Source of the DNA: a virus
DNA length: 43,627 nt
Virus record (IMG/VR): IMGVR_UViG_3300023435_000037
Location: 1 to 43,627 of that record
Strand: one strand, 5' to 3'
Shown here piece by piece: positions 1 through 43,627 of the stretch. A model generated the notes under the pieces. It searched no databases and was not told the origin of the DNA. It saw only the letters and a program-made list of their open reading frames with translations. A program made the translations under genes and the position numbers. Numbering within the stretch: the stretch's first letter is position 1; each line of letters begins with the position of its first letter.

Positions 1-27
1 CACTTAGTGGTTATGGAGGTGAAGCCG

Positions 28-108
28 ATGACGATGAACTCATCGCAAGGGAACATCTCAAATCCTGACTTATGTAGGGAATGTATTATTAACGTATTAA
101 GAGGATGA
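28..108 (+). CDS. small protein, possibly the 3' end of a longer gene
   Basis: A 26-residue reading frame ends at TGA 106-108. ATG 28 is preceded by a strong Shine-Dalgarno GGAGGTGA at 15-22. The same frame is open to base 1 (another ATG at 13), so a longer gene running in from outside cannot be excluded. If the two window ends were joined, an in-frame TGA would lie a few codons upstream, which would leave a complete 26-31 residue protein. The C-terminal half has DLCRECI, a CxxC pair as in zinc-binding tails. I do not recognise the family. It ends one base before the next ATG. Confidence 0.4.
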   Translation: MTMNSSQGNISNPDLCRECIINVLRG

Positions 109-109
109 T

Positions 110-265
110 ATGAAGCACTTGGTAATAATGCAGAGCAGAGCCAGATTACGTAAGGCACTGTGGATCAAAGCGTGTAGGCATGATGGAGTTGAGTCTACTG
201 AACTCTTCGTGGTGTTCTCGGATGATAATCCACACAAGAAACGGCTTAACGAGTTAGGGAGGTGA
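110..265 (+). CDS. small basic hypothetical protein
   Basis: A 51-residue Arg/Lys-rich protein beginning MKHLVIMQSRARLRKAL. The start is preceded by AAGAGGA, 5 bases upstream. It ends ...LNELGR with the codons GGG AGG TGA, and this end is also the Shine-Dalgarno of the next gene, whose ATG follows after a single C. The tight coupling supports it as a real gene; there is no recognisable domain. Confidence 0.55.
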   Translation: MKHLVIMQSRARLRKALWIKACRHDGVESTELFVVFSDDNPHKKRLNELGR

Positions 266-266
266 C

Positions 267-560
267 ATGGCAGGCAAGACAAGGCACAAGTTGATGTTAA
301 CGATCCCGCAGTACGCACAGAGCAATGCTACCAATTTCATAGCCTGCTACGGTATAGATCGTGCTGAGATCATAGCCAAGTTAACGCTTGAGAAGATCCG
401 AGCGTCAAAGAGATCCTTGATCAGACGCTATGGCAGGGACGAAGATATAAAATGTGTAAGGCATCCTAACTATAAGGCTATACGCAAGCCGCGATGTGCT
501 TGCCAAACATGCTGGGATCTGTATGAAATGAGGCACCCAAATGAAAAGAAAGATAAGTAA
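267..560 (+). CDS. hypothetical protein with C-terminal CxCxxC
   Basis: A 97-residue basic protein. The C-terminal third carries a cysteine set (C63 and a CACQTC motif near residues 77-82) that could hold one zinc ion, followed by WDLYEMRHP. The start ATG directly follows GGGAGGTGAC. The 3' end overlaps the next gene by 20 bases, in another frame. No known function; a small zinc-binding early protein is the best description. Confidence 0.65.
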   Translation: MAGKTRHKLMLTIPQYAQSNATNFIACYGIDRAEIIAKLTLEKIRASKRSLIRRYGRDEDIKCVRHPNYKAIRKPRCACQTCWDLYEMRHPNEKKDK

Positions 561-918
561 ACAACAGGAACAGATATATCGGATGCTGCATCATGGTTTT
601 AGCGGGTTGACTGTCAAGCAAGTGGCTGCGATGCTTAGCTTGACTCCGGCCTGTATAACGCACCACATGCGGCAGATGAAGAAGGTAGCTCCTCAGTTAT
701 TTCCGATATTGACTAAGAAGCAAGCTGATGTATATTATCTGTACGTGCACACCGGTCAGGCTATAAGTGACATAGCTGAAGTGTTAAATATAACCACGTA
801 CATAGTAAAGAACCGGATCTATGAGATGCGGCGTAAGGGCATGTTCATTCCTTGGATGCAGGGTAAGTGTATGCGATATCAACCTTGGATGGACTTTGAA
901 ATCAGATTGAAATTTTAA
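541..918 (+). CDS. tandem helix-turn-helix DNA-binding protein (paralogue 1)
   Basis: A 125-residue protein with two HTH-like segments. The first is at about residues 20-47 (LTVKQVAAMLSLTPACITHH), the second at about 72-98 (AISDIAEVLNITTYIVKNRI). Between them is a conserved VAPQLFPxLTKxQA block. The arrangement resembles LuxR/sigma-70 region 4-type HTHs, so a transcription regulator or sigma-like factor is plausible. It is clearly paralogous to the protein at 2626-3051: both have (I/L)TxxQxE near the start, K(V/I)APQLFP in the middle and end in KF. Both genes are followed by an intergenic segment with inverted repeats. The start lies inside the preceding gene. The DNA-binding role is inferred from the HTH pattern only. 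Confidence 0.75.
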   Translation: MKRKISKQQEQIYRMLHHGFSGLTVKQVAAMLSLTPACITHHMRQMKKVAPQLFPILTKKQADVYYLYVHTGQAISDIAEVLNITTYIVKNRIYEMRRKGMFIPWMQGKCMRYQPWMDFEIRLKF

Positions 919-1068
919 TCAAGTCCTCGGCAATATTCTGAGGCAGTGATGGAGGGTCGGACGCTAATTGTGGAGATAACCGAATAATTCTGCATAGGAA
1001 AATACTCAGTCTGCTTCATTATAGGTAGTCGTGAGGCAGACTAACTATTTACTTATTGGAGGTGACAT
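919..1068 (+). promoter_or_regulatory. 150-base intergenic leader with two hairpins
   Basis: There is no convincing gene here. Two inverted repeats are visible. The first is CCTCGG/CTGAGG at 925-930 and 938-943, with a 7-base loop and one G-U pair. The second is a perfect 7-bp AGTCTGC/GCAGACT at 1008-1014 and 1036-1042, with a 21-base loop. The segment ends in GGAGGTGACAT just before ATG 1069. It could be a structured leader or a processing site. No good -35/-10 pair was found. Confidence 0.4.
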
Positions 1069-1413
1069 ATGAAAAAGAAAAGAACATTGAACCAAACATG
1101 GACATTGTGCCTGAGAATGTGGAAGAAAGTTAAAAACAAATTTGCTAAAGATGGTAAGACAATCAGTGAACTCAAAAGAGAATGGCTCAGAGAGAACGGG
1201 TTTGTATATCGCGGCACTATCCAAGGTAATTGTTTTTTCTGTGATGCCTCACCAGTTACGTGCGATACTTGCCCAGGAAAACTGGTGGATCACAATTTTA
1301 TGTGTGCGACTGAGGAGTATGACTACGAAACAAAACCCGACCTTTTTTACAAAGAACTTTTGCGGTTGAACAGAATACGCAAAGCCAATAAGCCCAAAAG
1401 ACCGAGGAAGTGA
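1069..1413 (+). CDS. basic cysteine-rich hypothetical protein
   Basis: A 114-residue protein with a Lys-rich N-terminus, a central cysteine set (C49, C52, C58, C61: CFFCDASPVTCDTC) and a Lys/Arg/Pro-rich tail. Four cysteines in CxxC-x5-CxxC spacing suggest one structural zinc. The start is preceded by GGAGGTGACAT. It ends AGG AAG TGA, then C, then the next ATG, which is the stop/Shine-Dalgarno/start arrangement typical of this genome. Family not recognised. Confidence 0.65.
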   Translation: MKKKRTLNQTWTLCLRMWKKVKNKFAKDGKTISELKREWLRENGFVYRGTIQGNCFFCDASPVTCDTCPGKLVDHNFMCATEEYDYETKPDLFYKELLRLNRIRKANKPKRPRK

Positions 1414-1414
1414 C

Positions 1415-1777
1415 ATGGAGCTAGATACACCGATACAGTACGTACCTGGGGTTGGTCCGAAGCGTGCTAAGCTGTTTAACAAGCTTGGTGTTCATAACGT
1501 GGAGGATCTATTAGAGTATTTCCCACGCGACAATATTCTGCCTACTGATATCACAGATATATGTCAGCTTGAGGTAGGTAAGGACGCTCTGATCGTGGGT
1601 GAGATCAGTAAGGTAGAATACATAGGCCGAAGCAGGGTACCGATCATGAAGATCACTATCGATGACGGTACCGCTGAGTGTAAGGCTATATGGTTTAATG
1701 GAGGCTGGTTACGTCACCAGCTTAAGGTAGGCGGTATGGTGATGATGATGGGCAGGGTCGAGCTTGCGAGGAGGTGA
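1415..1777 (+). CDS. stand-alone RecG wedge-like (HhH plus OB-fold) protein
   Basis: A 120-residue protein that matches only the N-terminal wedge region of the RecG fork-reversal helicase. Residues about 6-37 read PIQYVPGVGPKRAKLFNKLG then VEDLLEYFPR, corresponding to RecG's GVG...KL..L.(I/L).TV.DLL..LP..Y. Residues about 55-116 fit the OB-fold that follows (DDGTAECKAIWFN, then LKVGGMVMMMGRVE; compare RecG SDGSG...FFN...G..V..YG). The helicase motor domains (about 500 residues) are absent, and the protein stops cleanly at LARR with the stop inside the next gene's Shine-Dalgarno, so this looks like a designed single-domain gene rather than a broken one. In RecG this region contacts branched DNA; binding of forks or Holliday junctions is inferred. 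Confidence 0.7.
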   Translation: MELDTPIQYVPGVGPKRAKLFNKLGVHNVEDLLEYFPRDNILPTDITDICQLEVGKDALIVGEISKVEYIGRSRVPIMKITIDDGTAECKAIWFNGGWLRHQLKVGGMVMMMGRVELARR

Positions 1778-1781
1778 CATG
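1769..1781 (+). promoter_or_regulatory. stop/Shine-Dalgarno/start cassette AGGAGGTGACATG
   Basis: The last codons of the upstream gene (AGG AGG TGA, giving Arg-Arg-stop) are at the same time an extended Shine-Dalgarno complementary to the 16S 3' end. The next ATG follows after one C. The same design occurs at 257-269, 1405-1417, 2076-2088 and 15911-15923 and, on the - strand, at about 42906-42915. It enforces translational coupling with an unusually short spacer. Confidence 0.8.
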
Positions 1782-2084
1782 GATTATACCAGAGCAATGT
1801 TCGGAGAAAATGCCGTTCACGTTCCTTTTAACTTTGTAAGGCAACTGGCAGGAGATAATAATGGACTTATACTGGGACAGGAGACAGGAAACAAGCTAAG
1901 CTTCGGTTCCACTATGGCCCATGTGTTAGTTAAGGGTGACATGATATTCAGACCACATATAGTTATAGAGAGTGATATGCTGATAGGCATGGGAGCGGCG
2001 GGGATAATAACCTCATCAGCTTTTGGAAATATCACTGAGTGGGATATCCCAGAAAATAAAGTAATCTTAGATATTAGGAGGTGA
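1779..2084 (+). CDS. hypothetical protein
   Basis: A 101-residue protein beginning MDYTRAMFGENAVHVPF. ATG 1779 is chosen over an in-frame TTG at 1764 because AGGAGGTGAC lies directly before it. The composition is that of a small soluble beta-rich protein (VLVKGDMIFRPHIVIESDML). No recognisable motif. It ends DIRR, again through AGG AGG TGA, coupled to the next gene. Confidence 0.6.
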   Translation: MDYTRAMFGENAVHVPFNFVRQLAGDNNGLILGQETGNKLSFGSTMAHVLVKGDMIFRPHIVIESDMLIGMGAAGIITSSAFGNITEWDIPENKVILDIRR

Positions 2085-2085
2085 C

Positions 2086-2193
2086 ATGAAAAAGAAGAAA
2101 GTAAAAAAGACATCGTGGCTAGTGAAAGTACCCGCTGGTACTAAACGCAAAATGATAGGATCACGTAAATTCAAAAGGGAGCGAGATGAATAA
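2086..2193 (+). CDS. small highly basic protein
   Basis: A 35-residue protein, about 43% Lys/Arg (MKKKKVKKTSWLVKVPAG at the N-terminus). Its ATG follows AGGAGGTGAC, and its 3' end overlaps the next ATG by 8 bases. Binding to nucleic acid or ribosomes is possible given the charge but unproven. Confidence 0.55.
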   Translation: MKKKKVKKTSWLVKVPAGTKRKMIGSRKFKRERDE

Positions 2194-2362
2194 TCAGGGA
2201 CTACTGTTAAATGAGCGAGCCTCTCTCAATAGACCAAGTTGGAGTAGTGAGAGTAGTACAGGGATGTTTAACGCACACCGGCACCTGCATGTTAGCAGGA
2301 TGGGCCATCCGGTGAAACTAGATCACTTCGTAAAGACAAAGGGGTTGAACAATGACAGATAG
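2186..2362 (+). CDS. small hypothetical protein
   Basis: A 58-residue frame beginning MNNQGLLLNERASLNRPSWS. The Shine-Dalgarno-like AAAGGGAG lies just upstream. It overlaps the previous gene by 8 bases and the next by 11, filling an otherwise empty 160-base gap. His-rich in the middle (AHRHLHVSRMGH). Function unknown. Confidence 0.45.
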   Translation: MNNQGLLLNERASLNRPSWSSESSTGMFNAHRHLHVSRMGHPVKLDHFVKTKGLNNDR

Positions 2363-2579
2363 AGTAATGGAATCGTCAGTCATGCGTACTTTAACTGAGA
2401 ACATGAAAGAACTGGCACCCAGGGCTAAAGCATTAGGGTCCGATATTCTTGTGTACTTCGATGAGCGTCAGAACATAAGCTATTGTAGGCTGTTACATCG
2501 ATACGTGACTAAGTGGTTTCACATCGGAACTGTGTCAATGTCAGGAAATACAAAACTTTTTCTAGAAAATTTTGAGTAA
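2352..2579 (+). CDS. hypothetical protein
   Basis: A 75-residue protein. ATG 2352 is preceded by AAAGGGG, 7 bases upstream. The N-terminal half looks helical (MRTLTENMKELAPRAKALG), followed by a short hydrophobic strand (DILVYFDE). No family recognised. Confidence 0.6.
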   Translation: MTDRVMESSVMRTLTENMKELAPRAKALGSDILVYFDERQNISYCRLLHRYVTKWFHIGTVSMSGNTKLFLENFE

Positions 2580-2590
2580 GGGGTTATAAT
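2558..2590 (+). promoter_or_regulatory. 12-base palindrome plus TATAAT, possible operator/promoter
   Basis: A perfect palindrome TTTTCTAGAAAA (2558-2569) in the last codons of the upstream gene is followed 15 bases later by TATAAT (2585-2590), ahead of the second HTH gene. No good -35 box lies at 17 bases, so a sigma-70 promoter is uncertain. The palindrome could be an operator for the HTH proteins. Confidence 0.25.
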
Positions 2591-2625
2591 TACTTCCAAT
2601 ATCAGTGTATTATAGAAAGGGAGAT

Positions 2626-3051
2626 ATGAAAGAAGTACAGATGACAACTTTAATAGGGTGCAGATTCATGGGACTGAGGCGACAGATCACAGAGAGGCAA
2701 GAGGAAGCAGTGCGGCTATGTCATCATAACTTCGAGGGGCTGACGATGACTGAAGCGGCTAAGAAGATGGGTATCAGCCAACCAGCTATTACTCATCTGT
2801 TAGCCAAGGTCAAGAAGATCGCACCTCAACTCTTCCCGATGATGACCAAGTTCCAGGCTCAATGTTATCACTATCTGTATTGTGATGGTTGGTCTCCCGC
2901 AGAAATCGCTGAATATATGGAGAGAACAGTATGGTCAGTATACAAAGCACTACAGGCATGTAAGTACAAAGGATTACCGTTACCCCAAGCACACGGTGAC
3001 ATCATGAACTACACAGAGGGTATGGATGGTGAAGTAATACATAAATTTTAA
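2626..3051 (+). CDS. tandem helix-turn-helix DNA-binding protein (paralogue 2)
   Basis: A 141-residue paralogue of the protein at 541-918, with HTH segments around residues 39-62 (LTMTEAAKKMGISQPAITHL) and 92-117 (SPAEIAEYMERTVWSVYKAL), and the shared K(V/I)APQLFPxxTKxQA block between. ATG 2626 follows AAAGGGAGAT. A GTG at 2605 and an ATG at 2668 are alternatives; the paralogue's N-terminus aligns just after 2668. Followed by the long inverted repeat at 3057-3156. Likely a phage transcription regulator; target unknown. Confidence 0.72.
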   Translation: MKEVQMTTLIGCRFMGLRRQITERQEEAVRLCHHNFEGLTMTEAAKKMGISQPAITHLLAKVKKIAPQLFPMMTKFQAQCYHYLYCDGWSPAEIAEYMERTVWSVYKALQACKYKGLPLPQAHGDIMNYTEGMDGEVIHKF

Positions 3052-3056
3052 CCTAG

Positions 3057-3156
3057 GACAAAATAGCCAGTCCGAAATTTGAGCACCGCCGTTAGGCAAC
3101 TTCAACTATATGATAACGGGATTGTGGCAGACAACGCGTAAGACTGGCTATTTGTC
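3057..3156 (+). promoter_or_regulatory. long-stem structured element (candidate regulatory RNA)
   Basis: GACAAAATAGCCAGTC (3057-3072) pairs with GACTGGCTATTTGTC (3142-3156) over 15 bp with one bulged A. The 69 bases enclosed contain a second perfect repeat, CCGTTA/TAACGG, at about 3109-3119. No reading frame uses this region. It lies between the second HTH gene and the nucleotide-metabolism genes. Size and nesting fit a cis-acting RNA (riboswitch-like or processing signal). There is no T-tract directly after the stem, so a simple terminator is unlikely. Confidence 0.55.
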
Positions 3157-3183
3157 TATATATATTGAAAGAGAGGCAAAACA

Positions 3184-4155
3184 TTGAAAGAAAAAGAATT
3201 TGATATATTAGCGAAACAAGAAACAGATCGTATGTTGAATGTGATGTGTAGCAAGTCAGCAGATTACGCCAACGACAAAGACAAGCTGTTTAACTTCAAG
3301 CAAGCAGGCCGGATGGATAACGTATCACCCATCGAGGCACTACGTGGCATGTGGCTTAAGCACAGAGCCTCTATCCAGCAAGGACTTGATGAACTTATCA
3401 AGAACCCAGACAAGACTAGATCACGTGACTGGTGGATCGAGAAGCTTACCGATGACCGTAACTATAACCTGTTATTGTTTGCCCTCCTAGAAGAGGGGTT
3501 CTTCATCCCTGATGGTTCGTCGCCTGGGTATAAGAAGAAAGAGAAGCTTGGCTGGCACACTGACGCTAATACCAAGGCAAAAACATACGCTCCACATTTT
3601 CCGAATGCGGTATCACTTATTCCTAGTTTATGGACGCCGACAGTACAGATGGCAGACTTCCCGATGAACACGGTACCACCAATCAAGAAGCGTACACCGT
3701 TTGAGAAAATGCTTAGCCTCGCTATGAGTTATGGTATGGGTGCCGAAACATTCGCCCAATGTGTGACTGGAACATGCGAGAACTTCGATTGGGCTGGCCT
3801 CAAACCTGGTGAGTATGACACAGAGTTTTGCGATTGCTGTATTCCTAGTGCTATACGCCCCATCGATCATGAGTCTGAGCACTATAGAACGTTTGTGATT
3901 GTCAGGGAAAAGACTGGGCTCAAAGGGTGGTATGTTATTACAGCCGCGTGTTATAAGCAGTATAGTGTCTCGGCCAGGATATCAGCAAGATTTCTGCACA
4001 AGGATGGCAAATTACACGCTCATACTGGATACGATAAAGTACATCATGGTCACGGTAAGGCACCTGGGTATTACGAGAGCAAGAAACAGGCCAGAGAGTA
4101 TATCGACTGTCACCGTATGATGAAGAGACTCGGACTGCTGAAGGAAGGTGACTGA
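3184..4155 (+). CDS. MazG-like/Nmad1-type (DUF1599) protein with unknown C-terminal domain
   Basis: A 323-residue protein starting at TTG 3184, with GAGAGG 8 bases upstream. The next in-frame ATG (3229) would cut into the conserved region. Residues about 8-105 carry the pattern of the phage DUF1599 / nucleotide-modification-associated domain 1, an all-alpha MazG-like fold: KSADYANDKDKLFNF, then LRGMWLKHRASI and a hydrophobic helix near YNLLLFALLEE. MazG-like proteins act on nucleotides, but the substrate here is unknown. Residues about 170-323 form a separate domain with several Cys/His (CDCC near 215) and YVITAACYKQYSVSA. I do not recognise it. The stop is in TGATG with the next gene. Confidence 0.6.
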   Translation: MKEKEFDILAKQETDRMLNVMCSKSADYANDKDKLFNFKQAGRMDNVSPIEALRGMWLKHRASIQQGLDELIKNPDKTRSRDWWIEKLTDDRNYNLLLFALLEEGFFIPDGSSPGYKKKEKLGWHTDANTKAKTYAPHFPNAVSLIPSLWTPTVQMADFPMNTVPPIKKRTPFEKMLSLAMSYGMGAETFAQCVTGTCENFDWAGLKPGEYDTEFCDCCIPSAIRPIDHESEHYRTFVIVREKTGLKGWYVITAACYKQYSVSARISARFLHKDGKLHAHTGYDKVHHGHGKAPGYYESKKQAREYIDCHRMMKRLGLLKEGD

Positions 4156-4439
4156 TGTGGCAGGATAAGATCAATGGATTGTTTGAATTGCTCGGTGGTG
4201 TGTTCGTGATGTTGCACTGTTTGAGACTACACAAGGACAAGAAAGTAAAGGGTGTCAGCTTCATAGCGACAGGATACTTTGCTCTGTGGGGCTTCTGGAA
4301 CATGTACTATTATCCTGTTCTTGGACAGTGGGCGAGTCTAGTAGGTGGCCTGCTCATCGTTGCAATGAATACTTTATGGATTTCAATGATGTTTTATTAC
4401 ATACGAAAGGAAAAGCATGATAAGAACAATATTTCTTGA
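4155..4439 (+). CDS. three-helix membrane protein, PQ-loop/SemiSWEET-like
   Basis: A 94-residue protein with three hydrophobic segments (about residues 8-24, 32-53 and 58-83). The pattern GVSFIATGYFALWGFWNMYY then LGQWASLVGG and AMNTLW resembles small PQ-loop/SemiSWEET-like membrane proteins found in phages. It would sit in the host inner membrane. The start overlaps the previous stop (TGATG). Transport is not shown. Confidence 0.6.
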   Translation: MWQDKINGLFELLGGVFVMLHCLRLHKDKKVKGVSFIATGYFALWGFWNMYYYPVLGQWASLVGGLLIVAMNTLWISMMFYYIRKEKHDKNNIS

Positions 4440-5004
4440 TGTGGATGGAGTGATGGCTAATTTCCTAGGTGGCTTGCACAAAGCAATGAACGCACCATAC
4501 GCTTATGATCCATATCCCTATAAAAAAGGTTTGTGGAATATGCTTGACGCTATCAAGCCGTTTGATTTTGGTGGTAATCCCCCTACGTTTGAAGAGTGTG
4601 ATGCTTGTTGTACTCAGGAATTTTGGGCCAACCTCGATTGGATGCACGATGGAAATGATATTCTCAGGCAGGTAGTTGCAACATTTAATCCAGATGATAT
4701 CTTTCTGCTTACTACTCCGATGCCCAATGTAGGTTCCGCATCTGGTAAAATGGAATGGATAAATAAAAACTTACCGGCGTACAAAAACAAGATATTCATC
4801 ACGACAGCCAGTAAATCCGTTATTGCTGGTCCAGATACATTACTGATAGACGACCGAGATAAAAACGTTGAAGAATTTAGGACCGCTGGTGGTCACGCTA
4901 TACTTATAGCAAGACCCTGGAATGCACTACACATGGTGGCCAATAACACCTTGGAGAATTTCAAATATTCAATAGAAAGTATGCGTATTACGGGAGTACT
5001 ATAA
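4417..5004 (+). CDS. HAD-family 5'(3')-deoxyribonucleotidase-like phosphatase
   Basis: A 195-residue protein with the four HAD motifs: FLDVDGV (D8 nucleophile, D10 acid/base), LLTTP (motif II), a Lys in the KMEWINKNLP segment (motif III) and LLIDDRDKN (motif IV). Length and motifs fit the NT5C-type 5'(3')-deoxyribonucleotidases, which remove phosphate from (d)NMPs. In the phage it may adjust nucleotide pools or remove a non-phage nucleotide. It overlaps the membrane-protein gene by 23 bases, with AAAGGAAAAGC before the ATG, and ends TAATG with the next gene. Confidence 0.8.
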   Translation: MIRTIFLDVDGVMANFLGGLHKAMNAPYAYDPYPYKKGLWNMLDAIKPFDFGGNPPTFEECDACCTQEFWANLDWMHDGNDILRQVVATFNPDDIFLLTTPMPNVGSASGKMEWINKNLPAYKNKIFITTASKSVIAGPDTLLIDDRDKNVEEFRTAGGHAILIARPWNALHMVANNTLENFKYSIESMRITGVL

Positions 5005-5909
5005 TGCTAGGTAAAAAATGTATTCACATGGTGTGCGTTGGCCTGAGGTTGGGTATGTCGCATCCCGTTATAGCTAAGATGGCAGGGTGTTCGATACACT
5101 CAGTACGTAGGGTATCTAGCACCGGCCCCACGCGTGTCTTGTTCTTCGGTGACAGTCATTGCGGTAGCAACGTTGGACTTACTCCACCTGAATATCGGTA
5201 TAAGTACATCGCAGATCCCAAGACTGCGGAACACCACACTCAAAATAAGTGGGCCAGGCTCCAAAAGGAATGCTGGAGTTGGTACATGAATACATTAGCT
5301 GTACTCAGGCCCATAGATAAACTGCTTGTGATGGGTGACACTATTGATGGCAATGGCTTCAGATCAGGTGGCACAGAGCTTATCACCACTGATAGAAAGA
5401 AACAAGTGTGTATGGCTATCGAGTCTATTGAGGTGATCGGGGCTAAGGAAATGACTATGGTGTATGGTACTCCGTACCATACTGGACAGGCTGAGGACTT
5501 TGAGGTTGAGATAGCCACACACTTTGGTTGTAAGATCGGAGGTCATGAGTGGGAAGAGATCAACGGTTGTATGTTCGATCTGAGACACAAGCAAAGTAAT
5601 TGCAAGAATCCGGCAACAGGTATATGGAATGAGATCGTTGAGAACAGAGAGTGGGCCGGACTAGGTGAACAACCTAAAGCTAATGTGCTTGTACGTGCTC
5701 ACACTCATCGGTTTGTCATACTAAGGCTTGAAGATTGCATTGGTATTACTATACCAGCATTACAGGCTTATGGTACCAAGTTTGGTGCGAGACAGTGTTC
5801 GCATAAGGTCCAGTTTGGTTTGTTAGCACTGGATATATGGCCTGATGGTGAGGTCGTTGAGCATGTGCACATAGCTAAGCTGGCAAGTCACGTGACACAT
5901 AAGAATTGA
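5004..5909 (+). CDS. calcineurin-like metallophosphoesterase with N-terminal HTH
   Basis: A 301-residue protein. Residues about 11-38 look like a helix-turn-helix (LGMSHPVIAKMAGCSIHSVR). From residue 44 it is a metallophosphoesterase: FFGDSHCG (D50, H52), MGDTIDGNG (D112, D115), YGTPYH (H159, where the family normally has GNHD/E), and RAHTHR (H233, H235). The expected activity is hydrolysis of phosphoester bonds with a two-metal centre; substrate unknown. The GNHD-to-GTPYH change is also seen in some phage members and may change the substrate. It follows the nucleotidase with a TAATG overlap, suggesting a joint role in nucleotide or DNA-end processing. Confidence 0.8.
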   Translation: MLGKKCIHMVCVGLRLGMSHPVIAKMAGCSIHSVRRVSSTGPTRVLFFGDSHCGSNVGLTPPEYRYKYIADPKTAEHHTQNKWARLQKECWSWYMNTLAVLRPIDKLLVMGDTIDGNGFRSGGTELITTDRKKQVCMAIESIEVIGAKEMTMVYGTPYHTGQAEDFEVEIATHFGCKIGGHEWEEINGCMFDLRHKQSNCKNPATGIWNEIVENREWAGLGEQPKANVLVRAHTHRFVILRLEDCIGITIPALQAYGTKFGARQCSHKVQFGLLALDIWPDGEVVEHVHIAKLASHVTHKN

Positions 5910-5918
5910 GGAGGTGAC

Positions 5919-6059
5919 ATGGAACACCATATAAAGAACCAAGCAGGTGACACTATAGCATCGTTTGGACAAGTTCAAGATCGTGATATTTGTTATGACG
6001 CATTTATGGATTATTGGGGTGACGATTGCGGTCTAGAGAAGGTGAGTGACCCAGAATGA
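5919..6059 (+). CDS. small acidic hypothetical protein
   Basis: A 46-residue protein (MEHHIKNQAGDTIASFG at the N-terminus). ATG 5919 follows GAGGAGGTGAC, part of which is the preceding gene's stop. It ends ATGAG, overlapping the next start by 4 bases. Acidic and aromatic (FMDYWGDDCG). No family recognised. Confidence 0.6.
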   Translation: MEHHIKNQAGDTIASFGQVQDRDICYDAFMDYWGDDCGLEKVSDPE

Positions 6060-6223
6060 GCGTTAAAGGTACTTGGCCTAGGAAAGATCAGACTACACGT
6101 GAGGAACGAGACCTCAGACTGGCGTTCATGTATACTACTATGACGATGAAAGAATTTGACAGGCGGTATAAAAAATTACACAAACAAGGTAAGATAACTA
6201 GAAACGGAAAGGTCGTGACATGA
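6056..6223 (+). CDS. small basic hypothetical protein
   Basis: A 55-residue basic protein with a helical middle (KEFDRRYKKLHKQGKITR). It has ATGA overlaps at both ends: its start overlaps the previous stop and its stop overlaps the start at 6220. The double coupling is good evidence that it is translated. Function unknown. Confidence 0.6.
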   Translation: MSVKGTWPRKDQTTREERDLRLAFMYTTMTMKEFDRRYKKLHKQGKITRNGKVVT

Positions 6224-6816
6224 ACGAGAAAGAACTCAAGGCAAAGCGGCAGAAAATTACATCTGTAATCAGGGCGTTCTCAATGGACCCGCACAATAGC
6301 CCATTAAAGAAACAGAAAGATCGGGAGATAGCTGGTAGGTTCATAGATAAGCTGAACTCAAACACATTCGATACCGGTGATCTTCCCTACTTCTCAAAGG
6401 ATGGGCTTGCCAAGAATCGTAACAAAGCTGAATGTGTACTGGCTATGCTATGCCGAACTGTGGTACATTATTGGAATGCAGCAGAGAGCCGTGTCGGTGA
6501 CGAGACAGATTATAATTTTGTTCTTGCCGATGATCTATGTAAGTTACGGTCCGTACATACAAAGTATGAGTCACTTGGTGTATTGGGTGATCTCAAGGGT
6601 TACTATTTACTAGAATCAATGAGGAAGGACATCGTTAAGGCGGTTAAGGCGAGTGACACCATCGAGAGTCATGTACGTGACATGGCTCAGGATCATGTGG
6701 ATACGCTCGGAGACTTAGACGAAGAGATTAGAAATAATCTCCCTAAACTTTCAGGACTTGAGGATGACAATGAAACAGGTACAGAAAATACTGAGTCAGA
6801 TAGAGTGGCCGACTGA
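6220..6816 (+). CDS. hypothetical protein preceding DNA polymerase
   Basis: A 198-residue, mostly helical, charged protein with no cysteine cluster or catalytic motif that I recognise. The start is in an ATGA overlap. Its last 47 bases overlap the DNA polymerase start. The C-terminus is acidic (LEDDNETGTENTESD). Position suggests a replication accessory role. Confidence 0.65.
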   Translation: MNEKELKAKRQKITSVIRAFSMDPHNSPLKKQKDREIAGRFIDKLNSNTFDTGDLPYFSKDGLAKNRNKAECVLAMLCRTVVHYWNAAESRVGDETDYNFVLADDLCKLRSVHTKYESLGVLGDLKGYYLLESMRKDIVKAVKASDTIESHVRDMAQDHVDTLGDLDEEIRNNLPKLSGLEDDNETGTENTESDRVAD

Positions 6817-8779
6817 CGTATTGATGATCGACTTCGAGAGCTACTTTGCTCCCGACTATAGCATCGTGGATCTGGGATCGACTGCGTATGTAGCTGATCC
6901 TCGTTTCGAGTTCACTGGTCTTGGCGTACAGATCAATGATGGTGATCCAATATTCGCATCGGGACCATACGTAGAGCTAATGATCGATAGATTGAAACGT
7001 AAATTCGGCAAGGCATTGCATAACTGCACAGTGGTGGCCAAGAATAATAAGTTTGATCTACTTATCCTGGCTGAGAAGTTCGGGATCTATCCCGCGTACC
7101 CATTGGATGTGGAAGATTTGTCACGTTACTATGATGCTAGGATGAGACACCGCTTGAAAGATCTGGCTAAGCATTTTGGATTGCCGCCCAAGGGTGACAC
7201 CATGCAATTCAAAGGACTACACTGGGGTGACATGTCACCTGAACAGAAACGTAATATGAGAGAGTATTGTCTTGGAGATATACATGATCAAATTGAATTA
7301 CTCAAAATACTGTTACCAATTATTCAGAATCCTGGTGTTGAGCTTGATCTTGCCAGGCATACTCTTAATCTCTATACTAAACCGATGCTTGATCTGGATG
7401 TTGAACAAGCTATACAGATCGGAAGTGATATGGATAAAGCGTTATCGAAAGATATCTCAAAAGTAGCTTGGGTATTAAAGCATAGATCGAAAGCTAAGCC
7501 TAGTATCCAGAAAATTCTCAGGACCAAGAAATTATTCCCAGAACTTCTTCAACGATGTCTTGATGACTGCGGTGCCGGTGAACAGGTGCCCATGAAAAAG
7601 GGTAAGAATGAGATGATACCGGCTACGGCTAAAGAGGATGTTGAGTTCCAGTTGCTACTGGTACATGGTGACAAGAAAGTACGCGAGCTATGCCAGGCTA
7701 AGGCCGCATGTTCAAGCTGGTCACTGCATCAGAGTAAGGTAAGGCGTATGATCAGAGAAGCCGAGTGCTCCAATGGTAAGCTTAGGATACCGTTAAAATA
7801 TTACGGTGCACACACTGGTCGGTGGTCCGGTACCGGTGGGTGGAATCCATTGAACCTGGGCGGTAAGGGTAGAGGCAATCCTATTCACCCGCTCATAGGA
7901 CAGGTACGCAATACATTGGTGGCCCCAGATGGTCACATGTTAGTTGTTGTTGACAGTGCACAGGTCGAAGCACGTGAGTTAGCTTGGACTGCACATCAAG
8001 ATGATTTAGTGGAAGGGTTTGCAAATGGTGAAGATATTTACTCTATATTCGCTAGTGACTTATTTCAAACGAAAGTTTGGAAGCCAAGCGAAGAAGAAAA
8101 GAAAACTCCTGAAGGCAAAAAAGTTGATATTATGCGAGGCTTTGGGAAAGACGCTATCCTCGGATGTGGTTACGGAATGGGAACTGATACCTTCTACATG
8201 CGTTGCAGGCAGAATGGTTCTCTGCGTCCACTCTTCGATTCTGGAGAGTACGACAAGCCTTTCATTGATCGACTTATCAAAACTTATCGGAAAAAATATG
8301 CCAATGTTCCTGCCTTCTGGTCGGAGATCGAACGATGCTTTCGTATTGTCACCAAGTACCCAAGCCAGGAAGCAAGTTATGAAATATCTAAATATGCCAG
8401 ATTCACCTTTACCAGGCATGGTTCCACTACACAGCTAAGACTTCCATCAGGTAGACCGTTAACGTATCGTCATGCTACAGTGTCACCCAAACAGGATAGA
8501 CTCAAATATATCTGGGGTCCGTTGTGGGGTGGGACACTGACAGAGAATGTAATTCAGGCTATGTGTCGGTGTCTGTTCGGACGCTGGTTGTTAGACTGTG
8601 AGGATGCTGGCATACCCATAGTATTGCACACATATGATGAACTTGTTGGTTGTGTACCTGAAGATCAGGCTGAAGATAAGCTTAAAGTTATGAGTGACAT
8701 CATGTGTACTGTCCCTAAGTGGGCCACTGGTTTGCCGCTTGGTGTAGATACGTTCATTGCTAAGAGGTATAAGAAATGA
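6770..8779 (+). CDS. family A DNA polymerase with 3'-5' exonuclease
   Basis: 669 residues from ATG 6770, chosen because TGAGGATGACA precedes it; an ATG at 6764 and a TTG at 6758 are alternatives. Exonuclease motifs: IDFES (D21, E23), KNNKFD (D96), YCLGD (Y166, D170). Polymerase motif A VVVDSAQVEAR (D395, E400, R402), motif B RGFGKDAILGCGYG (R456, K460, Y468), motif C LHTYDE (H620, D623, E624). The 5'-3' exonuclease domain of bacterial Pol I is absent, as is usual for phage replicative PolA enzymes. All catalytic residues are present, so it should be active. It is the centre of the replication operon. Confidence 0.95.
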   Translation: MKQVQKILSQIEWPTDVLMIDFESYFAPDYSIVDLGSTAYVADPRFEFTGLGVQINDGDPIFASGPYVELMIDRLKRKFGKALHNCTVVAKNNKFDLLILAEKFGIYPAYPLDVEDLSRYYDARMRHRLKDLAKHFGLPPKGDTMQFKGLHWGDMSPEQKRNMREYCLGDIHDQIELLKILLPIIQNPGVELDLARHTLNLYTKPMLDLDVEQAIQIGSDMDKALSKDISKVAWVLKHRSKAKPSIQKILRTKKLFPELLQRCLDDCGAGEQVPMKKGKNEMIPATAKEDVEFQLLLVHGDKKVRELCQAKAACSSWSLHQSKVRRMIREAECSNGKLRIPLKYYGAHTGRWSGTGGWNPLNLGGKGRGNPIHPLIGQVRNTLVAPDGHMLVVVDSAQVEARELAWTAHQDDLVEGFANGEDIYSIFASDLFQTKVWKPSEEEKKTPEGKKVDIMRGFGKDAILGCGYGMGTDTFYMRCRQNGSLRPLFDSGEYDKPFIDRLIKTYRKKYANVPAFWSEIERCFRIVTKYPSQEASYEISKYARFTFTRHGSTTQLRLPSGRPLTYRHATVSPKQDRLKYIWGPLWGGTLTENVIQAMCRCLFGRWLLDCEDAGIPIVLHTYDELVGCVPEDQAEDKLKVMSDIMCTVPKWATGLPLGVDTFIAKRYKK

Positions 8780-8850
8780 TAGTACGTTCAGCATTTATCT
8801 TGACACTTTGTGCCACATATATAATTTGGTTTATCAGGAGACACATATGA
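8776..8850 (+). CDS. 24-residue single-pass membrane peptide
   Basis: The frame MIVRSAFILTLCATYIIWFI then RRHI lies exactly between the polymerase and the next gene. ATG 8776 overlaps the polymerase stop (ATGA), and its own TGA overlaps the next ATG (ATGA at 8847-8850). AAGAGG lies 8 bases upstream of the start. About 16 hydrophobic residues bounded by Arg fit a single membrane helix with a basic C-terminal end. Could be a tiny membrane effector or only a coupling peptide; function unknown. Confidence 0.55.
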   Translation: MIVRSAFILTLCATYIIWFIRRHI

Positions 8851-9002
8851 AACGATATAAGAAACAAAGTCATCTTGTCAAGGCGGCTATCCATAAAGTT
8901 ACTTCAAGACAGGCCGAGATTAATCGAAACTTTACCAAGCTCCTCAAGAACGGAGGTGACTTCCTTCAGAACTGTGCCGCTAGACTGAGGTTGCCAAGGT
9001 GA
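8847..9002 (+). CDS. small basic hypothetical protein
   Basis: A 51-residue protein beginning MKRYKKQSHLVKAAIHK. ATG 8847 is preceded by CAGGAGACACAT and overlaps the upstream stop (ATGA). Very basic, likely helical. It ends overlapping the GTG of the nuclease gene. Confidence 0.6.
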   Translation: MKRYKKQSHLVKAAIHKVTSRQAEINRNFTKLLKNGGDFLQNCAARLRLPR

Positions 9003-9460
9003 AGAAGAAACAAACTAAAGCTCAGAAGTGTAAAGACCTGGGCAACGCTGTCATCCAGATACGTAACGGCCAGAAGGTTAAGCGTGTCGGTGCCAGGGAT
9101 GGTTCGATACCAACGCGTTCAGCAATACCAGTCGATTCCAAAAAACTTGAGGATGACGTATTATCTGACTGCTTAGACTGGCTCAAGAAACATCATGTCA
9201 TGCACAATAGACATGACTGTGGTGCCGGTAACTTTGGTTCTGGCTATGCTTCTTATGGCATCCTAGGATCAGGTGACATTCATGGTATGCTTAGAAAACA
9301 TGATGGTAAACACTTTGAGATCGAATGTAAGAAGGGTAAAGGTGGCAGGCTGAGTAAGTTTCAGCAGAAACGTAAACGAGAAGTTGAATACAATAACGGC
9401 TTATACTTTGTGGTACACGGCTTGAGAGAACTAGTATATTACATGGGGTGTTGGGTATGA
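8999..9460 (+). CDS. VRR-NUC domain endonuclease
   Basis: 153 residues, starting at GTG 8999 inside the preceding stop (GGTGA). The VRR-NUC/PD-(D/E)XK core is visible: an N-terminal helix with LEDDVLSDCLDWL, then GSGDIHG (metal-binding Asp) and FEIECKKGKGGRLSKFQ (ExK). Stand-alone VRR-NUC proteins of phages are structure-specific nucleases often found near the replication genes, as here; they can act on branched or junction DNA. All core residues are present. Confidence 0.82.
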   Translation: MKKKQTKAQKCKDLGNAVIQIRNGQKVKRVGARDGSIPTRSAIPVDSKKLEDDVLSDCLDWLKKHHVMHNRHDCGAGNFGSGYASYGILGSGDIHGMLRKHDGKHFEIECKKGKGGRLSKFQQKRKREVEYNNGLYFVVHGLRELVYYMGCWV

Positions 9461-9915
9461 AAATTTGTACTAAATGTAGGGATCTAAAATCGGATTATGA
9501 ATTTCGCACAGATCGCACAAAGAAAGATGGTTTATATTCTTCGTGTAGAGTTTGCTGTAGGAAGTATCAGAATAATTATCGCAAGCAAAATCTAGAACAG
9601 GAAAGAGAACGTTGCAGGAGGCATTATAAATCATTACGCGGTTACTTGATGCACGTTTATCATTGTATGGAAATGAGATGTAAGAATAAAAAGGTCCACA
9701 ACTATCATCGTTACGGTGGTCGGGGTATTAAAATAAAGTTTAAGAGTCGTAAAGAATTTGTGAATTATGTTATAGATAATTTACAAGTTGACCCTAGAGG
9801 GCTACAGATAGACCGTATAGACAATGACGGGCATTATGAACCTGGGAATATTAGGTTTGTAACAGCCTTAGAAAATGTTCATAATAGGAGTAATTCAAAA
9901 TGCAAAAGAAATTAA
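9457..9915 (+). CDS. HNH endonuclease (free-standing, homing type)
   Basis: 152 residues from ATG 9457, which overlaps the previous stop (ATGA). Zinc-ribbon start KICTKC...CRVCCRKY, a basic middle, then YHRYGGRGI and the HNH-type QIDRIDNDGHYEPGNIRF. This is the usual layout of phage free-standing HNH nucleases that spread as mobile genes. Base composition is more A+T-rich than the neighbours (for example AAAATTTGTACTAAATG), in keeping with later insertion between two replication genes. Confidence 0.85.
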   Translation: MKICTKCRDLKSDYEFRTDRTKKDGLYSSCRVCCRKYQNNYRKQNLEQERERCRRHYKSLRGYLMHVYHCMEMRCKNKKVHNYHRYGGRGIKIKFKSRKEFVNYVIDNLQVDPRGLQIDRIDNDGHYEPGNIRFVTALENVHNRSNSKCKRN

Positions 9916-11144
9916 AGTTATCGGCGAGTTCGATATCTGCTTACAAATGTTGCCCCTTTAGATTTAGGAATGCTTATGTCTTAGGGATACGCTCCATTGA
10001 AAGCACAGATGCCCAAAGAATAGGTACTTCATGGCATGAAATTTTAGAGGTAGCCAGCCTGGAACCTGGAGGTTGGTGTCCTGAATGTTATGATCATGTC
10101 ATTGAATCATTTAAGATTGATGAAACCTGTCCCATCTGTGCGGGCACTGGTAAAGTACCTGAAGATGTGATGGAAGCAGTAGTACGCGTGCTTAACAAAG
10201 CGTATGCTGATGTACCGTTGCTCAACAAAGCGGCCAAGGATCTTGAGCGTACTAGATTGCTCTACGCACTGGTCGGTTATCGCTGGTACTATGGTAGTGA
10301 CTTTGAACCGTCTGTGATGCGGGAGGAATATTTCAAGTTACCATTACTCAATCCTACCACTGGCCATCCGGTACCCAATGTCACCCTGGAAGGTAAGATC
10401 GATAAGATAGTTAACCTTCTCGGTGAACAGATCAGAGGTGTCAAGGAACATAAGACTACCAGTAGTTCACTAGATAGTGACTCTTCATTCTGGTCGCACC
10501 TTAACATGGATACTCAAACTTCACTATATATATATGCAGCTAGACGGTTACAACTCGCCGGTGAACTGGAAAAGTTTGGGATCAAGGCTAGTGATCCACT
10601 GATTAGTAAGATCAGCTATGATGTGCATCGTAAACCAAAAACTACACCCAAGGCTATTAGCCAGAAGGCTAGTAAAGAGTTCGTAGAAACCAGCATGTAC
10701 TGTGGCCAAGAGTTTACAGTGGAGGTCACATACGTAGAGGGTGATGATACACCTGTAATAGCTATGGCTGTCAACGGTGAGATAGTTGAGGTAGAACCTG
10801 GTAAGAAGGCAGGGACATACGCTATCCGAGAGACATGTGAGATGTACGGTGCCCGACTGCTTGAGGACATAACACAGCGTCCCAAGTATTTCTTTGAGCA
10901 AAAAGAATTGGTACGTACCGATGCTGAGATGGCAGCATTCGAGTTTGAACTGTATGACATCGCCAAGGATATGCAATCTAAGATCAGAGCGGATCGCTGG
11001 TGGCATAACGAATTTGCTTGTGAGGCCACATTCAAGTGCGACTATTGTGATAGTTGTTATAATCATATTCCGTTGGATGTAAACAATCCTCCGACTGGAA
11101 TGAAATGGATCTTTAAGCCGAAAGAGGAGAAATCAAATGACTAA
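9900..11144 (+). CDS. RecB/Cas4-like PD-(D/E)XK exonuclease
   Basis: 414 residues. The N-terminal KLSASSISAYKCCPFRFRNA is the typical start of this family, followed by GTSWHEILE. The catalytic core is VTLEGKIDKIV (Asp) and RGVKEHKTTSS (E-x-K type), then a Q-containing helix (DTQTSLYIYA). Zinc-like cysteines occur near residue 60-80 (CPECYDH, CPICAGTG) and at the C-terminus (FKCDYCDSCYNH), so an Fe-S or zinc cluster is possible. Such proteins act with a Sak4-type ATPase and SSB in phage recombination; both follow directly. Confidence 0.85.
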   Translation: MQKKLKLSASSISAYKCCPFRFRNAYVLGIRSIESTDAQRIGTSWHEILEVASLEPGGWCPECYDHVIESFKIDETCPICAGTGKVPEDVMEAVVRVLNKAYADVPLLNKAAKDLERTRLLYALVGYRWYYGSDFEPSVMREEYFKLPLLNPTTGHPVPNVTLEGKIDKIVNLLGEQIRGVKEHKTTSSSLDSDSSFWSHLNMDTQTSLYIYAARRLQLAGELEKFGIKASDPLISKISYDVHRKPKTTPKAISQKASKEFVETSMYCGQEFTVEVTYVEGDDTPVIAMAVNGEIVEVEPGKKAGTYAIRETCEMYGARLLEDITQRPKYFFEQKELVRTDAEMAAFEFELYDIAKDMQSKIRADRWWHNEFACEATFKCDYCDSCYNHIPLDVNNPPTGMKWIFKPKEEKSND

Positions 11145-12090
11145 AAAAGCACCACCCGTACCAGGTGACACACCCAAAGCTGGTCCTAAATCACCGTCAG
11201 GTGCTGGACCAAAGCCGCCGACAGTACCTAAAGGTGTGAGAGCTAAGGCCGCTGGTAATGAGAAGAAGAAAAAAGTTATCAAGACATTCCAAGTAGCCGT
11301 GTGGAGTGGCGAAGGTGAAGGCGAGAAGTGTTTGGGATACGCTGACTCTGGCCTGGGTAAGACCACACTGGGGGCACTCGCACCCACACCAGTATTTCTA
11401 GGACTTGATGATGGTGGTCGAAAGATTAAAGATCCCCGTACTGATGAAGATCTCAAGTATATCCCAGGTGTTGAAACGTTCGATGACTTCAGCCAAGCAG
11501 TACAACAGGTGAGCTTATTCGATGACTATGAAACAGTAGTAGTTGACACCGGTACTATACTCGAAGCACTTGCACATGATTGGATGCTAGAGAATGTCAC
11601 CAATGATAAGAATGAATTTGTTGCTAACATCGAGAAGTATGGTTGGGGCAAGGGACATCGACACCTGTATGATACCATGCGTGCACCATTAGCCGACTTT
11701 GACGCGTTAATTAGACGCGGTAAGAACATCTTGGTCCTGTGCCAGATGCAACAGGCTGAGATAACTAACGCCGCTGGTGAGAACTACCTTTGTGATGTGC
11801 CTAAGCTGGCACAGCAACATGGCAAGACTCCCTCTGTGTGGGGTATGTGGGTAGAATGGTGCGATCATGTGTTTAAGATTGGCTACTCAGATCTGAAAGC
11901 AGCTAACAAGAAAGCAACAGCGTCCAATGAGCGTATCATCTTCCTGGATGGTACAGTCAATTATAAAGCTAAGTCGCGTACTGTACCTAGTGAGTATTCG
12001 CTGGTTACATTTAGTGACAAGACGGATGACTCATTGTGGAGATTTATCTTTGACGAGGCATGGCGTGACCTCGCGGAGGTAGAAAAGTAA
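11137..12090 (+). CDS. RecA-like (Sak4-type) phage recombination ATPase
   Basis: 317 residues. The first 45 are Pro/Lys/Ala-rich and probably disordered. Walker A is ADSGLGKT at residues 69-76; Walker B is ETVVVDTGT with D137. The small single-domain RecA-like core is that of the phage AAA_24/Sak4 group, which anneals single strands with the help of SSB. ATG 11137 follows GAGGAGAAATCAA and overlaps the preceding gene by 8 bases. It ends TAATG with the next gene. Gene order (nuclease, ATPase, ssDNA-binding candidate) supports the assignment. Confidence 0.8.
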   Translation: MTKKAPPVPGDTPKAGPKSPSGAGPKPPTVPKGVRAKAAGNEKKKKVIKTFQVAVWSGEGEGEKCLGYADSGLGKTTLGALAPTPVFLGLDDGGRKIKDPRTDEDLKYIPGVETFDDFSQAVQQVSLFDDYETVVVDTGTILEALAHDWMLENVTNDKNEFVANIEKYGWGKGHRHLYDTMRAPLADFDALIRRGKNILVLCQMQQAEITNAAGENYLCDVPKLAQQHGKTPSVWGMWVEWCDHVFKIGYSDLKAANKKATASNERIIFLDGTVNYKAKSRTVPSEYSLVTFSDKTDDSLWRFIFDEAWRDLAEVEK

Positions 12091-12464
12091 TGGGAGGACC
12101 ACTACAACCAAGATACGGGCAAGGAAGAAACGAACGCTGTGGCTGTGGATCAGGGTTGAAGTTCAAGTACTGTCATGGTGACGCTGGTAAGGCGGCAGTG
12201 TGCGAGCACTATCTCAATGAGATTATGCTACGCCTGATCATGAAAGAGAAATACAAACAAGGTATGATTACTAAAGCACAGTATGATATGTGGATAGCCA
12301 AGGCTAAGGGTGACGGTGAGAGCCGCTCCACGACTGAAGCGGAAGTCGGTGAGATCCTGGACAAGGCTGGATTGAAAAGATGTGCCGGTGCATTGTGTAG
12401 TGCACCAGTACCAGACAATGTAGAGTTCTGCGTGAAGTGCAAGAAAAAAATTACAGAGAGGTAA
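12090..12464 (+). CDS. SEC-C motif metal-binding protein
   Basis: 124 residues. Residues 12-30 read GRNERCGCGSGLKFKYCHG, an almost textbook SEC-C motif (C17, C19, C28, H29) as at the C-terminus of SecA, where it binds zinc. A helical middle follows (residues 35-70), and the C-terminus has a zinc-ribbon-like CAGALC...FCVKCKKK. It starts in the TAATG overlap with the ATPase gene. Its place between the recombination ATPase and the ssDNA-binding candidate suggests a replication/recombination role, not secretion; that role is inferred. Confidence 0.75.
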   Translation: MGGPLQPRYGQGRNERCGCGSGLKFKYCHGDAGKAAVCEHYLNEIMLRLIMKEKYKQGMITKAQYDMWIAKAKGDGESRSTTEAEVGEILDKAGLKRCAGALCSAPVPDNVEFCVKCKKKITER

Positions 12465-12467
12465 ATT

Positions 12468-13517
12468 ATGGGAATTAAAATTGATCGAGTAGGAACATTC
12501 AGATGTGAAATCCTGGAGAGCGGAGTTGGAAAGACAAAGACGAAAGGAATGCCCCAGTTCCTGGCAAGAGTACATTGTACTGAATTGTATGATGAGAATG
12601 AAAAACAATGGTTCAATGTAGCAGACTGGGACATGGAGACAAATATATTTGAATGTCTTTATGGTGTTAAGAAGGGTGACACCACTGCTTCACCTACACT
12701 GGGTTACGAACAGATCATGAAGGTGTTTGGTTGGGACGGGGCGTCACTCGCTGCACTAGCCGTAGCCGATTACATAGGTAAACAGTTCCAGATCCGTATC
12801 ACTGAGAACACCTACGAGGGTGCACGCTCTCCGTTCCAGGTGAGTTGGATCGATGAATTTGATGCTGATCCGGTCTACACACTGCGTAAACTGGACGCTA
12901 AAGACGTAGCTAGTCTGGATGCACAGTTCTCCAATACTGCACCGAGTACTAAGACAGCATCCTCAGCTAAGAAGGCTGGACCGAAGGTACCTGGCAGAGC
13001 ATCAGCACATCCGGCACGTGTACCGGCTGATAATGGTCCAAAGGCACCGACACCACCGACACCTGCAACAGAGACAGCAGAAGAGGTACCTGATAAACCT
13101 CCGACAGCGGCTGAGAAGAGAGCCATAACAAAAGCCAGATCAGAGAAGATCAAGAAGCAGGCTAAAGACGCAGCAGCGGCAAAGAAACAAGCAGCAACAG
13201 CAAAGGCAGCGGCACCTAAAGCCCCGACACCGCCAACATCAGCATCTCCTCCAGTACCAGAAGAGGAAACGCAGGATGTAGAAACAGCAGAGGGTGAGTT
13301 ACCTTTGCCGGAACCTGAAGGATCACTAACCAAGAAAGAAGCTTGGAATAAGATCTTTGAGATGCGAGATGAGACCATCGATGATGAAACTGTCAAAGCA
13401 TTATGGGATGCTGCCATTGAGGAAGCGGCTGGCGAAGGTGCCAAGCACGCTGATGTCACTGGCGAGCAGTGGTCACAGGTAGTACAGATTGTGTTAGCGG
13501 ATTGCGGTAAGTTCTAG
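12468..13517 (+). CDS. putative ssDNA-binding protein (DUF669-like) with long Ala/Pro linker
   Basis: 349 residues. Residues 1-145 are a folded beta-rich domain of the kind found beside Sak4-type ATPases in phages (DUF669-like; GTFRCEILESGVGKTKTKG, then LARVHCTELYDE). Residues about 155-280 are a low-complexity Ala/Pro/Lys linker with repeated APKAPTPPT-like units. Residues about 283-349 form a small acidic helical domain. An acidic tail after a flexible linker is the general SSB design. Direct homology to SSB is not visible; the call rests on context and layout. Confidence 0.6.
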   Translation: MGIKIDRVGTFRCEILESGVGKTKTKGMPQFLARVHCTELYDENEKQWFNVADWDMETNIFECLYGVKKGDTTASPTLGYEQIMKVFGWDGASLAALAVADYIGKQFQIRITENTYEGARSPFQVSWIDEFDADPVYTLRKLDAKDVASLDAQFSNTAPSTKTASSAKKAGPKVPGRASAHPARVPADNGPKAPTPPTPATETAEEVPDKPPTAAEKRAITKARSEKIKKQAKDAAAAKKQAATAKAAAPKAPTPPTSASPPVPEEETQDVETAEGELPLPEPEGSLTKKEAWNKIFEMRDETIDDETVKALWDAAIEEAAGEGAKHADVTGEQWSQVVQIVLADCGKF

Positions 13518-13612
13518 ACTTGCGTAGGGGTAGAACCCCTTTATAAGGGTGGTCGGCTGCTTCCGTACAGGCTATATTCCTGGTCAGAGAAACCAGCGGC
13601 CACCTAATTTTT
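13518..13612 (+). promoter_or_regulatory. leader with competing hairpins upstream of primase-helicase
   Basis: AGGGGT (13526-13531) pairs with ACCCCT (13535-13540). The same ACCCCT segment can instead form CCCTT/AAGGG (13537-13541 with 13545-13549). Downstream, GGTGGTCG (13548-13555) pairs with CGGCCACC (13597-13604) and encloses a CTGGT/ACCAG hairpin (13580-13584, 13592-13596). AATTTTTA follows directly, then GGAGGATAACATG. The mutually exclusive stems plus a T-rich stretch look like an attenuator or a translation-control leader. Confidence 0.5.
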
Positions 13613-13624
13613 ATGGAGGATAAC

Positions 13625-15919
13625 ATGACCACATTCGCTGAACAATTTGAAGTCTTGAAAAATAATGTCAACACGGCTATGGTTGCAGATCTAGCAGAGA
13701 GACTTGGCGTTACAGTAGAGGCTATCAATAAGCTTGGTGCAGGTTTTCATTTTGGTGAACAAGCCTGGTGCTTTGCTGAGCGTGATGCTAAGGGTGACAT
13801 CGTAGGTCTATCCTATAGGCGTTTGGAGAACGGATTCAAGTACATGGCTAAGGGCTCTAAGCGTGGACTGATCTACGCTTACAATCAGGATCATAGTATC
13901 GGAGATAAGAGATATGAAGCAGGAAAATGTCACTGGATCAGAATCGCAGACGCGGGTATTGACTGCCCTGTTTGTGGAAAACCTGATTGGTGTAGGATTA
14001 GTTCTGATTATAGAGACCATGAAGGTCCATCAGCGGCAGCTTGCAGTAGAATTAGTGAGGGGTCAGTGCGGGAAATACCACCTGATAGTCACCTCCATAT
14101 ACTTGATCCCGACAGGCAGAAAACCATTGCTAACTCAGTTCTTACTGTTATAGAATTACCCATCATTGTTGTTGAGGGTGCATCTGACACGCTTGCCGCC
14201 ATGTCACTCGGTTTCGTATGTATTGGTCGGCCTTCTGCTAAGGGGGGTATATCGATTCTTAAAGAGATGCCTCTTGCGGGTCGTGAAGTTTGGATCGTAG
14301 GTGACAATGATGCTGGTGCTGGAAGAGAAGGTGTCAAGAAAACATATGGAAACATTAAGGGTATGACAGATAACATCCAGTGTCTGTTCCCGCCTGAAGG
14401 TATCAAGGATCTAAGGCAATGGGTAGAACGTGGGCTGACACAAGCTTTATTATTCGAGCACGCCGGTAGCAAGGCTGATACCACCATAGCTGTAGACCCT
14501 AATGTGTTCCTGGATGATATAGCGGCCAACATAGCCGATAGATTTATAGACGCCTGGTATACTGCTGAAAATGGCACTTTGTTACTCAGGTCTTACATGG
14601 AACAATGGGTGGAATGGAACGGCTTTTATTGGAAAGACCTCCACGACAAGGTATTGACTGGTAAGATCTATACTTTCCTCAAGGGTAAAAAATTCCTTAA
14701 AGCCACCAAGACCGTCATAGACCAAGTACCATACAAATACACCAAGGCTAAGGTCAATGACATGTTACATTCTATGACCGCTAGATGTCCTATAGCTGTG
14801 GGTTCTATGATGTGGATAGATGGTGGCAAGGACCGGCCTAAACCTAAAGATTTGATTCGTTTCAAAAACGGTATGCTAGATGTCAATGAATATATCAAGG
14901 GTAACATAGTGTTGCACAACTTAGACCCTAACTTGTTTGCTCGTAATATCATACCATATAACTTTGATGAATACGTATGGTCTAATTGGTTTGATGATAA
15001 ACTCAATGAATGGTTCGATGGAGACACTGAATGTATCAGGCTGCTAGCAGAATGGTATGGGTACAATGTAATACCCGACATGCGTAAAGAAAAACTGATG
15101 CTCTTTGTAGGTGCTCCTAGATCTGGTAAAGGTACCTGTTGTGATGTACTACAAGGCATCGTGGGTGAAAATCAATGTACCGCAACCAGTTTCCAGGCAT
15201 TGGCCGGAACACATGGTACCAGCGGTCTGTCTGGTAAGTTAGCTGCAATACTCGGTGACGCTAAGACACCTAAGAAGGGTGAGGCTGATGCCGCATTAAG
15301 GGTAATACTTGAAATAGTAGGCGGTGACAAGATCAAGGTTAATCCTAAATATATCCAGGCATATGATGAAAAGCCTATCTGTAGGTTCACAGTAGCCGTG
15401 AACACCCTACCAAGTTTTTCTGATGCAGCCCAGGCTTTTGTAGCTAGGTCTAATATCCTTATGTTCAAGCATTCTTACGTAGGCAAAGAGGATTCCAACA
15501 TCAAGGAGGGTTTAGCGAGAGAAGCCAAGCAAGGTAAGATGATCAACTTTGCACTATGGGGATTGAAGAATCTTAGAGAGAACGGTAGGTTCATAGTACC
15601 GGCTGCATCTGGTGGCCAAATGGAACAGCTTAAGCGGATAACGTCACCGACTATAGTATTCGTAGAAGAGTGTTGTAGGTTAGATCCAGGGGCGTTCATA
15701 TTGAGGACTCAGATATATGAGGCTTACGAATATTGGTGTTCGCGTACAGGACATAAGAAGTGTAACTCAACTCACTTCGGACGTAGGCTAAGACAGGTAT
15801 CACCTGGTGTCATAGACTTCAGACCTGAGATAGACGGACATCAGCAACGAGCATACAAAGGTGTTACACTGCAAGAGTGGGTGTATAAAGAGTACATGGG
15901 AAATCCTAGTAGGAGGTAA
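13625..15919 (+). CDS. primase-helicase (TOPRIM plus SF3/D5-type helicase)
   Basis: 764 residues from ATG 13625, preferred over ATG 13613 because GGAGGATAAC is ideally placed before it and overlaps the earlier ATG. Residues about 100-141 hold a zinc-type cluster (C102, CPVCGKPDWC, C140). The TOPRIM domain has IVVEGASDTL (E184) and WIVGDNDAG (D227, D229). The helicase half has Walker A GAPRSGKGT (496-504) and Walker B LAAILGDAK (D545), with the D5/SF3-like arrangement. It would unwind the fork and make primers for the family A polymerase. The stop lies within AGGAGGTAAC, coupled to the next gene. Confidence 0.9.
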   Translation: MTTFAEQFEVLKNNVNTAMVADLAERLGVTVEAINKLGAGFHFGEQAWCFAERDAKGDIVGLSYRRLENGFKYMAKGSKRGLIYAYNQDHSIGDKRYEAGKCHWIRIADAGIDCPVCGKPDWCRISSDYRDHEGPSAAACSRISEGSVREIPPDSHLHILDPDRQKTIANSVLTVIELPIIVVEGASDTLAAMSLGFVCIGRPSAKGGISILKEMPLAGREVWIVGDNDAGAGREGVKKTYGNIKGMTDNIQCLFPPEGIKDLRQWVERGLTQALLFEHAGSKADTTIAVDPNVFLDDIAANIADRFIDAWYTAENGTLLLRSYMEQWVEWNGFYWKDLHDKVLTGKIYTFLKGKKFLKATKTVIDQVPYKYTKAKVNDMLHSMTARCPIAVGSMMWIDGGKDRPKPKDLIRFKNGMLDVNEYIKGNIVLHNLDPNLFARNIIPYNFDEYVWSNWFDDKLNEWFDGDTECIRLLAEWYGYNVIPDMRKEKLMLFVGAPRSGKGTCCDVLQGIVGENQCTATSFQALAGTHGTSGLSGKLAAILGDAKTPKKGEADAALRVILEIVGGDKIKVNPKYIQAYDEKPICRFTVAVNTLPSFSDAAQAFVARSNILMFKHSYVGKEDSNIKEGLAREAKQGKMINFALWGLKNLRENGRFIVPAASGGQMEQLKRITSPTIVFVEECCRLDPGAFILRTQIYEAYEYWCSRTGHKKCNSTHFGRRLRQVSPGVIDFRPEIDGHQQRAYKGVTLQEWVYKEYMGNPSRR

Positions 15920-15923
15920 CATG
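15911..15923 (+). promoter_or_regulatory. stop/Shine-Dalgarno/start cassette AGGAGGTAACATG
   Basis: Here the cassette uses TAA as the stop: AGG AGG TAA ends the primase-helicase, and ATG of the next gene follows after C. The Arg-Arg ending and the 1-base gap are kept although the stop codon differs, which argues that the Shine-Dalgarno role fixes the last two codons. Confidence 0.75.
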
Positions 15924-16085
15924 ACACAAGAACCAGGACAAGAGATCATACATGACAGTCAGAGAGTAGAAACAATCCCTGAGCGTATCGATAAATTACT
16001 TGATGAGGCACTCAGCGGAACGTCACCTCGTAGTAAGAGGACAATTTTAACCGAGGCAAAAGAATTAATTGGAGATCTGAAATGA
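15921..16085 (+). CDS. small helical hypothetical protein
   Basis: A 54-residue protein (MTQEPGQEIIHDSQRVETIP at the N-terminus), acidic, probably two helices. The start is fixed by AGGAGGTAAC. The stop overlaps the next start (ATGA). No family recognised. Confidence 0.6.
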   Translation: MTQEPGQEIIHDSQRVETIPERIDKLLDEALSGTSPRSKRTILTEAKELIGDLK

Positions 16086-16582
16086 AAAAAGAAATCAAGA
16101 AATCCATCGTTGACTTAAGGGGTATCATACTCCTAGTAGTGTGTCTGATAGCATTCGCCGCTGTCAGTTGCCAGTCCTTGATGGACAGAGTAACACCGTG
16201 TGAGGTATCAGAGCAGACCTACGAATATATCAACGGTACTACTGACGGATACAGTGGAGTTACATCCCTATATGAAGTCAAGAATCTGCGTAACAAGATG
16301 ATCGTGAAGCATCGGCGGTCACTTGTAGGGCTATCACGTGACATCGAGGACGAGGGCTATGAGTATGCTGATGCTAAGGGTTCTATTCAGGCTGATATAA
16401 AAGAAGCCAAAGCATTCCAAGCTCTAGTCATCGGTAGTGAAGATCAGGAGTTCTCTTTGCTTGGGATCTTGGCAGGCTTAACAGGTGGTGCCGCTATTGG
16501 TCGTATGCTGAAACGTAAAGGGGATTATTCACCGGCTGAGGTCGAAGAGGTTGTGGCCAGGGCTAAGAAGAGGGCTGTATGA
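16082..16582 (+). CDS. putative lipoprotein/membrane protein
   Basis: 166 residues. KKEIKKSIVDLRG precedes a hydrophobic stretch (residues 14-29) that ends AVSC with C30, a plausible lipobox. Alternatively it is an N-terminal anchor. The middle is soluble and helical. Near residues 124-141 a second hydrophobic, Gly-rich segment (LGILAGLTGGAAIGRML) could be another membrane helix, followed by a basic tail. ATGA overlaps occur at both ends. Its location at the end of the + block near the holin-like gene makes an envelope or lysis role possible but unproven. Confidence 0.55.
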   Translation: MKKEIKKSIVDLRGIILLVVCLIAFAAVSCQSLMDRVTPCEVSEQTYEYINGTTDGYSGVTSLYEVKNLRNKMIVKHRRSLVGLSRDIEDEGYEYADAKGSIQADIKEAKAFQALVIGSEDQEFSLLGILAGLTGGAAIGRMLKRKGDYSPAEVEEVVARAKKRAV

Positions 16583-16758
16583 TGAAGAACAAAAAGGAAA
16601 ATAGAGACTACAATTTGTATCTAAAATGTAATAATTGTGGAGAAAAGGTGGATGCACCCATTTTCGTACCAGTAGGTATACCCTGGGACAAGTATCTCAA
16701 GGACACTAAATACAAATGTGAAAATTGTGGCTGTACCGGACAGATGATGAGGTGTTAA
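16579..16758 (+). CDS. small zinc-ribbon protein
   Basis: A 59-residue protein with two CxxC pairs (CNNCGEK at residues 17-20 and CENCGC at about 48-51), a classic zinc ribbon. It starts in an ATGA overlap (ATG 16579; ATG 16582 also possible). It ends one base before the next start codon. Confidence 0.65.
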   Translation: MMKNKKENRDYNLYLKCNNCGEKVDAPIFVPVGIPWDKYLKDTKYKCENCGCTGQMMRC

Positions 16759-16759
16759 T

Positions 16760-17104
16760 TTGGTTCATTTTCAAACTAAAAACCACTTACTAATGTGGCT
16801 TGAGAAGAACTGTCCACGCAAGGGTATCGTTCGTGCACTAAGGGATGGGACTGTAGAACATCTGGGAGGGTTCGCAAGAATCCCTCCCACCTCCTATCCT
16901 GGGTGGATTGTTAAGGTGACATCTACGTTTGGTAAAGAGTTCATCGTGGCAGTGATAGCCTATCAGAATCGTTATGGCATCAGGGTGTTGAGCGAGGTAC
17001 CTTGGATGTTCTACGGTGGTATCAGCCAGGTACCTAATCTTATAAACGGCGATGATCCGCATAAATGTTATTGGCTAAGAGAGGATACCAAGTATGATAC
17101 CTAA
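16760..17104 (+). CDS. hypothetical protein (TTG start)
   Basis: 114 residues. TTG 16760 is used because GATGAGGTG lies 6 bases upstream; the next in-frame ATG (16793) has no good Shine-Dalgarno. Beta-rich composition (GWIVKVTSTFGKEFIVAVI). No motif recognised. The 3' end overlaps the next gene by 11 bases. Confidence 0.55.
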   Translation: MVHFQTKNHLLMWLEKNCPRKGIVRALRDGTVEHLGGFARIPPTSYPGWIVKVTSTFGKEFIVAVIAYQNRYGIRVLSEVPWMFYGGISQVPNLINGDDPHKCYWLREDTKYDT

Positions 17105-17444
17105 ACAATTCTACTACATGCGTTCCGCACACGATAGTGAGAACAGAGTGACTATCAGATCTAATGTCAAGCAGGCTCTACCTATAGTGTGGTGTCGTGG
17201 TGGTGAGTATATGTTGATACCCAAAGAGATAGTACAGAATGCTATCGATAGTGTCGTTATATACAACAAGATGGCGAATAAACAGAAGGTATGGCCTGTG
17301 GTCTGCATATACTGGGACCAGGGTATACCAATAACAAATCAAGCAGGAAGAATTTTAACTGGAAAGGAAGAGGATGGATCAGGAACAACTGATAATGTTA
17401 AACAAACTGGCAGACCTGATATTGTTGAAGAAGGTACTAACTAA
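17094..17444 (+). CDS. hypothetical protein
   Basis: 116 residues beginning MIPKQFYYMRSAHDSENR. It overlaps the preceding gene by 11 bases and the next by 71. Soluble, with hydrophobic strands in the middle and a polar C-terminal tail. Function unknown. Confidence 0.6.
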   Translation: MIPKQFYYMRSAHDSENRVTIRSNVKQALPIVWCRGGEYMLIPKEIVQNAIDSVVIYNKMANKQKVWPVVCIYWDQGIPITNQAGRILTGKEEDGSGTTDNVKQTGRPDIVEEGTN

Positions 17445-17631
17445 GCATGACTACAGATATTATATCTTGAACGATCCGATCATAGTAGATCAGGAATATG
17501 ATAAGATGTATAAGAAGTATGAGAGCTTACTACATGAGCTTATAGGTCAGGATACACGTTCTCTCGAACTCGAACATTGTTATCCGCAATGGGTACGTGA
17601 TGGGTTCAAGGACGCTAAACCACTAGCTTAA
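17374..17631 (+). CDS. stand-alone NAD-dependent DNA ligase domain Ia-like protein
   Basis: An 85-residue protein that resembles only domain Ia of bacterial LigA, the small helical module that holds the NMN half of NAD+. KHDYRYYILNDPIIVDQEYD aligns without gaps to the LigA signature. The NMN-contact positions are kept as Y29, Y30 (His or Tyr in LigA), D39, Y42 and D43. The nucleotidyltransferase, OB, zinc and BRCT domains are missing. The start is well supported by GGAAAGGAAGAGG. It is the last gene of the + block and overlaps the convergent - gene by 17 bases. NAD+/NMN binding is an inference from LigA. Confidence 0.7.
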   Translation: MDQEQLIMLNKLADLILLKKVLTKHDYRYYILNDPIIVDQEYDKMYKKYESLLHELIGQDTRSLELEHCYPQWVRDGFKDAKPLA

Positions 17632-17794
17632 TTAACAAACCAAGCAATGCCAGGCCCACAGGTATCCCTATAGCCCAGTGATACTTGCTGTGCCTGGATA
17701 TTCGCTTGGACACAGCGGGTAACAATTCCTTCAGTATCAAACACACACGCTCATCAACTCTAATCAGTAGTTCATCTCTTTCATCATCGTTCAT
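17615..17794 (-). CDS. holin-like small membrane protein (XhlA-type layout)
   Basis: A 59-residue protein. An acidic helical N-terminus (MNDDERDELLIRVDERVC) is followed by a basic stretch (SKRISRHSKYHW) and one C-terminal membrane helix (about residues 41-58), ending KLVV. This is the layout of haemolysin XhlA-like/holin-type phage proteins. The start overlaps the giant protein's stop (ATGA), with AGGAGG 7 bases upstream, so it is the last gene of the late block, where lysis genes are common. No endolysin lies beside it. It converges with the + block and overlaps it by 17 bases. Confidence 0.7.
   Translation of the reverse strand: MNDDERDELLIRVDERVCLILKELLPAVSKRISRHSKYHWAIGIPVGLALLGLLIKLVV
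17650..17697. repeat. imperfect inverted repeat at the convergent junction
   Basis: CCAGGC (17650-17655) pairs with GCCTGG (17692-17697). Inside it, ACAG/CTGT and GTAT/ATAC extend the stem to about 14 bp with bulges. It lies inside the holin-like gene and 19 bases past the end of the + block. There is no T-tract, so it is not a standard terminator; it might slow convergent transcription. Confidence 0.35.
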
Positions 17795-20700
17795 CTCGGT
17801 CCTCCTGCTGGTCCACCACTCGATCTTGGTCCTGTCGATGGACCACGCCTGCTAGTACCACCACTCTTTTTATCCTCTTGTTCTAACGCCCACTTGGTAT
17901 AGACGAGCCGCCTGGGATCTTGAGTCTTACCGGCCATTATATCCATCACACCGGATGCAGTGCGTATACCCTGTGCCGGTATCCTACCTGTTGCCGCACC
18001 TACAGCCGCCGCCGCGTGCATTATAGTACCCTTAACGTTACCCTCTTTCATAGCTTGGAAAGCTCGGATCGCTTCTTCAGGAGCTATCTCACCCACTGTA
18101 CCTGAGCTACCCCAACCTTTAATCATACGCGTGATCCAGCGTCCGGCTATCATTACCGAAGCTATAGGATACGTGGTTAGATCCACCAATAGTTTGCCCA
18201 GGCTAATGTCACCCTCATCGTCAGTGGGTAAACCGCCACGCCCTATCATACCGAACATTATAGCTGGCATGATCCAGGACCACATTACACGCCACGCTAC
18301 CTCGGTGTTGCTTATCTGACCAGCGGCCCTAGCACCTATAATGTCGTGACGATAGAAGTTATAGTTGTTATTAACCTGGTTCTGGAACGTAGTTAACAGC
18401 TTAGCTATCTGTCCACCTCTAAAGAGATGCGGTAGATCCTTGGTGTTGGCCATAGGCTGAGTACGTGCCACGTTCTTGTCAGCATACTCAGAAGCTTGCA
18501 CATCATCCATACCTTTTTCTAAGGCCACATCGTACATTGACTTCCAGGCCACTGTTACGGTACGATCATCCATCCATCTAATCCATGCGACAGCTTTCTC
18601 GTCCCAGGGTTTCTTACCCTGGATACGTTTACCCAATCGTGACGCGTCCCATCTCCGTCTGAGGTCTCGATCATACTTACGTGTCTTTACTAGCGGAGAG
18701 CGTGCATCCACAAATTCTTTCATGGCCTTGTACTTCTTGGTAGATCCAGCCGCAGCCCAGTTACCAGGCATGTACTTACGCATTAATGGATCTACTGCCA
18801 TAGCATTGTAACCGGACAACGTTTGTCTGAACGCTGACGGCACGTTATAGCCTATAGCGTAGATGATACCATTCCTACGCATGATGGCCACTATCTTTTC
18901 AAAGTCAGTCTGAGGTCCATCAGTCTGTCCTTTGATAGTATCGCGTAACCACTTGTTGAGGATCTTGCTGCCTCTGTCATTAGTGGCAACGTTAAGTGCT
19001 TGCTTGACACCATCGTGATTGAGGATCTTACCGATATCTTTAGCTATGGGTGCCATAGCCTTAAACGTTTCGATCCTTTGGATGTTACGCATATAAATTA
19101 CACCGGCATCCAATTCTATTTTACCAAGAGCACGTGCTTTACGCTTCTCAAGGAATCCTTTATCAGGTTTAGATGACTGCCTATTGAACTGGTCGGTGAG
19201 CAGATCTACAAAGTTAACATCCTCATCACCGCCTATACGTAGGATGGGAGAGTAGTTTAATTCTTGTTCTAACAGTTCGGGATCTACATCAACGTCTATA
19301 GCCGCAGCCCTGAGCACCGGCCACTGTTCCTTGTACTGTGTATCCAGCCAAGCGGCTACATCAAGTTCCTGATCTGTGAGTGACTCGCTTATCAGACTTA
19401 TATCCTCTTCCGAGAATGTCATGCCCTTAGTGAGATATCTGTGTCCATGCTCATTTCTAGATAGCAGGTATACACCCACCTTCTCGAACGGTGTTAGCTC
19501 ATGCGTACCTATTGTTTCTTTAGCACCGGTCCAGGTAGATCCATCGATACCACTATCTTCTATCAGGTTAAAGAACTCGTTCTGTCCCTGTGATGTCATC
19601 ATACTGCGTAGTTCATCAGCGTTCTTGACACGCTTCCATATAGTGTCATGGAGTGGACCATTTTGGTATCCATCCAAGCGTTCAAGCCATCGTTCTATCC
19701 TGTTAAGCTCAGCGAAGAAACCACCTATCTTAGACTCTATTATATAGTCTAAAGCTCTCTTAGCCACTGACGGTTCATCTGTACGCCTGACATATCTTAT
19801 GCCCTCAGCTATGAGATATTTTTTATCAATTAACTCCTTGGCCATAGCATCTTTGCCCGTGAGTTTAAGCTGTCCGGCCTCTTCACCTATCTTCCAAGCT
19901 TCCTCCGGTGATACGAACTCACCTTTATCAGTCAAGAATCCTGAACTTTTACCAGCATCAAGATCAGCCATAGTTATTGTTCTGCCCTTTGCTTCCTCAG
20001 CCCTCATAATATTAGCGTGTGTGGTTCCAGTTAATATCTCACCTGACTTTAATTTCAGGGCGGCACTAGCTATACCCCTTCTAGCTATGGAGGCTCGCAG
20101 GCGTTCTATTATCTTGGGTATGATCGGTTGTTTGGGTATATAACTTCTACCAGTAGCAGCCAACTCAGCTTCAATATACTTTACCCACTTGATCCTCTCA
20201 TCTTTGGTCATTTCTGTCATAGTACGCTTGCCAGTGATATACTCTTGCAGGTCTCTACGTTGTTCGTCACCCCAACCTAATTGCTCAGGTATCTGATGTC
20301 CCTTACGCAACAATTCTTTCATCTTAGGTTTCTTAGGTTCCTTGAATACTTTACGTACTAGCCCACCTTTGGGATTAGTGTAATCTTTTGCCAATGCTTC
20401 AATGTCACCACGCTTACGGCTTAAGAAAGCAAGCTCTCTATTATCCTGTCTACTACGTTTACTAACATCTTTGTTCTTAAGCAGTCTATATCTATCCTCA
20501 GCCCTGGCCAAAACATCCTGGACCATTACAGGAGTAAGACCAACTTCTTCTCCCTTAATATTATCCCAATTAGCAGGTAACATATCTCTGAATAGAGGTG
20601 TGTCAAGTAAGTTACGACCAAGTTCATAGAACTCATTAGCGGCAGCGATATGTATCTCAGGATCTTTATGGAATGACTTCTGGATCTTGTTCTCATTGAG

Positions 20701-23100
20701 ATCATCTAGCGTAGCAGATTCGCCCATAGACTTAGCTAGTTCAGATCCTTTATACATGGCCAGGTTGTAGATATTGATGTGAGATATGATGTCACTATTA
20801 TCCTCTAACCAACCAAGTGTGTGTGCATATGTCTCCGCTGTCTCCTGCGGCAATCCGATTATAATGTTAGGTATCATGTCTATACCCAAGCGTCTAGCCT
20901 TGGCAGTAGCTTCGTCAATCAGCTTCTCGTTAGCGGGTTTCTTGCTCGCCTTTAGGATATCATTGTTATAACTCTCGACACCGATCTCGATGAACTTAAC
21001 GTGTGAGTCACGCAGCATCTGATCGTCAAGCTTACCCATCTGTGCCGCTGTAGTCTGTATTATGAAGCCCTCGAACTCAGGATTCTTTTTCTTGATACGA
21101 CCATATAGGTCGGATAGCTGACTGTGGTTCTTAGCCTGCCCGAATGTCTTATCATCTACATACACTAACTGTGCATCGGCCTTAGCTATCTCATCAGCCT
21201 GATTGTTCATGATCTCAGGTGTCATCTCAGTGACACCCTTGGGTACTATACAGAACGTACACTTGTGCAGACAACCTTTAGACATACACATACGCGGTAT
21301 AGTTTGACTACCCTCGAAGTGACTATAATCGGTACCAGGCTTGTACGCGTGTCCGCGTGCTTCAGCCATAGCTTGTATCGTCTTATATGTCTTGGCATTA
21401 GGTAGATCATCAAAGAACTTAAGATCTGTGTAACCACCTATGGATACGTCACCACCAAAGTCCTTGGCCAACTCTTTTATATTATCCTTGTTAACATCCA
21501 GAGCACTGAACGCTATGTGATCATAACCTGATCTGGCCATAAACTCTTTGGCCTCGGACATGTCACGTACAAAGTATACGTCAGAATTAGGAACTGTGTG
21601 GTTAACCTCGCCCATCCATTTAGGAATCTCCCAGGTGTCACCTAGTCTACGGTAGCCAGGGCGTGTGTCATATAATTTATCATAATATGATTTAGCTTGC
21701 GGATCTTCATCAACAGTTATAAGATCAGAAGCAAACTGAACCATGAGTGTTCGACCTTTATTACCCTTGGCATCATCTTGTCTTATCCAAGGATTGACTC
21801 CGTTACCATCTTCCTCCGCTCTGATCTTGGCTTCATTGTATACCGCTCCAGGTATTGATATACGTCCGTTGCCTACCTTAGCAGCAGTACCGCGATCTAT
21901 ATCCGGCATCTTGGAGATAGCATAGGCAGAGAACGGGGCATCCATAGCACCGCCGAGTATGGTACCCATTATGCCAGCGTCTATGAGCCTCTTGGCAACT
22001 TCGTTAAAGTCAACTTTACCATCATCCATCCTAGGTGTGTCACCACCAAGTACCATACCTACTAGTTCCTGTGGCAATTCTTCTGCTAGACCTTCAGACA
22101 ATGCTGTTAACAGTACACGCTTGCTAAAGTACTTTGCTTTACCTAACTTAGTAACAGCACTTCTCTCTGCGGCTTTGAGATACTTACCACCTCCACCACC
22201 TACCATCTCTATGCCACCATTTATCATACCACCGACTGTACCACGCATCCTGGCACTACGCTCATCCATGCCCTGATCAAGTGCTGTCTGATATATGTTA
22301 TTACCTTCAACACCATATGCTACAAGAAAACTTGCCATAGATGCTGGTATTGTTTGCCCACCTGTTAGTGCCGCTGCACCTATACTAGCTATTAAAAACG
22401 GGCCGGTCTCTACAGCACCACCAAAATACTTATCGAAGGTGTTCTCTATCACTGGTTGCATCTCAGGTTCCTGGAGTGCTTTGTGCATCAATCTACTCCA
22501 GTCATTTATGGTGTTTCTCATGGGTATACCAGCTATGGGCTGAGCTAATTTTGATATAGTATCAGCTAAGAACAAGCCGCCGCCCACCACCATTATCTCA
22601 CCACGCTCGAAACGTCTATAAGCTTTGCTAAGGAACTTACCTTTTTTGCTGTCTTGTTCTTCCTGCCAAGCTTTCTGATCAGTAATAGACTGACGTGCAT
22701 TGGATATCTCATCAACACGCTCAACCAACCTGGCTCTAGTTCTATCACCGGCCCTAGCATTCTTAGATTCTTCAGTACCAGATCCGCTACGTATCTTACG
22801 AAGATCATCTACGTACTGATCCTTTGGTGTTAGCTCTCCCCTGTTAATGAACTTTAGCAGGTCAAGATTTATCGCCCCTGGTACTGTGGAACTTGGCCTA
22901 CCGGTCTTTACAGTCTCAGCTATATCCCTTACCTGTGTACTAGCTTCTTTTACCAGTGACGGAGTGGTAGGATTAAACTTAGTTGAAAAGGTTTCGTAAT
23001 CAACACTAGCATAATGCTTGGCGTGCACTGCACGTGACAGTTGATCATCTGTCTTGTCCTTGTACTGCGGATATAATTGTCTGAACTCGGTTACATTCAT
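17791..23100 (-). CDS. giant polyvalent (probably ejected) virion protein with radical-SAM domain
   Basis: 1769 residues. The N-terminus FRQLYPQYKDKTDDQLSRAV followed by YETFSTKF is the short motif that opens many large phage internal/polyvalent proteins. Residues 232-350 are hydrophobic and Gly/Ala-rich. Residues about 500-830 are a radical-SAM enzyme domain: a degenerate B12-binding-like part (YDHIAFSALDVNK, GGDVSIGG), the cluster motif C610-x3-C614-x2-C617 (GCLHKCTFCIVPKG), IEIGVES and IIIGLPQETAETY. C605, C610, C614 and C617 are the only cysteines. Residues about 1012-1080 carry the GFxTDxGxFVSPEEA...AGQ element of polyvalent proteins. Residues 1545-1670 contain two hydrophobic segments (MWSWIMPAIMFGMIG), then a Gly/Pro/Arg tail. 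The enzyme's substrate is unknown. Confidence 0.85.
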   Translation of the reverse strand: MNVTEFRQLYPQYKDKTDDQLSRAVHAKHYASVDYETFSTKFNPTTPSLVKEASTQVRDIAETVKTGRPSSTVPGAINLDLLKFINRGELTPKDQYVDDLRKIRSGSGTEESKNARAGDRTRARLVERVDEISNARQSITDQKAWQEEQDSKKGKFLSKAYRRFERGEIMVVGGGLFLADTISKLAQPIAGIPMRNTINDWSRLMHKALQEPEMQPVIENTFDKYFGGAVETGPFLIASIGAAALTGGQTIPASMASFLVAYGVEGNNIYQTALDQGMDERSARMRGTVGGMINGGIEMVGGGGGKYLKAAERSAVTKLGKAKYFSKRVLLTALSEGLAEELPQELVGMVLGGDTPRMDDGKVDFNEVAKRLIDAGIMGTILGGAMDAPFSAYAISKMPDIDRGTAAKVGNGRISIPGAVYNEAKIRAEEDGNGVNPWIRQDDAKGNKGRTLMVQFASDLITVDEDPQAKSYYDKLYDTRPGYRRLGDTWEIPKWMGEVNHTVPNSDVYFVRDMSEAKEFMARSGYDHIAFSALDVNKDNIKELAKDFGGDVSIGGYTDLKFFDDLPNAKTYKTIQAMAEARGHAYKPGTDYSHFEGSQTIPRMCMSKGCLHKCTFCIVPKGVTEMTPEIMNNQADEIAKADAQLVYVDDKTFGQAKNHSQLSDLYGRIKKKNPEFEGFIIQTTAAQMGKLDDQMLRDSHVKFIEIGVESYNNDILKASKKPANEKLIDEATAKARRLGIDMIPNIIIGLPQETAETYAHTLGWLEDNSDIISHINIYNLAMYKGSELAKSMGESATLDDLNENKIQKSFHKDPEIHIAAANEFYELGRNLLDTPLFRDMLPANWDNIKGEEVGLTPVMVQDVLARAEDRYRLLKNKDVSKRSRQDNRELAFLSRKRGDIEALAKDYTNPKGGLVRKVFKEPKKPKMKELLRKGHQIPEQLGWGDEQRRDLQEYITGKRTMTEMTKDERIKWVKYIEAELAATGRSYIPKQPIIPKIIERLRASIARRGIASAALKLKSGEILTGTTHANIMRAEEAKGRTITMADLDAGKSSGFLTDKGEFVSPEEAWKIGEEAGQLKLTGKDAMAKELIDKKYLIAEGIRYVRRTDEPSVAKRALDYIIESKIGGFFAELNRIERWLERLDGYQNGPLHDTIWKRVKNADELRSMMTSQGQNEFFNLIEDSGIDGSTWTGAKETIGTHELTPFEKVGVYLLSRNEHGHRYLTKGMTFSEEDISLISESLTDQELDVAAWLDTQYKEQWPVLRAAAIDVDVDPELLEQELNYSPILRIGGDEDVNFVDLLTDQFNRQSSKPDKGFLEKRKARALGKIELDAGVIYMRNIQRIETFKAMAPIAKDIGKILNHDGVKQALNVATNDRGSKILNKWLRDTIKGQTDGPQTDFEKIVAIMRRNGIIYAIGYNVPSAFRQTLSGYNAMAVDPLMRKYMPGNWAAAGSTKKYKAMKEFVDARSPLVKTRKYDRDLRRRWDASRLGKRIQGKKPWDEKAVAWIRWMDDRTVTVAWKSMYDVALEKGMDDVQASEYADKNVARTQPMANTKDLPHLFRGGQIAKLLTTFQNQVNNNYNFYRHDIIGARAAGQISNTEVAWRVMWSWIMPAIMFGMIGRGGLPTDDEGDISLGKLLVDLTTYPIASVMIAGRWITRMIKGWGSSGTVGEIAPEEAIRAFQAMKEGNVKGTIMHAAAAVGAATGRIPAQGIRTASGVMDIMAGKTQDPRRLVYTKWALEQEDKKSGGTSRRGPSTGPRSSGGPAGGPR

Positions 23101-23101
23101 T

Positions 23102-23902
23102 TTAGAACAGTCCTAAAGGATCATTGTTGACAGCGGCCTGCTGAGGCTTGTTATATGATTTTGATATCTTGTCACCAAAGGTACCACCTTGAGTGCCAGG
23201 TTTCACTAGTCTCCTGCTAACATCAGCGTCACCTAGTATGCTAGCCTTTTCTTTCTTAGTCTTGTCTAGTTCTCTAACCAGCATCCTACGCTCTTGTATC
23301 TCTTCAGGTGTAGCGTCACGCCAATCACCCATAGTGAACTCTTTAGATTTCTTGTCCTCCACCATTAGGCTACGATCCCATACCTGGACCTTGCCTGGTG
23401 CCATCCCAGGATCATTCTTACCAAGTGTTAGCTTACGCGGCACGCGTATGGGAACTTTAGTCATCCTGAACTCATTCAATCTACCTTGTAGTCTATTACT
23501 ATGAGCATCAAGAACACCGAACTGTTGCGGTACAGATTTCTCTGACGGATACATGGCACCGGCTACGTCCTTACCATAGGCCATGCCAGCCTTCAACTCC
23601 TCTTGTGTACCAGGTGTTATACCACCTGATGCGGCTATCCTATCTATCTGTTTGAATCTTGCCATCTGCTGTTCAGCCTGTTGGTTAAACTGTAACATCT
23701 CAGCTTGGGCGTTGGCATCTATCTGTTGTAGCATAGCCTGATGTTTACGAGTCCCAAGAGTTCTAGCATTACGATTTACAGTCTGCCACTGTAGGGCAAA
23801 CTTTTGCTGTATCTGTTGTCTGCCAGCTTGTATCTCACCCTCAATCTCCTTCTCAGGTGACATCTGACCGGCTGGTAATTGTGTGAATTGAAATCCTGCC
23901 AT
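23102..23902 (-). CDS. internal virion protein candidate
   Basis: 266 residues, very Gln/Ala-rich in the N-terminal half with predicted long helices (residues about 15-90: QQIQQKFALQWQTVNRNAR and similar). Basic C-terminal half. It is encoded immediately upstream of the giant protein and probably made with it. Gln/Ala-rich helical proteins in this position are usually podovirus internal or ejection proteins. No enzymatic motif. Confidence 0.6.
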   Translation of the reverse strand: MAGFQFTQLPAGQMSPEKEIEGEIQAGRQQIQQKFALQWQTVNRNARTLGTRKHQAMLQQIDANAQAEMLQFNQQAEQQMARFKQIDRIAASGGITPGTQEELKAGMAYGKDVAGAMYPSEKSVPQQFGVLDAHSNRLQGRLNEFRMTKVPIRVPRKLTLGKNDPGMAPGKVQVWDRSLMVEDKKSKEFTMGDWRDATPEEIQERRMLVRELDKTKKEKASILGDADVSRRLVKPGTQGGTFGDKISKSYNKPQQAAVNNDPLGLF

Positions 23903-23910
23903 CTTATCTC

Positions 23911-24234
23911 CTATGTAAGTATATCAGTAGGTATATCAGAAGCAGGCGGTATAATAGCACTTATCTCTGTTCTATACCTGTCTGTATCTTCTGCCTTATC
24001 TACCATATTTACTACAGCTTTACCAAGTTCACGTAAGACTCGTTCACCGAATTCTTTATTGTCCTCAGCAGGAACTTTATCTGCTATCCTAAAATCCCAG
24101 TGTCCACCGAACTCAGGATTGACACTACCCCTGGCCTCAATGGTCATATGCGTATCAGTTATCTTATTAAAAGCATCAAGAACTTTTGTTACCCAAGCAT
24201 CCGGTACGGTTATATTCAAAGTTACATCTGCCAT
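23911..24234 (-). CDS. hypothetical late protein
   Basis: 107 residues beginning MADVTLNITVPDAWVTKVLD. Short beta strand then helices; no motif recognised. It sits between the fibre and internal-protein genes, so a tail or assembly role is possible. Confidence 0.55.
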   Translation of the reverse strand: MADVTLNITVPDAWVTKVLDAFNKITDTHMTIEARGSVNPEFGGHWDFRIADKVPAEDNKEFGERVLRELGKAVVNMVDKAEDTDRYRTEISAIIPPASDIPTDILT

Positions 24235-24247
24235 TGTTTACCCTATC

Positions 24248-25342
24248 CTATGTCGCTATTAAGCCGTGTGCTCTACACCGAGCTAAAAGTGCATTAAGCT
24301 GTGTTATGACATCCGCAGCATCTGTAGCATCCGCTACTGCCGCACCTTGATTACTTACTACTTGAGTTCCATCTACTTCGTAATGTTCAGTTGTATTAAC
24401 ATCATCACCAAAATGAACTAATCCAGCACCAGTATATATTGCATAGTTAAGCGTTAAGGCTGCGTCAACATCATCCAGTTTAATACCGTATGCGTTGATG
24501 AGTTTATTACCAAATGCCTGAATCGTACCAAGTTTATAACCATAGAAATTAGTTACGGTAGCAGCATCTTGAATGTTGGCACTTACATTGTACCCAGATA
24601 TGCCCGTTACTGTACCTGCTGAACTACTTTCGGTGTTTACATCAGCGTTAAATCCTCTAATTGCATTAGCATGTGTCCAGTCCTGCGTATTTACATCATC
24701 CAGTTGTACCTGAGTACCTACCCCCGTTATGTAACCTGTGTAATCTGCAAGACCAGTTTTACCTATTTGCACAGAAGCATATATACCCCTTCTAACTGAG
24801 TTATCACCAGCAGAGGTTATCGTCTTATGCTTTGAAAGACCTATACCTGTTAAAGGCGTCATGACAGCAGTACCAAAAGCAGCATCGCCAACAACATCAA
24901 TGTCACCAGCTACATCACAATCACCAGTTAGAACTAAGTTAGTAAACTGAGGACTGTCACTAGTTCCTAATCCTATTGATGTTCTGGCGGTAGCACCAGA
25001 TTCTACAACCCATGCCGCACCGTCACCTACTATTAAATTACCATCAGTGGGGGTTAATCCACCAATACCAGAAATTAAAGTATGCTCGGCAGAAGTAAGA
25101 TGATAATATTCTCCTGCTGTACCACCCTGCAATGAAGCTGTTTCAGCATGTGTAGCACCACCCGCTATCACACCAGCAGTAGCTTTCAACACTCCTGTCA
25201 AACCAGTAAGTGTCAGCCCCGCGAACTCAGGTGTAGATCCACCGCCAATGCGTAAGTGCTTAAGCTTATCTATAATAATCCTAAGCCTAACCCAATCATT
25301 AGGTCTAACGGGAGGAATTTGTATAGTCTTGTTGCTTGACAT
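24248..25342 (-). CDS. tail fibre/tailspike-like protein
   Basis: 364 residues, rich in Gly, Thr, Ala and Asp, with repeated short beta units (GLTLTGLTGVLKATAGVIAG; FTNLVLTGDCDVAGDIDVVG), the composition of trimeric phage fibres. The segment around residues 75-90 (AGEYYHLTSAEHTLI) and the FGDDVNTTEHYEVDG to C-terminal helix region are typical of fibre ends. Likely the host-binding fibre, though receptor and fold are unknown. Confidence 0.65.
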   Translation of the reverse strand: MSSNKTIQIPPVRPNDWVRLRIIIDKLKHLRIGGGSTPEFAGLTLTGLTGVLKATAGVIAGGATHAETASLQGGTAGEYYHLTSAEHTLISGIGGLTPTDGNLIVGDGAAWVVESGATARTSIGLGTSDSPQFTNLVLTGDCDVAGDIDVVGDAAFGTAVMTPLTGIGLSKHKTITSAGDNSVRRGIYASVQIGKTGLADYTGYITGVGTQVQLDDVNTQDWTHANAIRGFNADVNTESSSAGTVTGISGYNVSANIQDAATVTNFYGYKLGTIQAFGNKLINAYGIKLDDVDAALTLNYAIYTGAGLVHFGDDVNTTEHYEVDGTQVVSNQGAAVADATDAADVITQLNALLARCRAHGLIAT

Positions 25343-25347
25343 AATAT

Positions 25348-26205
25348 TTACGCGTACAATCTACTGTATGCAGATTGCTGATCTTGTACTTGTTCACCAG
25401 TTTTATTATATAACATAGCAGAATAATTTGTGGTTGACTTAAACCCGCCACCTGGATCTGTACCCCCCTGTGCTGACTGCGGCAGCGAAGATGTAACTGC
25501 CTGCTTTGTATTCTGTTCAAGCGTGGTACCAGATCCACCCTGTGCCCACAATGACTTACCTACCATAGAAGGATCATACTCTCTTGGTGCATTCCACCCT
25601 GTACTGCCTCCGCTCCCTGACCAGTTAGGTACAGAAGGTAAGTTACCACCTCCACCAGGTTGATTATACAGTGACGGAAACTGACTCGCTTGACCACCAC
25701 TACCACCACTACCACCGGTACCACCAGTTCCACCCAAACCCTCATTGAATCCCCAACCAGGTCTATTTGAGGCATCAGCACCGAAACCATAAGATCCACC
25801 GATAGTCCTAACTGGATTGCTCATGGTACCACCTACAGGTTGTCCACCCATCTGTAACTGAGTCTGAGCACCGAGCAAGTCACTCTGTCTACCAGCCTGT
25901 CTATTAAGTCCCTGTTGTTTAGAACTCTCGGCAAGATGAGCGAACGACATTAAGGCGGTCATATACTTATCTTCAGCACCACCACGTGCTCTCATACGCG
26001 ACCTTGAGGCTGTCTTTTCTGCCGCTAACGGAACAGCACCCATCACAGTAGTACCACCCAAACCACCAGATATAAGATTTCCATGACCAGTAGATATAGC
26101 ACTTTTCTTACCAGCTTCTATATCCGAAAGATCAGCCTTGAGGGTTTCTCCACCGCCCTCTAATCTTTTTAATACCGACTCATATAGTTTAGTAGCATCA
26201 GCCAT
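25348..26205 (-). CDS. Gly-rich internal/tail protein
   Basis: 285 residues. Helical N-terminal 120 residues (YESVLKRLEGGGETLKADL), then a low-complexity Gly/Ser/Pro region (GGTGGTGGSGGSGG near residue 160), then a Gln/Ser-rich tail. It starts at the base where the hub gene ends (ATG/stop overlap at 26205). It resembles internal head or DNA-ejection proteins in composition only. Confidence 0.55.
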   Translation of the reverse strand: MADATKLYESVLKRLEGGGETLKADLSDIEAGKKSAISTGHGNLISGGLGGTTVMGAVPLAAEKTASRSRMRARGGAEDKYMTALMSFAHLAESSKQQGLNRQAGRQSDLLGAQTQLQMGGQPVGGTMSNPVRTIGGSYGFGADASNRPGWGFNEGLGGTGGTGGSGGSGGQASQFPSLYNQPGGGGNLPSVPNWSGSGGSTGWNAPREYDPSMVGKSLWAQGGSGTTLEQNTKQAVTSSLPQSAQGGTDPGGGFKSTTNYSAMLYNKTGEQVQDQQSAYSRLYA

Positions 26206-28340
26206 TATAAACTTCTCCCTACTTCTTTAGTGTCTACTATTAAACGTTCCATAGACCAGCTTTCACCAGCCGTATTGTTTCCTACCACTATACCACCCCA
26301 CTGTCCACGTACTGATCTACGATCTATATTACTTTTCTTATAACCTGGTGCTGAGAATGTCTTAATCATCTTCGGCGTAGCTCCACCGTCTAATGCTTCT
26401 ATAATACCAGCGGCTGTTCGTGCTACATGCACGTTACAGTATACATCATCAGAGTCTGACTGGCTACCAACGGCACCACCACCACCTGTCACTATATCTA
26501 TGTTAGATAAGTTACCATCCTTACGAGTACTCATACTAAGGCCCAATGGTGCGAATCCAACGTAGCTATCAATAGCAGTACTATCATCATTCTCGGCTGA
26601 CTTGTCCCAAAATCTTATATACCCATCATTACAACCAACAAGTAGTTTCCTATATGATGGATCTTCAGACTGATAATAAATACTGGAGAACACACCATGA
26701 TCCGCTGAATAAGAATCTGGGAATAATCCTTCAGATCGTAAATCATACCACCATGCGGAACTGACACCATCTGCAAGTGTAGTCTTGAATATATGTATCC
26801 CGCGATCTTCTGGATTGAAAGCCAAAGTTATCCTATGTAGTGACGAGTTAAACGCCAGATCTTCTATAAAATCAGGCCATATATCTATGGTTATATTCTC
26901 AGACTGTCCGAAGCCAGGTGGTATTCTAAGTATACCAACGGTACATACCATGTATAGATTACCAGCATCATCCCAACAATACGCACGATCTCCAAGTATA
27001 CCAGTAGTAAGATCAAGTTCTATTATGGTACCACCTTGACATGGGTGCCCTGTCATATACCACAACGTGTTGGCACACGCGTGCACAACGTAATCATCTT
27101 TGTATGGTATATTGACTACTATGATGTCACCTACTTCACCAGCGTCAGCATCATTACCAGCCACCGCTGACTGTGCATCATCCTGTGCGTACAGCCAATC
27201 CCAGGGATTAAGCTGGCGTGACATGTACCACTGGTGCGGGTAATTAGGATTACCGGATAGCATCGGGCAACCCATAAAATTACACACGAGGGAAGCGTTG
27301 GTGGGCATAGCACCAAAATTGGTAGCGTCACCACCATACACGGTCCAGTCATACCAATGTGGTGCTGATACTTCATCAGCATCAAGCACGAATGATACAG
27401 CACCTACGTAAACACTACCAGCGGGATTAGTACCGGTGACTGTCTCTGTATCAGTAAATGTAGCAGTGGTGGTACGCTTACCATAGACAAGACACGTGCC
27501 GTTAATAGCATCTATATAGTCTACTATCATTTTAGCACCGGAGGTTCCACCGGTTAATTCTATACTACGATCAGGCGGTAGATTAGCCCCAGATGAAATA
27601 TCACCAGTTGATAACTTGGTGTTGGAGAAATCGGCTACTTTAAGGTTGGTCTCATTAGCTATAAATAATTTTTGGAAAGCTACGATACCATTCAACCTAT
27701 TAGATGTGTTAATGTCAGCATTAGCCGCTGTTAGCTCCGACATCGTACCGGCGACAGCTTCCTGCCATATTTCGTGATTTCCAACAGCTATTAACTTCTT
27801 CGTGTATGTCTTATAAGTCGGTGGTATAGTGTCACCATAGCATCTAAACAACTGGTCCTGAGTTGTATCAACGGACCAAGCAGCACCACTATTAGTGCTC
27901 CAACCTTGATCACCACCTGCAAAGTCACTCGCACCAAGACCATCATCATCATATGGCCATATAATAACATTATTGGCGTCAAGTGATGCACCGTGTAAGA
28001 CTATACAATACTTAATTGAAGAAGAAAGATTATAAGCAGATGTTAGAGTACATGGCACCCAGGCATATGCCGAGGTATCGGGGACAACGACATTAGCAAT
28101 AGTACCAGTAGCTAATATAGCCCCTGTTGGTTTACCAGCACCATCAGCGGCATATAGCTTTACTGTGAGAGTTCCTACATCATCGCCTACACCTTTAGCC
28201 ATCCAAAAATCTATCCTAGTTAGGCTATATCCTATAGTCGTAGTAAATGATTGGAATGCCCAATCTGTAGAAGCATTAAGGGTTAATGCAAAATAAGGTG
28301 TGGCTGTTCCTGAATAATTATCTCTGAGTATAACGGCCAT
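26205..28340 (-). CDS. tail hub/nozzle-like protein with N-terminal lectin-like domain
   Basis: 711 residues. Residues about 1-170 look like a secreted-type beta-sandwich of the choice-of-anchor R class (AFQSFTTTIGYSLTRIDFWM, then GTLTVKLYAADGAGKPTGA). Residues about 175-711 are a beta-propeller-like body with many aromatic/Gly motifs (HQWYMSRQLNPWDWLY, DRAYCWDDAGNLYMV), as in podovirus hub/nozzle proteins. It follows the adaptor gene in transcription order, which fits tail assembly. The N-terminal domain may bind glycan. No tape-measure is present. Confidence 0.65.
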   Translation of the reverse strand: MAVILRDNYSGTATPYFALTLNASTDWAFQSFTTTIGYSLTRIDFWMAKGVGDDVGTLTVKLYAADGAGKPTGAILATGTIANVVVPDTSAYAWVPCTLTSAYNLSSSIKYCIVLHGASLDANNVIIWPYDDDGLGASDFAGGDQGWSTNSGAAWSVDTTQDQLFRCYGDTIPPTYKTYTKKLIAVGNHEIWQEAVAGTMSELTAANADINTSNRLNGIVAFQKLFIANETNLKVADFSNTKLSTGDISSGANLPPDRSIELTGGTSGAKMIVDYIDAINGTCLVYGKRTTTATFTDTETVTGTNPAGSVYVGAVSFVLDADEVSAPHWYDWTVYGGDATNFGAMPTNASLVCNFMGCPMLSGNPNYPHQWYMSRQLNPWDWLYAQDDAQSAVAGNDADAGEVGDIIVVNIPYKDDYVVHACANTLWYMTGHPCQGGTIIELDLTTGILGDRAYCWDDAGNLYMVCTVGILRIPPGFGQSENITIDIWPDFIEDLAFNSSLHRITLAFNPEDRGIHIFKTTLADGVSSAWWYDLRSEGLFPDSYSADHGVFSSIYYQSEDPSYRKLLVGCNDGYIRFWDKSAENDDSTAIDSYVGFAPLGLSMSTRKDGNLSNIDIVTGGGGAVGSQSDSDDVYCNVHVARTAAGIIEALDGGATPKMIKTFSAPGYKKSNIDRRSVRGQWGGIVVGNNTAGESWSMERLIVDTKEVGRSL

Positions 28341-28341
28341 A

Positions 28342-28563
28342 TCAATCCACCACTGTAATATAGAGTAATAGTACCACCGGTGAAGCTAATTCACCTATTT
28401 GCTGTGCGTATCCTTTTTGTAGTCCACCACGCTGGCCACCACGATCTCTGTTATCCAAATTATCTATCAATCTCATATTGAGAATAAATGGTGTGGTACC
28501 TTCTGGTTGCCTTTCAGTGCCAACACCCTTGTGATAACCTTTTCTAGGGAAAAGAATGTTCAT
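28342..28563 (-). CDS. small late protein
   Basis: 73 residues, basic and Gly/Arg-rich (FPRKGYHKGVGTERQPEG), ending in a hydrophobic VVLLLYITVVD. It ends one base before the hub start. Function unknown. The 81 bases upstream (28564-28644) hold no gene but contain ACCCC/GGGGT repeats that could form a hairpin. Confidence 0.5.
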   Translation of the reverse strand: MNILFPRKGYHKGVGTERQPEGTTPFILNMRLIDNLDNRDRGGQRGGLQKGYAQQIGELASPVVLLLYITVVD

Positions 28564-28644
28564 AATTATATCCTATAATGACACCCCTATCCTAGCCTTT
28601 GGGGTCAATGCTGTCGATAGTGTACCAGGGACAGTTGTTCTATC

Positions 28645-29109
28645 TTAACTAAAATCGAGGATACGATAGAAAATTTTAATCCTTAGTGGACTGTCACCAG
28701 TAACAGGATTTCCAGTGTCACACGCCAATACCAATGCCGCGTTAGATGTCAATTCTGTTTCTACTGAGGTCTTGGCAAACTCTTCATAGCAATCATCGGC
28801 CTGTTGCACTAAGGCTGAGGCGGCTACAGCGTCACTTACTGCTGTACCAGATCCGTCAGTATATTTCACAGTTACCACACCGCGAGTAGCATATGCGGCA
28901 CTATTAAAGTCCAGGAAGCCAACAGCCCCCATGAACTGAATAACCTTGTTCGCCCCTGGTGCGGCTACGAGTTCCTTGGGTGTAGTAAACAATGCCAGGA
29001 CTTCCGCTGTAGTCAACGTTATATCCTGCTCGCGAACGTCACCCACTCGTTCACGATCATCACCCTCAACCTGGCTCTTAATATTAAAGCCTAAATTCGA
29101 TTCGTTCAT
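28645..29109 (-). CDS. small virion protein candidate
   Basis: 154 residues with a Thr/Ala/Val beta-rich body (TTAEVLALFTTPKELVAAPG; GVVTVKYTDGSGTAVSD). This pattern is common in phage structural proteins of unknown exact place (tail or decoration). It starts after CAGGAGAATAAG and lies between adaptor and hub genes. Confidence 0.55.
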   Translation of the reverse strand: MNESNLGFNIKSQVEGDDRERVGDVREQDITLTTAEVLALFTTPKELVAAPGANKVIQFMGAVGFLDFNSAAYATRGVVTVKYTDGSGTAVSDAVAASALVQQADDCYEEFAKTSVETELTSNAALVLACDTGNPVTGDSPLRIKIFYRILDFS

Positions 29110-29133
29110 CTTATTCTCCTGTTCACTTGGTTA

Positions 29134-30426
29134 TTACACATCGTGTTCTGTGACTACATTATTATAGGAACGTCCTATACGGCCACTAGTACCGTTTAAC
29201 ATCTTACCTAATTTCCTTGGTGCCGAACGCACATCTATCTTATAGGCATTAGGCAGTGATTTTTTGTGGTAAAGCTCAGTCCACATTGTGTCCATATGCT
29301 CATCTTGCTGGTCCATCTCGGCGTATGCTTTGCACGCGGCCTGTATTGACTTATCAAACTGATGACCGGCTGGATGTAAGTTAGCAACTGGTTCTACTGT
29401 GTACACACTACTCGGTGCTGGATTAACTGGTGCGGCTGTGCCATCTGAGAAAAGCCAATCTGCCACAAAGAACTCACCATCAGCACCAACATAACTTGTG
29501 CAGATACCAGTAGCACCTCTGCCATCACCATCAATAACAGTTACTCTCCAACCCTTATATGTATCATCTGGATGTAAGTTAGCCAGGGCACTGTTGCTAA
29601 TAGCAGTAGCAGCACCATTAGTGGCTACACCCATTTCCATCTGCATCTTGTCAAATGTCAATGTGTATGGAAACTGGATAGAGTCTGCGGCACTAGGTCT
29701 TGGATCTAATATGATCTCCCAACGTCTTGTAGATGTCAAGTTCTCATCCGTAGGCTCATAAGGTAGTATCGCCGCAAACAGCGGATACCCTGTGTTGAGT
29801 GTCACTGACCTGCGTGCTCTTATGTAAGCCTCATCGGTCCAATCAATGACCGTACCGCGATTAGAGTTCTTAGCATATTCGATCTTACCATCTACAGTAC
29901 CACCAAAGTTAGCTGGTAACTTATACCTGGAACCATCACCATTTATGGCATCAGTAGATGTTGCTATACTATACTTAGATGTAGTATCAGGTGTAGATGC
30001 ACCAGACAGTGCTGTGAAGTCGAATGTACCAGTTAACCCTGTGTAGTCGGTTATAGTAGCTGACTCACCAACACCGGTACCGGATTCTATATAGATAGAA
30101 TACCCTACGAAAAAATCATCAGCGTATGTACTGGCCAAACCACTATCCACCAGTGTCGCAGCAGTACCGCCTGTAGCTGTACCAGTGTAGGTAGCGGCGA
30201 ATGTCACCGTAGCTAGTCTACGCATCCATCTCCAACCTTTTCTTGGAGAGTCATCCATGAACATGCTTACACCATCATTGACTATATCCTTACATAACTC
30301 AAAGTTAAACTGATCGTTAGGTATAATCTTGGTACCATCGGAGGATCTATAGTCAGCTATATGGAGTTCTTCTGCTACATCCAGGATAAGATCGTAAAAT
30401 GTTAAAGCTCTATTAGGTTCGCTCAT
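29134..30426 (-). CDS. head-tail adaptor (podovirus gp4-like) protein
   Basis: 430 residues. The N-terminal helical part (LTFYDLILDVAEELHIADY, then NFELCKDIVNDGVSMFM) is typical of adaptor proteins that dock on the portal ring. A large beta-rich insertion follows (residues 75-380), and C-terminal helices (FDKSIQAACKAYAEMDQQDE). Assigned by layout and by position between capsid and hub genes. It overlaps the upstream gene by 14 bases. Confidence 0.6.
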   Translation of the reverse strand: MSEPNRALTFYDLILDVAEELHIADYRSSDGTKIIPNDQFNFELCKDIVNDGVSMFMDDSPRKGWRWMRRLATVTFAATYTGTATGGTAATLVDSGLASTYADDFFVGYSIYIESGTGVGESATITDYTGLTGTFDFTALSGASTPDTTSKYSIATSTDAINGDGSRYKLPANFGGTVDGKIEYAKNSNRGTVIDWTDEAYIRARRSVTLNTGYPLFAAILPYEPTDENLTSTRRWEIILDPRPSAADSIQFPYTLTFDKMQMEMGVATNGAATAISNSALANLHPDDTYKGWRVTVIDGDGRGATGICTSYVGADGEFFVADWLFSDGTAAPVNPAPSSVYTVEPVANLHPAGHQFDKSIQAACKAYAEMDQQDEHMDTMWTELYHKKSLPNAYKIDVRSAPRKLGKMLNGTSGRIGRSYNNVVTEHDV

Positions 30427-30667
30427 CTTCCTCTACCTCATTATTTTCTTCTGGTACTTCGGGGACTTTTACTTCTAACTTGGCAGCTTCATTACATGCA
30501 CGCTTCTCATCTTCCAACTTATCAGCCAGTTGAGCACGCTTAGAAAGCAGGTCAACGTCAGCGGCTAACTGTTGGTGTTCACGTGCTGTCATCGGGCCGT
30601 TAGGAAGTTCTATCCGGCCACTCAATAATACACTTACTATGTTGTTGATTGATTGTGTTAAGTTCAT
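30413..30667 (-). CDS. small late protein with acidic tail
   Basis: 84 residues: N-terminal MNLTQSINNIVSVLLSG, central Gln/Ala helix, acidic C-terminus (PEVPEENNEVEEDERT). The ending VPEVPE is shared with the upstream 53-residue protein at 30699-30860. The start is preceded by CAGGAGAAAAGAA within the CCACGTTA-type context. Function unknown. Confidence 0.6.
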   Translation of the reverse strand: MNLTQSINNIVSVLLSGRIELPNGPMTAREHQQLAADVDLLSKRAQLADKLEDEKRACNEAAKLEVKVPEVPEENNEVEEDERT

Positions 30668-30698
30668 TTCTTTTCTCCTGTAACGTGGTTAGTAAAAT

Positions 30699-30860
30699 TT
30701 ATTCTGCCGGTACTTCCGGTACTCCAGCTTCAGCCTCAGCTTTTTTCTCGACTTTTGCTTTGGCCCTTGCTTTTTCTTCAGCTTCAGCCTCAGCTACTAC
30801 CCTGAGAGCATCTAGATATCTCTCTTCTTTTAGTATAATCTTCGCGTGATTTAATTTCAT
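30699..30860 (-). CDS. small Ala/Glu/Lys-rich helical protein
   Basis: 53 residues beginning MKLNHAKIILKEERYLDALR, then an almost pure Ala/Glu/Lys helix and the end GVPEVPAE. The start is preceded by GGGGAATGAA. It is the first gene after the terminator at 30884-30935. The Ala/Glu/Lys-rich sequence suggests a coiled coil. Confidence 0.55.
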   Translation of the reverse strand: MKLNHAKIILKEERYLDALRVVAEAEAEEKARAKAKVEKKAEAEAGVPEVPAE

Positions 30861-30883
30861 TTCATTCCCCGATAACATGGTTA

Positions 30884-30935
30884 ATAAAAACTCCGGCCTC
30901 CCACCCCACGTTAAAAGAGTGGGAGGTTACGGAGT
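30884..30935 (-). terminator. rho-independent terminator after the capsid genes
   Basis: Read on the - strand, CTCCG-TAA-CCTCCCAC pairs with GTGGGAGG-CC-GGAG, giving a stem of about 13 bp around a loop containing TCTTTTAACG. TTTTTATT follows directly (30890-30883). It lies 11 bases past the stop of the post-capsid gene. It would cut down read-through from the highly expressed capsid genes into the tail genes. Confidence 0.85.
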
Positions 30936-30945
30936 ATTAGACTAC

Positions 30946-31731
30946 TTATCCCTGTAGCATGAACAACGGTCCGTTATTATCATAGTCACCCGCAATACGA
31001 TGTCCCGCGTACTGACTAGAGTTAGTACCAGCAGCCATGTCCTCAAAGTCAATATATGACTCTATGGAACCATCATGCCTGTAGTAACAACCAGTGTGAT
31101 TAGTAACAACGTCACTCTGAGGTGCTAACCAACCAATACCCTTCCTCTGGACCCAGAAGTACATTAGGGCCGTACTAACGTAAGTGGCTGGTACACCGGC
31201 TTTTCCATAACTAGCTGAAGAACCTGTTCGCAATTCTCCATATGGATTTGCCCATATCTCCAAACCTGTAGACGCGGCTGTATGCACTTCATTCAAAGGA
31301 CCATCAAGATAAATCTTGAAATTCGCATCGGCGATAGCGACGTCATTACCTATAATCCCTCTGACCGTATCTTTCAGAGCGGCAGGCCATGAAACCATGA
31401 AACCACCCTTTAGCTCATCCTTTGCAATCGCATCATGTGTGGTACCGGTAATCTCGATTTCACTGTCACCGATAACCGTAGTCTTGACTGGAGTAGTATA
31501 AGCTTGAAAACCAGTGTTTACAAACTCACACGCCTGACCAGATGCACATACGGCACTTGCTCTACCGTATATGAACTCGCGTCCATCAGGCAGTACAACC
31601 CTGTCACCTACATTATACCTGGAACTTTTAGTAAGCGAGGCTTCATAAATAAAAGCCCAATACGGTGACGACTGCGGCATAACCATCCCTGAACCGCCTA
31701 GATAATTAACTTTAGCTTTTCCTTTTGCCAT
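30946..31731 (-). CDS. post-capsid head protein (decoration/stabilisation candidate)
   Basis: 261 residues, Gly/Ala/Ser-rich with beta-strand patterns (NVGDRVVLPDGREFIYG; VVTNHTGCYYRHDGSIESYI). Encoded downstream of the major capsid gene (with a nuclease gene between) and just before a strong terminator, which suggests high expression. A head decoration protein fits, but no family is recognised. Confidence 0.55.
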   Translation of the reverse strand: MAKGKAKVNYLGGSGMVMPQSSPYWAFIYEASLTKSSRYNVGDRVVLPDGREFIYGRASAVCASGQACEFVNTGFQAYTTPVKTTVIGDSEIEITGTTHDAIAKDELKGGFMVSWPAALKDTVRGIIGNDVAIADANFKIYLDGPLNEVHTAASTGLEIWANPYGELRTGSSASYGKAGVPATYVSTALMYFWVQRKGIGWLAPQSDVVTNHTGCYYRHDGSIESYIDFEDMAAGTNSSQYAGHRIAGDYDNNGPLFMLQG

Positions 31732-31761
31732 TTTACTTTGCTCCTCATAAATAAGTTAGAG

Positions 31762-32187
31762 TTAATGTTTAGTTAAATACTTTATACATTTAGAAAGCAG
31801 ACCAATGCTATCATCTGCAAATCCTAATATAGAATTACAACGATAACATAGTAATTGTCTTACTTTCCCTGTTCTGTGATCGTGATCGACTGCTAAACGA
31901 GTCTGCACCCCTTTATAAGTCCTAACTTCAGCACGGCCACAAATCGCACAAACTCCATTTTGTTCTTCAAACATGCGATCATAATCTTCTATCGTCATAC
32001 CAAAACGACGCTTAATACCAGGTTCGTAATTCTTGTCCTTACCGTGTTTAGTGGAACGGTATCCCTTACCATAGGCTCTCATACATGAATTACACCTTGA
32101 CTGCAAACCATCACTATGAGTCGCGTCACTCCAGTATTCTGAAGTAGGCTTGCTCTTACTACAACCTGTACAATATTTTGAACGCAC
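31762..32187 (-). CDS. endonuclease VII-type HNH nuclease (between capsid genes)
   Basis: 141 residues from GTG 32187 (AAGGAC upstream). Zinc-binding start YCTGCSKSK...CNSCMRAY, then FEEQNGVCAICG, LAVDHDHRTGKVRQLLC and CNSILGF: the recombination endonuclease VII signature with the His-Asp-His core. Paralogous to 41957-42460. It splits the capsid gene from the decoration candidate, a typical place for a free-standing homing nuclease; A+T-richer than neighbours. Confidence 0.88.
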   Translation of the reverse strand: MRSKYCTGCSKSKPTSEYWSDATHSDGLQSRCNSCMRAYGKGYRSTKHGKDKNYEPGIKRRFGMTIEDYDRMFEEQNGVCAICGRAEVRTYKGVQTRLAVDHDHRTGKVRQLLCYRCNSILGFADDSIGLLSKCIKYLTKH

Positions 32188-32202
32188 GTAAGTCCTTTAT
32201 TG

Positions 32203-33309
32203 TTAAGATGTTATGGGTTTGTGAATTACAAATCCAGCAGTTCTTCGATTCAAGCACAGGTTGTTATGTGCACCGTCAAGGAACACTGTGAACGTGGTGT
32301 GCTGTAATCTGTCAGTCATCGGTTCGCCCTCTTCCATCCAGTAACCATCCTGTACGACAGGAATAAACTTACTGAAGTCGATACAATACAGAGGTGCGGT
32401 TGCATCAGATGTCACAGGGTCAGTTACACCATCCAACTGGTTGATGTAAATTACCGGTAAACGATTGATGCGTACAACACTGTCATCGCCCATCTTGATG
32501 TTACCAAGAACATCGTTACCACGATGGAAGTCATCTCTGAGGTCAGCGAGTTCCTGCAATGCTACCGCTGTGTCAGCATCACAATAAATTCTCTTGGCTG
32601 CATTCCTCTTGTTCTGAGGATCATTGATGAACTGAGGTGCTTTGAACTTGGTTAAGAGGAAAGCTTTACGGAAAGTCTTAAGCAAGGCATTGTCAACCTT
32701 GGTATAAGCAGCCGCATAGTTTTTCCACTTGGTCTCGACAGCAGCATCGATACCGGCACAAGATGTACCAGTAGTACCATTCTGGTAACGGATCGTCTGG
32801 CCATTAAAGCCAGCCGTAGTCGAATCAGCATCCAACATGTTCAGATAATACGGAACACCATACGGATAAAGGTCATCAGAAGAACTTGTGGGTGTTTTCC
32901 AAAACTTCTCCTCGATGAGATCTGCCAAACTCCACAGACCATCGATACGTCTGGTCTCAAGCAAACGAATGAAACCCTTTGCTGAATTTCTATTACGCAG
33001 AATTTCCAGCTTATCCCATGAGTAATGAGTACCTATCTGAGTCCAAGGCACATCAATCCCATACATTACATCGGACACGGCAGGATCATCCGTATCAAAT
33101 AGTCTACGATAGCGAGCGTTACCTGTGGGATTAAACATAACCTTACGTTTAATCGAGGTACCACCATCGATCTCCATTCGATCACGCTGGTAAATCCGAC
33201 ATGCTTCGTAATCCTGGTTAGTCCATGTCACTTCAAAATACTGTTCCGGCAGATCCGGTAAAGTGGTCTCAATAAGATCAGCTAAATCTGCATTCTTTAC
33301 TCCGGCCAT
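32203..33309 (-). CDS. major capsid protein
   Basis: 368 residues. Position directly downstream of the scaffold-like gene, size and composition are those of a podovirus major capsid protein, probably HK97-fold. Supporting pieces include the N-terminal LIETTLPDLPEQYFEVTWTN, a central Asn/Gly loop region (GFNGQTIRYQNGTTG) and a C-terminal strand end (NNLCLNRRTAGFVIH). No sequence motif is decisive. Strong Shine-Dalgarno ACAGGAGGCAAAT precedes ATG 33309. Confidence 0.75.
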   Translation of the reverse strand: MAGVKNADLADLIETTLPDLPEQYFEVTWTNQDYEACRIYQRDRMEIDGGTSIKRKVMFNPTGNARYRRLFDTDDPAVSDVMYGIDVPWTQIGTHYSWDKLEILRNRNSAKGFIRLLETRRIDGLWSLADLIEEKFWKTPTSSSDDLYPYGVPYYLNMLDADSTTAGFNGQTIRYQNGTTGTSCAGIDAAVETKWKNYAAAYTKVDNALLKTFRKAFLLTKFKAPQFINDPQNKRNAAKRIYCDADTAVALQELADLRDDFHRGNDVLGNIKMGDDSVVRINRLPVIYINQLDGVTDPVTSDATAPLYCIDFSKFIPVVQDGYWMEEGEPMTDRLQHTTFTVFLDGAHNNLCLNRRTAGFVIHKPITS

Positions 33310-33321
33310 ATTTGCCTCCTG

Positions 33322-34467
33322 TTAGCTTCGCAGTCCTGGCAAGTTAGCCAGTTTCTGCTGTACTTTCTGTATAAGTTCCTGTCTGTTTCTAGGTTTCTGT
33401 TGACTGTTGTTAGATACCGCACCAGTTTTCTTGCTGTTAGCAGGTCTGAGAGTAATACCCTTCTGTCTTGCGACAGCTTTACTCTTAAGGTTACTACGTA
33501 TTATTTGTTCCCGTATAGGCTCAGTTACAAGAAGGTGAGCTTTTTCTAGAACCTGTTCTACGCTAGGATCTTGACCCCTCATGCGTAAACCAGTCATAAT
33601 ACACTCGGCCTCGTCGAGTACAGCTAGTCTATGTTCCTGTTGTCCGTTGGTGAGATCCTTTATAGACTGGCTAAGGCCTACCTTACCATAAAACTCTTCA
33701 TATGGTGCCATGTCACCTAAACCAAAGAAGGTATTGATCGTTTGATCTACAGAAGCATTAGCCGCCGCATTAGCCCTTGCCGTAGCAGTTCCATATAAAT
33801 CCTTAGACTGCTGAGGTTGTGTTACAACCTGTGCAGGTTTAGGTGCCGCTAGCAACTTAGCAACTGTTTCGATCAATGGATCATCGGGATGCTCAACTTT
33901 GAGCCTATCAAGAAGAGGTTGTAGATCAGGATCTACATCCTGTACCACCGGCTTTGCTTCTGTAGCCAGCCTACGTTCCTCATCTATCTTAGCTCTGCCG
34001 AGTGCCGACCATTCCTTATTGGCATTGATAACACTATTGTGACAAGCACCCATAGTTCTAAGGGCAAGTTCTGGATTGGCCTTTACTAACTCGTCAACTT
34101 CTTCCTGTTTCCATCCATTGTGAATAGCTGCCCTTACGTAGGCATCGGGTATGCTGACAGGTGCATCCTCACTATCCGTATTACTTTCCTCTCCAGGTAT
34201 GTCATCCACCTTACCGTCCACCACTGCCTGTCCGTTATTCTCCTCCTCGGAACCGTCCTCCGGTACGTCAGGGGTAGGGGTTTTTGATTCGGGATCGACA
34301 TCATCCTGCTCTGCATCTAAACCATTTTCCAACTCTCTGAGATGAGCTAATCTTCCTTCCATAGTATTGACTAGCTTAGGATCTTCGATAGCTTTCTCAT
34401 CAAGCGTTTTTAGTCCTTCCGTGTGATCTCCTGAATTTCCTTGTTCTAGTTCTTCGATTGTACGCAT
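33322..34467 (-). CDS. scaffold/head-assembly protein
   Basis: 381 residues, strongly acidic in the first 130 (AEQDDVDPESKTPTPDVPED), helical middle with Leu/Glu/Gln, basic C-terminal tail (ARQKGITLRPANSKKTG; NRQELIQKVQQKLANLPG). Acidic-helical with a basic end that binds the coat is the usual scaffold design. It lies between portal and capsid genes. Confidence 0.7.
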   Translation of the reverse strand: MRTIEELEQGNSGDHTEGLKTLDEKAIEDPKLVNTMEGRLAHLRELENGLDAEQDDVDPESKTPTPDVPEDGSEEENNGQAVVDGKVDDIPGEESNTDSEDAPVSIPDAYVRAAIHNGWKQEEVDELVKANPELALRTMGACHNSVINANKEWSALGRAKIDEERRLATEAKPVVQDVDPDLQPLLDRLKVEHPDDPLIETVAKLLAAPKPAQVVTQPQQSKDLYGTATARANAAANASVDQTINTFFGLGDMAPYEEFYGKVGLSQSIKDLTNGQQEHRLAVLDEAECIMTGLRMRGQDPSVEQVLEKAHLLVTEPIREQIIRSNLKSKAVARQKGITLRPANSKKTGAVSNNSQQKPRNRQELIQKVQQKLANLPGLRS

Positions 34468-34513
34468 AACTATAAACCTTTCATTAGCTGTCTAATGTCA
34501 CTTAGTAATACGC

Positions 34514-34903
34514 TTACTTAGCGACCTTAGAGGTAGGTAATTTTTGGTTGATCTTCTTGCCCCTATGTCTGATTTTCTGAGGCTCTTTCTTAAACCCACA
34601 CTTCTTTAGATAATTATCATGATCCTTATAAGTCTCGAATATGGGCCTACACTCGCTATCAATTCTTATATTCGGAAACTGTTTCTTATGCTCCGCTACT
34701 TGATCAGGTGTTATAGCCAACGAATCAGAATGTATAGCTTTACCATACTGATGACCACCAGATACGAATGGCATGTCAGCGGCTATGTCACGTTTCATCT
34801 TAGCACCACAATCAGAACACATGTATGGCTTATCACAATCTTCCATTGAGCGTGATACATAGTCATACTCACCGCAATCACATACGAATGTATAGCTTGG
34901 CAT
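34514..34903 (-). CDS. FmdB-like zinc-ribbon protein
   Basis: 129 residues. The N-terminus MPSYTFVCDCGEYDYVSRSM followed by YMCSDCGAKMKRDI is the FmdB/CxxC-type regulatory zinc ribbon, often found in phages near portal/scaffold genes. Basic C-terminal half (KKEPQKIRHRGKKINQK). Role in the phage unknown. The stop-start junction with the next upstream gene is TAATG-like. Confidence 0.7.
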   Translation of the reverse strand: MPSYTFVCDCGEYDYVSRSMEDCDKPYMCSDCGAKMKRDIAADMPFVSGGHQYGKAIHSDSLAITPDQVAEHKKQFPNIRIDSECRPIFETYKDHDNYLKKCGFKKEPQKIRHRGKKINQKLPTSKVAK

Positions 34904-35121
34904 TATTTTATCCCCAAACTTCTAAGATCATCTTTACTCAAACCAGCATCTTTCAATCGCTGACTATCACTTTTGCGTTTGACGTTCTTAAAATATACTG
35001 ACGCTGTTTCCTTATTCTTGCTTTTAAGATGTTTCTTACCGGCTTTGCTATGGCCAGCTTTTCCGGTTAATGCTGATTTTACATTTTTCTTTAATCGTTT
35101 AACCCAATTATTATTCGCCAT
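34903..35121 (-). CDS. small basic late protein
   Basis: 72 residues, Lys-rich (NWVKRLKKNVKSALTGKAGH; HLKSKNKETASVYFKNVKRK), ending KDDLRSLGIK. It overlaps both neighbours by one base. Probably helical; binds nucleic acid or a capsid part by charge at most. Family unknown. Confidence 0.55.
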   Translation of the reverse strand: MANNNWVKRLKKNVKSALTGKAGHSKAGKKHLKSKNKETASVYFKNVKRKSDSQRLKDAGLSKDDLRSLGIK

Positions 35122-35357
35122 TATTTCTTACCTCCAAATACTGCTTTCAGCTTAGCAGATGTCCTAGTTAACAGACTAGCTTTCTCCGTTAATACGCCAG
35201 CCTCTTTATTCATTTCTTTGGTTACTACCTTAAGGAACTTTTTATCAGCTTCTATCTCAGCCGATTCACGCATAGTCGTCACTGCATTACGAACTTTCCA
35301 AGGATCATAACCGTCTATTTTCTTTTCTTGCATTTCATCTCCGCATATATTACTCAT
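35121..35357 (-). CDS. small late protein
   Basis: 78 residues. ATG 35357 has CAGGAG 7-8 bases upstream. An internal ATG (residue 9) also has GGAGATGAA before it. The sequence is helical (MRESAEIEADKKFLKVVTKE). It lies directly after the portal gene in transcription order. Function unknown. Confidence 0.55.
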   Translation of the reverse strand: MSNICGDEMQEKKIDGYDPWKVRNAVTTMRESAEIEADKKFLKVVTKEMNKEAGVLTEKASLLTRTSAKLKAVFGGKK

Positions 35358-35358
35358 A

Positions 35359-37137
35359 TTATACTCCTGGTTCTGAAGTTCTGGCTGATTGCGACTCAGC
35401 AGAGCTTATCTGTTCAATGGCTTTACGCTCTTGGAAACTATTCTGATCCTTCATCTGATTACCCTGACCGGCTGTTGGTCCAGCTACCTGAGCCTTACCC
35501 TGCGGCTGAGGTCCAAGCTGTTGTACTAACTCCATACGCTGCATAAACGATTCATCTACAAACCAATCTTGCACATCCTCAAGTATGCCCAGTTCATCAG
35601 CGATATCAGTTAAAATCTCAGGTACATTGGTAGGTATGCCCATCTGTGCATTTACCGCAGCCGCGTTCACCACGCTAGGCATGACTTTGGTAGCAAATTC
35701 TATAATGCGTTTGGTCCTAACAGCAGGATCTAACCGTGACATAGATCTAGCCTTAAGCCTGAACGTATACTCTAGGAAGTCACCTCGTCTTTGCTCAGGT
35801 GTCAATATTAACTGTTCATGCTCACCACCTGGTTTACGTCTTGATAACGGTACATCTATAAATGGATCATAGTGCATGTACCAGGCTTTCTTCTTGCCAC
35901 ACTTAGCGGCGGCATCGTATACCATTCCGCGTGCATCTTCTATGGTTATGGTAGAATTAGCCTGAAGTATGTTCGCCTGTGTAGCACTATCAGCCTGTGA
36001 AGCTAGACCCGCAACTTGATCTGGATTACCAGACATATAGTTAGTCCAAACTTGCAAACGTTCAAGCATGACTTCACTTTTCTGATTCTGTCCACCGTAT
36101 GACACTACCTTTACAGTATCTGGATTACCAGCTACCATGTCACCATCTTCGGCAGTCCTCATATCCTCAGCTTCATCTGCACCTGCTGGATCATATACAG
36201 TTATATCTTTCTGCCTGTCAGCCTGGTTCATGAGCTTGGTCATCATCCTATTAGCCATCTTATGAAGATCATAAAATACACTGACTGGAGCTACAGGATA
36301 CGGATTTCCAGGTATAGGTTGCGTTAGTGACATTATAGTATACGGTCCTTCTTTAGGACCATAAAAGTCACGTGCCGCAAGATATTCATCAAACACTATC
36401 TGGCTTGGATCTGGTATGGTTAGCAAAGCGTCAGCTTCTGGTACATAACACTCTACCACATCAACATAATCCTGCATCTGATACATTTCTGAGTCACTAA
36501 CATTTTTACGAGATATACTATCGACACGCCTAGCGGCATCAGGGTGCATAGATCTTGGAAGTTTCATTACTAGATCATGATCGAACTCATTGTCATCCAA
36601 TAGTATCTGTCTTGGCACTCTATTCCTGTCGCCCAGGAAAGATGCGGTACGGTAATCCTTACATACTGGATCGAATGTGAAGTCATCGAAGTCAACTACG
36701 TCAGTGTAGATCTGTCCTTCATCTACTAGTACGTCACCAAAGTTAAGTAGCTTACCACTAGTGGCTATGCCGGTTTTGAATATTGCCATTAAGAAAAAGG
36801 CATCTACTATACCACCGCGTAATGTTTCTTTGAACTCTATCTTTCTGTCCAGCTTATCTAGGCCAAGTCCTAGTAGGTAAGCGTAGTCACGGTGTGGTAT
36901 GATCTCTGTCTCCACTTTAGTGACACCTGTTCGCATTACCAGATTAGGAACCATAGCACGAATAGTATTAAAGATTAAGTTTATAGGTTCCTCACCTGTA
37001 AGGCCATACTCTTGTGCGTAATATTTGCCGACATACTCTCGTATGAACATGGCACGTGAGCGTGCGAAACGTCTATTACGATCAAATCCCTGCTTTACTG
37101 CTAAACTAAATTGTCTTGGTGTTATACTTTCTGGCAT
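35359..37137 (-). CDS. portal protein
   Basis: 592 residues. Portal-type features: N-terminal helical region with NLIFNTIRAMVPNLVMR, a central wing/stem (DVVDFDDFTFDPVCKDYRTA; YTIMSLTQPIPGNPYPVAPV) and a long helical C-terminal crown with Gln-rich tail. It sits directly after the large terminase gene, as in most tailed phages. It forms the dodecameric DNA channel. Confidence 0.85.
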   Translation of the reverse strand: MPESITPRQFSLAVKQGFDRNRRFARSRAMFIREYVGKYYAQEYGLTGEEPINLIFNTIRAMVPNLVMRTGVTKVETEIIPHRDYAYLLGLGLDKLDRKIEFKETLRGGIVDAFFLMAIFKTGIATSGKLLNFGDVLVDEGQIYTDVVDFDDFTFDPVCKDYRTASFLGDRNRVPRQILLDDNEFDHDLVMKLPRSMHPDAARRVDSISRKNVSDSEMYQMQDYVDVVECYVPEADALLTIPDPSQIVFDEYLAARDFYGPKEGPYTIMSLTQPIPGNPYPVAPVSVFYDLHKMANRMMTKLMNQADRQKDITVYDPAGADEAEDMRTAEDGDMVAGNPDTVKVVSYGGQNQKSEVMLERLQVWTNYMSGNPDQVAGLASQADSATQANILQANSTITIEDARGMVYDAAAKCGKKKAWYMHYDPFIDVPLSRRKPGGEHEQLILTPEQRRGDFLEYTFRLKARSMSRLDPAVRTKRIIEFATKVMPSVVNAAAVNAQMGIPTNVPEILTDIADELGILEDVQDWFVDESFMQRMELVQQLGPQPQGKAQVAGPTAGQGNQMKDQNSFQERKAIEQISSAESQSARTSEPGV

Positions 37138-37139
37138 AT

Positions 37140-39062
37140 TTATTTCCTAAGATCCCATGCTTTACGCCAATTCTTATTTTTCTTAGTACGCTTTTCCTTG
37201 AGTGCTTGCTTCCTACCAGCTGCAGTTCTCATGTCACGCTTGGCTACATTCTTATTAGCACTCTTAAAGTTGTGAGTCTTATCATCTACTGTCAACGCAT
37301 CAGCCATACATCTGTCACCGTGTGTCTTTTTGGCAGATCCACTTTCCTCTACTAGGCAAGCAGGGCCGATACTACCATCATCAAAATAGATATACTGTTT
37401 AGCTTCCTGCAAAGCTAATATAGAATGATTTATGTAACCGCCATGAGCAAGTGCTCTATCATAATCACGTAACAGTAGACCCTTTGACTTATGATTATTA
37501 TGCCATCCATATTTCTTGGTCGTCTTAGTTAACGAAGTGCCTTCCGTCTTGCTACGATAGTAATAAGGATAAAAGAAATCTTTTACAGTACACTTACCAA
37601 AATCATAACCAGGATCTCCGTTCATCTCCCATTTCAAGAATGGAAGTTTCTTCCTTCCACCTACCCATACACACAGGGCCATACCTATCCTGGCCATCTC
37701 ATACGGGGGTGTATTAGCATCAGCCCACTCACCAACCTTCTCACCAGTCTGTCTATTCTTTATAGAGAACACCGAGTTAGAAGCACCCTGACCTTTACTT
37801 ATATCAGCACCGAGTATATAATCATAATGCTGATCTAATCTGCCATTGATAAGATTGACCCATATTTTTAATTTACCCTTACGAGAACGTTTAGCCTCAA
37901 CTTTAGATATGGCACGCTTCTTTAACAATACTTTTATACCGTCACTAGGTACACCACGTTTCCAATCAACGTTCCATTGCGACAGCGGATTCTTTCCAAA
38001 CAACGCTATGTGTTTATCAATGTTACTATTAGTAAAGAATGTAGACCCTGCTTCAAGGTCATCAGCATCAATTTCTCTGGCCATCTCATTAGGCGATAGT
38101 TCTTCTTCCTTCTTGCAGTACCAGGGAGACTTGATCTTCCATCCCTGTGTCACTTCATCCTTCTCTGCGTATCTATTCTTACCTTTATCAGGATGATTCC
38201 ACCACATAAGCGGGAATACCACTATTTTGCCATCATTTTTCCACTTGCTATACTCAGTCCCTGGGCCGACAACAGTTGAATTAACTATACGCATAAGGGC
38301 AGCAGGTCCAGTCGCACTACGCATGAGCTTACCATTCCTCACTTTAGCAAACTCATCTAGTAGGATAACCATTCGCCTATCACCAGAAGCTGCGTGCTCA
38401 GTGGTTGACTCACCATCTATACAAGCACCGTTAAGCTCATTCAACATGTGCATCTTAGTACGAAATTTCTGACTAGGATAGCATAACGGGGGCACCATCC
38501 ATTCTGGTAAATATCTGTTCAAATAATCATGTTTCTGGAACAAGGCTTTCATGTTACCAGCTTTGTCCACATAATCTTCTGTACGAGATAACTCAAGTAA
38601 TTGTGCATTAGGATGAAACAACCACAACCAATGTATAAAGATCGTGCACATCCAGCTTGCTCCCATGTCACGCGACTTGTTAATCAGGATATCCTTACCC
38701 ATTTTTAGGTGCCGGATAAGTTGCTCGAACAACACATCCTGTATATCCCATGATATAAACGGGCAATGCGTTTCGCGTGATTCATAAGTAGCACCAGTAT
38801 CTCCTTCTACATCGAACTGATGGAACGTAAAGCAAAAAGAATTTACCCAGTATAGTAAAGATTCAGAACAGGCAGCTAATAAATCTTCCTGCATTCCTCT
38901 ATCATCTTCAGCCTTTCGTAACAATCTTGCCCGATACTCTAGATTAGGTATATCATGTTTAGGGACGAGCAAACCCGTTTTACCGCACTTCCAGTATTCC
39001 TGGAGATCAGGAAAAGGTTTTGAAAGACTAGGTTTCAGACTATCTAGTACCGCTTCTGTCAT
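37140..39062 (-). CDS. terL: terminase large subunit
   Basis: 640 residues. ATPase: Walker A-like INKSRDMGASW (about residue 125-135) and Walker B MVILLDEFAKV. Nuclease: ILGADISKGQGASNS (first Asp), KWEMNGDPG, and HGDRCMADAL (last Asp). This is the full packaging motor with both domains. It is transcribed after the gene at 39059 (4-base overlap) and before the portal gene. Confidence 0.92.
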   Translation of the reverse strand: MTEAVLDSLKPSLSKPFPDLQEYWKCGKTGLLVPKHDIPNLEYRARLLRKAEDDRGMQEDLLAACSESLLYWVNSFCFTFHQFDVEGDTGATYESRETHCPFISWDIQDVLFEQLIRHLKMGKDILINKSRDMGASWMCTIFIHWLWLFHPNAQLLELSRTEDYVDKAGNMKALFQKHDYLNRYLPEWMVPPLCYPSQKFRTKMHMLNELNGACIDGESTTEHAASGDRRMVILLDEFAKVRNGKLMRSATGPAALMRIVNSTVVGPGTEYSKWKNDGKIVVFPLMWWNHPDKGKNRYAEKDEVTQGWKIKSPWYCKKEEELSPNEMAREIDADDLEAGSTFFTNSNIDKHIALFGKNPLSQWNVDWKRGVPSDGIKVLLKKRAISKVEAKRSRKGKLKIWVNLINGRLDQHYDYILGADISKGQGASNSVFSIKNRQTGEKVGEWADANTPPYEMARIGMALCVWVGGRKKLPFLKWEMNGDPGYDFGKCTVKDFFYPYYYRSKTEGTSLTKTTKKYGWHNNHKSKGLLLRDYDRALAHGGYINHSILALQEAKQYIYFDDGSIGPACLVEESGSAKKTHGDRCMADALTVDDKTHNFKSANKNVAKRDMRTAAGRKQALKEKRTKKNKNWRKAWDLRK

Positions 39063-39454
39063 GTTTTGTCCTTAGCAATATTATTTAATCTATCCTTAGC
39101 TAATTGAGACACCCTATCAGCAGCGGTGGGTTTGCTGTCATCCTTATCAACTTCAACGGTAGGAACCCTGCCCTCAAGACGATCATACAACATAGTGACA
39201 TACGTTTTATCTGGGAAGTGAATTACTTCTTTGTCACCTATTACTTGCCCAGTTACCTTATCGAGTACTTCTACCTTCTGCTTATAACCCAAAGCCGCGT
39301 TCCACATGTAACGTGCCAGGGCTTCAGCCTTGGTGATCATGCGAGCATCGTCTATACCCTTACCGAATATAAGAGGATCTTCATGATTCTCTTCAGCTAT
39401 CTCACGTATAAACTGTGTGAGTAGTCTACTTGCTTTTGCTTTCGTACCGCTCAT
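39059..39454 (-). CDS. small terminase subunit candidate
   Basis: 131 residues, helical, charged. It overlaps the large terminase start by 4 bases. Size and position fit a small terminase. The centre (ITKAEALARYMWNAALGYKQ) resembles small head/terminase proteins of podoviruses, but a clear DNA-binding HTH is not visible. Assigned by position. Confidence 0.45.
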   Translation of the reverse strand: MSGTKAKASRLLTQFIREIAEENHEDPLIFGKGIDDARMITKAEALARYMWNAALGYKQKVEVLDKVTGQVIGDKEVIHFPDKTYVTMLYDRLEGRVPTVEVDKDDSKPTAADRVSQLAKDRLNNIAKDKT

Positions 39455-40109
39455 AAGCCGCTAATATGCTTTTCATATCCTCACAGAAGTTAATTCCTAA
39501 GCCACCATACCCGACTTGACCGTTATATATACCTACCAATTTACCATCCTCATCATATAACGGGCCACCACTCATGCCAGCAGAACCATCAGAGTCAGTC
39601 TGTATCATGTCACTCCAGTTTAGTCCTAGGTCGTTCCTATCTATATAGGATACCATACCGCGTATAAGGCTAAACTTATAATTTATTCTTGCTGGCGTAC
39701 CAGCTATATATACAGTGTCACCGAGTTCACACGGTACCATTGAAGTATCAGATATATAGAGTTCGTCAGCTTCTACGAAGATAAAACCTACATCCTCTTC
39801 TTCGTCAATATAGAAGTCACTCGACTCAAGTATAGTACCACCAACTAATTCTATTAACACGGCTTCTTTTCTATTACCATGTTCATCCTTTAGACAATGA
39901 GCCGCTGTAACCACAACGTTATCTTTCCAGAATACACCGGATGCGAAACCACTATTGCCTGGATACCTCAACAGCACTGTCGCATCTACCATGTTCTCGA
40001 ACTTGCTCTTTACGACCATTTCACTCTCTGCCGGTGGTATCAAAGCACAGGATATAAAGGCCAATGCAATCAACACTAATATCAATAGTTGTACTAACTG
40101 TCGCTTCAT
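39426..40109 (-). CDS. trypsin-like serine protease with lipoprotein-type signal
   Basis: 227 residues. Residues 5-20 are hydrophobic and end FISC with C21, a plausible lipobox. Then follows a chymotrypsin-fold protease with a full triad: VVVTAAHCLKD (H71), EEEDVGFIF (D106) and GSAGMSGGP (S180, the GxSGGP motif). It should be exported to the periplasm/outer membrane side of the host and cleave proteins there. It lies just ahead of the terminase genes. It could be a prohead protease, but the signal argues for the host envelope. It overlaps the next gene by 29 bases. Confidence 0.82.
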   Translation of the reverse strand: MKRQLVQLLILVLIALAFISCALIPPAESEMVVKSKFENMVDATVLLRYPGNSGFASGVFWKDNVVVTAAHCLKDEHGNRKEAVLIELVGGTILESSDFYIDEEEDVGFIFVEADELYISDTSMVPCELGDTVYIAGTPARINYKFSLIRGMVSYIDRNDLGLNWSDMIQTDSDGSAGMSGGPLYDEDGKLVGIYNGQVGYGGLGINFCEDMKSILAAYERYESKSK

Positions 40110-40120
40110 GCCACTACCTC

Positions 40121-40474
40121 CTAAGTGTCACTGTTAAGCTTACGGATGTACGCACTCTTGGCACTCTCATCGCTCTCAAAGTACAGTGTAGTCTTACCAA
40201 GCGGCATACGAAATATGTGTGTCACTCCGGCGTGGAATACCCACTCGATGTTAGCCGCTGTGGATGTCACTCCAGTAATACTTGCTAGCATACGCTTACC
40301 AGCCGTAGCCACGAATGTGATAGCATACATCTGACCACCTACCAGTGTCTGCGTATAGTCGTTACCAGCCGTAGTAGTAGTTAATGTTATCCCAGACGCA
40401 GCTACCGGATCTGCACAATGTGGATGTGCCGGTACGCGATTACCCATATTGTCCATTGAATAATTATCACTCAT
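40121..40474 (-). CDS. small virion-like beta protein
   Basis: 117 residues with a beta-sandwich-type sequence (GITLTTTTAGNDYTQTLVGG; MYAITFVATAGKRML). Such proteins occur as phage decoration or tail proteins. No motif gives the exact role. Confidence 0.55.
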   Translation of the reverse strand: MSDNYSMDNMGNRVPAHPHCADPVAASGITLTTTTAGNDYTQTLVGGQMYAITFVATAGKRMLASITGVTSTAANIEWVFHAGVTHIFRMPLGKTTLYFESDESAKSAYIRKLNSDT

Positions 40475-40475
40475 A

Positions 40476-40736
40476 TTACTTGCCTTTCTCTTGTTTTAAT
40501 CTAACAATCTTGGTAATACAGCCTTTGGGTATAACTGTAAGGTCTCGCTCTTGTCTATCACCCTGTTGCACAGTACAGCTTAGGCGTAATACTCTTTTAT
40601 CTTCATTAAGAAAATACCCTGTTGACATACATTTACACACAGACTCTTTCTCAGCTTTATTCTGTTCTAACCACACAGAGTGGGTGACAATATCATCCCA
40701 ACTAACTTCTATGACATCATTCAACCTTAACTTCAT
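40476..40736 (-). CDS. hypothetical protein
   Basis: 86 residues, charged (LNDVIEVSWDDIVTHSVWLE). One possible CxC-less Cys set (C34, C55). ATG 40736 follows directly after the TAA of the next upstream gene. Function unknown. Confidence 0.55.
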   Translation of the reverse strand: MKLRLNDVIEVSWDDIVTHSVWLEQNKAEKESVCKCMSTGYFLNEDKRVLRLSCTVQQGDRQERDLTVIPKGCITKIVRLKQEKGK

Positions 40737-40916
40737 TTATAATCCTCTTAAAAGCTTAGGCCAATCGTATTCTCTTTTACATCCTGTATACGGATCTATA
40801 TCCATATAGACAAACGCATAATCTTCTATGGTGTCACGCAGTGCAATCATAGGATCATTACTATCTAGTATGTGCATCTCAAGACAAGCAAAGAAAAAGT
40901 CTACCTGTTCATACAC
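40737..40916 (-). CDS. small hypothetical protein with GTG start
   Basis: 59 residues, VYEQVDFFFACLEMHILDSN at the start, ending YDWPKLLRGL. The normal GAGGAAGTGACATG context puts an ATG at 40918, but that frame stops after five codons. The long frame needs GTG 40916, two bases further. It fills the 200-base gap between two genes and its TAA abuts the next ATG, which supports translation. Confidence 0.5.
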   Translation of the reverse strand: MYEQVDFFFACLEMHILDSNDPMIALRDTIEDYAFVYMDIDPYTGCKREYDWPKLLRGL

Positions 40917-40936
40917 ATGTCACTTCCTCTCTTTAT

Positions 40937-41212
40937 TTATGCCCCTGGATTAGGGACTTTGACCACTATACCACCTCTATTACCAACCGATAATATACTA
41001 TGACCAACTTTATTATCATCCTTGAATACCCTCATGGCGTAAGAACCAGTATATCTAAAGTCAGTATCAAAATAATATAGTCCATCATATAAGTATATCA
41101 TGTTAGCCCGTTCACTTTTACTTAAGTCGGGACTGATAATTTCTATTTCTACTTGCTGCCCGACAAGGATATTAGACTGGAAGAATAGTCTGTTAGGTCC
41201 AGTAGTATACAC
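40937..41212 (-). CDS. hypothetical late protein
   Basis: 91 residues with beta-strand pattern (LFFQSNILVGQQVEIEII; YLYDGLYYFDTDFRYTG) ending VVKVPNPGA. It resembles small phage carbohydrate-binding or structural domains in composition, but no motif is decisive. Confidence 0.5.
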   Translation of the reverse strand: MYTTGPNRLFFQSNILVGQQVEIEIISPDLSKSERANMIYLYDGLYYFDTDFRYTGSYAMRVFKDDNKVGHSILSVGNRGGIVVKVPNPGA

Positions 41213-41216
41213 ATAC

Positions 41217-41576
41217 TTATCCTATCATAGGTGGTGACTGTAAGCTATCTACTTTAGTCTGAACAAGGTCGACTTTACTTTCTACACTCTGGACGTTAGA
41301 GCCTATTGATCCAATATTATACGCACCCACCGAATAATGCTTTATTACCTTAGCACCTTCAGAATCAGTTATTTCAATAGACCAATCACCATTGGCATTA
41401 GGTATAAATGATTTTGACCACCTGTCACTTACACCCGCTTGTACCATAGCACCCGATTGTGCCGCATCCAATACATCAGTCTCATCAAACACATCAACAT
41501 TTACTGATACAGCACCTGCTGTAGCCTTAAAGATAACCTTTATTGATTCATCTTTTTTGTAATTACTTCTGGCCAT
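41217..41576 (-). CDS. beta-domain plus C-terminal coiled coil, virion-like
   Basis: 119 residues. Residues 1-80 form a beta-sandwich-like domain (IKVIFKATAGAVSVNVDVFD). Residues about 88-112 look like a short coiled coil (NVQSVESKVDLVQTKVDSLQ). This is the layout of small trimeric tail/fibre-base proteins. It lies directly upstream of the 91-residue gene and both may be part of one virion structure. Confidence 0.55.
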   Translation of the reverse strand: MARSNYKKDESIKVIFKATAGAVSVNVDVFDETDVLDAAQSGAMVQAGVSDRWSKSFIPNANGDWSIEITDSEGAKVIKHYSVGAYNIGSIGSNVQSVESKVDLVQTKVDSLQSPPMIG

Positions 41577-41589
41577 AATACACCTTTCT

Positions 41590-41709
41590 TTAACCTATGT
41601 GAGCAGGTATTGTACGTTGCTCTTGTCTAATTTCTTCAAGCTCTTTGGCAAGCTCTAGATGTTCTACATCTTTATATTTATCCCTAAGATCACTATCAGT
41701 TAGCGGCAT
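41590..41709 (-). CDS. small helical protein
   Basis: 39 residues beginning MPLTDSDLRDKYKDVEHLEL, ending RTIPAHIG. ATG 41709 follows GAGGTGACAG, part of which is the previous gene's stop. Helical and charged. Function unknown. Confidence 0.5.
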   Translation of the reverse strand: MPLTDSDLRDKYKDVEHLELAKELEEIRQEQRTIPAHIG

Positions 41710-41712
41710 CTG

Positions 41713-41952
41713 TCACCTCAGTCCTATCCTAGCATTCCTTGTAGCTCGGTCTATCCCTGCCTTACGATGCCTGGCAAGCCTGTCCCTGGAACGTGCTTCG
41801 ACCATACCATCTAAGATCTTGGCGTTACGATTCGGGTCCAGTACTTTCTTGACTTCTCTCATGAACTGGCTTTTACTCATCCCGTCCCGCTTATCCTCTG
41901 GTAAGGTATCAAAAAATGTGCTAACTTCTTTCATAGTCAGTTCACTACCCAT
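41713..41952 (-). CDS. small basic protein
   Basis: 79 residues, mixed charge, C-terminus very basic (RDRLARHRKAGIDRATRNAR). The end AGG TGA forms the Shine-Dalgarno of the next gene. Function unknown. Confidence 0.55.
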   Translation of the reverse strand: MGSELTMKEVSTFFDTLPEDKRDGMSKSQFMREVKKVLDPNRNAKILDGMVEARSRDRLARHRKAGIDRATRNARIGLR

Positions 41953-41956
41953 ATCG

Positions 41957-42460
41957 TCATTCCTCCAAAAGATAATTTGCGGCGTTTAATAGTGTATCTA
42001 CATCATCTTGGAGATATCCTATACCAAGATTACACCTACTACACAGCAATCCCCGCACTTCTCCAGTTTTATGATCATGATCAATGGCTAATCTACGTAC
42101 ACCAAATTGATTCTTTGCAGTTTCTTCTTTCCCGCATACAGCACAAACTCCATTTTGACTTTCAAACATCGCATCATATTGTTCAAGGGTTATGCCATAT
42201 GCCTTCAACTGATGTTTCCTATTGCGTAGTACCAGCACTTCAGGTTTTTCTTTGCGATATTTTCTTCTATTCTTGGCATGTAATACAGCACATTTCTTCT
42301 TGTTATTCTTTGTCCATAGTTTCCTGCGGTCTCTTCCGAATGCTATCCTACACTGTTTGCACGAAGTATCATAACCGGAATAGCTGGATTTGTTTTCATA
42401 GAACTCATCTAACGACTTCTCTTTACCACAACGGCGACAGCGTTTGAGTTCGTTACTCAT
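41957..42460 (-). CDS. endonuclease VII-type HNH nuclease (paralogue)
   Basis: 167 residues with two zinc CxxC sets at the N-terminus (RCRRCGKEK; CKQCRIAF), a basic linker, and the endonuclease VII core: FESQNGVCAVCG, LAIDHDHKTGEVRGLLC, CNLGIGY. The catalytic HDH is intact. It is a clear paralogue of 31762-32187, with a longer basic linker. It could resolve branched DNA or be a homing nuclease. Confidence 0.88.
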   Translation of the reverse strand: MSNELKRCRRCGKEKSLDEFYENKSSYSGYDTSCKQCRIAFGRDRRKLWTKNNKKKCAVLHAKNRRKYRKEKPEVLVLRNRKHQLKAYGITLEQYDAMFESQNGVCAVCGKEETAKNQFGVRRLAIDHDHKTGEVRGLLCSRCNLGIGYLQDDVDTLLNAANYLLEE

Positions 42461-42696
42461 ACTGTCACTCCCTTTAACGTGGCCAATTTATTTTCTAAAA
42501 CGCTTATCATCCTATTGTGTATCAATTCCTTAATTTTATCATCAGATAGCTTATCAAGTTCTTTTATACCAATTGGTATTGAAACTTCTAACGTGGCAAC
42601 TTGTACGAGAGACTGGTGACAGCATGGCAACCATCCGCAAGGAAATTCATCAAGTGATAATCTGTTCAAAGTATCTGAGGCTTCCTGTATTAGCAT
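42457..42696 (-). CDS. small hypothetical protein
   Basis: 79 residues beginning MLIQEASDTLNRLSLDEFP, with C20, C25, C26 and a His (CGWLPCCHQ) that may bind metal. The C-terminal half is helical (ELIHNRMISVLENKLATLKG). The start overlaps the previous stop by 7 bases; its end overlaps the nuclease start by 4. Confidence 0.55.
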   Translation of the reverse strand: MLIQEASDTLNRLSLDEFPCGWLPCCHQSLVQVATLEVSIPIGIKELDKLSDDKIKELIHNRMISVLENKLATLKGVTV

Positions 42697-42908
42697 GTCA
42701 CTCCCCCAACGATCTTGGCATCAGGACACTTGCAGTTGAGACAAAAGATGCCCCGCTCTTTGATGTACTCTGATACCAATAGACCATGCGATACACACTC
42801 GTTCCATTGGTTGCCGCAGTTTAGGCACTTCACTGTTGCATCATAATGTTCTGGTTCCATCTTTTCCACTTCGCATTTTATCATATTGTTTACGTCTTTG
42901 TGGTTCAT
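42690..42908 (-). CDS. small zinc-ribbon protein
   Basis: 72 residues with CLNCGNQW at about 28-31 and CLNCKCPD at about 56-61. A simple two-CxxC zinc ribbon. ATG 42908 follows GGGGAAGTGAC, whose TGA is the stop of the preceding gene. Likely regulator or DNA/RNA binder; target unknown. Confidence 0.65.
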   Translation of the reverse strand: MNHKDVNNMIKCEVEKMEPEHYDATVKCLNCGNQWNECVSHGLLVSEYIKERGIFCLNCKCPDAKIVGGVTC

Positions 42909-42909
42909 G

Positions 42910-43128
42910 TCACTTCCCCTTTAACGTGTCAAAACCTTCTTTACCTACTATGCCATGATAAGTGCAACCGCAATTAGGAAACTTACACCACAATACACGC
43001 CTGTGACCACACTTGCAGTAACAGTTCTGTGTTATGTCACTCACGTAGTCCGGCTTTCTCTCGCCACACTTACACTGGCCAACCCAATCTACCGCTTCTT
43101 CCCAGATATGAAACATGGTTTCCGTCAT
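42910..43128 (-). CDS. small cysteine-rich protein
   Basis: 72 residues with about ten cysteines (CKCGERKPDY, CYCKCGHRR, CKFPNCGC), enough for two or more zinc ions. It starts in a TAATG overlap with the previous gene. Cysteine spacing is not that of a family I can name. Confidence 0.6.
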   Translation of the reverse strand: MTETMFHIWEEAVDWVGQCKCGERKPDYVSDITQNCYCKCGHRRVLWCKFPNCGCTYHGIVGKEGFDTLKGK

Positions 43129-43250
43129 TACCTACCACCCTGTCTGCAAGTCTCTACGCAATCCCGTACATCAGGATCATCTGGTATGGCCATGCTTCCG
43201 TTAGCCATTGCCTCGATCTCTGCCAGCGTGTATGATCCGTTTTCAGCCAT
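43128..43250 (-). CDS. small hypothetical protein
   Basis: 40 residues, MAENGSYTLAEIEAMANGSM at the start, with VRDCVETCRQGGR at the end. The start has GAGGTGAATT upstream. The stop overlaps the next start (TAATG). The translational coupling supports it. Confidence 0.55.
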   Translation of the reverse strand: MAENGSYTLAEIEAMANGSMAIPDDPDVRDCVETCRQGGR

Positions 43251-43264
43251 AATTCACCTCTCTC

Positions 43265-43450
43265 TTAACGTGGTTCTAAAAATTCATCATCATCATCATC
43301 ATCAACTTCTTGCATCTCTTTATAGATATCGAGTTTTATTATTTCGAGTGCTCCAATAATCTCTGCATGGGTGATATCACCGGCATCACGATTAAGTTGA
43401 ATCACATTCCTAACCCTGTCTACCAAAGCTATTACTGCAACACTGCTCAT
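43265..43450 (-). CDS. small acidic-tailed hypothetical protein
   Basis: 61 residues from ATG 43450 (AGTAGGAAA upstream; an in-frame ATG at 43495 would add 15 residues but has no Shine-Dalgarno). The start is hydrophobic (SSVAVIALVDRV), helical middle, and the end carries six Asp encoded by a GAT run (DDDDDDEFLEPR). Confidence 0.55.
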   Translation of the reverse strand: MSSVAVIALVDRVRNVIQLNRDAGDITHAEIIGALEIIKLDIYKEMQEVDDDDDDEFLEPR

Positions 43451-43454
43451 TTTC

Positions 43455-43553
43455 CTACTCTTGCTCCCCTCGATTAACGTGGATAGGGCAGGCATCCGGG
43501 CGAGGTCGAACTCCGTTTATGACTGGATATTTACTCCCTGGGTAGCCTACCAT
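43455..43553 (-). CDS. possible small protein at the right edge
   Basis: A 32-residue frame beginning MVGYPGSKYPVINGVRPRP. No convincing Shine-Dalgarno precedes ATG 43553, but the sequence is protein-like and ends close to the next start. It overlaps, in another frame, the possible long N-terminus of the gene at 43265. Confidence 0.3.
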   Translation of the reverse strand: MVGYPGSKYPVINGVRPRPDACPIHVNRGEQE

Positions 43554-43582
43554 CGTGATTCTAGAGGTACTAGCGGCGTATT

Positions 43583-43592
43583 ACCCTAGGGT
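43583..43592. repeat. 10-base palindrome ACCCTAGGGT near the right edge
   Basis: A perfect palindrome in the 74 bases between the last - strand frame and the window end. The two transcription blocks point away from this region if the ends are adjacent, so it could be an operator or promoter-region site. No promoter could be identified. Confidence 0.3.
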
Positions 43593-43627
43593 TGACCGCA
43601 TGACCCCTCTATAGTACACTGAATTTG

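Follow-up and report, generated by a model that had tools for sequence, protein, structure and literature searches.

A free-standing fragment of the RecG wedge encoded in a variable slot of a phage genome

A RecG wedge homologue without the motor

The window analyzed here is an entire virus record (IMGVR_UViG_3300023435_000037; 43,627 bases). At positions 1415..1777 on the plus strand it carries an ORF that starts with ATG, encodes exactly 120 amino acids and, by Pfam, phmmer, NCBIfam and structure modeling, is a RecG wedge fragment made up of the HhH part, OB strands 1 to 4 and an Arg-Arg tail. It lies between the genes at 1069-1413 and 1779-2084, in a slot flanked by two genes for HTH proteins.

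To Pfam RecG_wedge (PF17191) the ORF scored 67 bits (E = 1.9e-18), well clear of the curated cut-off of 23 bits, while the next-best family reached 2.3e-5. The tRNA_anti-codon (PF01336), HHH_5 (PF14520) and DNA polymerase lambda fingers (PF10391) families all stayed under their own Pfam cut-offs. Among PDB sequences the top phmmer match was RecG 1gm5 (E = 9.8e-13). Five NCBIfam RecG equivalog models also matched (2.4e-20 to 9.4e-12), together with weaker models, and all of the RecG model matches were confined to the N-terminal part of the models. The product is therefore a true RecG wedge homologue, as the initial annotation had proposed from the protein's alignment to the wedge, and no other OB or HhH family fits it nearly as well.

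The same annotation had described the protein as lacking the helicase, which was borne out. No DEAD-box or motor domain was matched anywhere in the 43,627-base record, and full-length RecGs matched the window solely at this ORF, which stops at 120 amino acids and has neither of the two RecA-like motor domains of RecG nor its Walker A sequence (GDVGSGKT). As the gene is present without a single base difference in the sibling contig L001 (IMGVR_UViG_3300025669_000103), we discounted a frameshift in a single assembly. The gene thus encodes a piece of a known domain family that stands alone.

In the two phyla that we first searched, 475 of 767 genomes had a wedge match. Among the matches listed, the frames were long and RecG-sized with few exceptions, and frames shorter than 400 amino acids could be contig edges. 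The closest of the matches listed was 41% identical and came from the phylum to which the Eubacteriales MAG L072 belongs; no close donor recG was found in the bacterial genomes searched. Viral scans with the wedge or its alignments recovered just the sibling contig and one related phage, G012 (IMGVR_UViG_3300005663_000127).

Matches in a phage collection and in plasmids had given an initial lead to other viral wedges. Seven of the phage-collection loci (H1-H6 and H8) were rejected as free wedges since all are full-length RecG with GDVGSGKT, and an eighth (H9) was rejected as it is annotated recG. The phage-labelled records with full-length bacterial recG are MT835478, MT835471, MT836493, MT835769, MT836500, MT836784, OR846588 and CAKLQH020000003. 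In the last of these it sits among ordinary bacterial genes, so the phage-labelled recG records are probably bacterial contigs.

A truncated OB fold and a stop supplied from downstream

The PF17191 match spans profile positions 1-110 of 162, leaving about 52 positions absent. An AlphaFold2 model of the phage protein, built from a shallow alignment, had a mean pLDDT of 64, compared to 75 for a full bacterial wedge modeled in the same way as a control. It contained HhH helices at residues 15-23 and 29-35 and OB strands at 57-69, 78-83, 88-93 and 108-119, whereas the control had an additional strand region (125-129 and 132-135). By profile extent and model, the phage protein therefore consists of the HhH and OB strands 1 to 4 and falls short of the complete HhH and five-stranded OB of PF17191. 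The initial annotation's HhH/OB wedge was right as to the family and the presence of the HhH, but the wedge is incomplete, with four of the five OB strands.

In a fold search, the kind of structure comparison that had been proposed as a check, the closest PDB neighbor of the model was again 1gm5, although the statistics were modest (E = 0.017, probability 0.95) compared to those of the full bacterial wedge (6e-8). A search of a viral structure library found no match. Because OB strand 5 is missing and the confidence of the model is just moderate, stable folding of the 120-residue protein is not assured.

In the alignment, the best-conserved region is the HhH part (residues ~6-39; 1430..1531, +). 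It ends in PRDN where RecG has PR-x-Y-E-D-R, so this motif is not preserved: the Tyr that follows PR-x is present in all 33 aligned bacterial RecGs and is Asn in the phage protein. On the other hand, the W-F-N-G-G-W stretch (residues 93-98; 1691..1708, +) places F94 and W98 at F204 and Y208 of Thermotoga maritima RecG (TmRecG), the aromatic residues that stack on fork bases (PMC7889586). All of the 33 RecGs have Phe or Tyr at the F94 position, and 29 of them have an aromatic residue at the W98 position. Deinococcal RecGs have Trp in place of the Tyr, and a QPW motif with this Trp raises junction affinity (PMC7889586). Because the fork-contacting aromatics are retained, binding of branched DNA by the phage protein is plausible from its sequence; the missing strand 5 and the lost Tyr of the YEDR motif argue against treating the protein as simply equivalent to the RecG wedge.

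The start of the gene is conventional. A cassette, AGGAAGTGACATG (1405..1417, +), contains the end of gene 1069-1413, a Shine-Dalgarno sequence and the wedge start, with AGGAAGTGAC ahead of the ATG as a strong ribosome-binding site, and codon use in the gene is phage-like. At the other end, the final codons and stop (AGG AGG TGA) belong to AGGAGGTGACATG (1769..1781, +), the cassette that holds the ribosome-binding site and start of gene 1779-2084; read in frame with the wedge, the cassette gives Arg-Arg and the stop. AGGAGGTGACATG occurs 13 times in the window at up to 2 mismatches, compared to 1.2 occurrences expected, and none of the shuffles reached 13. This stop/Shine-Dalgarno/start cassette lies at gene junctions at 257, 1057, 1405, 1769, 2076, 5909, 15911 and other positions of the window. 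It is the reason that several genes terminate in Arg-Arg or Arg-Lys, as genes 1069-1413 and 1779-2084 likewise do.

The recG fragment thus continues into the start cassette of the following phage gene, and since that cassette supplies the stop, the stop was not inherited from a domain boundary in recG. The gene end had been called well formed; although the stop is genuine, it is donated by the downstream AGGAGGTGACATG cassette and interrupts the OB fold ahead of strand 5.

A variable slot and a shorter RecG-derived ORF in a related phage

The HTH proteins that border the slot, at 541..918 (+) and, on the opposite side, 2605..3051 (+), are related to one another, and the first is conserved in relatives. 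Both are sigma region 4-like and border a variable slot across the phage group. A terminase search yielded 35 related contigs, most of them at ~70% identity. The shared gene order, with local losses, is a small gene, HTH, the variable slot, HTH, a dNTase-like gene, polymerase, exonuclease, Sak4 and primase. Five related phages (G005, G008, G033, G018 and G024) have the slot and no wedge, and the sole RecG-like gene among the relatives compared is in G012. The neighbors of the wedge gene at 1069-2579 have no relative in the related contigs, and the wedge is therefore set among unique small genes.

The replication genes lie ~5 kb downstream of the wedge gene, which is outside their cluster. For recombination-linked replication the phage has a PolA-like polymerase, a PD-(D/E)XK exonuclease, the annealing protein Sak4 and endonuclease VII. 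In the sibling contig (1-4700), the last 160 bases of the window are linked to its first bases through ~4.5 kb that the window lacks. The window therefore lacks part of the phage genome, which is either circularly permuted or closed.

The RecG-derived ORF of G012 (L048 1507-1701, minus strand) encodes 64 amino acids and matches RecG_wedge at 2.2e-8 through the HhH part alone, with no OB and no aromatic contacts. Like the window wedge, it is free-standing, lies between the same two HTH genes and has lost the invariant Tyr40, although the replacement residue differs. Unlike the window wedge, it is inserted elsewhere in the slot and follows a leader hairpin. Compared to the empty sites in G018, G005 and G024, its HhH segment has been cleanly inserted and adds ~175 bases. 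The start codon lies within the 3' arm of the hairpin element, and the stop (TAA) comes from the resident sequence GTCCGATAA.

Covariation shows the hairpin to be real, with double-sided changes in 8 of 21 pairs across seven sequences; it had no match to Rfam in the sources searched. It is an intergenic element with a core of GCGATGGCC..GGCCAGAGC, tandem G-A mismatches and a variable outer stem, present in 1-3 copies per phage. These copies, all outside the window, lie on the minus strand at L063 5121-5192, L061 219-302, L067 18063-18148 and L032 4299-4370, and on the plus strand at L052 16280-16363 and 18782-18842. Several copies have an NTG start codon in the 3' arm, which in L032 and L052 opens short hydrophobic peptides. 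The element looks like a translation-start leader RNA. In two other phages (L052 and L067), the same hairpin starts a common 112-amino-acid ORF at the same position. This use of the 3' arm, together with the resident stop, argues from sequence that the G012 fragment is translated.

The G012 copy may be a separate capture. In the HhH, the window copy is identical to the G012 copy at 27 of 39 positions and to one bacterial RecG also at 27 of 39, and a tree of this part gave no useful branch support for one capture or two. For dN/dS between the two phage copies, synonymous sites were saturated; as the sole close copy is identical, selection on the free form is unmeasurable.

One possibility is that the wedge gene is a piece of recG gained by illegitimate recombination, perhaps expressed but functionless and on its way to being lost, and that the G012 ORF represents further decay or another accidental capture. 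A fold broken off ahead of OB strand 5, a stop that is an accidental read-in to the ribosome-binding site of the next gene, the loss of Tyr40 and the lack of a wedge at this locus in five relatives are all consistent with such a remnant. However, the frame is open, the start signal is strong, and the fork aromatics and the OB core pattern are kept despite ~41% identity to any sampled RecG. The phage genome is also compact, and in a second related phage a conserved leader element heads a RecG-derived ORF. We consider a remnant unlikely; its chance is nevertheless substantial because the OB is truncated, the G012 relative is HhH-only and selection cannot be measured.

A possible role at branched DNA

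We instead favor, at about even confidence, the view that the wedge gene is a captured 5' fragment of a bacterial recG encoding a non-catalytic DNA-binding protein, which tunes replication or occupies host RecG sites. The phage would have captured the 5' end of recG and retained it in a variable accessory slot, where it forms a small early gene of its own. This explanation is preferred because the RecG-wedge match is specific, RecG is the best fold match, F94 is kept and W98 stands in place of Tyr, and because the gene has its own start codon, a strong ribosome-binding site and phage-like codon use. It is further preferred because G012 carries a RecG-derived free module whose start and stop both lie within regulatory sequence of the phage, because the Tyr that is invariant in 33 of 33 RecGs is replaced in both phage copies, and because the phage encodes recombination proteins and endonuclease VII. 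The absence of strand 5, the lack of aromatics in the G012 copy and the location of the gene away from the replication genes count against it.

Most likely, the product would act early and in an accessory capacity, binding branched or duplex DNA while the phage replicates in a recombination-linked manner. The HhH and the aromatic edge of the open OB sheet could hold the branch or duplex of forks, D-loops and Holliday junctions. A bound wedge might then modulate the phage's own recombination-linked replication, carried out with the PolA-like polymerase, the PD-(D/E)XK exonuclease, Sak4 and endonuclease VII; alternatively, it might occupy sites that would otherwise be processed by host RecG.

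It could be speculated more specifically that the free wedge is an antagonist, competing with host RecG for forks, R-loops and junctions in a dominant-negative manner and so shielding phage forks and intermediates from remodeling. The protein is a motor-less copy of the part of RecG that confers branched-DNA specificity, with the base-stacking residues kept, and its gene lies in the early region, in a variable and possibly host-interaction slot. However, the binding of isolated wedges is weaker than that of full RecG (PMC7889586), so the wedge could compete only if highly expressed. The PADLOC models gave no match to the wedge protein, and with the nearest sampled RecG just 41% identical nothing points to a recent match to a particular host. 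We regard this role as improbable.

The phage protein can be compared with three known systems. It resembles the RecG wedge (PF17191, 1gm5) in HhH-OB order, sequence, fork-stacking aromatics and best PDB fold; it differs in lacking the motor, the TRG motif, OB strand 5 and the YEDR Tyr, and in being encoded alone by a phage. Artificial isolated wedges have been made from Escherichia coli RecG (59-135) and Deinococcus radiodurans RecG (158-235), and, as summarized in PMC7889586 citing Briggs et al. 2005, free wedges bind Holliday junctions, weakly and less than full RecG. These constructs are likewise motor-less but reach further downstream and presumably have a complete OB, whereas the phage protein begins at a more upstream point, with the HhH, and is cut off ahead of strand 5. 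Bacteriophage T4 UvsW, a phage functional analogue of RecG (PMC3778716), is a phage protein tied to RecG-type fork and junction processing, as the phage wedge may also be; UvsW is a full helicase, while the wedge has no ATPase. In the literature found, the RecG wedge was studied solely within RecG or as a laboratory construct.

A broader and rather doubtful proposition is that phages of this group repeatedly strip RecG of its motor and use the branch-recognition end (the HhH with an open OB, or the HhH alone) as a dedicated small protein to mask forks or junctions from host RecG or to steer their own recombination machinery, as natural motor-less RecG decoys. Natural free wedges, one short of strand 5 and one HhH-only, would show which pieces are sufficient for branched-DNA recognition in the cell, and they would offer ready-made RecG probes or inhibitors. 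The comparison of G012 with the empty sites illustrates how a fragment of a host gene can become a gene, by placement between a phage translation start and an existing stop.
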